Positions 1-64,000 of a DNA stretch of 64,000 bases are shown here, piece after piece (the stretch's first letter is position 1; each line of letters starts with the position of its first letter). Below the pieces are notes generated by a model. It did not search any database. It had not been told where the DNA came from and saw only the letters and a list, made by a program, of their open reading frames with translations. The position numbers were made by a program, and so were the translations under genes. The stretch spans positions 116,487,074 through 116,551,073 of the forward strand of contig NC_081840.1 of NCBI RefSeq assembly GCF_963259705.1. Reading direction: 5' to 3'. The DNA comes from Myotis daubentonii. Its lineage: Eukaryota; Chordata; Mammalia; Chiroptera; Vespertilionidae.

Positions 1-190
1 TTGATGGTTTCTTTTGCTGTGCAGAAGCTTTTTATGTTGATGTCGCCCCATTTATTTATTTTCTTCTTAGTTTCCTTTGCCCTAGGAAGATGTATCAGTA
101 AACATATTGATACGAAAGATGTCTGAGATTTTTCTGCCTATGATTTCTTCTAGGATTGTTATGGTTTCATGACTTGCAGTTAGGTCTTTT
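1..190 (-). mobile_element. LINE-1 fragment (ORF2 3' part), runs in from outside the window
   Basis: The plus strand shows the complement of the L1 ORF2 stretch that contains the usual 'gcacagcaaaagaaacca' segment, so the element lies on the minus strand. The same sequence recurs at about 16620-16810 and 39435-39610 in this window. The copy is truncated by the window edge and has no open frame. Its right end is judged from where similarity to those copies stops. Confidence 0.8.
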
Positions 191-249
191 AAGGGATAAA
201 ACATACTCAATGTTTAAAATTTTAATAAATTGTACCAAATTTAATAAAG

Positions 250-1335
250 CTTTAATGATAGGCCATAGAACTTGTGCTAGGACCCCCAGATAGATCTGTG
301 AAAAAAAGAAATGAACTTCAACCCCTACCTCATCAAATATGAAAATTGAGTCAAAATAGATTATAGATGTTAATAAAGGTTAGAATTCTAAAATACCTAA
401 AGGAAATAAAAGAAATTCATTGTGAATTGGATGGTAACAAAGATTTCTTAATTTAACAAAAGGACAAACTGAAAAAAACCAATAAATTGGAATTTATTAA
501 TTTTTTCTTCAAAACACATTATTAAAAAGTGAAAAAGTAAGCCAAATAATGATAGTATATATTTACATTACCTAATAATACAAAAGGCTTATCACATATA
601 TGAAACACACATAAAATCAAAATTAAAAGAAAAATAACCAAACCAAATGGATAAAAGATTTTCAATATCTTTAAACTTCCAGAAAATGAAAAATAAAGAA
701 AGCAAAATTATACATTACTGCATACCAACTTGAAATGCTAAAGTGAAAATAACTGACAATACCAAGCATTGGTGAAGATATGGAGCAAATGGAATTTGTA
801 TACATTTCTGATGAAAATGCAAAAATGGTATATAATCACTTTAAATATTAGTTTTCTAATGTCTTATCAGGTTATAATACACTTACCACATAATCCCACT
901 TCCAGGTATTTTCTAAGAAAAAGAAAACCATATAACTACACAATAACTTTTACATGTGTTCACATAAATTTTTTCAAAAAACCCACAAACTAAAAACAGT
1001 CCACATACTAATCAAGTGAATAGATGAACTGACTGTGGTATATTCATTCAATGGAACACAATTCATCACTTAAAAAAATACACTACTGATACATGTAACA
1101 AAATGGATCAATATAAATTCCTTAATTGTTCTTGAAGGCAAGAACAATAAAAGGCATACTGTATGATTCTAAAATGAAGTTCTAGAAAAAGCAACAATAA
1201 TCTATAGTGATAAAAATGAGATCAATACTTGCTTGTTTAATAAGATTGTGTATGTGGTTGTATGTTATTTATCAAAATTCATCTCAATTAATACATTAAC
1301 TTATGTTTTAATGTAAGTAAATTATACCTAAAGTG
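250..1335 (+). mobile_element. Ancient LINE-1 3' portion (L1M-like)
   Basis: Despite heavy decay, the order of recognisable L1 segments is right for the plus strand. First comes the ORF2 C-terminal part ('caaaatagattatagatgtt'), then the stretch with 'tggaacacaattcatcact', then the 3'UTR part 'gatacatgtaacaaaatgg', 'actgtatgattc' and 'gaagttctagaaaaagc', then 'gtaaattatacct'. No open reading frame survives. It abuts the minus-strand L1 at the window start, so two separate insertions meet near position 200-250. Confidence 0.65.
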
Positions 1336-4186
1336 GATTTGGAAAGTAATACATAGACAAATACATTCAAATAGAACAAGAGAAAAATTAGCAAAATAAT
1401 GTATTTCTACAGATTTCGGGCAAACATTGTAAACAACTTAGAATGTATTTTCCCAGAAATATTATTTGTACATGTACATGTATAAAATCATAAGTGCAAA
1501 AATGAGTTTTTAATATCAAAGAAATATTTTACATGAAAAGAGCACTTATAGATGTTTGTTTTAATACCAAATTTATTAAAATTGTATATTTTTGAAATCT
1601 TATTTCTTTCATTACATGAAAATAGGGACCAATAATAATGTTGTATTAAGTTTGGTTTCCTCACTATGTCTAATCCTTAGTTAATTCCAATGCTTTGAAT
1701 ACAATAGTAGGTGCAGACATAATTATTAATATGGTATATCTGGGTTTCTTCAGACTTTGAGGAATACATTTTTGAAAAGGAGTATGTAAAAAGGAATAAT
1801 CAGAGCTTGTGACAGAATTGTGTTGTAAATTTGTGTAGCAAATCAGGATTTTAAAAAGCACTTTGCACTGCCAAATTTTTTATAGCCTAGCCCTTTGAAA
1901 TATAAGGATTATTTTTCCTTTAAAAATCAGTGAGCAAAGTAAAGTGCCATAATGTTTATTACAGATTTATGTCATGCTGAAAAGCTCATCTATCATTGGG
2001 AGGTTAAACATACTACACAATTTTGATAAATGTTTAGTAATGAAGATATTTCATCTTGCTCTTCCCCAAAATTATTTTTTAAGCAGTAAATCTCCTTGTT
2101 ATATTAATATACATATTTAAACTTAAGGAAGAATTTAATGATGAACATACATTGAAGAATGAAGTTAGTTGTCTATTCAAGAAAAAGGCTTTAAAATAAA
2201 TGTGAGAGAAATTCACTCATATTTTTGAGTATGAGGAGTCTGAGCTACTTCACCTAATGAATTTGTTTGATTATAAAAGTACATTTTGTTAAATGTTTCA
2301 AGAATGTATTTCTTCTTATTTTCCTGCATATTCATGTTTATTTTAAAACAAATACTGTGCATTCATTATAATTTATGTAAATTCGTAATTTAAAATAACA
2401 TTTTCCTAGAACAGGCAAAGTAGATAAAATCTGATTAGACATATAAAAATCCTGATTAAATAATAATTTTTTTCTCTGAATTTTATCAGACAAAACTGAT
2501 GATATCTCACCTAATTACTTTTTTTTGGTAGTTTTCACAGAAGGGTGTTTTAAGATATGGATTCATGAAATAACTTTTAGAGTCATAAAGTGGATTATGA
2601 GTAGAGCCAAAAGTAGGTAAATATTTCTAGTGTGTCAAAATTATCTAAGTTACATAATAACTTAACTTGCTTCCAACATTGTACCGTCTCCTTTTATATT
2701 AATCTACAGTTGGATGTGAAAAGCACCAAGGCATTAAGTGATACTACTTTATGAAAAAAGCATGTTCATTTTATATGAAAAGTATCTAAATTAGGCAGTC
2801 TTTGTTGAACATCTTCAATCATTATTTTGGCATATTATCGGTTGTACTTTAAAACAACTGCTGAACTTATTGTGTTTTGGAGAGAAGCAGACACCAACTG
2901 TTAAAAGAACAAAGAATGACCTACACAGCTACAACGGTACCTATCAGGGAAGACTAAGAAACTGTGAAGAAAAAGTAGCTTGTCGAGCATACTGAAGAAT
3001 GAATCATAGAGTAGAATATTAGGATATATTTCAGCTTTCCAATTGAATCAAGACACAGCCCATAAATCTCAATATGAAACTCAGTGGGTGCAGCATCCAA
3101 TGTTCTGTAATCCACATGCACCAAGGTGTTTTATCTTTTTGCATTAAAGGACTGAGAAATAAAGTAGAAATTTGCATTTTATCTAAAATGTTTTCGTAAG
3201 TAACACATCAAAATGATTGAACTTTTCACAGGATAAAATTAAATTAAGGCTAATTTTCCTGTTCAGTTTAAGCAGTCCTTTGAATCTAATCTGCCACAGA
3301 TTCTATATTCATTTCTAATTAATGATTAAGTTCAAACTCCAATAGTACTCTGTCAGTGTATTAACATATGAGAAAATTACTTAAATTCTTACAGTTTATA
3401 TTGGCACATTCAACCACAATTATAATATTCTTATATTTTAAATATGTAAGTATTTTACTACTTATTTAAGCATTATTTTCTGAATATGGAAAAGTTACTT
3501 AACTAAACATTTTAAAGCACTGAGCTTGACAAATAATGAATGAATATATCATATAAAATAATCAATTTTAAAATTAGAGTAAACCAATAAAAATATTGAT
3601 GACTATACCAATATCCTTTCAAAATGATTGCTGCTCTTGCTTCATGTTAGAATTCAGAGGAAAATATGTTAATTTTATGAAAATAGTTTTTGTTTTTGAA
3701 ATAATAGCACAAAGACAATTAAACCTGTTCTTTTCAACAATGACTACTTTGTCATTGAAAAGTATCTGATCTGGACTTCTTACATTCATAGATATGAGGC
3801 CCACACACTAGAAATCATAAATTAATGGTCCTCGTGGAATAACTTTTGAGGATGCTGTATGCTCTGATGGCCCTTTATTGGCATGACACCCAATGGTTTC
3901 CTGCTATCTATTGTTTGCACCTTGAAGAAATAATATTACTTATGCCAGCCTTGCAAATAAGTACACAACAATTTATCAGCACAAAATTGTTTTGTCATCC
4001 TGTCTTATCCTATAGTTTTGCCAGTTAATGAACAATAACTTATTTTATCCTGTTAGCCTAACATAAATCACTGCTTGTTATCAACAAATGTTTGCAGCAA
4101 TATTGTCAAAGTTGATAGCAGTACAGTCTAAGCCAGTTAGAATAATATTAGCACTTATTTGTTGATTTTTTTAAATGTTATAAATA
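1336..4186. other. AT-rich intergenic stretch with no recognised feature
   Basis: About 2.85 kb of AT-rich, non-repetitive-looking sequence. The ORFs here are short and do not resemble known proteins. I see no splice-flanked exon, RNA gene or repeat that I can name. Strongly diverged ancient repeats may be present but cannot be recognised by eye. Confidence 0.6.
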
Positions 4187-4381
4187 TCCTATATAATAGA
4201 GCTAATATGCTAATTAGACCGAACAGTAGAACTACCTTCCAGACATCCTTCCAGATGACCTTCTGGACGAAGTCAGGGCTGCAAGGGCCAGCCAAGTCTG
4301 GGAGGGGTTGTGAGGGTTGGCCGAGGCAGCAGGCTGTGAGGGCTGTGCCCCTTGCATGAATGTCATGCATCAGGCCTCTAA
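4187..4381 (+). mobile_element. Short non-autonomous Helitron (HeliBat-like)
   Basis: It starts TCCTATATAATAGAGCTAATATGC, close to the 5' terminus shared by many elements in this window. It ends with the hairpin-like 'gcatgaatgtcatgc' followed by 'atcaggcctcta', where the family end is GGCCTCTAG. There is no coding capacity; it would depend on a Rep/helicase supplied elsewhere. Insertion between A and T fits rolling-circle transposons, which make no target duplication. Confidence 0.85.
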
Positions 4382-4418
4382 TTACTATTATGCCTATAAA
4401 GTTCTCTGTCATGTTGGC

Positions 4419-4767
4419 CTATCTAATCTAATAAAAGAGAAACATGCAAAGTGACCATACCTCTGCTACACCCACAAGCCACACCCACGAGCCACGCCCA
4501 CCAGCCAATCAGGAGAAGATATGCAAATTAACCCAACTAAGATGGCAGCGGCCACAGAGCTAGAGCGAGCAGGAGGCTTGGGTTGCCCCCGGCAATGGAG
4601 GAAGCCAAGCTTCCCGCCTGCCCTACTCGCCCTGAGCTCTGCTCAAGGCTACAAAGTTTCAATTATAGAAGATAAATAAATCCCAGATACCTGCTTCCAG
4701 CCAAGGCTATGGCCAGCCTGGAAATGGCCATCAGCTCCTCACCCAGGCTGGCCAAACCCCAGAAGGA
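4419..4767 (+). mobile_element. Non-autonomous Helitron, second family, 3'-truncated
   Basis: The 5' end 'cctatctaatctaataaaag' and the body match the elements at 23927, 31371 and (inverted) 52527. They share a CCAAT box, the octamer-like 'atgcaaat', 'aagatggc', then 'gagcgagcaggaggcttgg' and 'aaagtttcaattatagaag'. The copy stops near 4767 without the terminal hairpin and CTAG, so it is truncated. 'ctaatctaataa' looks like a small internal duplication at the tip. Confidence 0.8.
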
Positions 4768-5033
4768 TAGTTCAAGTGGTGTTAGATTCCTAAAGAACTT
4801 TGTCTCCATAGGAAGTGAATGAAGGTTCTTAGGTTTAATTTAAGTTATATTGCTATTCCACCGAAGTGTGTTATTTGACTTAGTGAGAAAGAGCAAGGGT
4901 TTTTCTCCAAGACCTTCTTCTTAAACCTATCTTCTACTGATGAAGTAGGGTCTGGTCTGGCTGTGCTAATGATCCTGGGTTCTTCAGAAAAAATGGCAGA
5001 ACATTTCTGCCTTTGGCTATGTCTCACTCAAGT
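4768..5033. other. Intergenic, nothing recognised
   Basis: Unique-looking sequence between a truncated Helitron and a DNA transposon. A 60-codon ORF on the minus strand (4845-5027) has no recognisable similarity and is not called. Confidence 0.5.
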
Positions 5034-5313
5034 TATACTGTTGATTCTTGAACAACACCAGTTTGAAATGCATAGGTACAGTTAAATGCAGATTTTTTTT
5101 TTCAGTAAATATAGAGTAGGCCCCTATATTTCTGTGCTTTCAGTCTGTGGACAGCCAATCATGGATCAAAGGCAGTATTTTTAATTCACAATTGGGAATC
5201 TGGATGCAGAGGACTGACTAAAGTTATATGCAAATTTTCACCTGCATGGCGGGGGGGGGGGGGCAGGGGCAGTCAATGCCCTTACCCTCCATAATGTTCA
5301 AGGATCAATTGTA
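5034..5313. mobile_element. Tigger/pogo-like non-autonomous DNA transposon
   Basis: Terminal inverted repeats are visible: 'ctgttgattcttgaacaac' on the left pairs with the complement of 'tgttcaaggatcaattg' on the right, with TA at each edge as expected for a Tc1/mariner-superfamily target. The interior has two related blocks ('atgcagatttttttttcag' and 'atgcaaattttcacctg'), as in MER-type Tigger derivatives. A G13 run lies near 5251-5263. There is no transposase ORF. Exact ends may be off by a base or two. Confidence 0.75.
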
Positions 5314-5854
5314 TAATGAAATGCTAATACTAGTTATTTGTGTAAAGAATGATTTATCTTTCTGTCCATTTATTTGATGTAACAATTATAAATAAACATT
5401 TCATTAAGCAGAATATACTATTTATCCTCTATCTTAGTTGATTATGATATTCATTATTTTATGCACATTAAAACCATGTAATTTGGGATAATGCTTAAAA
5501 CTTAAAAAACTTTGTTTCATGCCATAATTCTTGTGATTTACAGAGCAATATTCAAATGCCATCCAGTTCTGGCATTCTGCAGATAGAAGAGGGCTTTCTT
5601 AGACCTAGTTGTGTTTATGTGTAAATGCATATGTGTATATTAATGTCTATGTTTGTAAATACATGTGTATTCATGTGTATATGAATGTATATGAGTATGT
5701 GTGTACATGTGTGAGAATGTCTGGAATGTGTAGCATTTGTATACGAGTTTGTAGGGGGTGATTCAAAGGACTGCAGCTTCAGGATCCCATTACATTCTTA
5801 ACCTACAGGAACTGTAATTACATTTGTTTGTTTTTTAAGCTTCTTATAAGTTTA
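5314..5854. other. AT-rich intergenic with a TG-rich low-complexity patch (about 5609-5740)
   Basis: The right half is an impure TG/TA purine-pyrimidine alternation of the type 'gtgtatatgaatgtatatga'. Otherwise nothing is recognised. Confidence 0.6.
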
Positions 5855-6426
5855 CTAGAGGCCCAGTGCCCAAAATTCGTGCACAGGAGAAGGTCCCTCA
5901 GCCCGGCCTGCACCCTCTCCAATTCAGGACCCCTCAGGGGATGTCTGACTGCCTCTTGCAATCCAGGACCACTGGCTCCTAATTACTCGCCTACCTGCCT
6001 GCCTGATTGCCTCTAACCACCTCTGCCTGCCTGATCACCCCTAACCGCCTCTGCCTCACCTCACAACCGGGACTTAGGATTCTTCCTCTGGTTTGTTGCA
6101 GGCACCCACAACCCAGTCTTCCCTCCCTCTGGCCAGCTGCAGGCACCCAGGACCCAGGCCGGCTTTGCCCAGGCCGACCACAGCCACAGGGGACCATGGG
6201 TGGGAGGCTTCGCCCGGGCCACAGCCGCAGGTGCCTGGGACCATGGGGCAGGAGGCTTGTCTCTCTCTGGGGCCACGGCCTGGCTGGTCCCCATTCCTCT
6301 TGTGAGCTTATTTGTGCCTGGCTGGTCCCCATTCCTCTCTCCCCAGTGTTGAGTGTCGGAGCCATTATGGCGTGACAGCATGAGGGTGTGATGACAATTT
6401 GCATATTAGCTCTTTATTATATAGTA
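5855..6426 (-). mobile_element. Non-autonomous Helitron (HeliBat-like)
   Basis: Read on the plus strand it begins with the complement of the 3' end (CTAGAGGCCCAGTGCCC, then the AATTCGTGCAC hairpin half). It closes with the complement of the 5' end (caatttgcatattagctctttattatatagta). The body is GC-rich with tandem 'ctgcctgatcacccctaacc' blocks. Long ORFs on both strands at 6000-6400 are by-products of this composition and are not genes. Confidence 0.88.
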
Positions 6427-8109
6427 TATTTAGGAAAACAAATTTAAAGATTAAAATGTAAAATAAGCTCAGCAAACAGCAAAAAATCATTTACAGCTAC
6501 TTTTTTAAAATAATTAGGGATATATGCACTTTAAATCTACATGCTATAATCTCTCAATTTAATTTACCAAATATCTTCACCAGTCTCCTCTACTAAATAT
6601 TTTACTTAAGCAAGATAGCTTTCCACAAATTGTCATGTTTTCATTAAGAGTGCTTAATTTTTTTTCCCCTTGGATCACCTTGTGGCAGAACTTAATAAGC
6701 AGAAAAATTGGCAAAATCCAATGATCAGAAAGAAAAAGGAAATGGAACAGGCCTATACAACCCATAAATTGCACAATAAACTTTAGAATAATTGAATTGA
6801 TTCTAGTGCAGAGATGATTTTACCTAAAATATTCTCCCCTGTCTATAGTATGCATATTTGCATATGCTTTCATAGAAATCAAGGCCGAATCACTTGACAG
6901 GAACATCTTTTCCCACTCTATTTTGCCAATTAACTAGTGACTTTGAAGCCTTTGCTCAATTCATAAAATTCTTAAGTAATTTATGCATTTCCTGGAGGTC
7001 CCCAGGAGAACAGTGAACACTAGTGGAAAGACTACTGTGCATATTAAAATATTGATGAAAATAGAAAACATACAGTTGGAATTTTAGTTTTCAGACATGT
7101 AGCAATATGGAAAAATTAAACTGCCTTGATTTTTCCTTTTAAAACTTAAATTTTAAAATGAGAATGATATTTTAATAAGTAATATGCACACTGCCTTGTA
7201 TTTTCCATTGTAAACTGACTGCACTCCATACTCTAAGGTCTTTAATTCCGTATTAGTATTAGATCCATGCCCAGCAATGTGTCTTCTTCCCTTCAAAGTG
7301 CAGGCTTCTGCTTTCTCTACCAGAGAATTTAACTCTGGGTCTGTTTTTCTATGACTCATGAATGGGCAACACATTGTCTGGCATTTATGAGATGCAAATT
7401 CTATTTATGTATGTAGTTGGAATTTTGATGTGCCATGCATACACAGCTCAACTTGTATGAACTCGTACAAATTTGTGTCGGTGACTTTCCTAATGGAATT
7501 AGAGTTCCTCAGAGCTCAGTCTCGGGACTTCTTTGCTCATATTATATATTTTCATAGGTGATTGAATTCATTTTCTACAGGTTTAAAAACTTTTCATAAC
7601 TTTATAATTCCTTAAGTATTATCACCATCTCTTTTAACCCCCAAGTCTATATATTCACTTGCTTTTTTACATGTTCAGTTGAATGTCACATTTTTTAATG
7701 TCCAGAACTGAATTTTTGTTTTCTTTTTCTAATAACATTTTTTGGTGCTACTCCTAATAGGATATGACAGAAATTTTCAACCTTTTTCATCTCATGGCAC
7801 ACATAAACTGATTACTAAAATTCTGTGGGACATCAAAAGATATACTTTTTGCTGATCTGACAAAAATAGGTATAATTTTGATTGATTTACAAAAAAAAAA
7901 AATAATCGTAATTACCTACACTTTTGCTCCAAACTGACTTTTTTTAAAAATCAGGTCCCTATACTTATATGTAAGGATTTCTGGTACCAAGATTTAACCA
8001 ATCAGATGCAACCTTATTATGCAATGTGACCAATAAAATGCAGCTATTATTATATGACAAATATAAATCTGACAACAGAAAGGCCTCGATACAATTTCTT
8101 AGTGCTTTT
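6427..8109. other. AT-rich stretch; possible decayed hAT near 7770-8060 and L2-like trace near 7490-7740
   Basis: The segment 'ttttcaacctttttcatctcatggcacacataaac' near 7773 resembles the start of a mammalian non-autonomous hAT family whose end reads TTTCAACC...TGGCACACA. The right terminus could not be placed. Around 7490-7740, 'ctcagagctcagtctcgggac' and 'atgtccagaactgaa' weakly recall an L2/CR1 reverse-transcriptase stretch. Both are tentative. The rest shows nothing recognisable. Confidence 0.35.
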
Positions 8110-8420
8110 AATTGCTCTTAAGTAAAATTCAAAATTACTAATAAGACATACAAAGGCTTATAAAATTGACTTTAAGTTTAATACCCAGTCATTGTCTGTC
8201 TAACCATATTTTTGCCAGAGAATTTCATTTTTCTCTGCTTCTCCAACATACATGTTTATTCCTTTCCACGTTTAAAAACTTCATTTGTGCTATCTGTCTT
8301 CCCAATTCTGTGTTTCCTTTTCTAAACCTAACCACATCTTATCTTGCCCAACTTAGTCCTATTTACCCCAATTATTTCTTCAGGAAGGCTTTGTCTTTAA
8401 TGTTGTTTGCCTCCTTGATT
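8110..8420 (+). mobile_element. Ancient L2 LINE 3' fragment (tentative)
   Basis: The succession 'acatacaaaggcttataaaa', 'tctgcttctccaacatacatgt', 'ctatctgtcttcccaattctg' and 'attatttcttcaggaaggctt' follows the order of the L2 3' region (the 'caaggcctacaagg... cttcaggaaggcctt' part). The copy is much decayed. A 104-codon ORF across it is a chance opening. Confidence 0.5.
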
Positions 8421-8672
8421 AGATTCTGTCCTCTCATATTTTTTTTGTGTGAAACACTATACTTTTTATCATATTGTTGATAAAATATTTTATTATACAT
8501 ATACCGTGGGTTTTAAAAAATTAGATGTAGATTTTAAGAGAAAACTTATACTTTGAAATCCCTTCAAAAATTATGATAGTTAAGGTGAAGGTTATATGTC
8601 TCATTGAGTCCAAGAGCGCCAACTCCTCCAACATTGAAACAGATTGCTTTTTTTTTTTCTCATATGCCTAAT

Positions 8673-8687
8673 AAGAAGTAATGATCT
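8673..8687 (+). repeat. Left target-site duplication of HAL1 copy A
   Basis: The 15-mer AAGAAGTAATGATCT occurs here and again directly after the poly-A tail at 11749-11763. This delimits one retroposon insertion in between. Confidence 0.9.
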
Positions 8688-9513
8688 GAAGATGGTGGCA
8701 TAGGTAAACACCTGAAATTGCTGCCTCACACAACCACTCCAAAAATACAACTAAAAGACAAAACAGTCATCATCCAGAACCACAGGAAGGCTGGCTGAGT
8801 GGAAATTCTACAACTAGAAGGAAAGGGAAAAGCACACTGAGACGCAGAGGAGGTACAGAAGTAAAGTGCAGAGGTATGGAGACTCGATCACGCACAGAAA
8901 GGGGTTGGCAACAGAGGATGCTGCCAGTGTCTTTTGCAATCTAGAGGAAGGCACAAGCTCCCAATGGCCCTGACTCCAGTTCCAGGCAAGTCCCTGTGGG
9001 ACCCAGACTCATATGGGGAGAAACTGGACTGTCTGGCAGCGGGCGGAACTCGAGGGCAGCTTTCTCTCAGAGGTGCTTGCAGCGATTACCAGGACACTGA
9101 GACCCAGGACCTCTTAGGGCAGGGCTGAGGATCAGCCATAGCTGTTTGCTCCACCCTGTTGATTCCCTCAGACCCCACCCCACCCAAGCTGAGCACAGAG
9201 GCTTTTGCATATGAATGGCCTGGCCCTTTGAGATCTAAAATTACCTAACAAACTGCAGCTGGGTCAGAAAGACCCAGAACATCCAAAAGAAGGCCCAAGG
9301 CCCCACAGCAGCTTGCATTGCTTCACAGCTGGGCCTCATCTGGGCACCTCCAAAACCCAAACAAGGAATAGGAACCTGCAGATCTCTCCGTAGCTCCTGC
9401 TGGGTAGCCTCAGGCAGAGGCTAAATTAGCACCTCCTTAGAGATCCAAGAGCCTGAATACCCAGTGGTCAGATTGGGACCACCCAGACTACAACTCCTCA
9501 GATCCACAAGGGA

Positions 9514-10236
9514 CACATGAAGTACGGTGGCGATCATCCCAAGTAGAAACTAGTTTAACTTTAACCCTGCTGTTTGGCTTCTGTACTTAGTTGCTTTGTT
9601 TAACAATAGAAAAGTTATTTTGATTTCCTGAACTGTATAAATCATCCCACTCAATTAAATACCTTATTAACTGTAATGTGAATATCCCACTGATTGTAAT
9701 CTTACTGGTTATCGAAGCACATTCGTCTGTACCTGGGAAACAGGACAGCACAATTATCCTAAATTGTTTTAGTGGCCACAGATAATGCATTCCAGTTGAC
9801 TCAGTGGTCCCAAGACCAGGACAGTGCAATTAGTCTAAATTACCTTGATGGCTCTAGATAATGAGTTCCTGGCAACTCAGTGGTCTCAAGACCCGAGGGC
9901 TCTAAAAAATGTGTTCCTGTCAACCCAGCAGTCCCAGATAATGTGTTTCTGTCAACTCAGTGATCCGGAGACCCAAAACTGTAATTAACATGCTTAATTC
10001 TGCTTCTGTAAACTGCTTTTTTGTGAACCATGTTCCTCATTCCAAACCCTGGGATGTAATCAATACCTTTGTGAACTTTGTCTATATAAGTCTGGTGTTA
10101 CAGCCATCTTATTACTATGAGATTTGGAAAAGCAAAATGGCCCCTCATTGTCCCGGATTCTTCTAATAAATGTGACTCTTTAATTCAACTTCTTGAGATG
10201 TCCTTCTGTGATTCGCAGGGTACATTACAACACACA
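9514..10236 (+). mobile_element. Class I ERV solo LTR (LTR body 9518-10232)
   Basis: The inserted block interrupts the HAL1 5'UTR precisely: 'gggacaca' continues as 'ctcagggggcagac' on the far side. The LTR begins TGAAGTACGG and ends ATTACAACA, with a 4-bp CACA duplication on each side as in gamma-type ERVs. Inside are direct U3 repeats of about 76 bp (9742-9965), a TATA-like 'ctatataag' near 10081 and a polyadenylation signal in 'tctaataaatgtgac' near 10162. No internal retroviral sequence remains, so it formed by LTR-LTR recombination. Confidence 0.8.
9742..9965 (+). repeat. Direct repeats in the U3 of the class I solo LTR
   Basis: Roughly 2.5 units of about 76 bp. 'aggacagcacaattatcctaaat' at 9742 recurs as 'aggacagtgcaattagtctaaat' at 9818, each followed by 'gataatg...ttcc...actcagtgg'. 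Repeated U3 blocks usually act as retroviral enhancers; function here is not shown. Confidence 0.7.
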
Positions 10237-10534
10237 CTCAGGGGGCAGACTCAGTGGGCACAAAGCCCCACTGAAGCAAGTCTTGCCTCATAATGGTGTC
10301 TTCAGCACAGAAGTTTTCCCACTGTAGACACAGCTGATTCTCACAGACAATTGGCCTGGAGGTCAATTCCTCCCAGTGATACCTACAACAATCAAGGCTT
10401 AACTCAAGACTGCACAAAGCCCACAAAGGGGTGCACCAAGTGTCCACCCCAGGTAATTGGGGAGGCTGAGCCACTGGGCCCTATAGGACACCTAGCACAC
10501 AAAGCCACTCTACCAACACAAGGAAACATAAAAA

Positions 10535-11391
10535 ATGCGGAGACAAATAAACAGATCACAAATGACAGAAATGGAGGAAAGCAAACTACTGGATATAGAG
10601 TTCAAAACCACACTTTTAAGGTTTTTCAAGAACTTTCTAGAAACCGCTGATAAATTTAGTGAGACCCTCGAGGATATGAAAAATGACCAACTAGAAATTA
10701 AGCATACACTGACTGAAATAAAGAATAATATACAGAGATCCAACAGCAGACAAGAGAATCCCAAGAATCAAGTCAAAGATTTGAAATGTGAAGAAGTAAA
10801 AAAAAAAAAAAAAACCCAACCAGAAAAGAAAAAAAAAAAGAAAATTCCAAAAATATCAAGATAGTGTAAGGAGCCTCTGGGACAACTTCAAGCGTCCCAA
10901 CATCCAAATTATAGGGGTGCCAGAAGAAGAGAGAGAGCAAGATATTGAAAACCTATTTGAAGAAATAATGACAAAAAACTTCCCCTATCTGGTGAAAGAA
11001 ATAGACTTACAAGTTCAGGAAGTGCAGAGAACCCCAAACAAAAGGAATCTAAAGAGGGCCACACCAAGACACATCATAATTAAAATGCCAAGGGCAAAAG
11101 ACAAAGAGAAAAATCTTAAAAGCAGCAAGAGAAAAAAAGTCAGTTACCTACAAGGGAGTACCTATACGATTGTCAGCTGATTTCTCAACAGAAACTGTGC
11201 AGGCCAGAAGGGAATGGCAAGAAATATTCAAAGTGATGAATAGCAAGAACCTACAACCAAGATTACTTTATCCAGCAAAGCTATCATTCAGAATTGAAGG
11301 TCAGATAAAGAGCTTCACTGATAAGAAAAAGCTAAAGGAGTTCATCACCACTAAACCAGGATTATATGAAATGCTGAAAGGTATTCTTTAA
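10535..11391 (+). pseudogene. HAL1 copy A ORF1, frameshifted remnant
   Basis: Equivalent to the intact ORF1 at 60159-61007 but broken. Recognisable protein appears in three different frames: 10535-10864, 10917-11180 and 11170-11391. An expanded A-run near 10799-10812 accompanies the first frame loss. The first frame meets a stop where the intact copy reads on ('aaatatcaagatagtg'). The RRM-type segment ('VPEEEREQDIENLFEEIM') and the C-terminal segment ('LSADFSTETVQARREWQEIF', ending 'YEMLKGIL') are both recognisable. It cannot make a functional RNA-binding protein. Confidence 0.9.
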
Positions 11392-11748
11392 GAAGTGGAA
11401 GAAGAAGAAAAAAGGTAAAGATAAAAAATATGAACAACAATTACATATCTATAAACAAGTGAATCTAAAAATCAAGTGAATAAAAAGTCTGATGAGCAGA
11501 GTAAACTGGTGAATATAATAGAATCAGGGGCATAGAAAGGGAGTGGACTGACAATTCTCAGGGGGGAACGAGGTGTGGGGGTATGGGAAGAGACTGTATA
11601 AAAATCGTACACCTATGGATGAGGACAGTTGGGGTGGGTAAGGGCAGAGGATGGGGTGGGAACTGGAAAAAGAGGAACAAATGTAATAATCTGAACAATA
11701 AAGATTTATTAAAAAAATAAAAAATAAAAAATATATATATTTTAAAAA

Positions 11749-11763
11749 AAGAAGTAATGATCT
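11749..11763 (+). repeat. Right target-site duplication of HAL1 copy A
   Basis: The same 15-mer as 8673-8687, after the A-rich tail. Confidence 0.9.
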
Positions 11764-12024
11764 TATATTTAGATGTAGTAAAAATGAAAAATCTGTAGTT
11801 TTAGACACTAGAATTGCACTCCACATGACAAAATGCCACGCTACTAAAAGCCTTTCAAAACTTAAAACAACACAAGGTTAGTTCACAAGTCCAATGTCAG
11901 CTTCCATCTAGACTTTCTACTTTCTATATGCAAGAGATATGTAACTGCTTTAACTATTTAAACCCATGCATATGATTCACTTCTCTTTGTAAACATTATA
12001 AAATTACTTTGTAATATATTTCCC

Positions 12025-12130
12025 ACCCTTGTCTCCCCCATTAGATGGTAACTCCATGAGGGCAGGCGCTATGCTTTCACTTTCAAAACTGTATTCCTAG
12101 TGCCCAGGGCAGTGGCTGATGAATATGGCT
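12025..12130 (+). mobile_element. Ancient L2 3'-end fragment
   Basis: 'ttagatggtaactccatgagggcagg' followed by 'gtattcctagtgcccagggcagtg' matches the well-known L2 3' terminal order (a 'tgtaagctccatgagggcagg' part, then a 'ccccagcgcctagaacagtg' part). Decayed; non-coding. Confidence 0.7.
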
Positions 12131-12344
12131 CACTTCACAGTATTTGTCAGAATAGTGAATGGAAATATTTATTGTATGAATGACTTTCCATTCTGGCTCC
12201 CATATTCTGTATGGTACAAATGGAGTATGTACTATCTAAGAGTGATTTTCAGAGATTTTGTTATACTTTCAGGGATCTACTGAAGAGAGAAAGGCTACGG
12301 GGTCCTCAAGAATATATATATATATCCATACATATATATTGACT

Positions 12345-12510
12345 ACAGCTGCAGCACACACCGGGTGATTTTCTCCTTAAGGAAACATTTGGCAATGTAT
12401 AGAGACTTTTGAGGGTATTAATGCTTCTAGTGGGTAGAGGTCAGGTGCCACTGCAAGACTACCATGAAAACTGGCAAGAAGAAATCAACTAAAATTGTAA
12501 TAAATTGCTA
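12345..12510 (+). mobile_element. MER5A-like hAT-Charlie remnant
   Basis: The blocks 'aaggaaacatttggcaatgt', 'agagacttttgagggt' and 'ttctagtgggtagaggtcagg' keep the order and spacing of the MER5A interior (an 'acatttggcaatgtctggagac' part, then a 'ctagtgggtagaggccaggg' part). Terminal repeats are too decayed to place. Confidence 0.6.
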
Positions 12511-13894
12511 AAGGGCAATGGTGGGCTATTGTGATGGTATGGAATTACATTCACAGGGTCATTTCCTTGTTCCTACATCAAATATTCATGAGTAAAATAA
12601 ATAAAATAAATATACATATATAAAAAGTATTCTGAACAGAAACCCATTTGTCAGTGTAGGAGGAGGGGATAGCTGCTGAAAGAAAGCACAAAACCCCTTT
12701 TTGGGCTCCTCTCTCAAAAGCATAAGTCTCTATTGGAGGGACAATAAACACCTTCCCCAAGACACCAGTAAGTCTCACTGTTCCTGCAGGAAGATTAAAG
12801 AATATAGAAACACTATGTCTAGGGAAGGGGCTGGAAGCATTCTGGGTCCAGATTTCAAATCTAATACAATTAAAGATCTTCTGTGGGCAGGGCCCTAAAA
12901 TCCCCTACATGACAACCACCACAGATGAAAGGTAGAATTTGGCTACCAAAAGAGGAACAGGAACATTAAGAAATCCCCAACACTGAGACCTAGGCACATG
13001 GACCTGCATGAGACTGAGTTTGGACCAGGGAAACACAGAACTCTCTCTTCCCTCCACAATAAGCTCAGCAACCACTGAATAATTAGCAACATACTGGAAG
13101 AGAGAAGCAAGACCCCTTCTGAAGCGCTAACTGGTCTGAACAGATAAAAACAGAGGATAGAATTTTAACCCTAGGGGGGTTTTATTTAACCTAGTCTGGG
13201 GTAAGTTGGATTTGAATTTTATTGTTGCTGTATTAGCTTCAGTATTTCCTAGAAATTAAAAAGAGCGTATACACTATTCCTATAAGATATGCATTAGACA
13301 GCATTTTTATAGATGAAAAACCAAGATTACAAGGATAAAAAAAGTGCTCAACTTTACACACCTTGTTATAAAGTATCTTAAAAAGCCAGTGTACTTCAAA
13401 GCCATTGCTCTTAATGGCTACGTATATAGCCTTTGGATTTTAGAACCCATGAACATGTATGATAGGATAAAAGCTCCTGCTAGGTAAGAAATTATAAGGA
13501 GAGATTCTATTTTATTTAAATGAGTGTAAGTCATGTCTCGAACTTGTTACTTATAACCACACTGGGGAAATTTGTAGTGGCATTTACTAAATGAATCTTG
13601 GTCATTTTTAATTTATCATATAGAATAGAAAGTTCCTTAAAGTTTGAAAAATGTAAAATATTTCAGTGTTCTCAAAGGTATATAGGTGGATGTAACAAGC
13701 TATAGACTTTGAAAACTAGCATTAGTGACAATTTTAGAGTATGCTTTTAATTAGTCATTTGTCCCCCAAGAGAAAGGCTGAGCCTATTTAAAAAAATGTC
13801 ATATTTAGTGTATTATTTTTAAATTTTTGTAATTTTAGGATAGACCTCCACCTAAAATTTGTTTGATATTGACCCTAGTGATCACTCACAAATA

Positions 13895-13945
<51 letters not shown>

Positions 13946-14722
13946 GTATTATGAAAAGGTTTATTACATACTAAGGCTTTCTGGGGAGAATAGGGTGGCT
14001 CTTAAACAGGTCCAAAAATAGCTTGAAAGAGACAAATATGTTATTGGCTTCAGGTTCTGATGGTGGTTAGGAGGTGGGGCTGGGGAGAATGATCTCACAC
14101 TTGGCTTGAACTTCCTGCCTGTGCTAAAGGAAACATCACCCAGGATTTCTTATATGCTTGCCCAGATGTGGCAGAGGGAGAGAGGAAGAAGTGAAGCTTT
14201 AAAGCTGTCATCAGTTGAAATAATAAAATGGAGCCATATCCTTTATTTAATTGATGAAACTACTAACAGATAGATAAATGATAAAAGCATTTTACATTTG
14301 CCTTTTTAGAATATTCGTTTTTGCTTTGCTTCTCCCTTGCCCCAGCACGTGTTTTGGGGTCCTATCATCCCAGGATATGTGTTAGCTAAATTTCCTAACT
14401 TTGAATGTCCTGGGACCTGCAGATAATGTGAGTTCAAAACTACAGATGCTTTGGTTACAAATGGTCAAAGGAGATGTTTTAGTTTCTACACAGATCCTAT
14501 TAAATTTCCCTCATTATCTTTTTTCCAGGAGACAAAAGTGCACCCTTTACTGAATGTGTAATTTTTTCCAGAGTCCTGAGTTTAAATGATTTCAATTTAA
14601 ACTACCAACCTTACTTCTGTTTCTTAACTATCCTATAAAATCCAAGGCATTAGGTTACTAAAATTGTTCAGCATCATTAAGCTATCAGTATTTCAGAACC
14701 TACTTACTCTTTTATTGCCTTA
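12511..14722. other. Unique AT-rich stretch with a (CA)n microsatellite
   Basis: About 2.2 kb in which I recognise only the (CA)n tract listed separately. The part at 12790-13170 is slightly less AT-rich and could be an old unclassified repeat. ORFs are short and unremarkable. Confidence 0.5.
13896..13944 (+). repeat. (CA)n microsatellite
   Basis: About 24 uninterrupted CA dinucleotides ending at 'cacaagtatt'. Likely length-polymorphic. Confidence 0.97.
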
Positions 14723-15380
14723 CTCGAGGCCTGATGCACAAAATTTGTGCATGGGTGGGGTCCCTAGGCCCGGCTGGCAATCAGGGCAATCAGGTTCCTC
14801 ACATCCCTGCCTCCCTGCCTCCTCCCTCCCTCACTGCTCACACACTGCCAAGGCGTGGTTCCCTGTCTCCTTGCCTCCTGCCTCCCCACCTCCCCGCTCC
14901 TCCTTCCTTCACTGCCTGCATCTGCTGCCACCCACTCCCAGTTCCCCATCCCAGCCTGGGGCTCAGCCCCAATCAAGCAATTGTGACCTGCCGGCTATGG
15001 GGAGGGCCAACCTCCACTGCAGTGGGCGGGTGGTGGGCCAATTGGGCCTGCTGGCTGGGGGGAGAGACAGGGGTGGGACCCAGAAGGTTGGCTTCTGGCC
15101 CTGAGGAGGGAGCTGGCCCTCAGCCTCTCCTGGGAAAGGGGCCATATCCACCACCACCCACACCCAGTTCACCTTCCCATCCTGGGGGGTCTAGGGGGCC
15201 AGGGGGGCTCAGGGGGAGGGACTGGAAGGGACTGGGAGGTTGGCCTGCAGTCCCCATTGGTGATCAGGGGCTGCGGGCTGGGGGCATCTCCTGCGTTGAG
15301 TGTCTGCCCCCTGGTGTTAGTGTGTATCATAGCAACTAGTCGTTCCAGTCATTAAGGTCGTTCCATAATAAGCTTATATA
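14723..15380 (-). mobile_element. Non-autonomous Helitron (HeliBat-like)
   Basis: The plus strand starts CTCGAGGCCTGATGCACAAAATTTGTGCATG (3' end with its palindromic hairpin; terminal CTAG mutated to CTCG). It ends near 'aataagcttatatag', a decayed 5' end. The interior is GC-rich and opens long ORFs in several frames (up to 201 codons) that resemble nothing. A CTCF-like core 'tgccccctggtg' is at about 15304. Confidence 0.85.
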
Positions 15381-15984
15381 GAGAGAGATGTCCTCTTATT
15401 TTTTTATCTCTGGCTTTTTAGAAAATGTATGTTTATAATTTAGAAAAATTTTCTAGCTTTAAATTAGTGTTTAGGACATCTACTTCATAGCAGAACTTTA
15501 GACCAATGTTCTTCTATTCTACTCTATTCCACATTTTGACAGGTATAACTAATATTTAATATAGCACTTATTTAACATGGTAGAAGGAAAATATTAAATA
15601 AATTATAAAAGATAAACCATTTGAATATTGCAACTCAAAATACTAATGCATCTACATGTAGATATCTATGAAATATTTACTTTTATCATTTATATAGTTT
15701 GTAAAATAATCTTTGATTTTTGTTTTATAAGGATTAATAAAATTCAACATACAAAAGAAGGGTAAATACAAATATCTGGTCATAGCATTTTTTCATGGCT
15801 TCCAAATTTAAGGTATATGTACATAGATGAGGAAAATGACCAACATTTTATTGTCTTTTCTTTATTAATTTAGTCAAGAAGTATTTTGGAGCACCACAGG
15901 TATGAGAATTTTTTTTTTCCAGTTCTGGGTTTAAATAAAGTCATATGATCTATAGATTTATAGGATAAATATTTTTTTATGTAC
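15381..15984. other. AT-rich intergenic, nothing recognised
   Basis: About 600 bp between a Helitron and the 3' side of the long L1. No feature seen. Confidence 0.55.
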
Positions 15985-18900
15985 AGTTTCACTTACCATA
16001 ATGTTCTCCAGGTCCGTCCATGCTGTTGCAAATGGTAAGAATTCCTTCTTTTTTACTGCAGCATAGTATTCCATTGTGTAGATTTACCACTTTTCTAATC
16101 CACTCATCTGCTGATGGGCATTTAGGCTGTTTCCAAATCTTAGCTATTGTAAATAGTTTTTCTGGTTTCTGGGGATATATTCCTAGAAGTGGGATTTCTG
16201 GGTCAAATGGCAGTTCCATGTTTAATTATTTGAGGTAACACCATACTGTTTTCCTCAGTGGCTGCACCAGTCTGCATTCCCACCAGCAGTGAAGGAGGGT
16301 TCCTTTTTCTCCACATCCTCTCCAGCACTTATCCTTTGTTGATTTGTTGATGATAGCCATTCTGACAGGTGTGAGATGGTACTTCATTGTTGTTTTGATT
16401 TGCATCTCTCAGAAGATTAGGGACTTTAAGCCCGTTTTCATATGTCTCTTGGCTTTCTGTATATCCTCTTTCAAAAAGTGTCTATTTGGATCCTTTGCCC
16501 ATTTTTTTTTAAATTGGATTGTTTATCTTCATTTGGTTAAGTTATATAAGTTCCCTCTAAATGTTAGGGATTAAACCCTTATCAGAGATAACATTGGCAA
16601 ATATGTTCTCCCATGCAGTGGGCTTTCTTGTTGTTTTGTTGATGGTTTCTTTTGCTGTGCCAAGCTTTTATTTTGATGTAGTCCCATTTGTTTATTTTCT
16701 TCTTAGTTTCCATTGCTCTAGGAGCTGTATCAGTAAAGATGTTTCTATGACAAATGTCTGGTATTTTGATGCCTATGGCTTCTTCTAAGATTTTTATGGT
16801 TTCCCATGTTACATTTAAGTCCTTTATCCATTTTGAGTTTATTTTTGTGTATGGTATAAGTGGGTGGTCTAGTTGTTGTTATTGTTGTTGTTGTTGTTTT
16901 TGCATGTATCTGTCCAAATTTCCCAACACCATTTATTGAAGAGACTGTCTTGACTCCATCATATGCTCTTGCCTCTTTTTGTCAAATATTAATTGAGCAT
17001 AAAAGCTTGTGTCAATTTCTGGGTTCTCTGTTCTGTTCCACTGGTCTATATATCTGTTCTTGTGCCAGTACCAGGGAGTTTTGAGAACAGTGTCTTTGTA
17101 GTATAGCCTGATATCTGGTATTGTGATCCCTCCAATATTCTTCTTCTTTCTGAAGGTTGCTGCAACTATTTTGGGTCTTCTTTTATTCCAGATGAATTTT
17201 TAGAGAGTGTGTTCTAGGTCTTTGATATATGCCGTTGATATTTTAATGGATAGTGCGTTGAATTTATAGATTGCTTTGGGTAGTATGGTCATTTTAATGA
17301 TGTTGATTCTACCAATCCATGAACATGGTACATTCTTCCATTTGTTCATGTCTTCTTCTATCTCTTTCTTCAACGTCCTGAAATTTCCTGAGTATAGTTC
17401 CTTTATTTCCTGGGTTAAATTTATTCCTATGTATCTTAATTTTTTTGTTGCAACGGTAAATGGAATTGATTTTTAGTTTCTGCTTCTGTGAGTTCATTAT
17501 TGGTGTATAGAAAAGCCATAGACTTCTGGGTGTTAATTTTGTATCCTGCTACATTGCCGAATTCATTTTTTTAAGTCTAGTAGTTTTTGATAACGTCTTT
17601 GGGATTTTCTATGTATAATATCATGTCACCTGCAAATAAGGACAGTTTTACTTCCTCTTATCCAATGTGGGTTATTTCTTCTTCTTGTCCGATCGCAATG
17701 GCTAGTTTCTCCAGTACTATGTTCAATAGGAGTGGTGAAAGTGGGCATCCCTGTCTTGTTCCCTTTTTTAGGGAAAATGGTTTTAGTTTTTGCCCATTGA
17801 GTATTAAGTTGGTTGTGGGCTTGTCATAAAGGCTTTTATTATGTTGAGGTCTGATCCTTCTAGTCCCACCTTGCTGAGAGTTTTTATCAAGTAAGGGTGT
17901 TGGATTTTTTCAAATGCTTTTTCTGAATCAATCAATATAATTGTATGGTTGTTATCTCTCATTTTGATTATGTGGTGTATCACGTTTATTAATTTGTGGA
18001 TATTGTACCATCCTTGCATCCCCAGAATAAATCCCACTTGATCATGGTGTGTGATCTTTCTAATGTGCTGCTGGATTCAATTTGCCAGAATTTTTGTTGA
18101 GAATTTTGGCGTCTATCTTCATGAGGAATATTGGCCTGTAATACTCTTTCTTTTATTGGTTATATCTGGTTTTGGGATTAGGGTAATGCTGGCTTCATAT
18201 AAATAGCTTAAAAGTGTTCCTTCCTCTTGAATTTTTTGGAATAGCCTGAGGAAGATAGGTTTTATTTCTTCTTTGAATGTTTGATAAAACTCCCTTGTGA
18301 AGCCATCTGGTTCAGGGCTTTTGTTTGTTGGAAGTTTTTTTTATTATTATTATTACTGCTTTAATTTCCTCCATCGTTATTGGCCTATTCAGATTTTTTT
18401 ATTCCTTCTGGTTGTTTTGACAGGTTGTGTTTTTCTAGGAATATGTCCATTTCTTCTAAGTTGACCAGTTTGTTGTAATAGAGTTGCTTATAGTATTTTT
18501 TTATGGTTTTTCGTATTTCTGTGGGTTCTGTGGTTATTTTGCCTCTTTCATTTCTGATTTTGTTTATTTGGGTCCTCTCTCTTTGCTTCTTGGTGAGCCT
18601 GGCTAGAGGTTCATCAATTTTGTTTATCCTTTCAAAGAACCAGCTCTCGATTTCATTGATCTTTTGCATTGTGGTTTTTTGGTCTCTATGTCATTTATTT
18701 CCTCTCTCATCTTTATTATTGCCTTCCTTATACTCACTCTGGGCTTTTCTTGTTGCTCTCTTTATAATTCTTCAAGTTGCAGAGTTAGATGGTTTATTAT
18801 CAGTTTTTCTTGTTTTTTGAGATAGGCCTGTAATGCTATAAACTTTCCTCTCAGGACTGCTTTCACTGTGTCCCATAGATTTTGGATTGTGTGTTTTCAT

Positions 18901-19735
18901 TGACATTTGTTTCCAGGATGTTTTTTATTTCTTCTTTGATCTCTTTGGTAGCCCAGTCATTGTTTTATAGCATGCTATTTAGCCTCAAAGTGTTTGAATT
19001 TTTGTGATTGTTTTTATTATAGTTGATTTCTAATATTATGCCATTGTGATCTGAGAAGACGCTTGATATTATTTCAGTCTTCTTGAATTTGGAGAGACTT
19101 TGCCTATGTGCCAATATGTGGTCTATCTTTGAAAATGTCCCATGTGTGCTTGAGAATAATGTATATTCTGCAGTTTTGGGATGGAATGTTCTAAAGATGT
19201 CGATTAAGTCCATCTTATCTAGTGAGTCATTAAGCATTGCTGTTTCTTTGCTAATTTTTGTCAAGAGGATTTATCCAGTGATATTAATGGGGTGTTAAAT
19301 TCTCCTACTATGGTTGTATTGCTGTCTATCTCTCCCCTGATATCTTCCAAAAGTTTTTTGTTTGTTTGTTTGTTTTTTTATGTATTTGGGTGCTCCTGCA
19401 TTGGGAACATATATGTTTACCAGAGTTAAATCCTCTTGTTGTAACATCCCTTTAGAATTATGAAGTGGCCTTCTTTATCTCTTGTTATGGTCTTCACTTT
19501 GAGGTCTATTTTGTCAGATATGAGTATTTCTACCCCAGCTTTTTTTTTCTTTTTTCATTTCCATTTGCCTGATAGATATTTTCTATGCCTTCACTTTCAG
19601 TCTGGGTGAGTCCCATGTTCTGAGGTGGGTCTCCTATAGACAGCATATATATGGGTTATGTTTTCTTATCCATTCAGTCACTCAATGTCTTTTGATTAGA
19701 GCAGTTAATCCATTTGCATCTAATGTTATTATTGA
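15985..19735 (-). pseudogene. LINE-1 ORF2 (endonuclease/reverse transcriptase) remnant
   Basis: Fragments in order on the minus strand: an endonuclease C-terminal segment with the SDH motif ('SVFSDHNGIILEINY', 18965-19264), an inter-domain segment (18385-18669), an RT segment ('[20 protein letters not shown]', 17804-18037) and the ORF2 C-terminus ('FDPEIPLLGIYPQK', 15989-16219). The catalytic box expected as FADD reads FAGD at about 17625-17640, which would remove an essential aspartate. Several frameshifts separate the segments, so no polyprotein can be made. Confidence 0.9.
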
Positions 19736-20317
19736 CTTGAGGCCCAGGGCACAAAATTCCTGCACTGCTGGGGATGTGTCCTTCAGCCCAACCTACACAC
19801 TCTCCAATCTGGGAGCCCTAGGGTGATGTCTGACTGCCAGGTTAGGCCCTGTGGGATCGGGCCTAAACCGGCAGTCAGACATCGCTCTCACAATCCAGGA
19901 CTGCTGGCTCCCAACTGCTCACCTGCCTGCCTACCTAATTGCCCCTAAGCGCTTCTGCCTGCCAGCCTGATCACCCCCTAACCATTCCCCTGCCAGCCTG
20001 ATCGATGCATCACTGCTCCCCTGCCAGCCCAGTTGCCCCCAACTGCCCTCCCCTGCCAGCTCGGTTGCCCCCAAGTGACCTCCCCTGTTGGCCCCATCAC
20101 CCTTAACTTCCCTACCTTGCTGGCCTGGTCACCCCTAACTGCCCTCCTCTGCTGGCCCTCAACTGCCCTCCCCTTCTGGACATCTTGTGGCTGTGGGCGC
20201 TGCCATCTTTGAGGGTGTGGCAGTCAATTAGCATATTTCCTCCTCATTGGCTTTGGGCAGCACCATCTTTGTGAAGGCCTGAGGGTCAGTTAGCATATTC
20301 CCTCTCTGTTAGGTAGG
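19736..20317 (-). mobile_element. Non-autonomous Helitron inserted in L1
   Basis: On the plus strand 'attga' of the L1 is followed by the Helitron 3' complement (cttgaggcccagggcac). After the 5' complement (tagcatattccctctctgtt, aggtagga) the L1 resumes at 'taggcaattgtttg'. It contains the single motif 'acatcttgtggctgtgggcg' near 20182. That is the same stretch that is expanded into a long array in the Helitron at 25591-27198. Confidence 0.88.
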
Positions 20318-20399
20318 ATAGGCAATTGTTTGTAGCCATTTCTGTACTTTATGTCTGTGTTCCTTCCTCCCTGTCTATTTCTTCTTTTTAAAGCATTCT

Positions 20400-21000
20400 C
20401 TTTAGCATTTCTTGCATTGCTGGCTTGGTAGTGATAAACTCCCTTAGCATTTTTACTTTTCTTCGAAGCTCCTGATTTGCTCTTCAATTTTATTTGATAG
20501 CCTTGCTGGATAGAGTATTGTTGGATTCAGTCCTTTGCTTTGCATCACTTTGTATACTTCATTCCATTCTCTTCTAGCTTGGTGTGTTTTTGTTGAGAAA
20601 TCATTTGATAATCTGATGGGGGATCTTTTGTAAGTAACTCTCTGTCTCTCTCTTGCAGCCTTTAAGCTTCTCTCTTTGTCGTTAACATTTGCCATTATGT
20701 TTATGACATGTCTTGGTGTGCGTTTTTTGGGATTAATCTTGCTAAGGACTCTGTATTTGTGTGACTTTTTCTTCCTCATATCAGGGAAGTTTTCTGTCAT
20801 TATTTCTTCAAATAGATTATCTAGTCCTTGCTGCTCTTCTTGTCCTTCTGGCACCCTTAATATATGTCTGTTACTTTGTTTCGTGTTGTCCCAAAGCTCC
20901 CTTAGGCTCTCCTCCTGCTTTTTAAATTTTTCTCCAGTTGGTATTCATATTGGGCTTTTTTCTCTACCTTATCTTCTAACAAACTCCACTTTTCCTAGTC
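20400..21000 (-). pseudogene. LINE-1 ORF1 remnant
   Basis: A 133-codon open stretch (20453-20854) encodes the RRM/C-terminal part of an L1 ORF1 protein: 'LDNLFEEIMTENFPDM', 'TPRHVINIM' and 'LSNDFSTKTHQARREWNEVY'. The N-terminal coiled-coil part lies in other frames toward 21000. ORF1p is the RNA-packaging chaperone of L1 particles; this copy is frame-broken. Confidence 0.85.
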
Positions 21001-21029
21001 TACTGTTGAAACCTTCCATAGCGTTTTGA

Positions 21030-22272
21030 GCCATGTGCAGTAGGAGTCTCGCACCACCCGAGTGTCACTGAAGAGCTCTGACACCGAGACCTGTGGCTGT
21101 TGTGGGTCAGTGGGTGCCACACACTCCAAGAATCAGAGTCACTGGTGCTCAGTGCAGCCCCGTGTTCACACCTGGAATCAGGGACCCTGCATGTGCCATG
21201 CTGAAAAAAAAGTCCCTGCAGGCATGCGCTGAAAATCAGAGTCCCCTTGCACACACCAGGAGTCAAAGTCCCTGTGTGCACACTCGGAGAAGCAAGTATC
21301 AGAGTCTCTGTTGCTTGGTGCGGCCTCACACTGAGAATCAGGGTCCCTGTGTGTGCGTGCGCTGAGAATTAGAGTCACTGGCACTAAGTGTGTGTGCACT
21401 GAGAATCAGGGATCCTGTATGCACATGATGACAGAGTTCCAGCGTGTGCACGCCAAGTGTCAAGTCACTGGTGCTCAGTGCTGCCTTTTGGGGCATTGGG
21501 CTCAGGACGCCTACGCGCTGGATATGCACAACTGTGCTGTCCGGTGGTGGCTGGCAGCTGTGAATTGGGAAGACTACGTTTTTGCTTCCAGGACCTTGCA
21601 CCCTTAGTTGGATTCGCACGCGACCAGTGGCAGTTCAAAGAGGCACCCAAGAGCCATTTGCCAGGGCGGAGCATTCAGAGGGTTCTTGGCGCTGAAGCTG
21701 CACAACCCGCGGTGTCTGTGGTCCCAGATTCTACTGCCGGGGTGTGCTCCCTTGTTTGGATACAAGTGCGCCCAATGGAGGCTCACAGTGGCACCCAAGA
21801 GCGGCCTTTGGGGTGGTGGGCTCAGGAGGCCTGCGCACTGGAAAGGCACAACTGTCATGTCCAGAGGTCAGCAGCCAGGGAGGAGGAAGTCACACTTACT
21901 GCTGCGGGAGCCGTGCACCCTTGGAGGTGGAAGTCCTAGGGTTTGCAGGTCTGTGGGCAGGGCATTTTGACTGGAGTGGCTGCAGGTTCGCGGGCAGTGT
22001 CAAAGGCCAGCCTGGGTGGTGGTACTGATGAGTTCCTAGAAGAGGCTGCTCTCCCTATCAAGATGGCGAAGGCTCTGTGCCCTCCCCAGGCAGCCCGGGG
22101 AGTGCCCACAGTGGTGGTAGGTGCACCCTGTCCAGGAGAGACTGGTCTGCCAGCCTCTGATACTCCTGCCAGATTTAACTGTCCCTCCCTCACTCACCAC
22201 CACACACTTTCCTTTCACCCACTAACTCACACGCCCTCTCCCTCACCTTCCATCCTGCCAGCCGCCATCTTC
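21030..22272 (-). promoter_or_regulatory. LINE-1 5'UTR/promoter with internal tandem modules
   Basis: GC- and CpG-richer than its surroundings. Blocks recur: 'gggctcaggacgcctacgcgctgg' (about 21498) returns as 'gggctcaggaggcctgcgcactgg' (about 21818), offset about 320 bp. 'agaggcacccaagagcc' (about 21640) returns as 'agtggcacccaagagcg' (about 21787), offset about 147 bp. A second set of shorter repeats built on 'gaatcagagtcactg' and 'gaatcagggtccctg' fills 21120-21420. The 5' tip carries the YY1-type site GAAGATGGCGGC. ORFs across it are composition artefacts. Confidence 0.75.
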
Positions 22273-22290
22273 TCTCCTCTGAGAATTCTT

Positions 22291-22736
22291 AACAGAACTG
22301 TTTGCTCAATTTTACTGATAATTTTAGTGTATTATAAAATAAACCTTTTAATAGAACCTAATGAGGTTATCAAATTTGTTAGGTTTAAGTAACTGTCCTA
22401 TATTTTAGAGATAAATGCTATTAAATTGAAATTTATTATTAGTGGCTTTGTTTGTAAGTTCCTATTTAATTTATGTATTCATCCATGTTCTTAACTGTGA
22501 TTTGTCTTTTATAATTTCCCTTTGCGTTCTAATGTTTAAGTATAAAGGACATGCTAACTTCACAAAATGAATTGAATTGATTACATCTTCTATGTTGCTG
22601 CAGAATAGATTATATGGAATAAGATTAGCTGTTTCATAAAAGCTGCAAATCACTCTGCTATGAAATTGTTTGGTTCCAGAAACTTTGTTGTAATTCCTTG
22701 ATAGTTTAAATATATTCACCAAAGTTAGGAATTATA
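22291..22736. other. AT-rich intergenic, nothing recognised
   Basis: Unique-looking sequence between the L1 5' end and a Helitron. Confidence 0.55.
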
Positions 22737-23012
22737 TTATGCACAAAATTTGTGCACTTTGTGGGGGGGGTTTCCTCAGCCCAGCCTGTGCCTTCTCGCA
22801 GTCTGGGAGCCCTCGGGGGATGTCCAACTGCCACGAAGGCGGCAGAGGCTCCAGCCACCAACACTGCGCTCACCAACCATGAGCCCGGCTTCTGGCTGAG
22901 CAGAGCTCCCCCTGTGGGAGCGCACTGACCACCAGGGGCAGCTCCTGCATTGAGCATCTGCAGTTGTTCTGCCATTCAGTCAATTTTCATATTAGCCTTT
23001 TATTATATAGGA
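22737..23012 (-). mobile_element. Non-autonomous Helitron, 3' tip lost
   Basis: It begins at the palindrome 'gcacaaaatttgtgcac' without the outer CTAGAGGCCCGGT. It ends with the 5' complement 'tattagccttttattatatagga'. A CTCF-like core 'gaccaccaggggcag' lies near 22928. Confidence 0.85.
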
Positions 23013-23382
23013 TGAGTAAGTTGTATTGATTTATATATTTCATAACAATTTTCTACTTCAACTGGATTATTATATTTGTTGTGTTTTGTGTTGTAGCTAT
23101 AAGTCTTGTATCTTTTGCCTACTCAGCACTTTTTAAAAATTCCAGTTATGTCCATTTCCTGTTTTTTATTCTTGTTTTCAGGTAAAACTTCCAGGATAGG
23201 TGGTATTTACTATTTTCTTCAAGTAACTTCTGTAAAGTTTTTAACACATCTTAAGCTTTCCTGGTTTTATTTCATTGATTATTGCTTTTATGTTGCTTTA
23301 TGTTGATTTTATTTTATTTTTTAACTTAATAAATTAAATACTTACATTAACGTATTTCATTTTTTCTAACTTTATAACAATA
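23013..23382. other. AT-rich intergenic, nothing recognised
   Basis: No feature seen; a 66-codon ORF (23106-23306) has no recognisable similarity. Confidence 0.5.
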
Positions 23383-23552
23383 CTAGAGGCCCGATGCATG
23401 AAATTTGTGCAAAAGTAGGCTTTTGCAGCCATGGCTGCCTCGGCCCTCACAGCCCAGCTTAGTCCAGAAGGTTGTCTGGAAGGTCATCTGGACATTTGTT
23501 CTGCTGTTCGGCCATTCAGTCTATTTGCATATTATGCTTTTATTATTATAGA
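23383..23552 (-). mobile_element. Short non-autonomous Helitron, first of a head-to-tail pair
   Basis: It runs from CTAGAGGCCCGATGCATGAAATTTGTGCA to the 5' complement 'tgcatattatgcttttattattataga'. The next Helitron starts at the very next base. Confidence 0.88.
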
Positions 23553-23884
23553 CTAGAAGCCTGGTGCACAAAATTTGTGCACTTGGGGGGGGGATCCCTC
23601 AGCCGGACCTGCACCCTCTCACAGTCCAGGACCCCTAGCTCCTTACTGCCCAGCTCACTGCTCCTTAGCACTGCCATGGAGGTGGGAGAGGCTCACACCA
23701 CCACCGCTGCACTAGCAGCAGTGAACTGGCCTCTGGCTGAGCAGCGCTCCCCCAGTGGGAGTGCACTGACCACCAGGGGGCAGCTCCTGCTTTGAGCATC
23801 TGACCCCTGGTGGTCAGTGCACATCATAGAGAACGGTCGTTCACCATTTGGTCAATTTGCATATTAGCCTTTTAATATATAGGA
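23553..23884 (-). mobile_element. Non-autonomous Helitron, second of the pair
   Basis: It runs from CTAGAAGCCTGGTGCACAAAATTTGTGCAC to 'attagccttttaatatatagga'. It directly abuts the preceding element in the same orientation. An inverted repeat with CTCF-like arms is at 23761-23822. Confidence 0.9.
23761..23822. repeat. Inverted repeat with CTCF-like arms
   Basis: The left arm gtgcactgaccaccaggg pairs exactly with the right arm ccctggtggtcagtgcac across a loop of about 26 bp. Each arm holds the core CCACCAGGGG, so the two motif halves face each other. Confidence 0.85.
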
Positions 23885-23926
23885 TATTTAATGCTACAAT
23901 TTTTACTAATGGACATATTTGGGGTA

Positions 23927-24555
23927 TCCTATCTAATAAAAGAGAAAAATGGTAAGTGGCGTACGACCGCTACCATTCCCATTGGCTAATCAGGGTGATA
24001 TGCAAATTAATTGCCAGCCAAGATGGCGGCCGGCAGCCAGGCAGCTTGAAACTAACATGAGGCTAGCTTGCTTCAGTGACTGAGAACTCCAACATTCCCC
24101 GCCTGCCATTGCAGGCCTCTGAGCTGCAACTCTAAGCAACTATGTAACAAATATAGAAGCTAAACAAAACCCAAGAAACCAGCTTTAGTCCGCCGGGCTT
24201 CAGCCAGCAGGATCGCAACATTGTAAGCAAAGGCCAGAAACCGACTTTCAGCAGCAGAGGCCTAAGAGCTGGAGCCAAGCCTCAAGCTAAAGCTGGCCCA
24301 GAATAAAAAAAAAAAGAAAAAAAGGAGCGGTTGGGAGCTTCAGTCACTCCCAGCCTGACAACAGCCCTCAGGCCCTCACCCAGACTGGCCAGGCACCCCA
24401 GTGGGGACCCCCACCCTGAAGGGTGTGTGACCAGCTGCAAACAGCCCTCATCCCCTCATCCAGGCTGGCCAGGCACCCCAGTGGGGACCCCCACCCTGAT
24501 CCAGGACACCCTTCAGGGCAAACCAGCCAGCCCCACCCATGCACCAGGCCTCTAT
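23927..24555 (+). mobile_element. Non-autonomous Helitron, second family (promoter-like cassette)
   Basis: The 5' end TCCTATCTAATAAAAGAG and 3' end 'gcaccaggcctcta' mark the boundaries. The body keeps the family order: 'ggctaatcaggg', 'atgcaaat', then CAAGATGGCGGC at 24019-24030, then an A-rich tract 'aataaaaaaaaaaag' and two copies of 'aggcaccccagtggggaccc'. It is followed with no gap by the next Helitron. Confidence 0.88.
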
Positions 24556-25235
24556 TCTATATAGTAAAAGGGTAATATGCTTCCCAGCACTGGGATCAGC
24601 GGAGCCACAAGGCCTGCCGGCACCGGGATCAGCGTGACAGGGAGCAGCACCCAAACCCCCTGATCGCCCTGCGGCTCTGTGTGTGACAGGGGAAGGCGCC
24701 CCAACCTCCCTATCTGCCCTGCTCTGTGCCTGATAGGGGGGAGCTCCCCAACCCCCTGATCGCCCTGTGGCTGTGTGTGTGACAGGGTGCTGCGCCCCAA
24801 CCCCCCACCCCTGCCACGGGCCCTGCTCTGTGTGTGATGGGGTAGAGCCATAACCTCCCCATCGGCCCTGCCCTGAGTGTGACAGTGGCAGCACCCCAAC
24901 CCCCTGATCGGCCCTGCTCTGTGGGTTATAGAGGGCAGTGCCCCAACCCCCTGATTGGCCCTGCTCTATGCGTGACAGGGGGTGGTGCCACAACCTCCCC
25001 ATCGACCCTGCCTTGAATGTGACAGGGGATGGTGCCCCAACCCCCCAATCGGCCCTGCTCTGAGCCCGACCAGGGGCTGCACCTAGGGATTGGGCCTGCC
25101 CTCTGCCACCCGGGAGCAGGCCTAAGCCAGCAGGTCGTTATCTCCCAAGGGTCCCAGACTGCGAGAGGGCACAGGCCGGGCTGTGGGACCCCCCTTTCCC
25201 CTGAGTGCACAAATTTTTGTGCACCGGGCCTCTAG
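24556..25235 (+). mobile_element. Non-autonomous Helitron with internal minisatellite
   Basis: The 5' end TCTATATAGTAAAAGGGTAATATGC and the complete 3' end 'gcacaaatttttgtgcaccgggcctctag' define it. The interior is a tandem array listed separately. It abuts the preceding element. Confidence 0.9.
24630..25075 (+). repeat. Minisatellite of about 46-51 bp units, about 9 copies
   Basis: Units start around 'gtgacagggg' and continue 'gccccaaccccctgatcgg', then 'ccctgctctgtg'. Starts are seen near 24636, 24687, 24731, 24781, 24836, 24880, 24926, 24974 and 25021. Spacing varies between about 45 and 55 bp. ORFs on the minus strand (up to 184 codons) are products of the array. Confidence 0.8.
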
Positions 25236-25590
25236 TATCTTATAATTTTTAATATTTAATATTTAAAAATATATATGTTTTAAAATGTTCAACTACCTGC
25301 CCTCAAAAGAAAGTTTGTCTTTCTTCAGAGTAACCATATTTCCTGTTATTGACAGCTAATACTTCAAGGAGTAACCATGTGACCCAAGTGACCCAGTCTC
25401 TAGACTGGACAAAATGAACTGGACCAATTACATATGTCTGAGTGAAAAAATATATATACACGCAACACATGCACACATGCAGATGTGTATGTTTGGTTGT
25501 GTGTGCACATGTATATACAGAAATGGACAAAAGTAGATTTGTAGTTGTGAGTACACAAAACACAGAGTTTATTCTTTTTTCATAATATCA
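25236..25590. other. AT-rich intergenic with a TG/CA low-complexity patch (25445-25520)
   Basis: Impure 'acacatgcacacatgcaga...tgtgtatg' sequence; otherwise nothing recognised. Confidence 0.55.
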
Positions 25591-25830
25591 CTATAGGCCC
25601 AATGCACTTAATTCGTGCATGGGAGGGGGTGTCCCTCAGCCCAGCCTGCACCCTCTCACAATCCAGGTCTGCTGGTTTATAACCACTTGCCTGCCTGATT
25701 GCCCCTAACCATTCCTGCCTGCCAGCCTGATCACCCCCTAAATGCTTCCCTGCTGGCCTGATTGACACCTACCTGCTCCCCTGCCAGCCTGATTGCCCAC
25801 AACTGCCCTCTCCTGCTGGCCTGATTGCCC

Positions 25831-27156
25831 ACATCTTGTGGTGGCCATCTTGTGGCAGCCATCTTGTGATGGCCATCTTTTGGCAGCCATCTTGTGGTGG
25901 CCATCTTTTGGCAGCCATCTTGTAATGGCCATCTTGTGGCAGCCATCTTGTGGTGGCCATCTTGTGGCAGCCATCTTGTAATGGCCATCTTTTGGCAGCC
26001 ATCTTGTGATGGTCATCTTTTGGTAGCCATCTTGTGATGGCCATCTTTTGGCAGCCATCTTGTGATGGGCATCTTTTGGCAGCCATCTTGTGGTGGCCAT
26101 CTTGTGGCAGCCATCTTGTGATGGCCATCTTTTGGCAGCCATCTTGTGGTGGCCATCTTGTGGCAGCCATCTTGTGGTGGCCATTTTTTGGCAGCCATCT
26201 TGTGGCGGCCATCTTGTGGCAGCCATCTTGTGATGGCCATCTTTTGGCAGCCATCTTGTGGTGGCCATCTTGTGGCAGCCATCTTGTGCTGGCCATTTTT
26301 GGCAGCCATCTTGTGGCGGCCATCTTTTGGCAGCCATCTTGTGGCGGCCATCTTTTGGCAGCCATCTTGTGGCAGCCATCTTTTGGCAGCCATCTTGTGG
26401 CAGCCATCTTTTGGCAGCCATCTTGTGATGGCCATCTTGTGGTGGCCATCTTTTGGCAGCCATCTTGTGGCAGCCATCTTGTGGCAGCCATCTTGTGGCA
26501 GCCATCTTGTGATGCCCATCTTGTGGCAGCCATCTTTTGGCAGCCATCTTGTGGCGGCCATCTTGTGGCAGCCATCTTGTGGTGGCCATCTTTTGGCAGC
26601 CATCTTGTAATGGCCATCTTGTGGCAGCCATCTTGTGGTGGCCATCTTGTGGCAGACATCTTGTGATGGCCATCTTTTGGCAGCCATCTTGTGGTGGCCA
26701 TCTTTTGGCAGCCATCTTGTAATGGCCATCTTGTGGCAGCTATCTTGTGATGGCTATCTTGTGGCAGCCATCTTGTGGTGGCCATCTTTTGACAGCCATC
26801 TTGTGGTGGCCATCTTGTGGCAGCCATCTTGTGATGGCCATCTTTTGGCAGCCATCTTGTGGCGGCCATCTTTTGGCAGCCATCTTGTGGCAGCCATCTT
26901 TTGGCAGCCATCTTGTGATGGCCATCTTGTGGTGGCCATCTTTTGGCAGCCATCTTGTGGCAGCCATCTTTTGGCAGCCATCTTGTGATGGCCATCTTGT
27001 TGCAGCCATCTTGTGGCAGCCATGTTGTGATGGCCATCTTGTTGCAGCCATCTTGTGGCAGCCATGTTGTGATGGCCATCTTGTGGCAGCCATCTTGTGG
27101 CAGCCATGTTGTGATGGCCATCTTGTGGCAGCCATCTTGTGGTGGCCATCTTGTGA
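25831..27156. repeat. 14-bp minisatellite, about 94 copies, YY1/TISU-like unit
   Basis: The basic plus-strand unit is CATCTTGTGGCAGC. The minus-strand reading is GCTGCCACAAGATG, which contains AAGATGGC once the next unit is joined. Variants change the middle (GTGGCAGC, GTGGTGGC, GTGATGGC, TTTGGCAGC) but leave the CCATCTT core nearly constant. Length drift is very rare; one shortened unit is near 26287 ('ggccatttttggc'). Because 14 is not a multiple of 3 and no rotation of the unit contains a stop, all frames stay open. This produces ORFs of up to 493 codons that are not genes. Confidence 0.95.
27010..27118. repeat. 42-bp higher-order repeat at the end of the 14-bp array
   Basis: The variant CATGTTGTGATGGC occurs at 27021, 27063 and 27105, exactly 42 bp apart. 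The same order of neighbours lies in between, so a block of three 14-bp units was itself duplicated. Confidence 0.85.
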
Positions 27157-27198
27157 TGATGTCATGCATGACACCACCTAGGCTTTTATTATAATGGA

Positions 27199-28624
27199 TA
27201 ACCTCCATATCTTTTTCCATATGACCAATTTTAAACCTACTTTTGCCCACCCCTATATATATTCATAACACATATACATTACATATATACCCATATATAT
27301 GCACATATATATTCACTTGTACATAAACTTTTATTATATTAATATTGTGTATCCAAATAAGCAGTTAGCTCATATTTTATATGTTATTTTAAAATTTGTA
27401 TAATTGGACTGCCTCTTTCTTATTTAACTCATTAATGTTTTATAAATGCCAAGGGGTCGAGATGTAAATATTGACACTTTGGTTATTCATTTCTAGTTTC
27501 ATAACATTATGGTGAGGGAATTGGTCTATGTCATGGTACATTTCGGAATTCAGTTTTTAAATCTATTTTGTGTTCAATTCTTTTAATTTTTCAGGGCTGT
27601 TTAAAATTAGTATATCCTATCAAATATACATTATAATATATATACTAATCATACTTACTTAATAAACTATAATAGTTTATGTTTCCTGTTATAGATTAAG
27701 ACTTCTTTATTGTCTTCCACCAATATTGCATTTCTATCATTTTCTCCTGATATTTTCATTAGTTTTAGCTTTATACATTCTGATATTACATAACTAACAG
27801 ATATGCACAATTAAAAATCTTCACCATGCACCAAAATAGTTTAATTAATATAGCGATTTTATTTTTTCCTAATTTTATTTTTGCATTGTTTTGTGAGTAT
27901 AAGTTAATTCTGCTATCTAACTTTTTCATAGGTTTTTTTGTGTGTAAACAATCATAGTCATTTTTTTTTAGATTTATGTCTTGCAAACCAAAACTATAAA
28001 CAGGTTTAATAATAGTGCTTACCTCATAATCATATAGAGATTGAGAAAATGCATATTAAATTCTTAATGCATTCTCAGTGTATGGCAGACATGCAATAAA
28101 CCTTGCTATGATGTATGTTATTTAAAGTTAATTATTATGATCAATATCAGCATATTTTATTCATTCTTGCTATTAGTTTGTTTTCTGTGATTACCAAATG
28201 ATCTATACTTTCTTCTTTTTACATAATCCAATAATTTATAATTTATTTTTCATGATTTATGCATTTATATATATAAAATGTATTGGGAGCTTATATTTCA
28301 CTGCTTATATTTTCATCAGTATTTTTTCTAAATTTTGAAATTAATAATAATAATATATCTTTTATTCCACTTTAGGTAAAATTAAGCACTTAACATTTTT
28401 TACCAAATATTAACTCATGTCCTTGTCTTTGTTAAAATAAACATATACCTGTTATAGTTTATACAGTTAAGAATTGAATTATACATTTGTTGTTTCTAAT
28501 GAACAGTTTTTTAAATGTGCTTGAATTTGAGCAAGAAAATCATTCACATTTAACTACATATTTAATTGTCTTAATATTTCATTGTTCTATCTTTGCAGTA
28601 ATAGCAAACATTCCCTATATCTCA
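27199..28624. other. AT-rich intergenic, nothing recognised
   Basis: About 1.4 kb, with a TA/CA-rich patch at 27255-27320. No gene or nameable repeat. Confidence 0.55.
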
Positions 28625-29012
28625 GTATTATGAACTGAAAGCTTGAGTTCCCTCCAAATTTATATGTTAAAGTCCGAACGTTCCAATTTTTGATGATATT
28701 ACAAGGTGTGGGTGTTTGGAGGTAATTTGGTCATGAGGGTGAAGCCTCATGAATGGGATTAGTGCGCTTATAAAAAGAGAAATGAGGGAGCATCTCCCTC
28801 CCCTTCTTTCCCCTCTCCCCAATCATGTAAGGATACAACCAGAAAATAGTCATCTGCAAACCAGGAAGAGGGTTCTTGCCAGACACCACATCTGCTTGAT
28901 CTTGGACTAAACAGCTCTGTAACTGTGAGGAATATGTTTTGTTTTGTTTTGTTTTGTTTTACCAATCTGTGACAATTAGTTATACTAGTCTAAACAGACT
29001 AAGATATTCATT
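28625..29012 (+). mobile_element. MLT1A-like MaLR LTR
   Basis: Clear order of MLT1A segments: 'atgaactgaaagcttgagttcc', 'ttggaggtaatttggtcatgagggtgaagcc', 'tgaatgggattagtgcgcttataaaaagag', 'gccagacaccacatctgcttgatcttggac', 'ctctgtaactgtgag', and the end 'actagtctaaacagactaag'. A (TTTTG)n expansion sits at about 28937-28961, where the family has its AATAAA region. Non-coding solo LTR. Confidence 0.8.
28937..28961 (+). repeat. (TTTTG)n short tandem repeat
   Basis: Five TTTTG units inside the MLT1 LTR. Confidence 0.9.
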
Positions 29013-29385
29013 AAACATCTCTTTTTACTATGTGAAGTTATTGTTTAGCTATGGCTGTACTGAGTTGTCAGGGCTCAATTGTACTTAGCAAGGCTCACAT
29101 CCACGTGTCTTCTCAATCTGAAACCTAGGGTAAAGAAGTAGGCACAATCTGGTACATGCTTTTCACATGGTAAATAGTAAGAGTAAGAGGACAGAATCAA
29201 ATCATGCAAGAATATTAAAAAATTCTACTTAGATGATGTATACATTAGGTCAAATCATTTTTCATTGGCAAAAGGCAGTCACATGGCCAAAACAAAGGTC
29301 AATGAAAAAATATATTTCTCCTACAGAAAAGTATGGCATGGGCAGAGAGGATATAATAACCTTGAATAAATAATATAATCATATC
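29013..29385. other. Intergenic, nothing recognised
   Basis: Unique-looking sequence between an LTR and a SINE. Confidence 0.5.
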
Positions 29386-29648
29386 TAGCCAGTTTGGTTC
29401 AGTGGGTAGAGGATCAGCCTGCGGACCAAAGGGTCCCGGGTTTGATTTCGGTCAAGGGCATGTACCTTGGTTGTGGGCTCCTCCCTGGCCTGGGGCCCTA
29501 GTCAGGGCTCCTGCAGGAGGCAACCAATAGATATGTTTCTCTCACATTGATGTTTTTCTCTGTCTCTCCTTCTCTCTTCTATTCTTTCTAAAAATCAATG
29601 GAAAAATATCCATTGGGTGAGGATTAACAAAAACAAACAAAAAATATA
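29386..29648 (+). mobile_element. Ves-type tRNA-derived SINE
   Basis: The head 'ctagccagtttggttcagtgggtagaggatcagcc' resembles a tRNA A-box region and 'gggtttgatttcggtcaagg' a degenerate B box. The family body ('ggttgtgggctcctccctggcc', 'aggaggcaaccaatagat', a pyrimidine-rich 'tctctgtctctccttctctc') and an A-rich tail follow. Such SINEs are transcribed by RNA polymerase III and mobilised by L1. Confidence 0.9.
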
Positions 29649-31057
29649 CATAATCAACCACAGCTGCTTAGCATAAAAACCCTCTGTCCAAACTTTCCCT
29701 ATCTTTATTTTCTTATTAAAGGACATCAGACACTTTCATTTTCAAAAAGCATATACATAAGTAATATATTTTTCACCTTTGAACCTTTGTACTTTTAGAA
29801 TGTATTTTGGTTATTTTTTTTCTTAGGGAGATAGAAACACTTTGGGGCACTAAAGCTTTTTCCTTAAAACTTATTTGATGGTTCTTTGGATCCAGGAATA
29901 TAAGAAAAGTAATGAAAAAGGGGAAAAAACATAATATCTTAAGAAAAAATGAAATGGGCATCCCTAAATATTGAGCAAAAATCATCAGAGTAACAGAATG
30001 AAATCTGGCAAAGCATAGGTAAAGGTTTTCAGTGAGTGTTTCCAGATGTTAGTATAGTCACATACTGCTGAGAGATCAAATAAAATGGTGATTGAAAAGT
30101 ATCCATTAGGGCTCATAAGAAGGATGCCATTACTTTCTTGATGAGAGCACTTTCAAGTGAGTGATAGGGAAGATATTGTTCTACAGTGGATATATGTGGA
30201 AATGAGAGGGAGCATAAACAAGTATAGACAATCTTTCTTAACCCACTACTGTTTTCCAAGAGCATAGCATAGAGGTGAAGTTTACCATTATCTTACACAA
30301 CTCAATCAGCTAAACAATACTCTGATATATTATTTCACAGACAAAGAAAAGAAAACTCAAAAAAGATACTCATATATCCAATGACATTGTAGCTTGGTTT
30401 CAAATCCAGGTTAACTAATTCCAAAGCCAATCTTCTCTTTCAACTTCCCTTCTTTTTCTTAGTACAAAAGAACTCAGGTTCCTCATTTAGCTATAAAGTG
30501 AATGTGACTGCATGGCATTATCTAAATTTTCCACGTCTAGATAAACTGTAGTTCTCATATAATATAAATTCAACTCCATTGAGAACAATGCTTTTTTTTG
30601 CATCTGTAATTTACTTTATTATTTTTTAATCTTTACTGTTGAAAGTAGTAAATATATCCCCCTTTTTACCCATTGACCCCTTTGGAGAATATTATGTTAA
30701 GGAATAATGCTTTTTAATTTTCCAATATAACTATAACTCTGAAACTTATTTAGGTATTTACTTATTATGAATGACATTCTCAAGTTTAGATCAGAAGTTT
30801 GATACCAATTTTAGATCATTTAGAGTAGGTGAAGGCCTTTGTAATGCTGTAACTTGAACTATGTTATTTTTCTTTCATTGTCATTACCTCTTAATAACTG
30901 GTTGCATCTTTTGAACGTTATGTGGGGAAATCAGGGATTATTTGTGTAAGCTTCCAACAATGCAACAATGGGGAAGCTCATATAATAAATATTCATTATT
31001 TTAAAAAAAGTTATTGTTTGTTGAGCATTGCTAAGCAATAGTCTTTTATGTATATTA
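29649..31057. other. AT-rich intergenic with one micro-L1 insertion (30597-30705)
   Basis: Apart from the small L1 3' end listed separately I recognise nothing; ORFs are short. Confidence 0.5.
30587..30715 (-). mobile_element. Micro LINE-1 insertion (3' end only)
   Basis: 'tttttaatctttactgttgaaagtagtaaatatatccccc' is the complement of the bat L1 3' terminus also seen at 38649, 40021, 40728 and 41724. AATGCTTTTT at 30587-30596 recurs at 30706-30715 as a likely 10-bp target duplication. The insert is about 109 bp. The flanking T-runs make the exact edges uncertain. Confidence 0.7.
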
Positions 31058-31282
31058 CTAGAGGCCCGATGCACTAAATAAGTGAAAGAGTAAGTCTTCC
31101 TTTCCCCCACTGGCAGCACTGGTTTCCCTCTGGCACCCAGAACCCAGGCTTCATTCCAGCTGCCAGGAGGCACCCAGGACTCAGACTTCCCTTCAGCCCT
31201 GGCTTCATCCAGAAGGATGTCCAGAATGATGTCCGGAATGACATCTCATCTAATTAGCATATTACCCTTTAATTATTACAGA
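31058..31282 (-). mobile_element. Short non-autonomous Helitron
   Basis: It begins CTAGAGGCCCGATGCACTAAATAAGTG. It ends with the 5' complement 'ctaattagcatattaccctttaattattacaga'. The hairpin is partly decayed. Confidence 0.85.
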
Positions 31283-31370
31283 TTTTATAAAATAATGTGA
31301 CGTGATAAATCAAAATATGCATTTGGTCATAGTTCATAACATTTTTCCAAAGAATTAAATGTACACACAT

Positions 31371-32020
31371 TACACTAATAAAAGACAAACATGCAAATTG
31401 ACTGTACCTTCACTATGCCTTAAGCCACACCTACCAGCCAATCAGAGGAACTATAAGCAAATTAACCCAACCAAGATGGCGGCTGGCAGCCATGGAGCTG
31501 GAGCAAGCAGGAGGCTTGGTTGCCCTAATGATGGAGGAAGCCAAGCTTCCCGCTTGCCACAGCGGGCTCTGAGTTCCACTCAAAGAAACAAAGTTTCAAT
31601 TATAGAAGGTAAATAAACCCCAGATACCTGCTTTCAGCTGGCCTTGGCCATGGAGCTGGAGCGAGCAGGAGGCTTCCTTCCTGCCTGCCCTGGCCGGCTC
31701 TGAGCTACACTGAAGGCAACAAAGTTTCAATTATAGAAGGTAAATAAATCTCAGAATAAAAAAAAAGAAAGAAAAAAAGGAGAGGCTGGGAGCTTCTGTC
31801 GCCGGGGGGCTTGGCCAGCCTGAAAATGGCCCTCAGCCCCTCACCCAGGCTGGCCAGGCACCCCAGTGGGGACCCCCACCCTAAAGGGGGTGTGACCAGC
31901 CTGCAAACACCCATTAGCCCCTCACCCAGGCTGGTCAGGAACCCAAGCAGGACCCCCACCCTGATCCGAGACACCCTTCAGGGCAAACCAGCCAGCCCCC
32001 ACCCATGCACCAGGCCTCTA
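31371..32020 (+). mobile_element. Non-autonomous Helitron, second family (promoter-like cassette)
   Basis: The 5' end 'tacactaataaaagac' and 3' end 'gcaccaggcctcta' bound the element. It carries 'agccaatcagagg', 'aagcaaatt', CAAGATGGCGGC at 31472-31483, and a repeated block 'gagctggagcaagcaggaggctt' / 'gagctggagcgagcaggaggctt'. The next Helitron begins at the following base. Confidence 0.88.
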
Positions 32021-32483
32021 TCCTATATAATAAAAGGGCAATATGCAAACTGACCCTAACAGCAGAATGACTGAGAATGATTGGTCACTATGACACACAC
32101 TGACCACCAGGGGGCAGACACTCAATGCAGGAGCTGCCCCCTGGTGGTCAGTGGGTTCCCAGAGGGGGAGCTCTGCTCAGCCACAAGCCAGGCTGATGGC
32201 TGTCAGTACAATGGTGGTGGTGGGAGCCTCTCCCGCCTCCTCAGCAGCACTAAGGATGTCCGACTGCAGCTTAAGCCTGTTCCCCACTGGCAAGTCGACA
32301 TCCCCTGAGGGCTCCCAGGCTGCCAGAGGGATGTCTGACTGCCAGCTTAGGCCCAATCCCCTGGGGAACAGGCCTAAGCCAGCAGGTGGTCATCCCCCGA
32401 GGGGTCCCAGACTGCAAGAGGGCATAGGCCGGGCTGAGGGACCCCCCCTCGAGTGCACAGATTTTTGTGTACCAGGCCTCTAG
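32021..32483 (+). mobile_element. Non-autonomous Helitron with long perfect hairpin
   Basis: Canonical 5' end TCCTATATAATAAAAGGGCAATATGC and 3' end 'gcacagatttttgtgtaccaggcctctag'. A 20-bp perfect inverted repeat is at 32098-32153. It abuts the preceding element head-to-tail. Confidence 0.92.
32098..32153. repeat. Perfect inverted repeat with paired CTCF-like cores
   Basis: The left arm cactgaccaccagggggcag (32098-32117) is the exact complement of ctgccccctggtggtcagtg (32134-32153), with a 16-bp loop. The core CCACCAGGGGGCAG matches the general form of the vertebrate CTCF motif in convergent orientation. Confidence 0.9.
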
Positions 32484-33080
32484 TCATTTAAGAAAGCAGA
32501 GACTGTAGGGAAATTAATCCATCTCTAAAGAAAATATATTTTCTGCCACCCAAAACTTTATTTTTTAAAAAATTATCAAACAAAATTTTCCTGTGTCAAG
32601 TTACATGTATCTACTGTTAGATTATAAAGCATTGCATTACAGTGGTTGTTTGGCATTCATTTATTTCAGTTATGTGGTAATTTTTAAATGTTTATTCTAT
32701 TAATTTATTATGTTTGAATAATTTTAATTAGATATTATCTAGATTTACATTAATTGAAACCAAGTACTGTGTAGGAATAATTTTAAAATAATAACTTAAA
32801 AATACATTGCTTTTGATTCTAAATAGAATCTATGTTGATTTATCAACCAAACCGTCCTAACATGATTATGGCACTTATTTCTGAAAATAGTAAAGCAACA
32901 GAGAGAGTTTTTTATAAACATACAGTATAATTATTTTTTGGAAGGTGAAAAGAGTTAATGTGAAATTATAAATAATGTTTACTAATACATATGACAGAAT
33001 AAAAAATATTGATATCAAGTATAATATCATTTTTAAATATCTTCAACATGCAAGACTTGTCAAAAGTCACTTAAGTCAGC
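32484..33080. other. AT-rich intergenic, nothing recognised
   Basis: About 600 bp, no feature seen. Confidence 0.55.
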
Positions 33081-33290
33081 CTGGCCTAGGCAGCATCACT
33101 CAGTGGTTGAGTGTCAACCTAAGGTCACAGTTCAATTCCTGGTAAGGGCACATGCCTGGGTTGGGGACTCAATCCCCAGAAAGAGGTGTGCAGGAGGCAG
33201 TAGATCAATGATTTTCTCACATCGTTGATTTTTCTATCTCTCTCTCCCCCTTCCTTCCTCTCTGTTCAATAAAAATAGATATATTTTAAA
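33081..33290 (+). mobile_element. Ves-type SINE
   Basis: 'cctggcctaggcagcatcactcagtggttgagtgtcaacc' forms the tRNA-like head. The body 'gggcacatgcctgggttggggactcaatcccc' and the tail 'tctatctctctctccccc' then 'caataaaaatagatat' follow. A likely imperfect target duplication is 'cacttaagtcag' on the left and 'cactcaaatcag' on the right. Confidence 0.9.
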
Positions 33291-33976
33291 AGCCACTCAA
33301 ATCAGAGAGAAGAAATAGTAATTACAGTGCATTTCAATCTAGTTTAAAAATCAGCTGAAAAAAATATTTAATACATTGCCATACTGGGAAGTTGGTTTTG
33401 GACAATTTTTAAATAATTAGTAGGTAGAAGCTGCACTCCCCTCCTCATAGAACCACACCAGATTTATAGCCAAATTCTAGAGTAATCAACCTGAATGACC
33501 AACTAAAGAACAGCTGAACAGAAGGAGTATTATATCCTAGGATTTATGAAAGTAGCATCATAGAGACTGGTAAAGAGAGGGCTGGCCCCACCCCATGTTC
33601 GGTGGCTGAAAAGCCAGAGCAATATCTTGGCTGCACAAGTCCCCCTTCAGGAGCATGGGATCTCAATCCCATGCCAGGACCCTCAGCTGAGATCACCTGG
33701 GCTGGGAAGTGGAGCTTGCATAGCACCTGGCAGTGAAAATCAACAGGAATTCTGTCCCTCGGGAAGAGGAGAGAGTCTGCTAGAATCTCAGGTACTTCCC
33801 TAAAGGGTTAAAGAACAAGAGCTTACTCTCGGGTACTCACCCAGGATTCTGGTAGAGGGGAGGCAAAACAGGGCATACGGGAGTTATAAAAAGAAGATCT
33901 GATGGCATGACTTCAAAGAGAGATGTAGAGGGTCAGCTACTGAGGTCCCAGACCTGAATCAATATCTTAAGGAAGT

Positions 33977-34777
33977 GCTACCTGCCGGGAGCCGGTCCAT
34001 CCTTGCTGTTTCAAGGGACCTGGCATATATGGCATACGGTTCTTAATATGTTTGCTCACCTTCTTGGCGCTGTGTTTTAACCAAAGTCACCTCTCCGAGA
34101 AAGGTTGAATCCCCAGGTAGGGATTTTCCCCTGAAGTTAGGGAGGGAATAAAACCCCTCAACTAAGTGCCAGGCGGGTAATTAATCCCTTTAACTACGAA
34201 CAATCATGCTTAAACTACATAATCTTTTCTCCCTGGAATGGAGATAAGAAACGCCCTAACCTTTGTAATAGAGATTGATAGGATTGAATCAACTGGTATA
34301 AATACAGTTGTAACAAGACAGAAAGACTCAGAACTTAGAACAGAATCAAGAAGACAGAGCCTACACGGAGCCTAGAGACAGAAGAACTTTGCTGGAGAGA
34401 GCATGCCGGAGGATCCTGGAGAGGGACTGGCCTCGGAGCCTAGAGACAGAGCCTAGTGGGAGAACATGGCAAGGGATCCTGGACTGAACCTGACTACAGA
34501 GATTGGCAGGAGAATCTGACTGGAACCTGGACACTGAACCTGACTGGAGAGCCTGGACAGAACCTGGCTGGAGAACCTAGCGAGGGAACATGGCTACAGA
34601 ACCTCGCTGGAGATCCGAAGCAGAGCCTCTCTGGAGATCGAGACCAGAACTTGGCTGGAGATCCTGGCTAGGCTGCTGATCAACTGAACGCTGTCTCCGT
34701 GTCATTCCTTCTTCGCCGACTCCGTCTACACCTTTGGGGACCCCTGGACCTGCTGGGGCTGGACCCCGGCAGCTACC
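33977..34777 (+). mobile_element. Class II (beta-type) ERV solo LTR (LTR body 33983-34771)
   Basis: The LTR starts TGCCGGGAGCCGG and ends ACCCCGGCA, with 7-bp terminal inverted repeats (TGCCGGG/CCCGGCA). Perfect 6-bp duplications GCTACC flank it (33977-33982 and 34772-34777), as expected for betaretrovirus-like integration. A TATA-like 'gtataaatac' lies near 34301. Downstream, 34390-34680 is built from short repeated phrases such as 'gaacctgactggagagcctgg'. No internal viral sequence remains, so it is a recombination product. Confidence 0.9.
34390..34680 (+). repeat. Short tandem phrase repeats inside the class II LTR
   Basis: Many variants of 'aacctggctggagaacct' and 'aacctgactggagagcct' follow each other with irregular spacing of about 14-24 bp, covering the R/U5-proximal part. 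One resulting ORF (34456-34671) reads as a degenerate peptide repeat and is not a gene. Confidence 0.75.
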
Positions 34778-36115
34778 TTCCCAGGGATGGGAACTATTCT
34801 TACAGCACCAGCTTGGGGAGTGCCCTACCCAGATCCTCCAAGCACTGGTGACACACACCTGAAAGGTCAGCTAGTACCATCCCCCCAACATGAAGCTGTT
34901 TAAGTCAAATCCTCTTCCCACATCCTGGTGGCCTCACCCTACTAAGCTCAGTCCCTTGGGTGAAGGAATGGCCACAAAGATCTGGAACATTCCAGGCATG
35001 TCTACTTCAGAGGCTTTGGTCTGGGGCTAGAGCAGAGCAGCTACACAGCTAAGGGGAAGTGTAGAGCTTGCTCCCCAACTGTGAGCTTAGCTGGCACCAC
35101 CCCAACAGAAGACTGCTGTGATCTGTTTTCCCAATTTGTGGGGGTCTCCCCCTGCTGAGCTTGTTCCGGCAGAGGGAATAGCTGGCTGCACCCCAACTGC
35201 ATAGGTGGTATTCTCCTCTTGTGGGAGCTAGAGTTAAAGACTATAACATAAACTAAGTGGTATGGCTCTGGAGTAGGGGCCAGATTCTCTCCATTGAGTG
35301 CCTGATCATGCTACCTCCAAGTAGGCAAACCACTAGCCTCATCCTCTTGATCCAGTTGCCCGCCCTTCAGAGCCTGCACAATGTGTAAGGGGTTGGGTCG
35401 GGGGTGCAGCTTGAGCCTACTGTTCAGACTTTCTTCAAAAATCTCTGGAGGAAGTCCAGGCAACCTCAGGGGTGATGGTATAGCCAACAGGTGGCTGCCA
35501 AACTCAGAGAGCCTTGGACATTTTATTGGGCTTCCCCTTGCTTAGAGATGCAGGAAGCTAACCCTTGTGCACAGCTTAGCCACTCCCATGCACACCTAGG
35601 CCCAGTAGACACGGCCACAATCAGTGAATAACATGGTGGTTCCAGACCGGTAACCCAAGACCAGTTACACACAACTGACACTGACCTGCACTGGAACCCT
35701 GACATGTTAGTGGGGTCAGAACCAACACAATAAGTGGTGGGCTTCAAACTTAACCAGAGCTTGACCAAACTAGCCACACAGATGTCTCAGCCAAAGGAGG
35801 ACTCCAGACCCTGCTGGGAACAACTCCACCTCTAGAACAGTGACCCCTATGTGGTAAACAGGTCTATGCTTATAGTCAGCCAGCTTGAGGGTTAGCTCCA
35901 CTCATGAACAGGCTAACTGAAGTCAAGTCTCAGCTACAAAAAGAGGGGGCACATTTCCCACACGGGAAACATTTCCAGAGTACCTAGCTAAGGTGATCTA
36001 GATGACTGTGCCACTGAGACCCATGAAGCACCTGCATCAGAGAGCCCTCATAACAAGCTTATGAGTCATAGCAGATCTATCTAGCATATAGCACCTAACA
36101 CAAAAAGGCAGACAA

Positions 36116-37009
36116 AATGGGGAGAGAAAGAAATATGCCCCCCAAAAGAGCAAGAGAACCCCTCAGAAAAAGAATTAAATGAAATGGAAGCAACCAAGGT
36201 ACCAGATGCACCTTATAACAATGATTATAAGAATGCTCAAGGACCTTAGGGAAACAATGGATGGTTTCAGTGAACTTAAACAGATAGTAGGCATTAAAGA
36301 GGACAAAGAGACCATCAAAAAGAACCAGCCACCAGTGAAGAATGCAGTATGTGAAATTAGGAGTACACTAGATGGAATCAGCAGCAGGTTAAATGAAGCA
36401 GAAGATCAAACAGTGATTTAGAGGACAAGATAAGAGTAAGTATCCAAGCAGAGCAACAAAAAGAAAAGAGATTTTCTTTTTAAGTGAGGAAAGTCTAAGG
36501 GACCTCTAAGCCACCATCCATTGTATCCACGCCATAGTGATACAAGTAGGAGAAGAGAGTGAGCAAGAGACCCACAACCTGTTTGAAGAAATGATGGCTA
36601 AAAACTTCCCAATCCTGATGAAAAAGAGCCACACAATACATGAAATACAAAAAATGTCTCTAAAGATAAACCTAAAGAAGCTCACATCAAGACACATCAT
36701 AATTAAAATGTCAAAGCGTAAAGACAAAGAGAGATTCTTAAAAACAGCAAGTAAATACACGGGAACTCACATAAGACTGTCAGCAGATTTCTCAACAGAA
36801 ACACTTTAGGCCAGAAGGGATTGGCATGAAATATTCAAAGTGATAAAAAGCAAGGACTTACAGTGGAGGTAACTCTATCCAGCAAGACTACCATTTAAAA
36901 TTGAAGATGAAATAAAGAGCTTCTCAGAAAAACAAAGAAAAAAACAACAACCTAAAGAATGCATTACCACCAAACCAGTATTGCAAGAAATGTTAAAGGG
37001 CCTGCTTTA
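36116..37009 (+). pseudogene. LINE-1/HAL1 ORF1 remnant
   Basis: Two open pieces in different frames, 36179-36421 (coiled-coil-like 'DGISSRLNEAEDQ') and 36537-36809 ('NLFEEMMAKNFPILM', 'TSRHIIIKM', 'LSADFSTETL'), followed by decayed C-terminal coding up to 'cctgctttaag'. The order matches the ORF1 protein, an RNA-binding chaperone. Stops and frameshifts between the pieces make it a pseudogene. Confidence 0.8.
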
Positions 37010-37242
37010 AGAAAACTATTGAATTTTAAAGGCATATATAGTCACTTTAGTAAACCACTTTAATTTTGATAACTTTAAATCTCCTTTTCCTGATTTTCTA
37101 AACAATATAGATATTGTCTGGGTATAAGTTTTGTTTTCCTGTTTATTGGCATTTATAGCTCTTTTATTCTTATTTCATTGTATTGAATACAAGTACTTGT
37201 ACTACATTCTCTCTTATTTGATTCCGAGCAATTATTTTATTG

Positions 37243-37719
37243 CTAGAGTCCTGGTGCATGAATTTGTGGACCAGTGGGGTCCCTCAGCCTGGCCTGCAGG
37301 GATCGGGCTGAAACCAGCTCTCTGACATCCCCCAAGGGGTCTTGGATTGTGAGATGGTGCAGGCCAGGCCAAGGGATCCCACCAGTGCACAATTGGGGCT
37401 GGGGAAGGATGTGGGAGGCTGGCCAGCTGGGGAGGGACTGTGGGAAGGCTATAGGGCATGTCCAGGCTATCTTGCTCAGTCCTGAGCAACCAGACCCCAG
37501 CAGCAAGCTAACCTATGGGTTGGAGCATCTGCCCTCTGGTGCTCAGTGCATGTCATAGCGACTGGTTGACTGGTCGGCTGTCTGCCCTCTGGTGGTCAGT
37601 ACACATCATAGCGAGTGGTTGAATGGTTTTAGCATATATTTGCATATTATGCTTTGATTGGTTGAATGGATGACCGGGACAACTGGACACTCAGCATATT
37701 AAGCTTTTATTATATAGGA
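37243..37719 (-). mobile_element. Non-autonomous Helitron
   Basis: It begins CTAGAGTCCTGGTGCATGAATTTGTG. It ends 'catattaagcttttattatatagga'. Two near-repeats of 'gccctctggtg(c/g)tcagt(g/a)ca' with 'catcatagcga' near 37528 and 37583 are CTCF-like cores in the same orientation. Confidence 0.88.
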
Positions 37720-37883
37720 TTATCCTAAGTAGTACTATTTCAAGTGTTTCACCAATAAAGATTATTGGTGTTTCATGCTTTATTAATAATACAATTTTCT
37801 TCTATTTCAGCTTTGCTAAAAGCTTTCATTAATTTGATGGGTTTAATTCTATCAAATTATTTTTAAGCAAGGTTACCATTTCT

Positions 37884-38105
37884 TTTTAAAATACTTTTAT
37901 TGATTTCAAAGAGAGAGAGAGAGAGAGAGATAAAACATCAATGATGAGAGAGAGTCATTGTTAGGCTGCCTCCTGCACCCCCCCTCCCTACCCCCACTGG
38001 GAATCAAGCTCATAACCCTGGCATGTGCCCTGACCAGAAATAGAACAGTGACCTCCTGGTTCACAGGTCAATTCTCAACCACTGAGTCATGCCTACTGGG
38101 CAAGA
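37884..38105 (-). mobile_element. Ves-type SINE, minus strand
   Basis: The plus strand shows the complement of the A-rich tail (ttttaaaatacttttattgatttc), an (AG)n run, then the body and the tRNA-like head ending 'aaccactgagtcatgcctactggg'. TTACCATTTCT at 37873-37883 recurs at 38106-38116 as an 11-bp target duplication. Confidence 0.95.
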
Positions 38106-38116
38106 TTACCATTTCT

Positions 38117-38648
38117 ATTCAATTCCTTCAGCCAACTAACATGCTGAGTGTAATTAACATTTTTCAGATGTTGAATCATCCTTATACATCTGGAAAATGT
38201 AGGAGTTGACAATGAGTTGCTCTTTAAATACACATGTAAATATTTAAGAATTGCAAATTTTCATATATTTGTAAGTAAAAATTGTCACCATTTACATTTT
38301 TTACCCATTATTGCTTGGTTTTGGTTTGAGAATTATCCTAACTTTATAAATTATCACTTATTTTCACTATTCTGGACAGCTTTTAAAGTATAGCTATTAC
38401 TTGCTTTTGTAGCTCTAAGAAGTTAGAGTCTAGGCCAGGTAACATTTTTTGTTTTAGATTAAAATATGTTTAAGTGTTCCTCTAAGTTAATTGTCTATTC
38501 TGCTTGCTTTACTCTTGATTATGTCTCGTTATATATACTTTTTCACTCTGCTGTGCGGAGTATTTTTACAGTAACTATTAATCACAAAATATATCCTTAT
38601 AAATCTTATATCAGCATTTATCAAGAAATACAGTTGAATTCATATAAT
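38117..38648. other. AT-rich intergenic, nothing recognised
   Basis: No feature seen. Confidence 0.55.
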
Positions 38649-39640
38649 CTTTTTTTAATCTTTATTGTTGAAAGTATTACATATGTTTCCCTTTTTTCCT
38701 CCATTGACCTCTTCTAGCCCACCCCTGACCCTCACCCCAGGCTTTCACTACCCTAGTCTGTGTTCATGGGTTATGCATAAAATTTCTTTGATTGATCTCT
38801 TTCCACCCGCCCACCCTCTCCCACCCTTCCCTCTGAAATTCTGCAGCCTGTTCTATGCTTCTATGTCTCTGTAACTATTTTGTTCATCCATTTAGTTTAT
38901 TTTGTTCACTAGATTTCACATATAAGTGAGATCATGTGATACTTGTCTTTTTCTGACTAGCTTATTTCACTTAGCATAATAGTCTGCAGTTCCCTCCATG
39001 CTGTTTCAAAGGGTAACAGATCCTTGATGCACAGTATTCCAGGATGTAGATGCTTTTTTCCTCCGCTCAGCTACTGATGGGCACATGGGCTGTTACCAGA
39101 TCTTAGTTATTTTCTCCACGTACTTGCCAGCACTTGTCATTTGTTGATTTGCTGATGGTAGCCATTCTGACAGGTGTGAGGTGATAACTCATTGTCATTT
39201 TAATTTGCATCCCTCTGGAAATCAGTGACTTTTAGCATTTTTTCATATGACTCTTGACCATCTGTATGCCTACTTTGGAGAAGTATCTATTTAGGTCCTT
39301 TGCCCATTTTTTTATTGGATTGTTTGTCTTTCCTTTGTTAAGTTGTATGAGTTCCTTATATATTTTGGATATTAACTCTTCATCAGATATATCGTTGCCA
39401 AATATGTTCTTCCATACAGTGAGCTCCCTTTTTGTCTTGTTGATGGTTTCTTTTGCTGTGCAGAAGCTTTTTATTTTGATGTTGTCTCATTTGTTTATTT
39501 TCTCCTTAGTTTCCTTTGCTCTAGGAGATTTATCATTAAAGTTATAGCTAGGAGAGATGTCTGAGATTTTTGCTGCCTCTGGTTTTTTCTAGGACTTTTA
39601 TGGTTTCATGACTTACATTTAATGACTTGTTGAAAATCTA
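38649..39640 (-). mobile_element. 5'-truncated LINE-1, minus strand
   Basis: The plus strand starts with the complement of the L1 3' terminus ('tctttttttaatctttattgttgaaag', 'tcccttttttcctccattgacc'). It passes through the 3'UTR into the C-terminal part of ORF2 and stops near 'tttcatgacttacattta'. No target duplication was found. Contains 97- and 83-codon antisense ORFs that are shadows. Confidence 0.88.
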
Positions 39641-39904
39641 CATAGTTGGAGTTTTTGCCAGAACCAGTTTCAAATTCCAATTCTTTCAATCAATCATTTG
39701 TTCAGTTCAGGTTGGTTATAACATTTTGTGGGAATAACAATGTAAAAGTTGTTGGTTGGCTTCTGTTAGTGACTCTGCTGCTGTCCAAAAAATAAAACCA
39801 CTCAATTTTTATTGTCCCCCCCCCCCCATAATTAGAATTAAGTAAATTTTGGAAATCCTTTCAGTGTGGGACTACTGGCTATATTTCTAATATTAAGAGT
39901 TATT

Positions 39905-39963
<59 letters not shown>

Positions 39964-40010
39964 ATCTTAATGTAAAAAGTTATTTTATAATGGGAGAAAA
40001 CGTTTTGAAT
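39641..40010. other. Intergenic with a (TA)n microsatellite
   Basis: Contains a C9-10 run near 39819 and the (TA)n tract listed separately; otherwise nothing recognised. Confidence 0.6.
39907..39960. repeat. (TA)n microsatellite
   Basis: About 26 TA units without interruption. Confidence 0.97.
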
Positions 40011-40132
40011 AATAATCTAGCTTTTTTTTATTATTATTAGTTAAGGTATTACAAATGTGTCCTCATCCCCCCCATTAACCCCCAACCTCCCCCCCACACA
40101 CAAACTCATGCTCCCATCCCCCAATAATCTAG
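40011..40132 (-). mobile_element. Micro LINE-1 insertion with target duplication
   Basis: Only about 102 bp of L1 3' terminus (40021-40122, complement of 'tattacaaatgtgtcctc...cccattaaccccc'). It lies between perfect 10-bp duplications AATAATCTAG at 40011-40020 and 40123-40132. Confidence 0.9.
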
Positions 40133-40716
40133 TTTTTTACAATGTAAAAATTTGGCTAAAGAAACACCTGTTACATTATATAAGCAATATTGGAAAACAA
40201 TATTAGAAACCTTGACTTATAGTAAGTTTAATAATCTCAACTAAAAGTAGCATGGTAAAATACAGAAAAATGGTCAATTTTTTCACTGCTAATTCATTAA
40301 AATTAACTGATTTGAGAGAAATTATTTTAGAAACATTAACAAATATATGTAAACAAATGATGTATTTATGGTAAAAATATGTAATTATTAAGATGTTTCA
40401 TCAACAGATTCATTAATCAGGGTAACATATATTTGCCTAAAATAATTTGTGGTAACTGAGGATTTATTTCCCCAAATAGTATAAAATTAGACATAATCGC
40501 AAACTGGGTATTTTTCACTGAATAGACTTTTTGCATTCTTTAGTTAATATTTTTATTATTTTGTGTCTTTATAATAATTTAAAGGGCATGCATTCTAATT
40601 TATATGGTTACACAAATGCCTTTAAAATATTAACTTTGAAAAAATTATGCAACATGAAAATTTATTCAGTCTTTTCTGAAGAAAACATTACATAAAAACA
40701 AAAGCAAATTTGCATA
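40133..40716. other. AT-rich intergenic, nothing recognised
   Basis: No feature seen. Confidence 0.55.
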
Positions 40717-40836
40717 TTTTGCTCTTTTAAAAAATTTATCTTTATAGTTGAACGTAATACAGATGTAACCTTTTTTCCTCCCATTGACTCCTTCTAACCC
40801 ACGCTGTTTCCCCATCTTAGGCATGTTTTGCTCTTT
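40717..40836 (-). mobile_element. Micro LINE-1 insertion with target duplication
   Basis: About 98 bp of L1 3' terminus (40728-40825; 'aaaaatttatctttatagttgaacg...cccattgactccttctaaccc') flanked by TTTTGCTCTTT at 40717-40727 and 40826-40836. Confidence 0.9.
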
Positions 40837-41712
40837 AAATCCATTCATGAACTAATAAAAATAATTCAATATAGAACTTATAATAAATAGATATAGGAAA
40901 ACCATGATAAAAATAAAGCATTCTTTTTTAAGGCTTTATCCTAGAGTAATTTATTAAATATGTTATATAAAATGTTTATAATTGCATGACTTGAAGAACT
41001 TAATTTGATGTTTTTATTATAGTATTAATTTTAAGATTTATTTTTAAAATTCTAGGAAAATTATGCCATTTCTAAGAGAATGTTGCTGTTCAACGGACAT
41101 GTTCATATTTTATTTCTATTCTGTCCGTGCTTATTATTTTAATCTTTTAAAATTATTACCACGGGCTTTGTCGGACTCAATTTCATGTGAGAGAGCTAAT
41201 TTAATGGCTTACTGGAAACACTTTATTAGCAGTCACATGGAAAACTCCAGAAGTTATGTCATGCTGTCATAAGTTATTTTTCTTCATCTTTGGATAGAAA
41301 TATTTTCCTTTTATTTGTTTTGTTTTTTTTTTTGTTCTTGGGACTTGTCAATGTGTACAATATATGACCTCTTGTTGCTCATAGTATTAAAGTAATAATT
41401 GCAATATTAATGCAAAAGTTCTGAAGACTTTGAAAATACACTTATATCTATGGTGCTGGATGGTGAAACTATAATGAAAATATATGAATAGATTACCTGA
41501 TCACATGATTGGTAGAAAAACAATACATGAACCCCCAAGAATAAAATCATTGATAGAGAAACAAATCCTTAATGGTGCTTATGGAATTGGACTTAATAAT
41601 AGAGGAACTTTACTTTTCTCTACATTAGGAATGCATTGTAAACATAGTATGTATTATCAGGAAAAATATACAGAAAAATGTGTGTGTGTGTGTGTATCTC
41701 AACTACAAATAT
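40837..41712. other. AT-rich intergenic with a short (TG)n near 41680
   Basis: No gene or nameable repeat apart from 'tgtgtgtgtgtgtgtgt'. Confidence 0.55.
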
Positions 41713-42752
41713 TCATCAACTCTGTTTTTTGAATTTAAAGTCTTTATTGCTTAAGTATTACATAAGTTTCTTTTTTCCACCATTGACCACCCCCAGCTGC
41801 TCCCACCCCCAGCACATGCCCTCATGCCCCTACTGTTTGTATTCATTGGGTATGCTCATATGCATGCATACAATCCTTTGGTTGAGCTCTTATCCCCCAC
41901 CCCACCTTTCCTCGTAGGTTGGAAGGTCTGTTCAATGCTTCTATGACTCTGGCTCTATTTTTGTTTATCAGTTTATGTTGTTCATTATATTCCACAAATG
42001 AGTGAGATCATGTGATATTTATCTTTCTCCAAGTGGCTTAGTTTGCTTAGCATAATGCTCTCCAGGTCCTACCATGCTGTTGGGAATGTAAGAGTTTCTC
42101 CTTTTTTACCCCAGTGTAGTATTCCATTGTGTAGACGTACCAGTTTTCTAATCCACTCATCTGCTGATGGGCCCGTAGGCTGTTTCCAAATCTTAGCTAT
42201 GGTGAATTGTGCTGCTGTGAACATAGGGGTGCATATATCCTTTCTGATTGGTGTTTCTGATTTCTTGTGATATAGTCCTCAAAGTGGGATTACTGGGTCA
42301 AATTGGAGTTTCATTTTTAATTTTTTGAGGAAACTCCATACTGTTTTCCACAGTGGCTTCACCAGTCTGTATTCTCACCAGCAGTGCAGTAGGATTCCTT
42401 TTTCTCCAGATCCTCGCCAGCACTTGTCATTTGCTGATTTGTTTATGGTAGCCTTTCTGGCAGGTGTGAGATGGTACTTCATTGTCATTTTGATTTGCAT
42501 CTCTCGGATGATTAGTGACTTTGAGCATGTTTTCATATGTCTCTTGACCTTCCGTACATCCTCTTTCAAAAAGTATCTATTTAGGTCCTCTGCCCATTTT
42601 TGATTGGATTGTTTATCTTTCTTTTGTTAAGTTGTATGAGTTCCCTGTAAATTTTGGAGATTAAACCCTTATCAGAGATAACATTTGGTAAATATGTTCT
42701 CTGATGCAGTGGGCTTTCTTGTTGTTTTGTTGATGTTTCTTTTGCTGTGCTA

Positions 42753-44148
42753 CAGCCCACATCATACTCAATGGGAAAAATTAAAACAATTTCCCCTAAC
42801 AATAGGAACAAGACAGGACTGCCCACTTTCACCACTTCTGTTAAACATAGTACTGGAAGTGCTAGCCATAGGGATTAGACAAGAAGAAGAAGAAATAAAA
42901 GGCATCCAGCGTGGAAAAGAAGAGGTAAAAATGTCATTATTTGCAGATGACATGATAATATTGTACATAGAAAACCCTAAAGGCTCCATCAAAAAACTAC
43001 TAGACTTAATAAATGAATTCAGCAATGTAGCAAGATACAAAATTAACACCCAGGAATCTATGACTTTTTTATACACCAATAATGAACGCACAGAAAAAGA
43101 AACTAAAGAAACAATACCATTTACCATTGCAACAAAAAATCAAGATACCTAGGAATAGACTTAACTAAGGAGGTAAAAGACCTGTACTAAGTAAACTACA
43201 ATTCAGTAAACTACAAGTTGAAAAAGGAGATAGAGGAAGACATAAGCAAATGTAAGAATATACCATGCTCATGGACTGGTAGAATCAACATCATTAAAAT
43301 GTCCATACTACCCAAAGCAATTTATAGACTCAATGCAATCCCCATTTAAATACCAATTGCATATTTCACAGTTCTAGAACAAACTCTCCAAAGACTCATA
43401 TGGAATAAAAAAAGGTCCAAAATAGCTACACCAATCTTGAGAAAGAAGACAAAATTGGAGAGATCACAATACCAGATATCAAGCTGTATTACAAAGCCAC
43501 TGTTCTCAAAACTGCCTAATACTGGCACAAGAACAGACAGATAGACCAATGAAACAGAACAAAGAACCCAGAAATTTACCCAAGCCACTATGCTCAATTA
43601 ATATTTGACAAAGGAGGCAATAACATACAATGGAGTCAAGAGAGTCTCTTCAATAAATTCTGTTGGGAAAATTGAACAGATATATGCAAAAAATGAAACT
43701 AAACCACCAACTTACACCATACACAAAAATAAACTCAAAATTGATAAAGAATTTAAATGTAAGATGGGAAACCATAAAAATCTAAAAAGAATCCATAGGC
43801 AGCAAAATATCAGACATATGTTGTAGCAATATCTTTACTGATACAGCTCCTAAGACAGTGATGGCGAACCTTTTGAGCTCGGCGTGTCAGCATTTTGAAA
43901 AACCCTAACTTAACTCTGGTGCCGTGTCACATATAGAAATTTTGTTATATTTGCAACCATAGTAAAACAAAGATTTATATTTTTGATATTTATTTTATAT
44001 ATTTAAATGCCATTTAACAAAGAAAAATCAACCAAAAAAATGAGTTCAGAGGTGACACGCGTGTCATAGGTTTGCCATCACTGTCCTAGGACAATGGAAA
44101 TTAAGGAGGAAATAAACAAATAGGACTGTATCAAAATAAAAAGCTTCA
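42753..44148 (+). pseudogene. LINE-1 ORF2 fragment in the inverted arm
   Basis: The open piece 42685-43152 (real L1 part from about 42753) contains the RT segment '[20 protein letters not shown]' and the intact catalytic box '[13 protein letters not shown]'. Downstream parts shift frame ('QRLIWNKK'-type region near 43395, 'KTKLERSQY' region) and include stops such as 'aagatacctag' near 43150. The fragment lacks the start of ORF2 and is separated from its C-terminus by the inversion, so it is inactive. Confidence 0.88.
43848..44091 (+). mobile_element. hAT-type MITE (body 43856-44083) with 8-bp target duplication
   Basis: Terminal inverted repeats CAGTGATGGCGAACCTTTTG and the complement of AGGTTTGCCATCACTG bound a 228-bp element without coding capacity. 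The 8-bp duplications TCCTAAGA and TCCTAGGA differ at one base and reproduce the L1 target. Inside, 'ggcgtgtcagcattttg' and 'gaggtgacacgcgtgtcatagg' give a longer imperfect palindrome. It would need a hAT transposase supplied in trans. Confidence 0.93.
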
Positions 44149-44159
44149 TCATCAACTCT

Positions 44160-44407
44160 TACCTCATGCCTACGTAATATGTAGCTAACTATATGTAGAT
44201 GTTTGCCCTTGTCATGCCCTTGAAGCCATCGTGACCCAGGAGAGAGAGGTGATATCTGGGCAATGTATGCTACTGAGTTATGGAATATGCAGTTATTCTA
44301 GTTATACCTATAAAAGGATGAAACTTCTACAGTTCTTCAAAGCAGCTGATATTTGTAAGCCCAAGAGTCTGAAACTGAACTACTTTACCCACTCTGACAT
44401 TAAGTAG
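44160..44407. other. Intergenic, nothing recognised
   Basis: Short unique-looking stretch. Confidence 0.5.
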
Positions 44408-44890
44408 GCATAATAATTTCTTATTGCTGTTGTAACATATCATCACAAACTTAGTGGCTTAAAACAACACATTTATTTTATAGTTCTGGAGGTCTGAAAT
44501 GTAAAACAGGGCTAAAATGCAGGTGTCAAGAGGGATGTATATCCTGTACAGGATATCTGTTTCCTTGTCTTTCTAGCTTCCAGAGGCCTCCTCCTTTCCT
44601 TGGCTTGTAGTTTATTCCTCCATCATCAAAGCCAGCAATATAGCATCTTTAAATCTGTCTCTGTCTCTAACTCCCTGTCTTTCCTTTCCACATTTAAAGG
44701 ACATTTGTGATAGCATGGGGCGTACCTGTATAAATCAGAATAATCTCCATATCTTAAAGTCAGCTGAATGGCAACACTAACCCAATCTGCAGTCTTAATT
44801 TTCCTTGCAGTGTAAGAGAATATGTTCATAGGTTTTAGGGATTAGACCGTGGCCATCATTGGAGGGGGTCCAATATTCTTCCTACCACAA
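44408..44890 (-). mobile_element. MLT1-type MaLR LTR, minus strand
   Basis: The plus strand reads as the complement: 'ttgctgttgtaacatatcatcacaaacttagtggcttaaaacaacac', 'agttctggaggtctgaa', 'tgcaggtgtcaagaggg', 'ttccttggctt', 'tccatatcttaaagtcagctga' and 'ggattagaccgtggccatc'. This follows the full MLT1 LTR order. Solo and decayed. Confidence 0.8.
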
Positions 44891-46886
44891 CATATTATAA
44901 TGCCTTGTCATGATATTACATTATTAATAACTTTAGAGTCAGCCAAAAACTAATTGAGAATTGAGTCCACCTGTTATAAGATAATCAAATATATGAGAAG
45001 AAGCACCGGGCTGATTTGCTCCTGAACATACGCATTGCTTCCACAAAGTCACATTGATATCTGTGGGCCTAGATTTCTAAATATAGGTGAAGTAAATCCT
45101 CATTACAGCCTTAAAGGAATTAATACTTTTGGGAAAGAGAATAGGTCAAGTCAAGGAAGAGGCCTGTAAAATCAGAGGACTTAGCTAGACTTACTGGATA
45201 TAAGACTGAAAAGGGGAACACAGCTGACTTTTTTGAAATTTAGAATCAAAGAAAGAAAATAATCCCAAACTATTAACTACTTGTCATTTTTTGAGCCATG
45301 CACTGAAAGTTTTATAAGCAACCCTCAGTGACTACATGGTCAGTAGTCTGTGGAGGAAGCAATGTCAGTAGGTTATGTACCTGTTCTGAGGAGATTTTGC
45401 TATTAATAGCAGAGAAGATCTTGGAGATTAAGTGTGTTTTCTAACCCCTGGAAGGGCAGTGCACATTATGTGAAAGGAAGAAGTGAAGAACCAACCTTTA
45501 TGGAACTGTTTCTAATTTAGGTACAGAGAGAAAAAAAAAAACATTCAGACAAGTCCTGGGGTATTTGAGAAATTTGGTGTCTACACTACAGAACCAAACT
45601 GACACATCTCAAGAATTATTAGATAGGTGAAATGATTGTGCCTCAAAGGTTGAGGGGGGCTTTAGGATTTTCAAGAAAATTGTATCTAGGCCATTAAATT
45701 TCTTATTATCACTTAATCTAAAATTAATCTCAATATAAGATTCTTGTACTATGTTTTAGATACTTCTGAAACCACTTTGATTAAGGAACAAACCACTGCA
45801 AATATTATATAAATTGGCTACCCTTAGAAATTGATTAAAAAAATAGTATACATGGGCATACATAAGAGAGTATGGGTATAAGTGTGTTTAAACATTAAAG
45901 TAATATCATCTTTAGTCTACATGATCAGCACATGATTAAAACTGGAGATGTATTAGCCTTTTAATATAAAATATAATTAAATTTATCCTGAGAAAATTAT
46001 GAACTTATGTACTTAAAGAATTCATGAAAGGGACATCTTACAAATAAGGATTTTTGTTGAATGAGTGATAATAGGATCTTGCTAATGCCTATCTGCTAAT
46101 CCCTGTCCTTTTAGCAAGATACAAAAAGATGCATTCAGAGTAAAGAGTTATTTGAAAAGCAGTGGTGTTAGAGTTAGAGAGTTCAGGAACAAATCAGGGT
46201 GTTCCTTGGCATCATGTGCATACTGGAATTGCTTTATGTTCATAACTGAGCATTGAAACCAGAGGTTCAGGTTGCTGCTCAAGGGTTATTTCTGAGATCT
46301 ATATACAAGGTCAGGATCTGAGACATACTCTGAACACAAAACTATGTTGCAATGAGTAAAGCTGTAAAAACATTCTACTATATTTTCTAGTGTCCAGAGG
46401 GTATCATAATGCTGGCCAAAAAAAATAAGGAAGATTCATATTTATTTCCTTTACCCTTCAAAAGTATTTTATAAATAAATTAAATTATTTTTCAGTATTT
46501 CCTCTACCAAATTGCATCATACATTCTAAAGGAAATGCATAGAGCATAAAAGACAAAATAACACTTGTATGCATCAGAGCAGACTAATAAAGCACCATCC
46601 AGAATTTCTTGACAAGGAAAAGACCTAAGGCTAGAAATAGTTCAGTATGATAGAAAAATGAAAAACTGAGGAGACTCAGATGACTCCCTCATCGGGCTAT
46701 TTTATGGCATTATTTATGGCCTGAGGACTGAGTGTATATGATATTATAGCAGTAAGTCACACAAATACCCTCACTGATGATCATTCAAGACTATGCACCT
46801 AATTTAAAATAAAAGTCATATATATTTAAGCCAGCAATTTTCTAACGGGTCATTTTAATAATTCTCTGTTATGCTTTATTTATTTA
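44891..46886. other. Unique intergenic stretch, nothing recognised
   Basis: About 2 kb of AT-rich sequence with no ORF over 60 codons of interest and no nameable repeat. Confidence 0.55.
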
Positions 46887-47277
46887 CTAGTGGCCTGGTG
46901 CACAAAATTTGTGCATAGGTGGGGGGATTCCCTCAGACCAGCCTGCCCCCTCTCCAATTGGTGACCCCTTGGGGGATGTCTGATGGGCCTAAACAGGTGG
47001 TCGGACATCCCTCTGGCAATATGGGACCACTGGTTCCTAAATGTTCACCTGCCTGTCTGATCACCCCTAACTGCCTCTGCCTGCCTGATCGCCCGCAACT
47101 GCGCTCCCCTGCCAACCTGATCTCACCCCCAACTGCCCTCTCCTGCCAGCCTGATCTACGTCTAACGGCCTCTGCTTAGCCCCCACCACCATGGCTTTGT
47201 CCGAAAGGAAGTCAGATGTCCAGAAGATGGCCGGTCAAACCAGTCTAATTAGCATATTACCCTTTTAGTGGTATAGA
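46887..47277 (-). mobile_element. Non-autonomous Helitron
   Basis: It begins CTAGTGGCCTGGTGCACAAAATTTGTGCA. It ends with 'ctaattagcatattaccctttta' then 'gtggtataga'. The body has the usual 'cctgatctcacccccaactgcc' blocks. Confidence 0.88.
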
Positions 47278-47329
47278 TAGTTTATATAGGATAGGATTGC
47301 TTAAATGGGGGGGGGGGGGGGCTTTTTCA

Positions 47330-47930
47330 TTAGGAGAAAATGCTCTTGGCAGACAAAAATACATAATCCCTATATCTGGACTGATAGCCAGCCATATGCA
47401 CTATACTGCCAAACCGGTCATTAAAAAATTGAACCGCTTTCTTACACCTTACACCAAATAGCTGTTGCCCTTAAAACCCCTCCTCAGCCCCCACCTTTGG
47501 TTCTGCCTTTGCAGTTCACCCAGATTAGGTTCTGATTGGTCAGTTTCTATGCCAGTCAGTGTCAAAAGCTCCGCCTCCTAAGCAGCCATTGGCTCCTGGC
47601 ACTTCACCCAGATTTGGTTCTGATTGGTTGGTTTCTATGCCAGTCAGCATCTCTGGGCCTATCAACAGGCCTGATCAGAGAGGCGGGGCTGATCAGCAGC
47701 CCTGGCAGAGGCCCGAAAGAGAGGCCCAGCTGCTGGCCAGGCCCGGAGAAAAGGAGAGAGGCAAGTGCTGATCAACAGCTGCCATAGAGGCTATGGATCA
47801 GACCCTGCTTCTCTCTCCAGGCCTCTCTCTGGGCCTGATCTACAGCCCCCTTGGCAGTCAGTGTTGGGCTGCAGTGTCTGCAGTGGATGTTATGGACCCT
47901 GGCTCTTTAAATATATAGATTGTGTGCCTT
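47330..47930. other. Unclassified GC-richer block with promoter-like motifs
   Basis: It stands out from its AT-rich surroundings. It contains the CCAAT-type sites 'ctgattggtc', 'gccattggct' and 'ctgattggtt', a GC box in 'gagaggcggggctg', and 'tttaaatatatag' at the right edge. Two copies of a 58-bp phrase lie at about 47512-47570 and 47605-47660: 'ttcacccagattaggttctgattgg' and 'ttcacccagatttggttctgattgg', both followed by 'tttctatgccagtcag'. It could be an LTR, Helitron cargo or a captured promoter; I cannot tell which. Confidence 0.45.
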
Positions 47931-49539
47931 GTTAACTGTAGAGCCATTTATCTGCTAGCATACGTCTCCAGTGGTTCTGACATTAATACATAAGATTTAA
48001 TTAGCAAGGCTTGTACACAGAAGGTTTTCTATTTAACACTTAAGCCAGCTTCTTATTTAATATATATTTAGCCAAGTCTTCTAGATAGTACTTTAAAACA
48101 GGATGCTAAAAAACAACAGTCACTTTCATACTATTGAAGGTTTGCTCAGCATGCCTTTAACTTAGTTTTCTAAATTTATACTCATAAGATATTGTTGATG
48201 GCTCACCATAAACAAGTGTCACTATCAATTTTAACAAAAATTCACCCATCATATCATTTTTTATAAGTGAAAAAAGCATTTTAATATTTGTTCTACCATA
48301 AATGGAGACTACTAAAGGGAAAATGATAGAACAGTTGCCAGTAAGCTGAAAATTAAGTCAAAAGTAATGTGTGATGCAATTCCAAGTAATTATATATTCT
48401 GGTATTTTCTTTCCACTAAAACAAAAAAAAAGAAACTTCTATCTTTAATATAAACCTTTACACTTTAAATTTGCAACAAAAACACAACACTATTATTTAA
48501 TTCTCATTACATGCATATTGGACATTTTCTTTGGCACAATTTCAAAAATATACTAACTGACACCATCAGAGTTACTAATGGAATACAAAATAAAAACTAG
48601 TATTTACATTTACTGTATACTTATAATAATAACGGGTTGTTTTCATTAATTGATATTAAAGCTATGCTATGTCTTCTGAACATAAAAAGGATTACTTCTG
48701 CTGTATGGCTTACATAGAAACAAGTGGTAAGGCTACATAGAAAGAGAAGAAAAGCCAAAATGCCAACATCTGTTTCTATTCTAAAAGGAGGAGATAAGAT
48801 ATAATGAGAAAGAAGTTTGCTGATAAAGAATAAGCAAGAAAAGAATAGCTGCCTGATTGTTTTTAGGAGGAAAAATAATTTTCTAGGATGAATGCAGAAC
48901 GACAAACAACAAGCTAGAATGTCACGCTCTTTGGGTTGCCATGGTCATCTGTTTGGCTGTCAGAGTGAGACGTGATTCAATAAAGCTTTTATATTTAAAA
49001 TTAAATTAAAATTATTGGCTCTATTTTGTATTTTTAATATATTGCATGCACACACACACAAGGCAAACATCAAGCACAATCTAGTGCTTTATTCAACAAA
49101 AGAGGTACAGATGATAAATCTTTGTCTTTCCCTGATATTTTTTATAAAAATTTGAGTAAGCTATGAGCAATAACATATAATGTGGGAATACATCTACCTC
49201 TAAACCATGGATTTATTTCTCCTATTTGTCTGACTGTTATGAAGCTTGATTTCTACAGGTCCTTTCCTTCTAAACACTTTGGGGTACTGAACAGAACTAG
49301 ATTCCACCCTACATTGAAAAAGATCCACAAACGCATATCTTCAAACATATACACATATTCATGCATTTATACATTTCATCAAATATTTACTGAGGGGCTG
49401 CTATTTATCATAGACTATTATAGGAGCTCAGAACATAACATATTTCAAAATGTCAGACATGGTAAAAAAAAAACCTACATAATTTTTTAACAAATGTCAC
49501 TGCACTAAATTCAATAAAATTAAAAAAAAAACTTTTAAA
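47931..49539. other. AT-rich intergenic, nothing recognised
   Basis: About 1.6 kb. The block near 48915-48990 ('cacgctctttgggttgccatggtcatctgtttggc') is less AT-rich than its surroundings but matches nothing I know. A short (CA) run is at 49049. Confidence 0.5.
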
Positions 49540-50790
49540 AAGGCAATAAAGAGTAGTCAAGAGAAAATTCAGTTAATAGAAACCACCCTGAGAAAGTTTA
49601 GGCATTGAATTTTGCAGATATAGGCATTATTATAACCATGATAAAGACTTAAAAGAAATGTTTTACAATAATTAAAAGAAATGTGTGATGAGTGAATGAA
49701 TAGGGACTTTTACAAGAAAAATTAAAACTATAAAAATGGACTTTCTAGAACTAAAAACTACAATAATACATTTTTTAAAAATAATGGATTGCTCTCATAT
49801 CAAACTGCAGATAGCAGCAGAAAGACAATAGACTTGAGGACGACTCAATAGAAAATTTCCAATGTGAATAACAGAATGAACACAGATTGAAAAAAAATGA
49901 ACAGAAGCTTAAGAGCCTATAGAACAATAGTCTAGCAAGCATAAAGTTTCAGAGATAGGAGAAATGAGGAGAAAGCAGAAAATATTTAAAGAAATAATGG
50001 TTGAAATTTCCCTAAGTTTAATGAAAAGTAACTTAGAGTTTCTAGAAGCTCAGTACACTCAAAGTAGAATTTGGTCAAGAAAAGAAAGGATTTGTCATGG
50101 CATGAATAAACAGCAAAAAACAAATTTTGTAAAAGAAAGCTTGAAACAAATCTAGGGAATAAAAACAAGAAAACAAAATTTAAATAATTGCTGATTTCTT
50201 ATCAGAAACAATAAAATCAATCTGTTCATATATAAAAATACTAATACATCTTGACCATGGGGTTTATCCTGTGAATATAAGTTTAGTTTAGCATTTGAAA
50301 ATTAGTGTAAGTCAGCATAGTAACAGAATAAAATAATACCTATTCATGATAAAAAGAATTAAAATACCTCAGCAAATTAAGAATGAAAGGTTGTTTCCTA
50401 AACTAATAAAGGATATCTATAACAAAACATACAGCCTTATTGGCTGTGGGCACTGCCAGCTTTGTGATGGTGTGAGGGTCAATTAGCATATTCCCTCTTT
50501 ATTAGATAGGGTGAGTGAATGCTTTCCCCCTAAAACTGAGGACATGCAAAAATGTACACTTTTACTACATTATTCTAGAGATCCAAGATCACAAATAAAA
50601 CAAAACAAAATGATAAATATAAAATTACTGTTTCTCCATGTTTACTGGAAGTTGAAATATTTGTCTCAGTGAAAAAATCCTAAAGAATCACCTCAAATTT
50701 TTTTTGAAAACCTGTAACATTTAGTATGTGAATTTGACAAGATTGGAAGACACAAAGTCAACATATACCAAGATAAGCACATTCATTTGT
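49540..50790 (+). mobile_element. Ancient LINE-1 with internal deletion and a Helitron scrap
   Basis: ORF1-like traces come first ('gaaataatggttgaaatttccctaagtttaatga', 'ctgatttcttatcagaaacaat'), then ORF2 RT traces ('atacatcttgaccatggggtttatcctg', 'aggttgtttcctaaactaataaaggatatctataac'). After the Helitron piece come 'gaatgctttccccctaaaactgagg' and 'caaagtcaacatatacc'. The part between ORF1 and the RT domain is missing. No coding potential. Confidence 0.65.
50438..50511 (-). mobile_element. Helitron 5'-end fragment inside old L1
   Basis: 'ttggctgtgggcactgccagctttgtgatgg' and 'ggtcaattagcatattccctctttattagatagg' match the 5' complement of the Helitron at 19736-20317, whose end reads 'gtcagttagcatattccctctctgtt'. 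Only about 74 bp is present; the 3' end is absent. Confidence 0.75.
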
Positions 50791-50869
50791 TCTCACCTGA
50801 TCTTTATAGCCTTTGACTATGTAGATTTTTGGTATTTTTTTATTAGAGTGATATTTTTAATGGTTTCAC

Positions 50870-51500
50870 GATGGTATAATCAGAAGGGTTTATAGTATAT
50901 CATAACACGTGTACAAATTCTCATCCAGAAACTGAGCATTAACAGTTCTCAAAAGCCACATCTCAGCTTCCCATCCAGTAACTGCAATTCTCTGCATTTC
51001 TCTCCCAATTTTGAAAAATTTATATTAGTTTTGCCTGTTTTTGTTTTTTACATGAATGTGATAATAGAGCATATGCTCTTCTGAGTCTGACATCTTTAGT
51101 TCAAAATTGTGAGATTAATCTATTTTACCCAGTAGTTGTTGACACCACATTGTCATTGATGCATCAATAGGTAGTTATTTAGCCATTCTAATATGAATGG
51201 ACACTTGTTTTTCTTTTTCCTAGTTTGTAGCAATTATGAATAAAAGTTATATGAGCATTCTTATACATGTTTTTAGTGAATAGACTTTCATTTCTCTGAA
51301 AATATAACTAGGTAAAAAATGCTGGATCTGAACATGTATATACATTCAGCTTCCATAGATACTGAGTTTTCCAATGTGGTACATCCATCTATGAGAATTT
51401 CAATTATGCCAAATTCTTGCCTACCTTTGATGGATTCCATATGTTTCATTTTAGCTTTTCTTGTTGGTTTATATATTTTAAATGGTTTGATCACTGTGTA
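50870..51500 (-). mobile_element. Ancient LINE-1 3' part, minus strand
   Basis: Recognisable complement of an old L1 end: 'gtgataatagagcatatgctc', 'tagtttgtagcaattatgaataaaag', 'gagcattcttatacatg', 'gactttcatttctctgaa', 'aaaaatgctggat'. Decayed and without ORFs. Confidence 0.5.
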
Positions 51501-51610
51501 TTTAAAATAGCAATAAATTTAATAAGAATATTAGTTCACAGTTACCTCCCTTATGTAATTCCTCTTGGATTCATTTCTGTCTTAGTCTGCTAGAGCTGCC
51601 ACAATAAAAC

Positions 51611-52290
51611 TATGGCCCAGTGCACAAAATATTCGTGCACGGTGGAGTTGGGGGGTTTCCCTCAGCCCGGCCTGCACCCTCTCGAATCTGGGACCCCTCG
51701 AAGAATGTCCTACTGTCGGTTTACAGGTATCGGACATCCCTCTCGCAATCCAAAACTGCTGGCTCCTAACCGCTCACCTGCCTGCCTGCCTGCCTGCCTG
51801 GTTGCCCCTAACCACTCTGCCTGCCAGCCTTCTCGCTCCCAATTGCCCCCAGCCGCTGACCTGCTTGTCCCCAAATGCCTCCCCCGCCAGCCTGATCACC
51901 CCCAACTGCCTCCCCTGCTGGCCTGCTCACCTCCAACTGCCCCCTCTGCTGGCCTGCTCACCCCCACCTTCCCTCCCCACTGGCCTGCTCTCCCCCAACT
52001 GCCCCCCTGCTGGCCTGCTCACTCCAAATTACCCATCCCCGCTGTCCTGATCACCTCCAACTGATCCCCACCGATGGCCTGCTTGCCCCCAACTGGCCCC
52101 GCTGCTGGTATGCTTACCCCTAATGGCCCTGCCCTCCATCAGCTTGATTACCCACAACTGCCATCCCCACTTGGCCTTTAATTGCCTCTACCTCAGCCCT
52201 GCCACCATGGCTTTGTCAAGAAGAATGTCTGGAAGGTCTCCTGGAAGGTCTCCCAGTCTAATTAGCATATTACCCTTTCATTAGTATAGA
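51611..52290 (-). mobile_element. Non-autonomous Helitron with internal tandem repeats
   Basis: It begins 'ctatggcccagtgcacaaaatattcgtgcac' (3' end and hairpin complement). It ends 'attagcatattaccctttcattagtataga'. It sits inside the LTR described separately. Its interior has a repeat array at about 51880-52150. Confidence 0.85.
51880..52150 (-). repeat. Degenerate minisatellite of about 31-34 bp, about 9 copies
   Basis: Units of the type 'cccccaactgccccctctgctggcctgctcac' with variants follow each other. They produce overlapping proline/cysteine-rich ORFs (51612-52064 and 51802-52050) that are not genes. Confidence 0.75.
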
Positions 52291-52528
52291 GCAGGGGTGG
52301 GCAAACTTTTTGACTCGAGGGCCAGAATGGGTTCTTAAACTGGACCGGAGGGCCGAAACAAAAGCATGGATGGAGTGTTTGTGTGAACTAATATAAATTC
52401 AAAGTAAACATCATTACATAAAAGGGTACGGTCTTTTTTTTTTTTTTTTTTTTTTTTTTTAGTTTTATTCATTTCAAACAGGCCGGATCTGGCCCACGGG
52501 CCGTAGTTTGCCCACGGCTGGTATAGAT
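52284..52528 (+). mobile_element. hAT-type MITE (body 52292-52520) with 8-bp target duplication
   Basis: Terminal repeats CAGGGGTGGGCAAACTTTTT and the complement of GTAGTTTGCCCACGGCTG. Subterminal 'ctcgagggccagaatggg' pairs loosely with 'ctggcccacgggcc'. GTATAGAG/GTATAGAT flank it as 8-bp duplications with one mismatch. A T26 run is at about 52434-52460. No transposase ORF. Confidence 0.92.
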
Positions 52529-53130
52529 AGAGGCCTGGTGCACTGGTGGGGGCTGGCTGGTTTACCCTGAAGGGTGTCCTTGATCAAGGTAGGGATCCCG
52601 CTGGGGTGCCTGGCCAGCCTGGGTGAGGAGCTGAGGGCTGTTTTCAGGCTGGTCAAGCCCCCCAGTGGGGAACCTCACCCCATGGGGGTGTGGCCAGCCC
52701 CTCACTCAGGCTGGACAGACACCCCAGTAGGGACCCCCACCCTGAAGGGTGTGTGGCCAACCTAGGTGAGGGGCTGAGGGCCATTTTCAGGCTGGCCACG
52801 CCCCCCGGTGACCCAAGCTCCCAGCCTCTCCTTTTTTTCAGTGCCTCCTTGAGTGGAGGCCAGGGGGGCTGGAAACAGTTATCTGGGATTTATTTATCTT
52901 CTATAATTGAAACTTTGTAGCCTTGAGCGGAGCCCAGGGCTGGCCAGGGCAGATGGGAAGCTTGGCTTCCTCCATCGCCGGAGGCAACCCAAGCCTCCTG
53001 CTCACTCCAGCTCTGTGGCTGCCACCATCTTAGTTGGGTTAATTTGCATACATGCTCCTGATTGCCTGGTGGGTGTAGCGGAGTGGCAGAGTGATGGTTA
53101 ATTTGCATGTTTCTCTTTTATTAGTGTAGA
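52527..53130 (-). mobile_element. Non-autonomous Helitron, second family
   Basis: It begins 'tagaggcctggtgcac' (the terminal C is changed or lost next to the hAT). It ends 'aatttgcatgtttctcttttattagtgtaga'. The complement of the family cassette is present near 53015-53075: 'gccaccatcttagttgggttaatttgcat'. Confidence 0.85.
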
Positions 53131-53500
53131 TACCACAATGGGGTGACTTACATACCAGAAATTTTATTTTCACACAGTTATGAAGGCTAGAAGAACAAGA
53201 TGTAGGTGCTGTCAGGGTTGATTTCTGGTGTGGCTTCTCTCCCAGGCCAGTGGATGGCTGCCTACTTGCTCTGTGCTCACATAACCTCCTTTCTGTGTGA
53301 GTGCACAAACCTCTGGTGTCTGTTCCTCTTCATATAAGGACATAAGTCCTCTTAAATTAGGAACCAATCCTTATGACCTCATTTAACCTTAATTGTATCT
53401 CTAAAGGCCTGGTTTCCAAATAAGTCATATTGAGGATTTGGGCTTCAACACCTGAATATTGGGAAGAGGACTCAATTCAGTTCATAACAATTTTCCTTCA

Positions 53501-54991
53501 AGCTAAAAAACTTTTCCCAAGATAATTTTCAATAAAGTTTGTTCATGTTAAAATTTTATTTTACCCATATATTTATATAGAATTTTAACTTGAACAAGTC
53601 TAAATTTTAATAGACTTTGCAACATTATCTCACTCTCTTCTGCCTGTGGTGCTAATAATGCAAATTTTTCTGTTTTGTTTTGTTTGTTTTTTTTGTCCTA
53701 TCCTCAAACCCCGATGTGGTATCCTCCCAATCTTTTTTTAAAAAATTCTTTCATTTTCTAGCATCCTATATAGTTTACTTCATTATTGTATCTGATGCTT
53801 ACTTTATTTCTCCATTTTAATATAGAAGCTTAAGTTTTATACCTTTGATGTTTTATTCACTAATGTGTTCCATACATCTGATAAGAGTGTCTCCACTAAA
53901 TATTTTGATATGAATTTAAAAATAAACTTTCACATGAAATTATCTGCCAACTTGTCTTTCAATGTATACCTGAAGGAATAAAGGAAAGCAAAGGAAAATG
54001 CAGTTTGTGCTTATAAAATGAGTTTATGGAACAGAGGGTCATATCTCAGGGTAAAAAATATTCTAGTATGGCAGTCTGGGGGCTAACAACTTCCTTCCTT
54101 TTTTTCTCAGTACCTGCCTTTCGATGAGTATTTACATACCACCAATTAGAGCAGTGCATTCTTCCAGGGTTTGCCTAACTCCTAGGACTGGGCATGGCTG
54201 CAGATCAATGGTTGGTTTGCCAGCTATGCAAGGTATTACCTTGAACCCCTTTCCTGACCCCTATCATCACCACCACTATCGCTTCTAGCTGGTGCTAAGC
54301 TGTCTTCTGTCAAGCATAAAGTGAAGCAAGAAACCATTTGCTGAGGAAAATGTGGACAACCACCCACAGTCTATCCCACATTCTTGCTGCATTGTGGTTT
54401 TTTATTTTTTCTGCTAAATCCACTGCTGTCTCCACATGCAGCCATACAGACCTACACAGAACCAACAACCATCTTTTTGCTCAAAAAAATTTTAATTTTT
54501 AGGACTGAGGAAAAAATCCAAACCTTGATATTTTGCCATTTTACACAGCGAATTTCTGAATAGCAAAAACATAGCAAATTTGGGCTTACGTCTTCAAACT
54601 CCTGATGGGAAATAACTATTACTAAAGAATTCCAGATCAAAGTAAATCATTTTCCAAAATTCAGGGCCAAAAACAATATTTGAAGACATTAAAAGCCTAT
54701 AAGTTTAGTATTCATAAATACTCTCTTAAAGAAATACAAAAGGATAAACTTTAGTAGAAAAAAAAAATTGAATACATAAAGCAGTACTAGAAAAAGCCAC
54801 AGCAAGCAAAGCAACAGAAACATGTTTTGGTAAATTGATTATCATTTTCATAAATACAAATTTGAGGATGTGTAAAAAATAAGATGAGGTAGGTGATTTA
54901 TAAACATCCCTATTTATAAGAATAAAGAAATTAATTGAATTTATAATTTACTAAAATATAAATGCAAGGTCCACAGTTAATATAAAATATA
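53501..54991. other. AT-rich intergenic, nothing recognised
   Basis: About 1.5 kb. A less AT-rich part at 54060-54470 has a pyrimidine tract followed by AG ('cctttttttctcag') but no convincing exon; all frames close quickly. Confidence 0.5.
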
Positions 54992-55232
54992 CTAGAGGTC
55001 CGGCGCACGAAATTCTTGCATGGGTATGGTCCCTAGCCCTAGCCTGCAATCAGGGCCATCTTCCCTGGCTGCCAGCAGCCACCCACCCCGGGGTCCCCAC
55101 TTGCCATAGGGTAACGGGAGCCTGCTGGCCAGGAAAGGGACTGAGAGGTGGTCAGTGCACCTCATAGTGACTAATCAAGCAGTCGTTCTTGTCATTCTAC
55201 CATTATGGTTGCTGGGCTTTTATTATATAGGA
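54992..55232 (-). mobile_element. Short non-autonomous Helitron
   Basis: It begins CTAGAGGTCCGGCGCACGAAATTCTTGC. It ends 'gctgggcttttattatatagga'. It keeps a single 'ggtggtcagtgcac' half of the CTCF-like inverted repeat. Confidence 0.88.
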
Positions 55233-55299
55233 TACTATTTTAATCACAATTGCAGGAACAAGGGAATGGAATAAACAAAGAAAACTATCAATCTAAGAG

Positions 55300-55710
55300 A
55301 GTTTTAAAATGGGAAGAAAATAAACATTCAAGGAGAGCATTAATTATAATTATAATTTCAAAATAATATTTTGGCATTAACTGGACCAATAAATATAGAG
55401 TCAAAAGGTAAAGTTTATCCAGCTAAATTTCAAAATTCAAAATATAATCAGATATATGCTAATCATAACATCAAATAAACATTGAAGAAAAACAATAAAA
55501 ATGTCATATTGAGAAAATACTTAACAAAATAAATATTTATACAAAAATATTGTTGCAAATAATAATTTGCAAGGATCACATAATATTAAACAGGTCAATC
55601 CACCATAAAAATATAATAAAATATATAAACACATTATGAACCTAGCAAATTAATAGCCTTGAATAAATTAATGCAAAATTATAATTTTAAAACTGAAAAA
55701 AATGGAAGTG
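55300..55710 (+). mobile_element. Possible ancient LINE-1 ORF2 fragment
   Basis: 'ggtcaatccaccataaaaatataa' near 55594 and the following A-rich phrases resemble the L1 endonuclease/linker region. Too decayed to be sure. Confidence 0.4.
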
Positions 55711-55767
55711 AGTAAATGCAGCTCTGAGGGGGGAAAGCCTGGAAACTGAGAAGTTCTAAGCAACTAG

Positions 55768-56248
55768 TGTGAGACCCCCGAAGCGGGACCCTCACTCTGT
55801 CCCACAGATTGACGGCGACCCCAATCAACCGCAGGAGACGTCACTTGATGCAAAACGCAAGAGGCTTTATTCTTTATTCCAGCGCGCTGGGGCCCAACCC
55901 GTACTCACGCAGGAGCAGAGGAGTTGTGCGCCCAGCAAGGGGTTTTTCAGCTAATTATATGCTAAAATCACACATCAGGGAGGGGTTGCATGCAGGAGGG
56001 TAAGAGGAGCTTGATAGGGATAAGGCACTCCTTCCTGGTGTTTTACAGCCTGTTCCTCTCAAGGTTGATTGAAGCTGGGTTTACTCAACCCATCCTTTGT
56101 TGGGGCTATCTCCTGTAATAGCCTTGGGGAGGGCGTCATTCCCTCTGTTCCTATCTCTAGTGGGGGAAGCCTAGGGAGTTGAGATAAAACAGGCAGCTAG
56201 GCCTGGCAGCTGGGCCTGTGCAGTTTGTAACATTCTTTTATTCTTTCA
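55768..56248 (-). repeat. Provirus 3' LTR
   Basis: On the minus strand it runs from TGAAAGAATAAAAGAATG to GGGGGTCTCACA. A polyadenylation signal lies in the complement of 'ggctttattctttattcc' near 55863-55880. It matches the other LTR with only a few differences visible by eye (for example near 55808, 55900 and 55931). Confidence 0.93.
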
Positions 56249-56266
56249 TTCCCCCATTTGCTTTTT
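56249..56266 (-). other. Polypurine tract for plus-strand priming
   Basis: The minus strand reads AAAAGCAAATGGGGGAA immediately before the 3' LTR, the usual place and composition for a gammaretroviral polypurine tract. Confidence 0.8.
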
Positions 56267-56278
56267 GGTAAGTTCTAA

Positions 56279-56461
56279 TCATGGAACTTCTGTCTCTAGA
56301 CATTCCTCTTCGAAACTATTTCTCTGGCGGAGAGACTGGTATTGCTGCCTGAGCACTAGTACCTGCACAGCACTTATTCCTTCTCTGATAAAGGTGACCA
56401 GTCGGTTTAAGATACAGGGCCCAAAAGTAAGAATTAAAAGCAATATAATAAGAGGACCCAT
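56279..56461 (-). pseudogene. env: env transmembrane-subunit C-terminal remnant
   Basis: Sixty open codons on the minus strand carry the membrane-spanning segment ([18 protein letters not shown]) followed by a short cytoplasmic tail, as at the end of gammaretroviral TM proteins. The frame continues a little upstream ('TQWTLISTL') and then closes. The surface subunit, the receptor-binding region, the fusion peptide and the ectodomain of TM are missing, so no entry protein can be made. It ends just before the polypurine tract, the normal position of env. Confidence 0.9.
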
Positions 56462-56518
56462 AAGGGTGGATATGAGGGTCCACTGAGTCCTAGACTTCTC
56501 TATTTTGCCTGGGCTGTC

Positions 56519-56850
56519 TTAAGCCAGGTGTGATGAAGCCAAGTCGGGATCCCGTCGACCTGACCGCCGTGGGGGTGGTCCTTTCAGTCCTTGGGTGGCA
56601 AATTTCTTTACCCAAACAGTGTCACCAGGTTGGAAGGGATGAACCGGATACAGGCAGATCATCTTGGACGTGCTTCTGGTCTGCTTGCTGGGTAGACTGT
56701 AAAACCTGAAAGAACTTGAGTAAACTGGTGAGATGAGTAGTACAGGGTCTGGAAGAGTCACTAGAATCTGTAAAGGCCCCACTGGTTTTAGGGCAGCCTC
56801 CTGGGCTGCTTTGTCTGCAGCCTAGTTCCCTCCTGCTTCTGGGGAGTCAG
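56519..56850 (-). pseudogene. pol: pol remnant: RNase H tail joined to integrase C-terminus
   Basis: On the minus strand, coding near 56850-56790 resembles the very end of the RNase H domain ('ADKAAQEAA'). It is followed after a short linker by the integrase C-terminal DNA-binding part ('VHPFQPGDTVWVKKFATQGL'). The integrase N-terminal zinc and catalytic domains are gone, so an internal deletion has fused the two tails. At least one in-frame stop precedes the RNase H tail. The piece cannot provide polymerase or integrase activity. Confidence 0.85.
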
Positions 56851-58618
56851 TGCCAGTTGACCCATCGTCCTTGCTCTGCTCATGTCTGTCTAACTGCTTA
56901 TTATATTACCTCAAGGATCCTGGCTCTGAATTCTTTCAGGGAAAATGGGCGTTGAATTCTCTTCTGTAGCTGCTTCGTGCTGAGGAGGGACAGAAGTTTC
57001 TCTCAGAGCCAAGAGATCCTTGCTATCTGTCAGAGGGACGATGAGGCCTGGGCACAGAAGGAGGTAGGCTTGTGACCTGGCAGAGACAAACTGTAACAAA
57101 TGGTCTGGTGGGAGGGAAAGAAAACATTTCAGTTTTAATAACCTCTGTTGAAATAGGATTTTTCTCCTTAAAACTCCTCTATGGCTATCCAAAAGCCAAA
57201 TCAAGACCAATTTATCTACTGTATTCAATTTGGCCTGATGTTTGCATAAATACAACAAGAATGGTAACTGACTACCTGTGCTGGAATTTCATGGTTGAAT
57301 CTTAATGTGCCCCGTAGGGCCAGGAAGCCAAGCCATCCAGATGCCATCAGGCCTGCCTGCAGTATCTGCTGAGTTAGGTGAATTCCTCACCTGTAGCAAC
57401 TCCACCTGAGCCCACGCTCTAGGCTTTAAGGCCCATCTCAGTAGCCCTCCTACTCGTTGCGGCCCAGAGTGTGTGGGGGTTTCGCAGGGATGCAGAGGCA
57501 TCCTTATTGCTCCCCTTCTACTCTTACCAACCGCCAGTGATGGTAGGGCATGGGCCTGACGCTCCAGCGCCAGCCATCTTCAGGGCTCCCAAGCAGGATA
57601 CCAGGCTTTTCCTGTGGCACCTTTTTTTGGCTTCAAGTCTTCAGAGGTCAGACAGGTTTCTTTAAAACATGATACTCCAGTCAAAGTTTTCATTAAATAA
57701 AACCACTACTGGAAACTGGTCTTATTGAATTTATGCAAAGAAATGTATTGCCATGACTTATTAAGCATTGCCAAATTTCGGAGGAATTACATAAGGAGAA
57801 AAAGCCACTGACCTGCCTTAACATCTCCTGATTTTCCTTGTAACTGTTAGATTTCTTTTATCATTCTTCCTAAGTACTTTGGCATAACTATTTACCCTCT
57901 GTTTAGGGAGGCAGAATGTAAGTTATTTACTCTTTCTGACCTACTGGCCTGTATCATTTGATTAATTTCCTTTCAACATTTCTCTTCTCCTTCTTATCAC
58001 ATACACAACCTTTCTAAATTTTATACTTTCAAATTAGCCTTTAAACCTTCTTTCTATGTCTTTTAAAAATGTATAACCATGCCTCAGACCTTCTACTCAG
58101 TAATTCCTTATTCTTAGAAACCTCAATCCTTTAATGATTACCATAAAGTAAACAGCCAGTATTTCTTAGATTACTAAAACCAGGTGCTTCCATCCTTATG
58201 CAATTTCAAGTATACTGTATTCATCTAATTTAGTCTTGAAAGGGTTAAAGAGAACAAAACGGGGCAGAGAGAAACTTACTGAGCTTAGCAGCTTGTGGCC
58301 TTGAGTCCAGCAGATAAGTAAAAATCAACAAAACTTCTGGTCTGCTTTCCCTGCCGACGGCCCCCCTCTTTTCTGTATTAACCATTTCCTCAGCTGCTCT
58401 CCCTCCTAGATTTTCACTCAGGTACCCGCCTGACCAAAGTTTTGGAGCCACACAAAGGAGAGGAGAGGGCAGGCCCCCTCCCTCCACACATGCACACTTT
58501 CACCAGACATTCATTCAGCAAAGGCATTTAGCTATCACAACACACAGTTTTTCTCAATCAGTAACATTTTTAAGAATAACCTTCAAAAATGCAAGACATA
58601 AGTTTTTATCATTTGAAT
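56851..58618 (-). other. Provirus interior without recognisable coding
   Basis: About 1.77 kb lacking any gag, protease or RT motif that I can see. ORFs (for example 56911-57258 minus, 57289-57501 minus) have no familiar domain. This may be rearranged leader or other RNA carried by the defective element, comparable in principle to the non-coding interiors of other defective retroviral elements. Confidence 0.55.
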
Positions 58619-58750
58619 TCAGTAAGCTTCAAGGTCCCAAGTTCTCAGCAGTTCTGGAAAACCACACCTGAGGCTGGCAAGCAGGTTTGACCCAGCCCTT
58701 GACTTTAAAATGACCATAATGCTTAAAGGAGTAGTTTGAGTCTGTCCCAT
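58619..58750 (-). pseudogene. gag: gag start (matrix N-terminus) remnant
   Basis: The ATG at 58750-58748 opens 'MGQTQTTPLS', the myristoylation-type N-terminus typical of gammaretroviral matrix, with Gly2 present. The frame leaves the expected matrix sequence soon after and stops at 58619, 43 codons in. Capsid, nucleocapsid and the rest of gag are absent. The same frame is open upstream and holds a hydrophobic stretch (see findings). Confidence 0.85.
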
Positions 58751-58920
58751 AGCGTCCGTCCAGTGAGTCCACAAAATCAAACAAAAGAACACAGACACCA
58801 AACAAACAAAGACACCTAAAAACAGCCAGACCGCTTGACAAACACAAGACAGAGACAAACAACTCGGGGTACCCCTTCTTACCTCCAAGGTCAGCTCCGC
58901 GGATGAGGGGTGGTCGTCTA

Positions 58921-58938
58921 ATCCTGGGCGAGCCCCCA
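58921..58938 (-). other. Primer-binding site, tRNA-Pro type
   Basis: The minus strand reads TGGGGGCTCGCCCAGGAT, starting three bases (TTT counted inclusively) after the LTR end. It differs at two positions from the usual proline primer site of gammaretroviruses. Confidence 0.88.
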
Positions 58939-58940
58939 AA

Positions 58941-59421
58941 TGTGAGACCCCCGAAGCGGGACCCTCACTCTGTCCCACAGATCGATGGGACCCCAATCAA
59001 CCGCAGGAGACGTCACTTGATGCAAAACGCAAGAGGCTTTATTCTTTATTCCAGCGCGCTGGGGCCCAACCAGTACTCACGCAGGAGCAGAGGAGTTGTG
59101 CCCCCCAGCAAGGGGTTTTTCAGCTAATTATATGCTAAAATCACACATCAGGGAGGGGTTGCATGCAGGAGGGTAAGAGGAGCTTGATAGGGATAAGGCA
59201 CTCCTTCCTGGTGTTTTACAGCCTGTTCCTCTCAAGGTTGATTGAAGCTGGGTTTACTCAACCCATCCTTTGTTGGGGCTATCTCCTGTAATAGCCTTGG
59301 GGAGGGCGTCATTCCCTCTGTTCCTATCTCTAGTGGGGGAAGCCTAGGGAGTTGAGATAAAACAGGCAGCTAGGCCTGGCAGCTGGGCCTGTGCAGTTTG
59401 TAACATTCTTTTATTCTTTCA
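58941..59421 (-). repeat. Provirus 5' LTR
   Basis: The same 481-bp LTR as 55768-56248. On the minus strand it starts TGAAAGAATAAAAG at 59421 and ends TCTCACA next to the primer-binding site. It acts as the promoter of the minus-strand provirus. Confidence 0.93.
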
Positions 59422-59454
59422 CTAGCAACAACCTTATTGCTCAAGAGCAGGAAA

Positions 59455-60158
59455 GTTGAGAACCAAGATGGCGGCATAGGTTAACGCCGGAGTTTGCTGC
59501 TTTGAACAACTACTTCAAAAGTGAAACTAAAACACGGAACGGACATCACCCAGAACCACAGGAACGCTGGCTGAGTGGAAGTCCTACAACTAGGAGGAAA
59601 GAGAAACGCACACGGACACTCAGAGGAGGCGCAGTGCTGAAGTCAAATTCTGAGGTGCGGAGTGCGCAGAGCGGGCTGGCGGCGGAGGGCGCGGTTGTTG
59701 TTTTCAATCGGGAGGGAGTCGCAGACTCTGAGCACCAGATACGGGCGAGTCCTTAGGGACCCAGACTCAAACGGGAGAATCGGGACTGTCTGGCTTCGGT
59801 CAGAACGAGGGCAGCTTTCTCTCTGAGCTTTGCAGCGGGTGCTGGGACTCAGAGAGGCAGAGCCCCTTGGGACAGGACTGAGAGCCGCCATAACTGCTCT
59901 CTCCGGCCCACCCTGTTGATCCTGTGCGACCCGCCCTGCCCAAGCCCTGCACAGAGGCATTTGCCGGATAGCCTCAGGCAAAGGCTAGATTAGCACCTCC
60001 CTAGAGGACAGAAGTTCTCTCACTGCTGACACAGCTGATTCTCATAGCCACTTGGCCTGGAGGTCAAACCCTCCCTGGAATTAGCTACAACAATCAAGAT
60101 TTAACTATAAGACTTCGAACAAAGACCACTAGGGGGTACACCAAGGAAGCATAACAAA
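59455..60158 (+). promoter_or_regulatory. HAL1 5'UTR with internal promoter candidate
   Basis: GC-rich with many CpG (for example 'gagtgcgcagagcgggctggcggcggagggcgcggttg' near 59660-59695). It is headed by CAAGATGGCGGC. In LINEs this position binds YY1 and sets transcription start; here that is by analogy. Confidence 0.65.
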
Positions 60159-61007
60159 ATGCGGAGACAAAGAAACAGGACAAAATTGTCAATGGAAGAT
60201 ATAGAGTTCAGAACCACACTTTTAAGGTCTCTCAAGAACTGTTTAGAAGCTGTCGATAAACTTAATGAGATCTACACGAAAACTAATAAGACCCTCGATC
60301 TTATATTGGGGAACCAACTAGAAATTAAGCATACACGGACTGAAATAACGAATATTATACAGACGCCCGACAGCAGACCAGAGGAGCGCAAGAATCAAGT
60401 CAACGATTTGAAATGCGAGGAAGCAAAAAACATCCAACCGGAAAAGCAAAATGAAAAAAGAATCCAAAAATGCGAAGATAGTGTAAGGAGCCTCTGGGAC
60501 AGCTTCAAGCGTACCAACATCAGAATTATAGGGGTGCCAGAAGATGAGAGAGAGCAAGATATTGAAAACCTATTTGAAGAAATAATGACAGAAAACTTCC
60601 CCCACCTGGTGAAAGAAATGGACTTACAGGTCCAAGAAGCGCGGAGAACCCCAAACAAAAGGAATCCAAAGAGGACCACACCAAGACACATCATAATTAA
60701 AATGCCAAGAGCAAAAGATAAAGAGAGAATCTTAAAAACAGCAAGAGAAAGAAACTCAGTTACCTACAAGGGAATACCCATACGACTGTCAGCTGATTTC
60801 TCAACAGAAACTTTGCAGGCCAGAAGGGAGTGGCAAGAAATATTCAAAGTGATGAATACCAAGAACCTACAACCAAGATTACTTTATCCAGCAAAGCTAT
60901 CATTCAGAATTGAAGGTCAGATAAAGAGCTTCACAGATAAGGAAAAGCTAAAGGAGTTCATCACCACCAAACCAGGATTATATGAAATGCTGAAAGGTAT
61001 CCTTTAA
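60159..61007 (+). CDS. HAL1 ORF1 protein (L1 ORF1p-like RNA-binding chaperone), intact
   Basis: Uninterrupted 282-codon frame from ATGCGGAGACAAAG to TAA. By homology to L1 ORF1p it should trimerise, bind RNA in cytoplasmic particles and chaperone nucleic acids. Visible parts: a charged helical N-terminal half (about residues 15-115) suited to a coiled coil but without an obvious long leucine zipper; an RRM-type domain (about 118-205, starting 'NIRIIGVPEDEREQDIENLF' and including 'TPRHIIIKMPRAKDKERIL'); and a C-terminal domain (about 206-275, 'IRLSADFSTETLQARREW', 'LQPRLLYPAKLSF'), ending 'LYEMLKGIL'. It is shorter than human L1 ORF1p (338 aa). No stop or frameshift is seen, unlike every other ORF1 in the window. 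The start was chosen because the same ATG context opens copy A. Confidence 0.93.
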   Translation: MRRQRNRTKLSMEDIEFRTTLLRSLKNCLEAVDKLNEIYTKTNKTLDLILGNQLEIKHTRTEITNIIQTPDSRPEERKNQVNDLKCEEAKNIQPEKQNEKRIQKCEDSVRSLWDSFKRTNIRIIGVPEDEREQDIENLFEEIMTENFPHLVKEMDLQVQEARRTPNKRNPKRTTPRHIIIKMPRAKDKERILKTARERNSVTYKGIPIRLSADFSTETLQARREWQEIFKVMNTKNLQPRLLYPAKLSFRIEGQIKSFTDKEKLKEFITTKPGLYEMLKGIL

Positions 61008-61372
61008 GAAGAGGAAGAGGAAGAAAAAGGTAAAGATACACATTATGAACAACAAATATGCATCTATCAACAAGTGAATCTAAGAATCAAGTGAATTAAT
61101 AATCTGATGAACAGAATGAACTGTTGATTATAATAGAATCAGGGACATAGAAAGGGAATGGACTGACTATTCTTGGGGGGGAAAGGGGTGTGGGAGATGT
61201 GGGAAGAGACTGGACAAAATCGTGCACCTATGGATGAGGACAGTGGGTGGGGAGTGAGGGCGGAGGGTGGGGCGGGAACTGGGAGGAGGGGAGTTATGGG
61301 GGGAAAAAAAAGAGGAACATATGTAATAATCTGAACAATAAAGATTTAATTTAAAAAAAAAAGAGCAGGAAA

Positions 61373-61704
61373 AAAAAATAAAACTGAAAAAAATGAAAAA
61401 CTATTTGTCTATTTTTTTAAAATGGGAGCTCTTTCTAATTTAACAAAATATTCTTCCTTGAATCTTACTTAAAACTGCGTTCCTATGCTGAAACTGTGAT
61501 CTGTACACAGTATACAATTAAAACAGGATAATTATCCCCTAAAAGTGTCATAAATGATCATTTTCACTAATTAATTGCTTATTAACACAAATGAATTCTT
61601 AAATTATAAATAATTAATATAATATAGACTATGGTCTCTAGATCCAATGTACTTATATTGGAAAGTAAACGATTTTGAATTATGAATGAACAGTATTTTG
61701 AATA
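61373..61704. other. AT-rich intergenic, nothing recognised
   Basis: Short stretch with A-rich beginnings; no feature seen. Confidence 0.55.
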
Positions 61705-61878
61705 TCTATAATAATAAAAGCATAATATACTAATTAGGGCAGACATCCTTCTGGATGACCTTTCAGATAAAGCCAGGGCTGCAGCCACAGGATTGAGGCA
61801 GCCACCACAGCTGTGAGGGAGGAATCCAGGCAGCTGCCACAGCTGCAAAGGCCTACTCTTTCACGAATTTCATGCATC
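61705..61878 (+). mobile_element. Short non-autonomous Helitron
   Basis: The 5' end TCTATAATAATAAAAGCATAATATAC and 3' end 'cacgaatttcatgcatcaggcttctag' are both present. Repeated 'ggcagc(t/c)(g/a)ccacagctg' phrases are inside. Confidence 0.88.
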
Positions 61879-61889
61879 AGGCTTCTAGT

Positions 61890-62205
61890 GTTTAAATATT
61901 TATGAATGTCTATCTTCAACACAGCAACAAATAAGTGTTGCTGAAGGTGTGAAGAAAATGGGACGTTCATGCATTGTTGGTGAGAATGCAGATTGGTGCA
62001 GCCACTATGGCAAAGAGTATGGAGGGTCCTCAAAAGTTAAAAATGGAACTGCTTTATGACCCAGCAATTCTACCTCTTGGTATATATATGAAGAAACCCA
62101 AACACTAAATATAAAGAATATATGCACCCTTGTGTTCATTGTAGCAGTATTTATAATAGCCAAGATATGGAAGCAACCCAGTGCCCATCAATAAATAAGT
62201 GTAGA
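61890..62205 (+). mobile_element. LINE-1 ORF2 3' fragment, plus strand
   Basis: 'gtgttgctgaaggtgtgaagaaaatgg', 'ggtgagaatgcagattggtgcagcc', 'tttatgacccagcaattctacc' and 'tataatagccaagatatggaagcaaccc' are the familiar ORF2 C-terminal phrases in order. No open frame; ends where the GC-rich L1 5'UTR begins. Confidence 0.85.
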
Positions 62206-62379
62206 GTGAGAACTTGCAAGAGTGACCTTCTATACTAGGCCTTCTAACCAGCCCATGGGGACCCAGAATCCAAGGATCTGGCTCCTGGACACCTCAGTGA
62301 GTGAAAGCCAGGGCAACCGCTGTACCCCTTCCCTGCCCCAGGCCCCAGAACCATGCTGCAAGTCTGATCCAGAGCCACC

Positions 62380-63050
62380 TGGTGTACACTCCACCCTGAA
62401 CCCTGGGACCTGCTGCCAGGGCATCCCAAAGCAACCCAATGTGCACTGAACTCCAGGCCAAAGGAAAGCAGAGACTGTGTGACCCAGAGCAGCCTGCGCC
62501 CACTCCATCCTGGCACCTAGGACAATCTTGCTGGGGTGACCTGAAACAACCCAGCATGTGGCTCACTCCGGGCCCCAGAAGAGCATGGATTGTCTGACAC
62601 AGAGAAACCTGCGCCTGCTTCACCCAGAGTCCTGGGAGGGGTGACTCAGAGCAACCCAGCATGTATTTCACTCCCGGCCACAGGAGACTGCAGACTGAGC
62701 AACCCAGAGCAATCCACCCCTGCTCCACACCAGGTAGGGGTGAACTGGAGCAACCCAGCACATGCCTCATACCAGGCCACAGGTAAGCAAGGACTGTTTG
62801 ACCCAGAGCAAGCTGGGCCAGCTCCACCCCAGGCCCAGGGACTTACTGCCAGGGAAACCTGGAGTAACACAGCAAAGCCCCAGACTGTGCCACAGGAGTG
62901 TTCTGACTGTGCAACCCAGAGAAATCCACACCCGCTCCACCCTGGCCACTGGGACATTCCTGCAGAGGCTACACAGAGTAACCCAACATGCACTCCACCC
63001 CAGGCCACAGGAGAGAACTGCTTGGGCAACCCGAAGCAAGCCAGTGTTCC
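62380..63050 (+). repeat. Tandem modules of about 100-116 bp in an L1 5'UTR, about 6 copies
   Basis: Each unit includes 'gcaacccagcatgt...cactcc', then 'ggccacagga', then 'gactg...gacccagagcaa'. Module points lie near 62438, 62553, 62661, 62758, 62870 and 62986. The array opens overlapping long frames on both strands (up to 202 codons) that are not genes. Confidence 0.75.
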
Positions 63051-63388
63051 CAGCCAGAAGCTACAGGACCACACTGCAAGAGTGCTGCCAGAGGGACCTA
63101 AGGTGCTACCTTGCCACAGAAAACTGCATTCCAGAGGGCACAGGGTCCTCATAGGGAGTCACACACCAGAGGAACTGTGCATGACCATCCACCACTAGGA
63201 ACAACTGAAGTAGACAAAAAGGGACTGGATCCATGGGAGAAGGGAACAACTCAGAGCAGAGATAATAAAGGCATGAGACCCAAAGCAGACCCAGCCTCTG
63301 GGGTAATAATTTCTGGACCACTGGCCTGATATGGTCTTCAAACTCTCAAACCCCTAGCAGGATGCCCAGTGCCAGAAAGAGACAGAAA

Positions 63389-64000
63389 AAATGGGGAGAC
63401 AAAGAAAGAACCCCCAAAGCAAAGGACAAATTGCCAGAAAAGGAACTAAATGAAATATAGGCAAGCAGTATGTCAGAGAAAAATTCAGCGTAACAAAGAT
63501 AAAGTTCCTAAACTGGCTGAATGAGAAAAACAACAACATATGTAAGAATCAAGAGGAAATGAAGAATTTTATAGCTTCAATAAAAAACACAATGGAAGTA
63601 TCAACAATAGACTAGAAGAAGTAGAGGACTGAATCAGCAAGTTAGAAGACAGGGTAGAAAAGCCGCCAATCCCTGCCCGGCCAGCATAGTTTAGTGATAG
63701 AGCATTGAGCTATGAATGAGGAGGTCATAGTTTGATCCCAGTCCAGGGCACATGCCTGGGTTGTGGGCTCAATACCCAGCTTGAGGTGTGCAGAAGGCAG
63801 CCGAAGAATGATTCTCTCTCATCATTGATGTTTCCATCTTTTTCTCTTCCTCTCCATTCTTCTCTGAAATCAATAAAAATGTTTGTTTTTTTTAAAGAAA
63901 AACACCCAACTCAACAGAAATTGGAAAAAAAATTAAAAAGCAGGAGGAGAGTTTAAGGGAGCTTTGGAAAATCATGAAATGAAGCAACATCTGCATAATA
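63389..64000 (+). pseudogene. LINE-1 ORF1 5' part, broken
   Basis: It starts ATGGGGAGACAAAGAAAG (compare ATGCGGAGACAAAGAAAC of the HAL1 copy) but stops after about 20 codons at 'actaaatga'. Later phrases ('atgaagaattttatagctt', 'atagactagaagaagtagagg') and the part after the SINE ('aagcaggaggagagtttaaggg') follow ORF1 order. Broken by stops and a SINE; the 3' part lies outside. Confidence 0.75.
63675..63895 (+). mobile_element. Ves-type SINE inside L1 ORF1
   Basis: The tRNA-like head 'cggccagcatagtttagtgatagagcattgagc' with a B-box-like 'catagtttgatcccag', the body 'gggcacatgcctgggttgtgggctcaatacccagc', a pyrimidine tract and 'caataaaaatgtttg' plus a T/A tail. Confidence 0.92.

Follow-up and report, generated by a model that had tools for sequence, protein, structure and literature searches.

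A YY1-like 14-bp minisatellite inside a non-autonomous Helibat of Myotis daubentonii

The Helitron at 25591-27198 and its internal array

The window analyzed here is a 64,000-nucleotide stretch of the Myotis daubentonii genome (contig NC_081840.1, positions 116,487,074 to 116,551,073), which harbors on its minus strand, at 25591-27198, a non-autonomous Helibat-type Helitron with a long tandem array inside. At the 5′ boundary, an A precedes the terminal TC of the element (A followed by TCCATTATAATAAAAGCCTAGG), and the 3′ boundary consists of GGGCCTATAG followed by T, that is, ATAG joined to T, so the limits proposed in the earlier note were found to be right. Read on the same strand from the 5′ end, the element comprises the LTS (27156-27198), which begins with TCCATTATAATAAAAGCCTAGGTGG, resembles that of other copies and has its first 27 nt matched at loci carrying short arrays; the array itself (25841-27155), delimited by TRF and by unit cutting; a partial final unit, CACAAGATGTG, left as the tail of the unit cutting at 25830-25840 and bordering the RTS module; and the RTS (25591-25829), composed of degenerate repeats of approximately 31-32 bp of the GGCCAGCAGGGGAGGGCAGTTG type (TRF rows 25688-25830 and 25743-25833). 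The 3′ palindrome ATGCAC-GAATTAA-GTGCAT, read directly from the sequence, lies at 25602-25620, 11 nt from the 3′ end.

In Helraiser, which was built from the bat Helibat1, TC is joined to A, CTAG is joined to T and a 19-bp palindrome sits 11 nt upstream of the end, as reported in PMC4778049. The element of the window shares the 5′-TC joined to A and a palindrome (ATGCAC/GTGCAT) placed at the same distance from its end, but its 3′ terminus is one substitution away from CTAG (CTRR), with the following T present. The Helibat assignment was retained because many other fetched copies end in CTAG or a near form, and the ATAG of this copy is read as decay of CTAG. A terminal sequence shared across the family was also found, with an LTS-like string (at most four mismatches, anywhere in the locus) present in 31 of 33 short-array loci. 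The best match to the first 27 nt of the window LTS showed 2-7 differences in 28 of these 33 loci, 9-11 in three and 8 in two that belong to another element type, as well as 8 in the C4 locus described below. The RepHel transposase, expected of autonomous members only, is not carried by the element, whose 1,608 bp cannot accommodate a coding sequence for the Helraiser transposase, 1,496 aa in length (PMC4778049); the element is considered non-autonomous. A CRE in the LTS beside the units, suggested by a string that looked like TGACGTCA, was dropped as a candidate, an exact CRE being present in just two of 31 LTS. Elsewhere in the window, TRF reported a Helibat-like 31-bp tandem repeat of the RTS type with 9.6 copies (51820-52120) and a 47-bp tandem repeat with 8.9 copies (24634-25062).

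TRF placed the array at 25832-27155, with a period of 28, 47.3 copies and 89% matches. Cutting on the minus strand from 27155 down to 25841 yielded 94 complete units, one of them 13 nt long, in addition to the partial unit (the initial cutting, which included the flanks, gave 97 rows, three of which were flank or partial), and the previous estimate of about 94 units of 14 bp on this strand is thereby borne out. The commonest unit, CACAAGATGGCTGC, accounts for 37 of the 94, while AAGATGGC is intact in 83 and AANATGGC in 88. Units lying two apart are 89.1% identical versus 79.6% for adjacent ones, and when the unit order was shuffled 1,000 times the two-apart identity averaged 85.0% (sd 0.9, maximum 88.5); the period of 28 returned by TRF arises because unit types alternate. 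Additionally, the longest exact internal repeat is 106 nt long, its two copies lying 35 units apart, compared with at most 78 nt in 12 shuffles. Minisatellites have units of roughly 10-60 bp, and this array exhibits both the tandem units and the internal duplications by which they are recognized.

The observed/expected CpG ratio is 0.05 in the array and 0.20 in the whole window, and the value of the array suggests long methylation. At unit positions 12-13, TG was counted 52 times, CA 36, CG five and TA only once, against 20.9 TA expected under independence. This excess of TG and CA, together with the near absence of TA, is the pattern left when a single ancestral CG decays on one strand or the other.

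Identity and variation of the unit core

It had been claimed that the unit consists of a core of low variation and a variable linker. In terms of raw entropy the contrast is present, since core positions 4-11 range from 0 to 0.35 bit and lack any common dimorphism, while linker positions 3, 12, 13 and 14, all dimorphic, range from 0.85 to 0.99 bit. However, only these four of the six linker positions carry the contrast, with positions 1 and 2 showing 0.40 and 0 bit, respectively. Five positions (A2, A4, A5, A7 and T8) are invariant in the window array; the possibility that they are special was rejected, given that the same positions vary in the long array of contig C4.

A different picture emerged from rare variants, counted after the frequent letters at the four dimorphic positions had been excluded, an exclusion chosen after the data had been seen. 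In the window array, rare variants are as frequent in the core (11/752) as in the linker (8/564), with an odds ratio of 1.03 (p=1). In the C4 array the core is the more variable part (43/1368 versus 15/1026, p=0.010), whereas the array of contig C18 leans in the opposite direction (3/312 versus 8/234, p=0.06), in a count where the cells of an amplified core-breaking form, AAGAATGC, were classed as common and hence excluded. When the three arrays were pooled, 57/2432 in the core stood against 31/1824 in the linker (odds ratio 1.39, p=0.16). Among 40 Helibats anchored on their RTS, 30 of which have a terminal unit, the core initially appeared protected relative to linker positions 1-3 (8/240 versus 20/90, p=4e-7), but this advantage was gone once five units of the TCA subfamily were removed (8/200 versus 5/75, p=0.35). 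Since rare variants are equal in core and linker, and since the spread of the linker amounts to four common dimorphisms, two of them due to CpG decay, the apparent conservation of the core needs no selection. The raw entropy contrast reflects which variants got amplified, not protection of the core. The inference of function drawn from core conservation was thus not sustained, the amplification of a core-breaking form in C18 also speaking against it, even though the rare variants of that array lean the other way.

Regarding the identity of the motif, units were scored against the YY1/TISU consensus CAAGATGGCGGC. A mean of 9.99 of 12 positions matched over 93 units, versus a mean of 6.07 (sd 0.67, maximum 8.57) in 200 arrays with permuted unit columns. 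The YY1-like core described earlier is real, with GCCATNTT, the YY1 core, occurring 88 times in the window array, always in the same orientation and within 1.3 kb. The fuller YY1 consensus CCGCCATNTT, as quoted in PMC4363909, occurs nowhere in the window array and twice in the C4 array, while strict TISU (SAASATGGCGGC) was absent from both strands of the window array and ATGGCGG from all 94 units. The presence of 88 GCCATNTT cores with neither CCGCCATNTT nor TISU indicates that the units are YY1-like rather than TISU.

Such a concentration of adjacent GCCATNTT sites in a single orientation could, in principle, recruit YY1 and allow the array to operate as an enhancer, a silencer or a looping anchor. 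Precedents are offered by the HSE clusters of Caenorhabditis Helitrons (PMC6927752) and by the YY1 sites of the Peg3-DMR (PMC6193732). However, the full consensus is missing from the array, its core is unprotected from rare variants and its CpG depletion would be the product of long methylation. YY1 binding is described as accompanying hypomethylation, although a direct block by methylation is disputed (PMC4363909). A bound YY1 platform is, from what the sequence indicates, unlikely, while weak or occasional binding of YY1 by the array is possible and would be incidental.

The other functional proposal was that of tandem TISU initiators, in which transcripts would begin within the array and use its ATGs. 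The intact unit does read AAGATGG, with a purine at -3 and a G at +4, and long open frames traverse the minus strand, such as one of 493 aa at 25769-27250. However, positions 5-11 of the TISU motif, from the ATG onward, are reported to be needed for transcription and to be used in translation as well (PMC2518114), and the strict motif and ATGGCGG are precisely what is lacking here, so the claimed TISU match had to be abandoned. The three Pfam hits of the 493-aa frame fall under the curated cut-offs and, because the commonest unit is stop-free in all minus-strand frames, the open frames are regarded as a by-product of the repeat; a coding array was rejected on these same grounds. Initiation from the array would, therefore, be extremely improbable.

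The seed unit and the long arrays in the genome

Genome searches covered one 2.13-Gb assembly, the one containing the window. The commonest unit, CACAAGATGGCTGC, occurs 4,157 times genome-wide (2,003 + 2,154), while its reversed form, a weak control because it contains two CpGs, has no occurrence. All 48 sampled CACAAGATGGCTGC places, which correspond to 47 elements located on contig C1, showed one or more Helibat features under permissive matching with no null, namely a 5′ end in 44, a 3′ end in 43 and an RTS module in 33. An anchor independent of the core, a 30-mer of the RTS, led to similar elements: among 40 of its 235 places, AAGATGGC was found within 200 nt upstream in 34, with 0-5 units in each Helibat.

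Triples of the core at 14-bp spacing were found at 323 places (52 plus and 271 minus), 62 of them in the window, 82 in C4, 15 in C18 and two in C23. As the window and C4 left much of the minus-strand surplus unaccounted for, a third array was sought, and it was located in C18. From the first 100 triple places, 34 non-window loci were obtained, comprising 33 short arrays, whose best run is of 3-5 units, and one long array. Two unit-type patterns, fully listed with 58 and 67 places, clustered at the window, C4 and C18, with a pair at C23. After these four locations are set aside, 110 minus-strand places remain versus 52 on the plus strand and, given this excess, there may be additional arrays whose unit spectrum differs.

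The search for further copies of the array revealed two long ones besides that of the window. The C4 array (C4:86382305-86384707) has 173 units, 171 of them whole, and lies in a Helibat of the same body type as the element of the window; its CpG is intact in 76 of the 171 units, far above the window array, which indicates that it is probably younger or less methylated. The C18 array (C18:12952016-12952565) contains 39 whole units inside a Helibat (12951608-12952606) that has a different 3′ body, and AAGAATGC is present in seven of the 39 according to position counts. All three long arrays are found in Helibats and closely follow the LTS.

This shared position would be expected if a single array had been spread by transposition, with the three long arrays being its copies. 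However, their unit spectra differ, with TG/CA and a 28-bp period in the window, CG/TG/CA in C4, where CGT units are numerous and the 28-bp order is lacking, and CG/CA with AAGAATGC in C18. Moreover, the 3′ body of the C18 element is distinct and both body types have relatives with short arrays. Such a single origin is, in our judgment, very unlikely, although decay of one old array retains a slight chance as the source of all three.

The reading we favor, to which we assign a probability of about 0.82, is that the array is a neutral minisatellite, grown from a seed already present in Helibats through recurrent slippage or unequal exchange. The earlier note had itself raised a neutral minisatellite as an alternative, and this proved the better reading, considering that rare variants affect core and linker alike and that a core-breaking form was amplified in C18. 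The seed is directly observed, as the 14-bp unit is present in one to few copies near the LTS of many Helibats. Its growth would have occurred by replication slippage or unequal exchange, and the differences in unit spectrum, higher-order pattern and body type suggest that the three arrays expanded separately from this common seed. Hairpins formed every 28 nt in single-stranded DNA may have assisted slippage during single-strand stages. Four 112-nt single strands, taken from the arrays of the window and C4, folded better than dinucleotide shuffles, with z values of -3.35 to -5.38; the window array forms a regular hairpin of 23 nt with a 5-nt spacer, totaling 28 nt, while good folding is seen in the C4 array too, which lacks the 28-bp order. 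In this minisatellite, the YY1-like core would have been inherited from the seed, and the array would have no selected function.

Strict YY1/TISU motifs in other Helibats and relation to known systems

Strict matches to CAAGATGGCGGC are found in the window outside the array. Two of them, both on the plus strand, lie in a second (24019-24030) and a third (31472-31483) Helibat-like 5′ region, and a further match, GAAGATGGCGGC, is located at 22261 on the minus strand, being the fourth of the set. The remaining one, at 59464 on the plus strand, precedes an L1 ORF1-like frame with Pfam L1 domains (60159-61007, plus strand) and is probably a YY1-type site of an L1 5′ UTR.

An exact 20-mer, CAAGATGGCGGCYGGCAGCC, used as a tag for Helibat 5′ regions of this type, occurs 9,704 times genome-wide (4,878 + 4,826), while its reversed form, a weak control owing to its CpG richness, has no occurrence. 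The first 20 copies listed, all on C1, were taken. Under the first rule, a Helibat 5′ end was recognized in 18 of the 20, CCAAT in two and a form of the octamer in 16. When the rule was loosened post hoc, the 5′ end was found in all 20, with the strict motif at 92-93 nt in 18 copies and at 103 nt in two; 19 copies had ATTGG or CCAAT and 18 had TGCAAAT, mostly before the strict motif. Because these copies are related and were picked by the exact motif, conservation of the motif among them is not evidence. For scale, 587 human genes are reported to have the TISU motif (PMC2518114), and the exact 20-mer is approximately 16 times as frequent.

Captured promoters, derived from 15 genes and present in 4,690 copies, are reported for bat Helitrons (PMC4778049). 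A tentative proposal, which we regard as rather unlikely, is that Helibats spread a compact promoter-like cassette across this genome, in which an inverted CCAAT box and TGCAAAT accompany a strict YY1/TISU motif located some 92 nt from the 5′ end. YY1 would bind a fraction of these copies, and the arrays would represent runaway amplification of a related seed, bound by YY1 where unmethylated. If true, a transposon would have given its host thousands of YY1-type sites.

Regarding known systems, the element resembles Helibats, the Helitrons of vesper bats, both the autonomous Helibat1/Helraiser and the non-autonomous HelibatN, in its 5′-TC, its insertion between A and T, its palindrome 11 nt from the end and its shared terminal sequence, but differs from them in its 94-unit internal array and in ending one change away from CTAG. 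Rolling-circle elements with central tandem arrays, such as the oyster CgHINE, have been described (PMC9659126, which also cites the Drosophila DINE-TR1); in contrast, the element of the window is a Helibat, its unit lies near the LTS and the long arrays seem to be uncommon expansions, not a central repeat found throughout the family. The Caenorhabditis Helitrons with HSE clusters similarly gather many copies of one transcription-factor motif, and a link with heat-shock genes is reported for them (PMC6927752), whereas the bat array offers a sequence motif in which constraint is not seen. The Peg3-DMR, an imprinting control region, also presents tandem YY1-type sites, with 10-15 sites and a tandem-repeat structure in mammals (PMC6193732), while the 88 sites of the bat array match the consensus only in part, lack its CG and lie in DNA poor in CpG. 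The array unit shares AAGATGGC with TISU but does not have the GGC that follows ATGGC.

In the open-licence literature, covered mostly as titles and abstract starts, neither this array nor the occurrence of YY1/TISU motifs in Helitrons of bats was found to be reported, and a term search for YY1 gave nothing in a paper on Myotis TEs (PMC9446614). Since tandem arrays in Helentrons (PMC9659126) and motif clusters in Helitrons (PMC6927752) are already known, a Helibat bearing a minisatellite is of a known kind.

Host regulation can be rewired when a transposon brings a transcription-factor motif with it. In this genome, a YY1-like motif is carried by a single Helitron lineage at thousands of sites, and at least three of its copies have a long array. 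With 39, 94 and 171 whole units, these arrays constitute a natural series in which it can be asked whether motif density alone makes a regulatory site or stays silent, and the strict YY1/TISU motif of other Helibats makes this question testable genome-wide.
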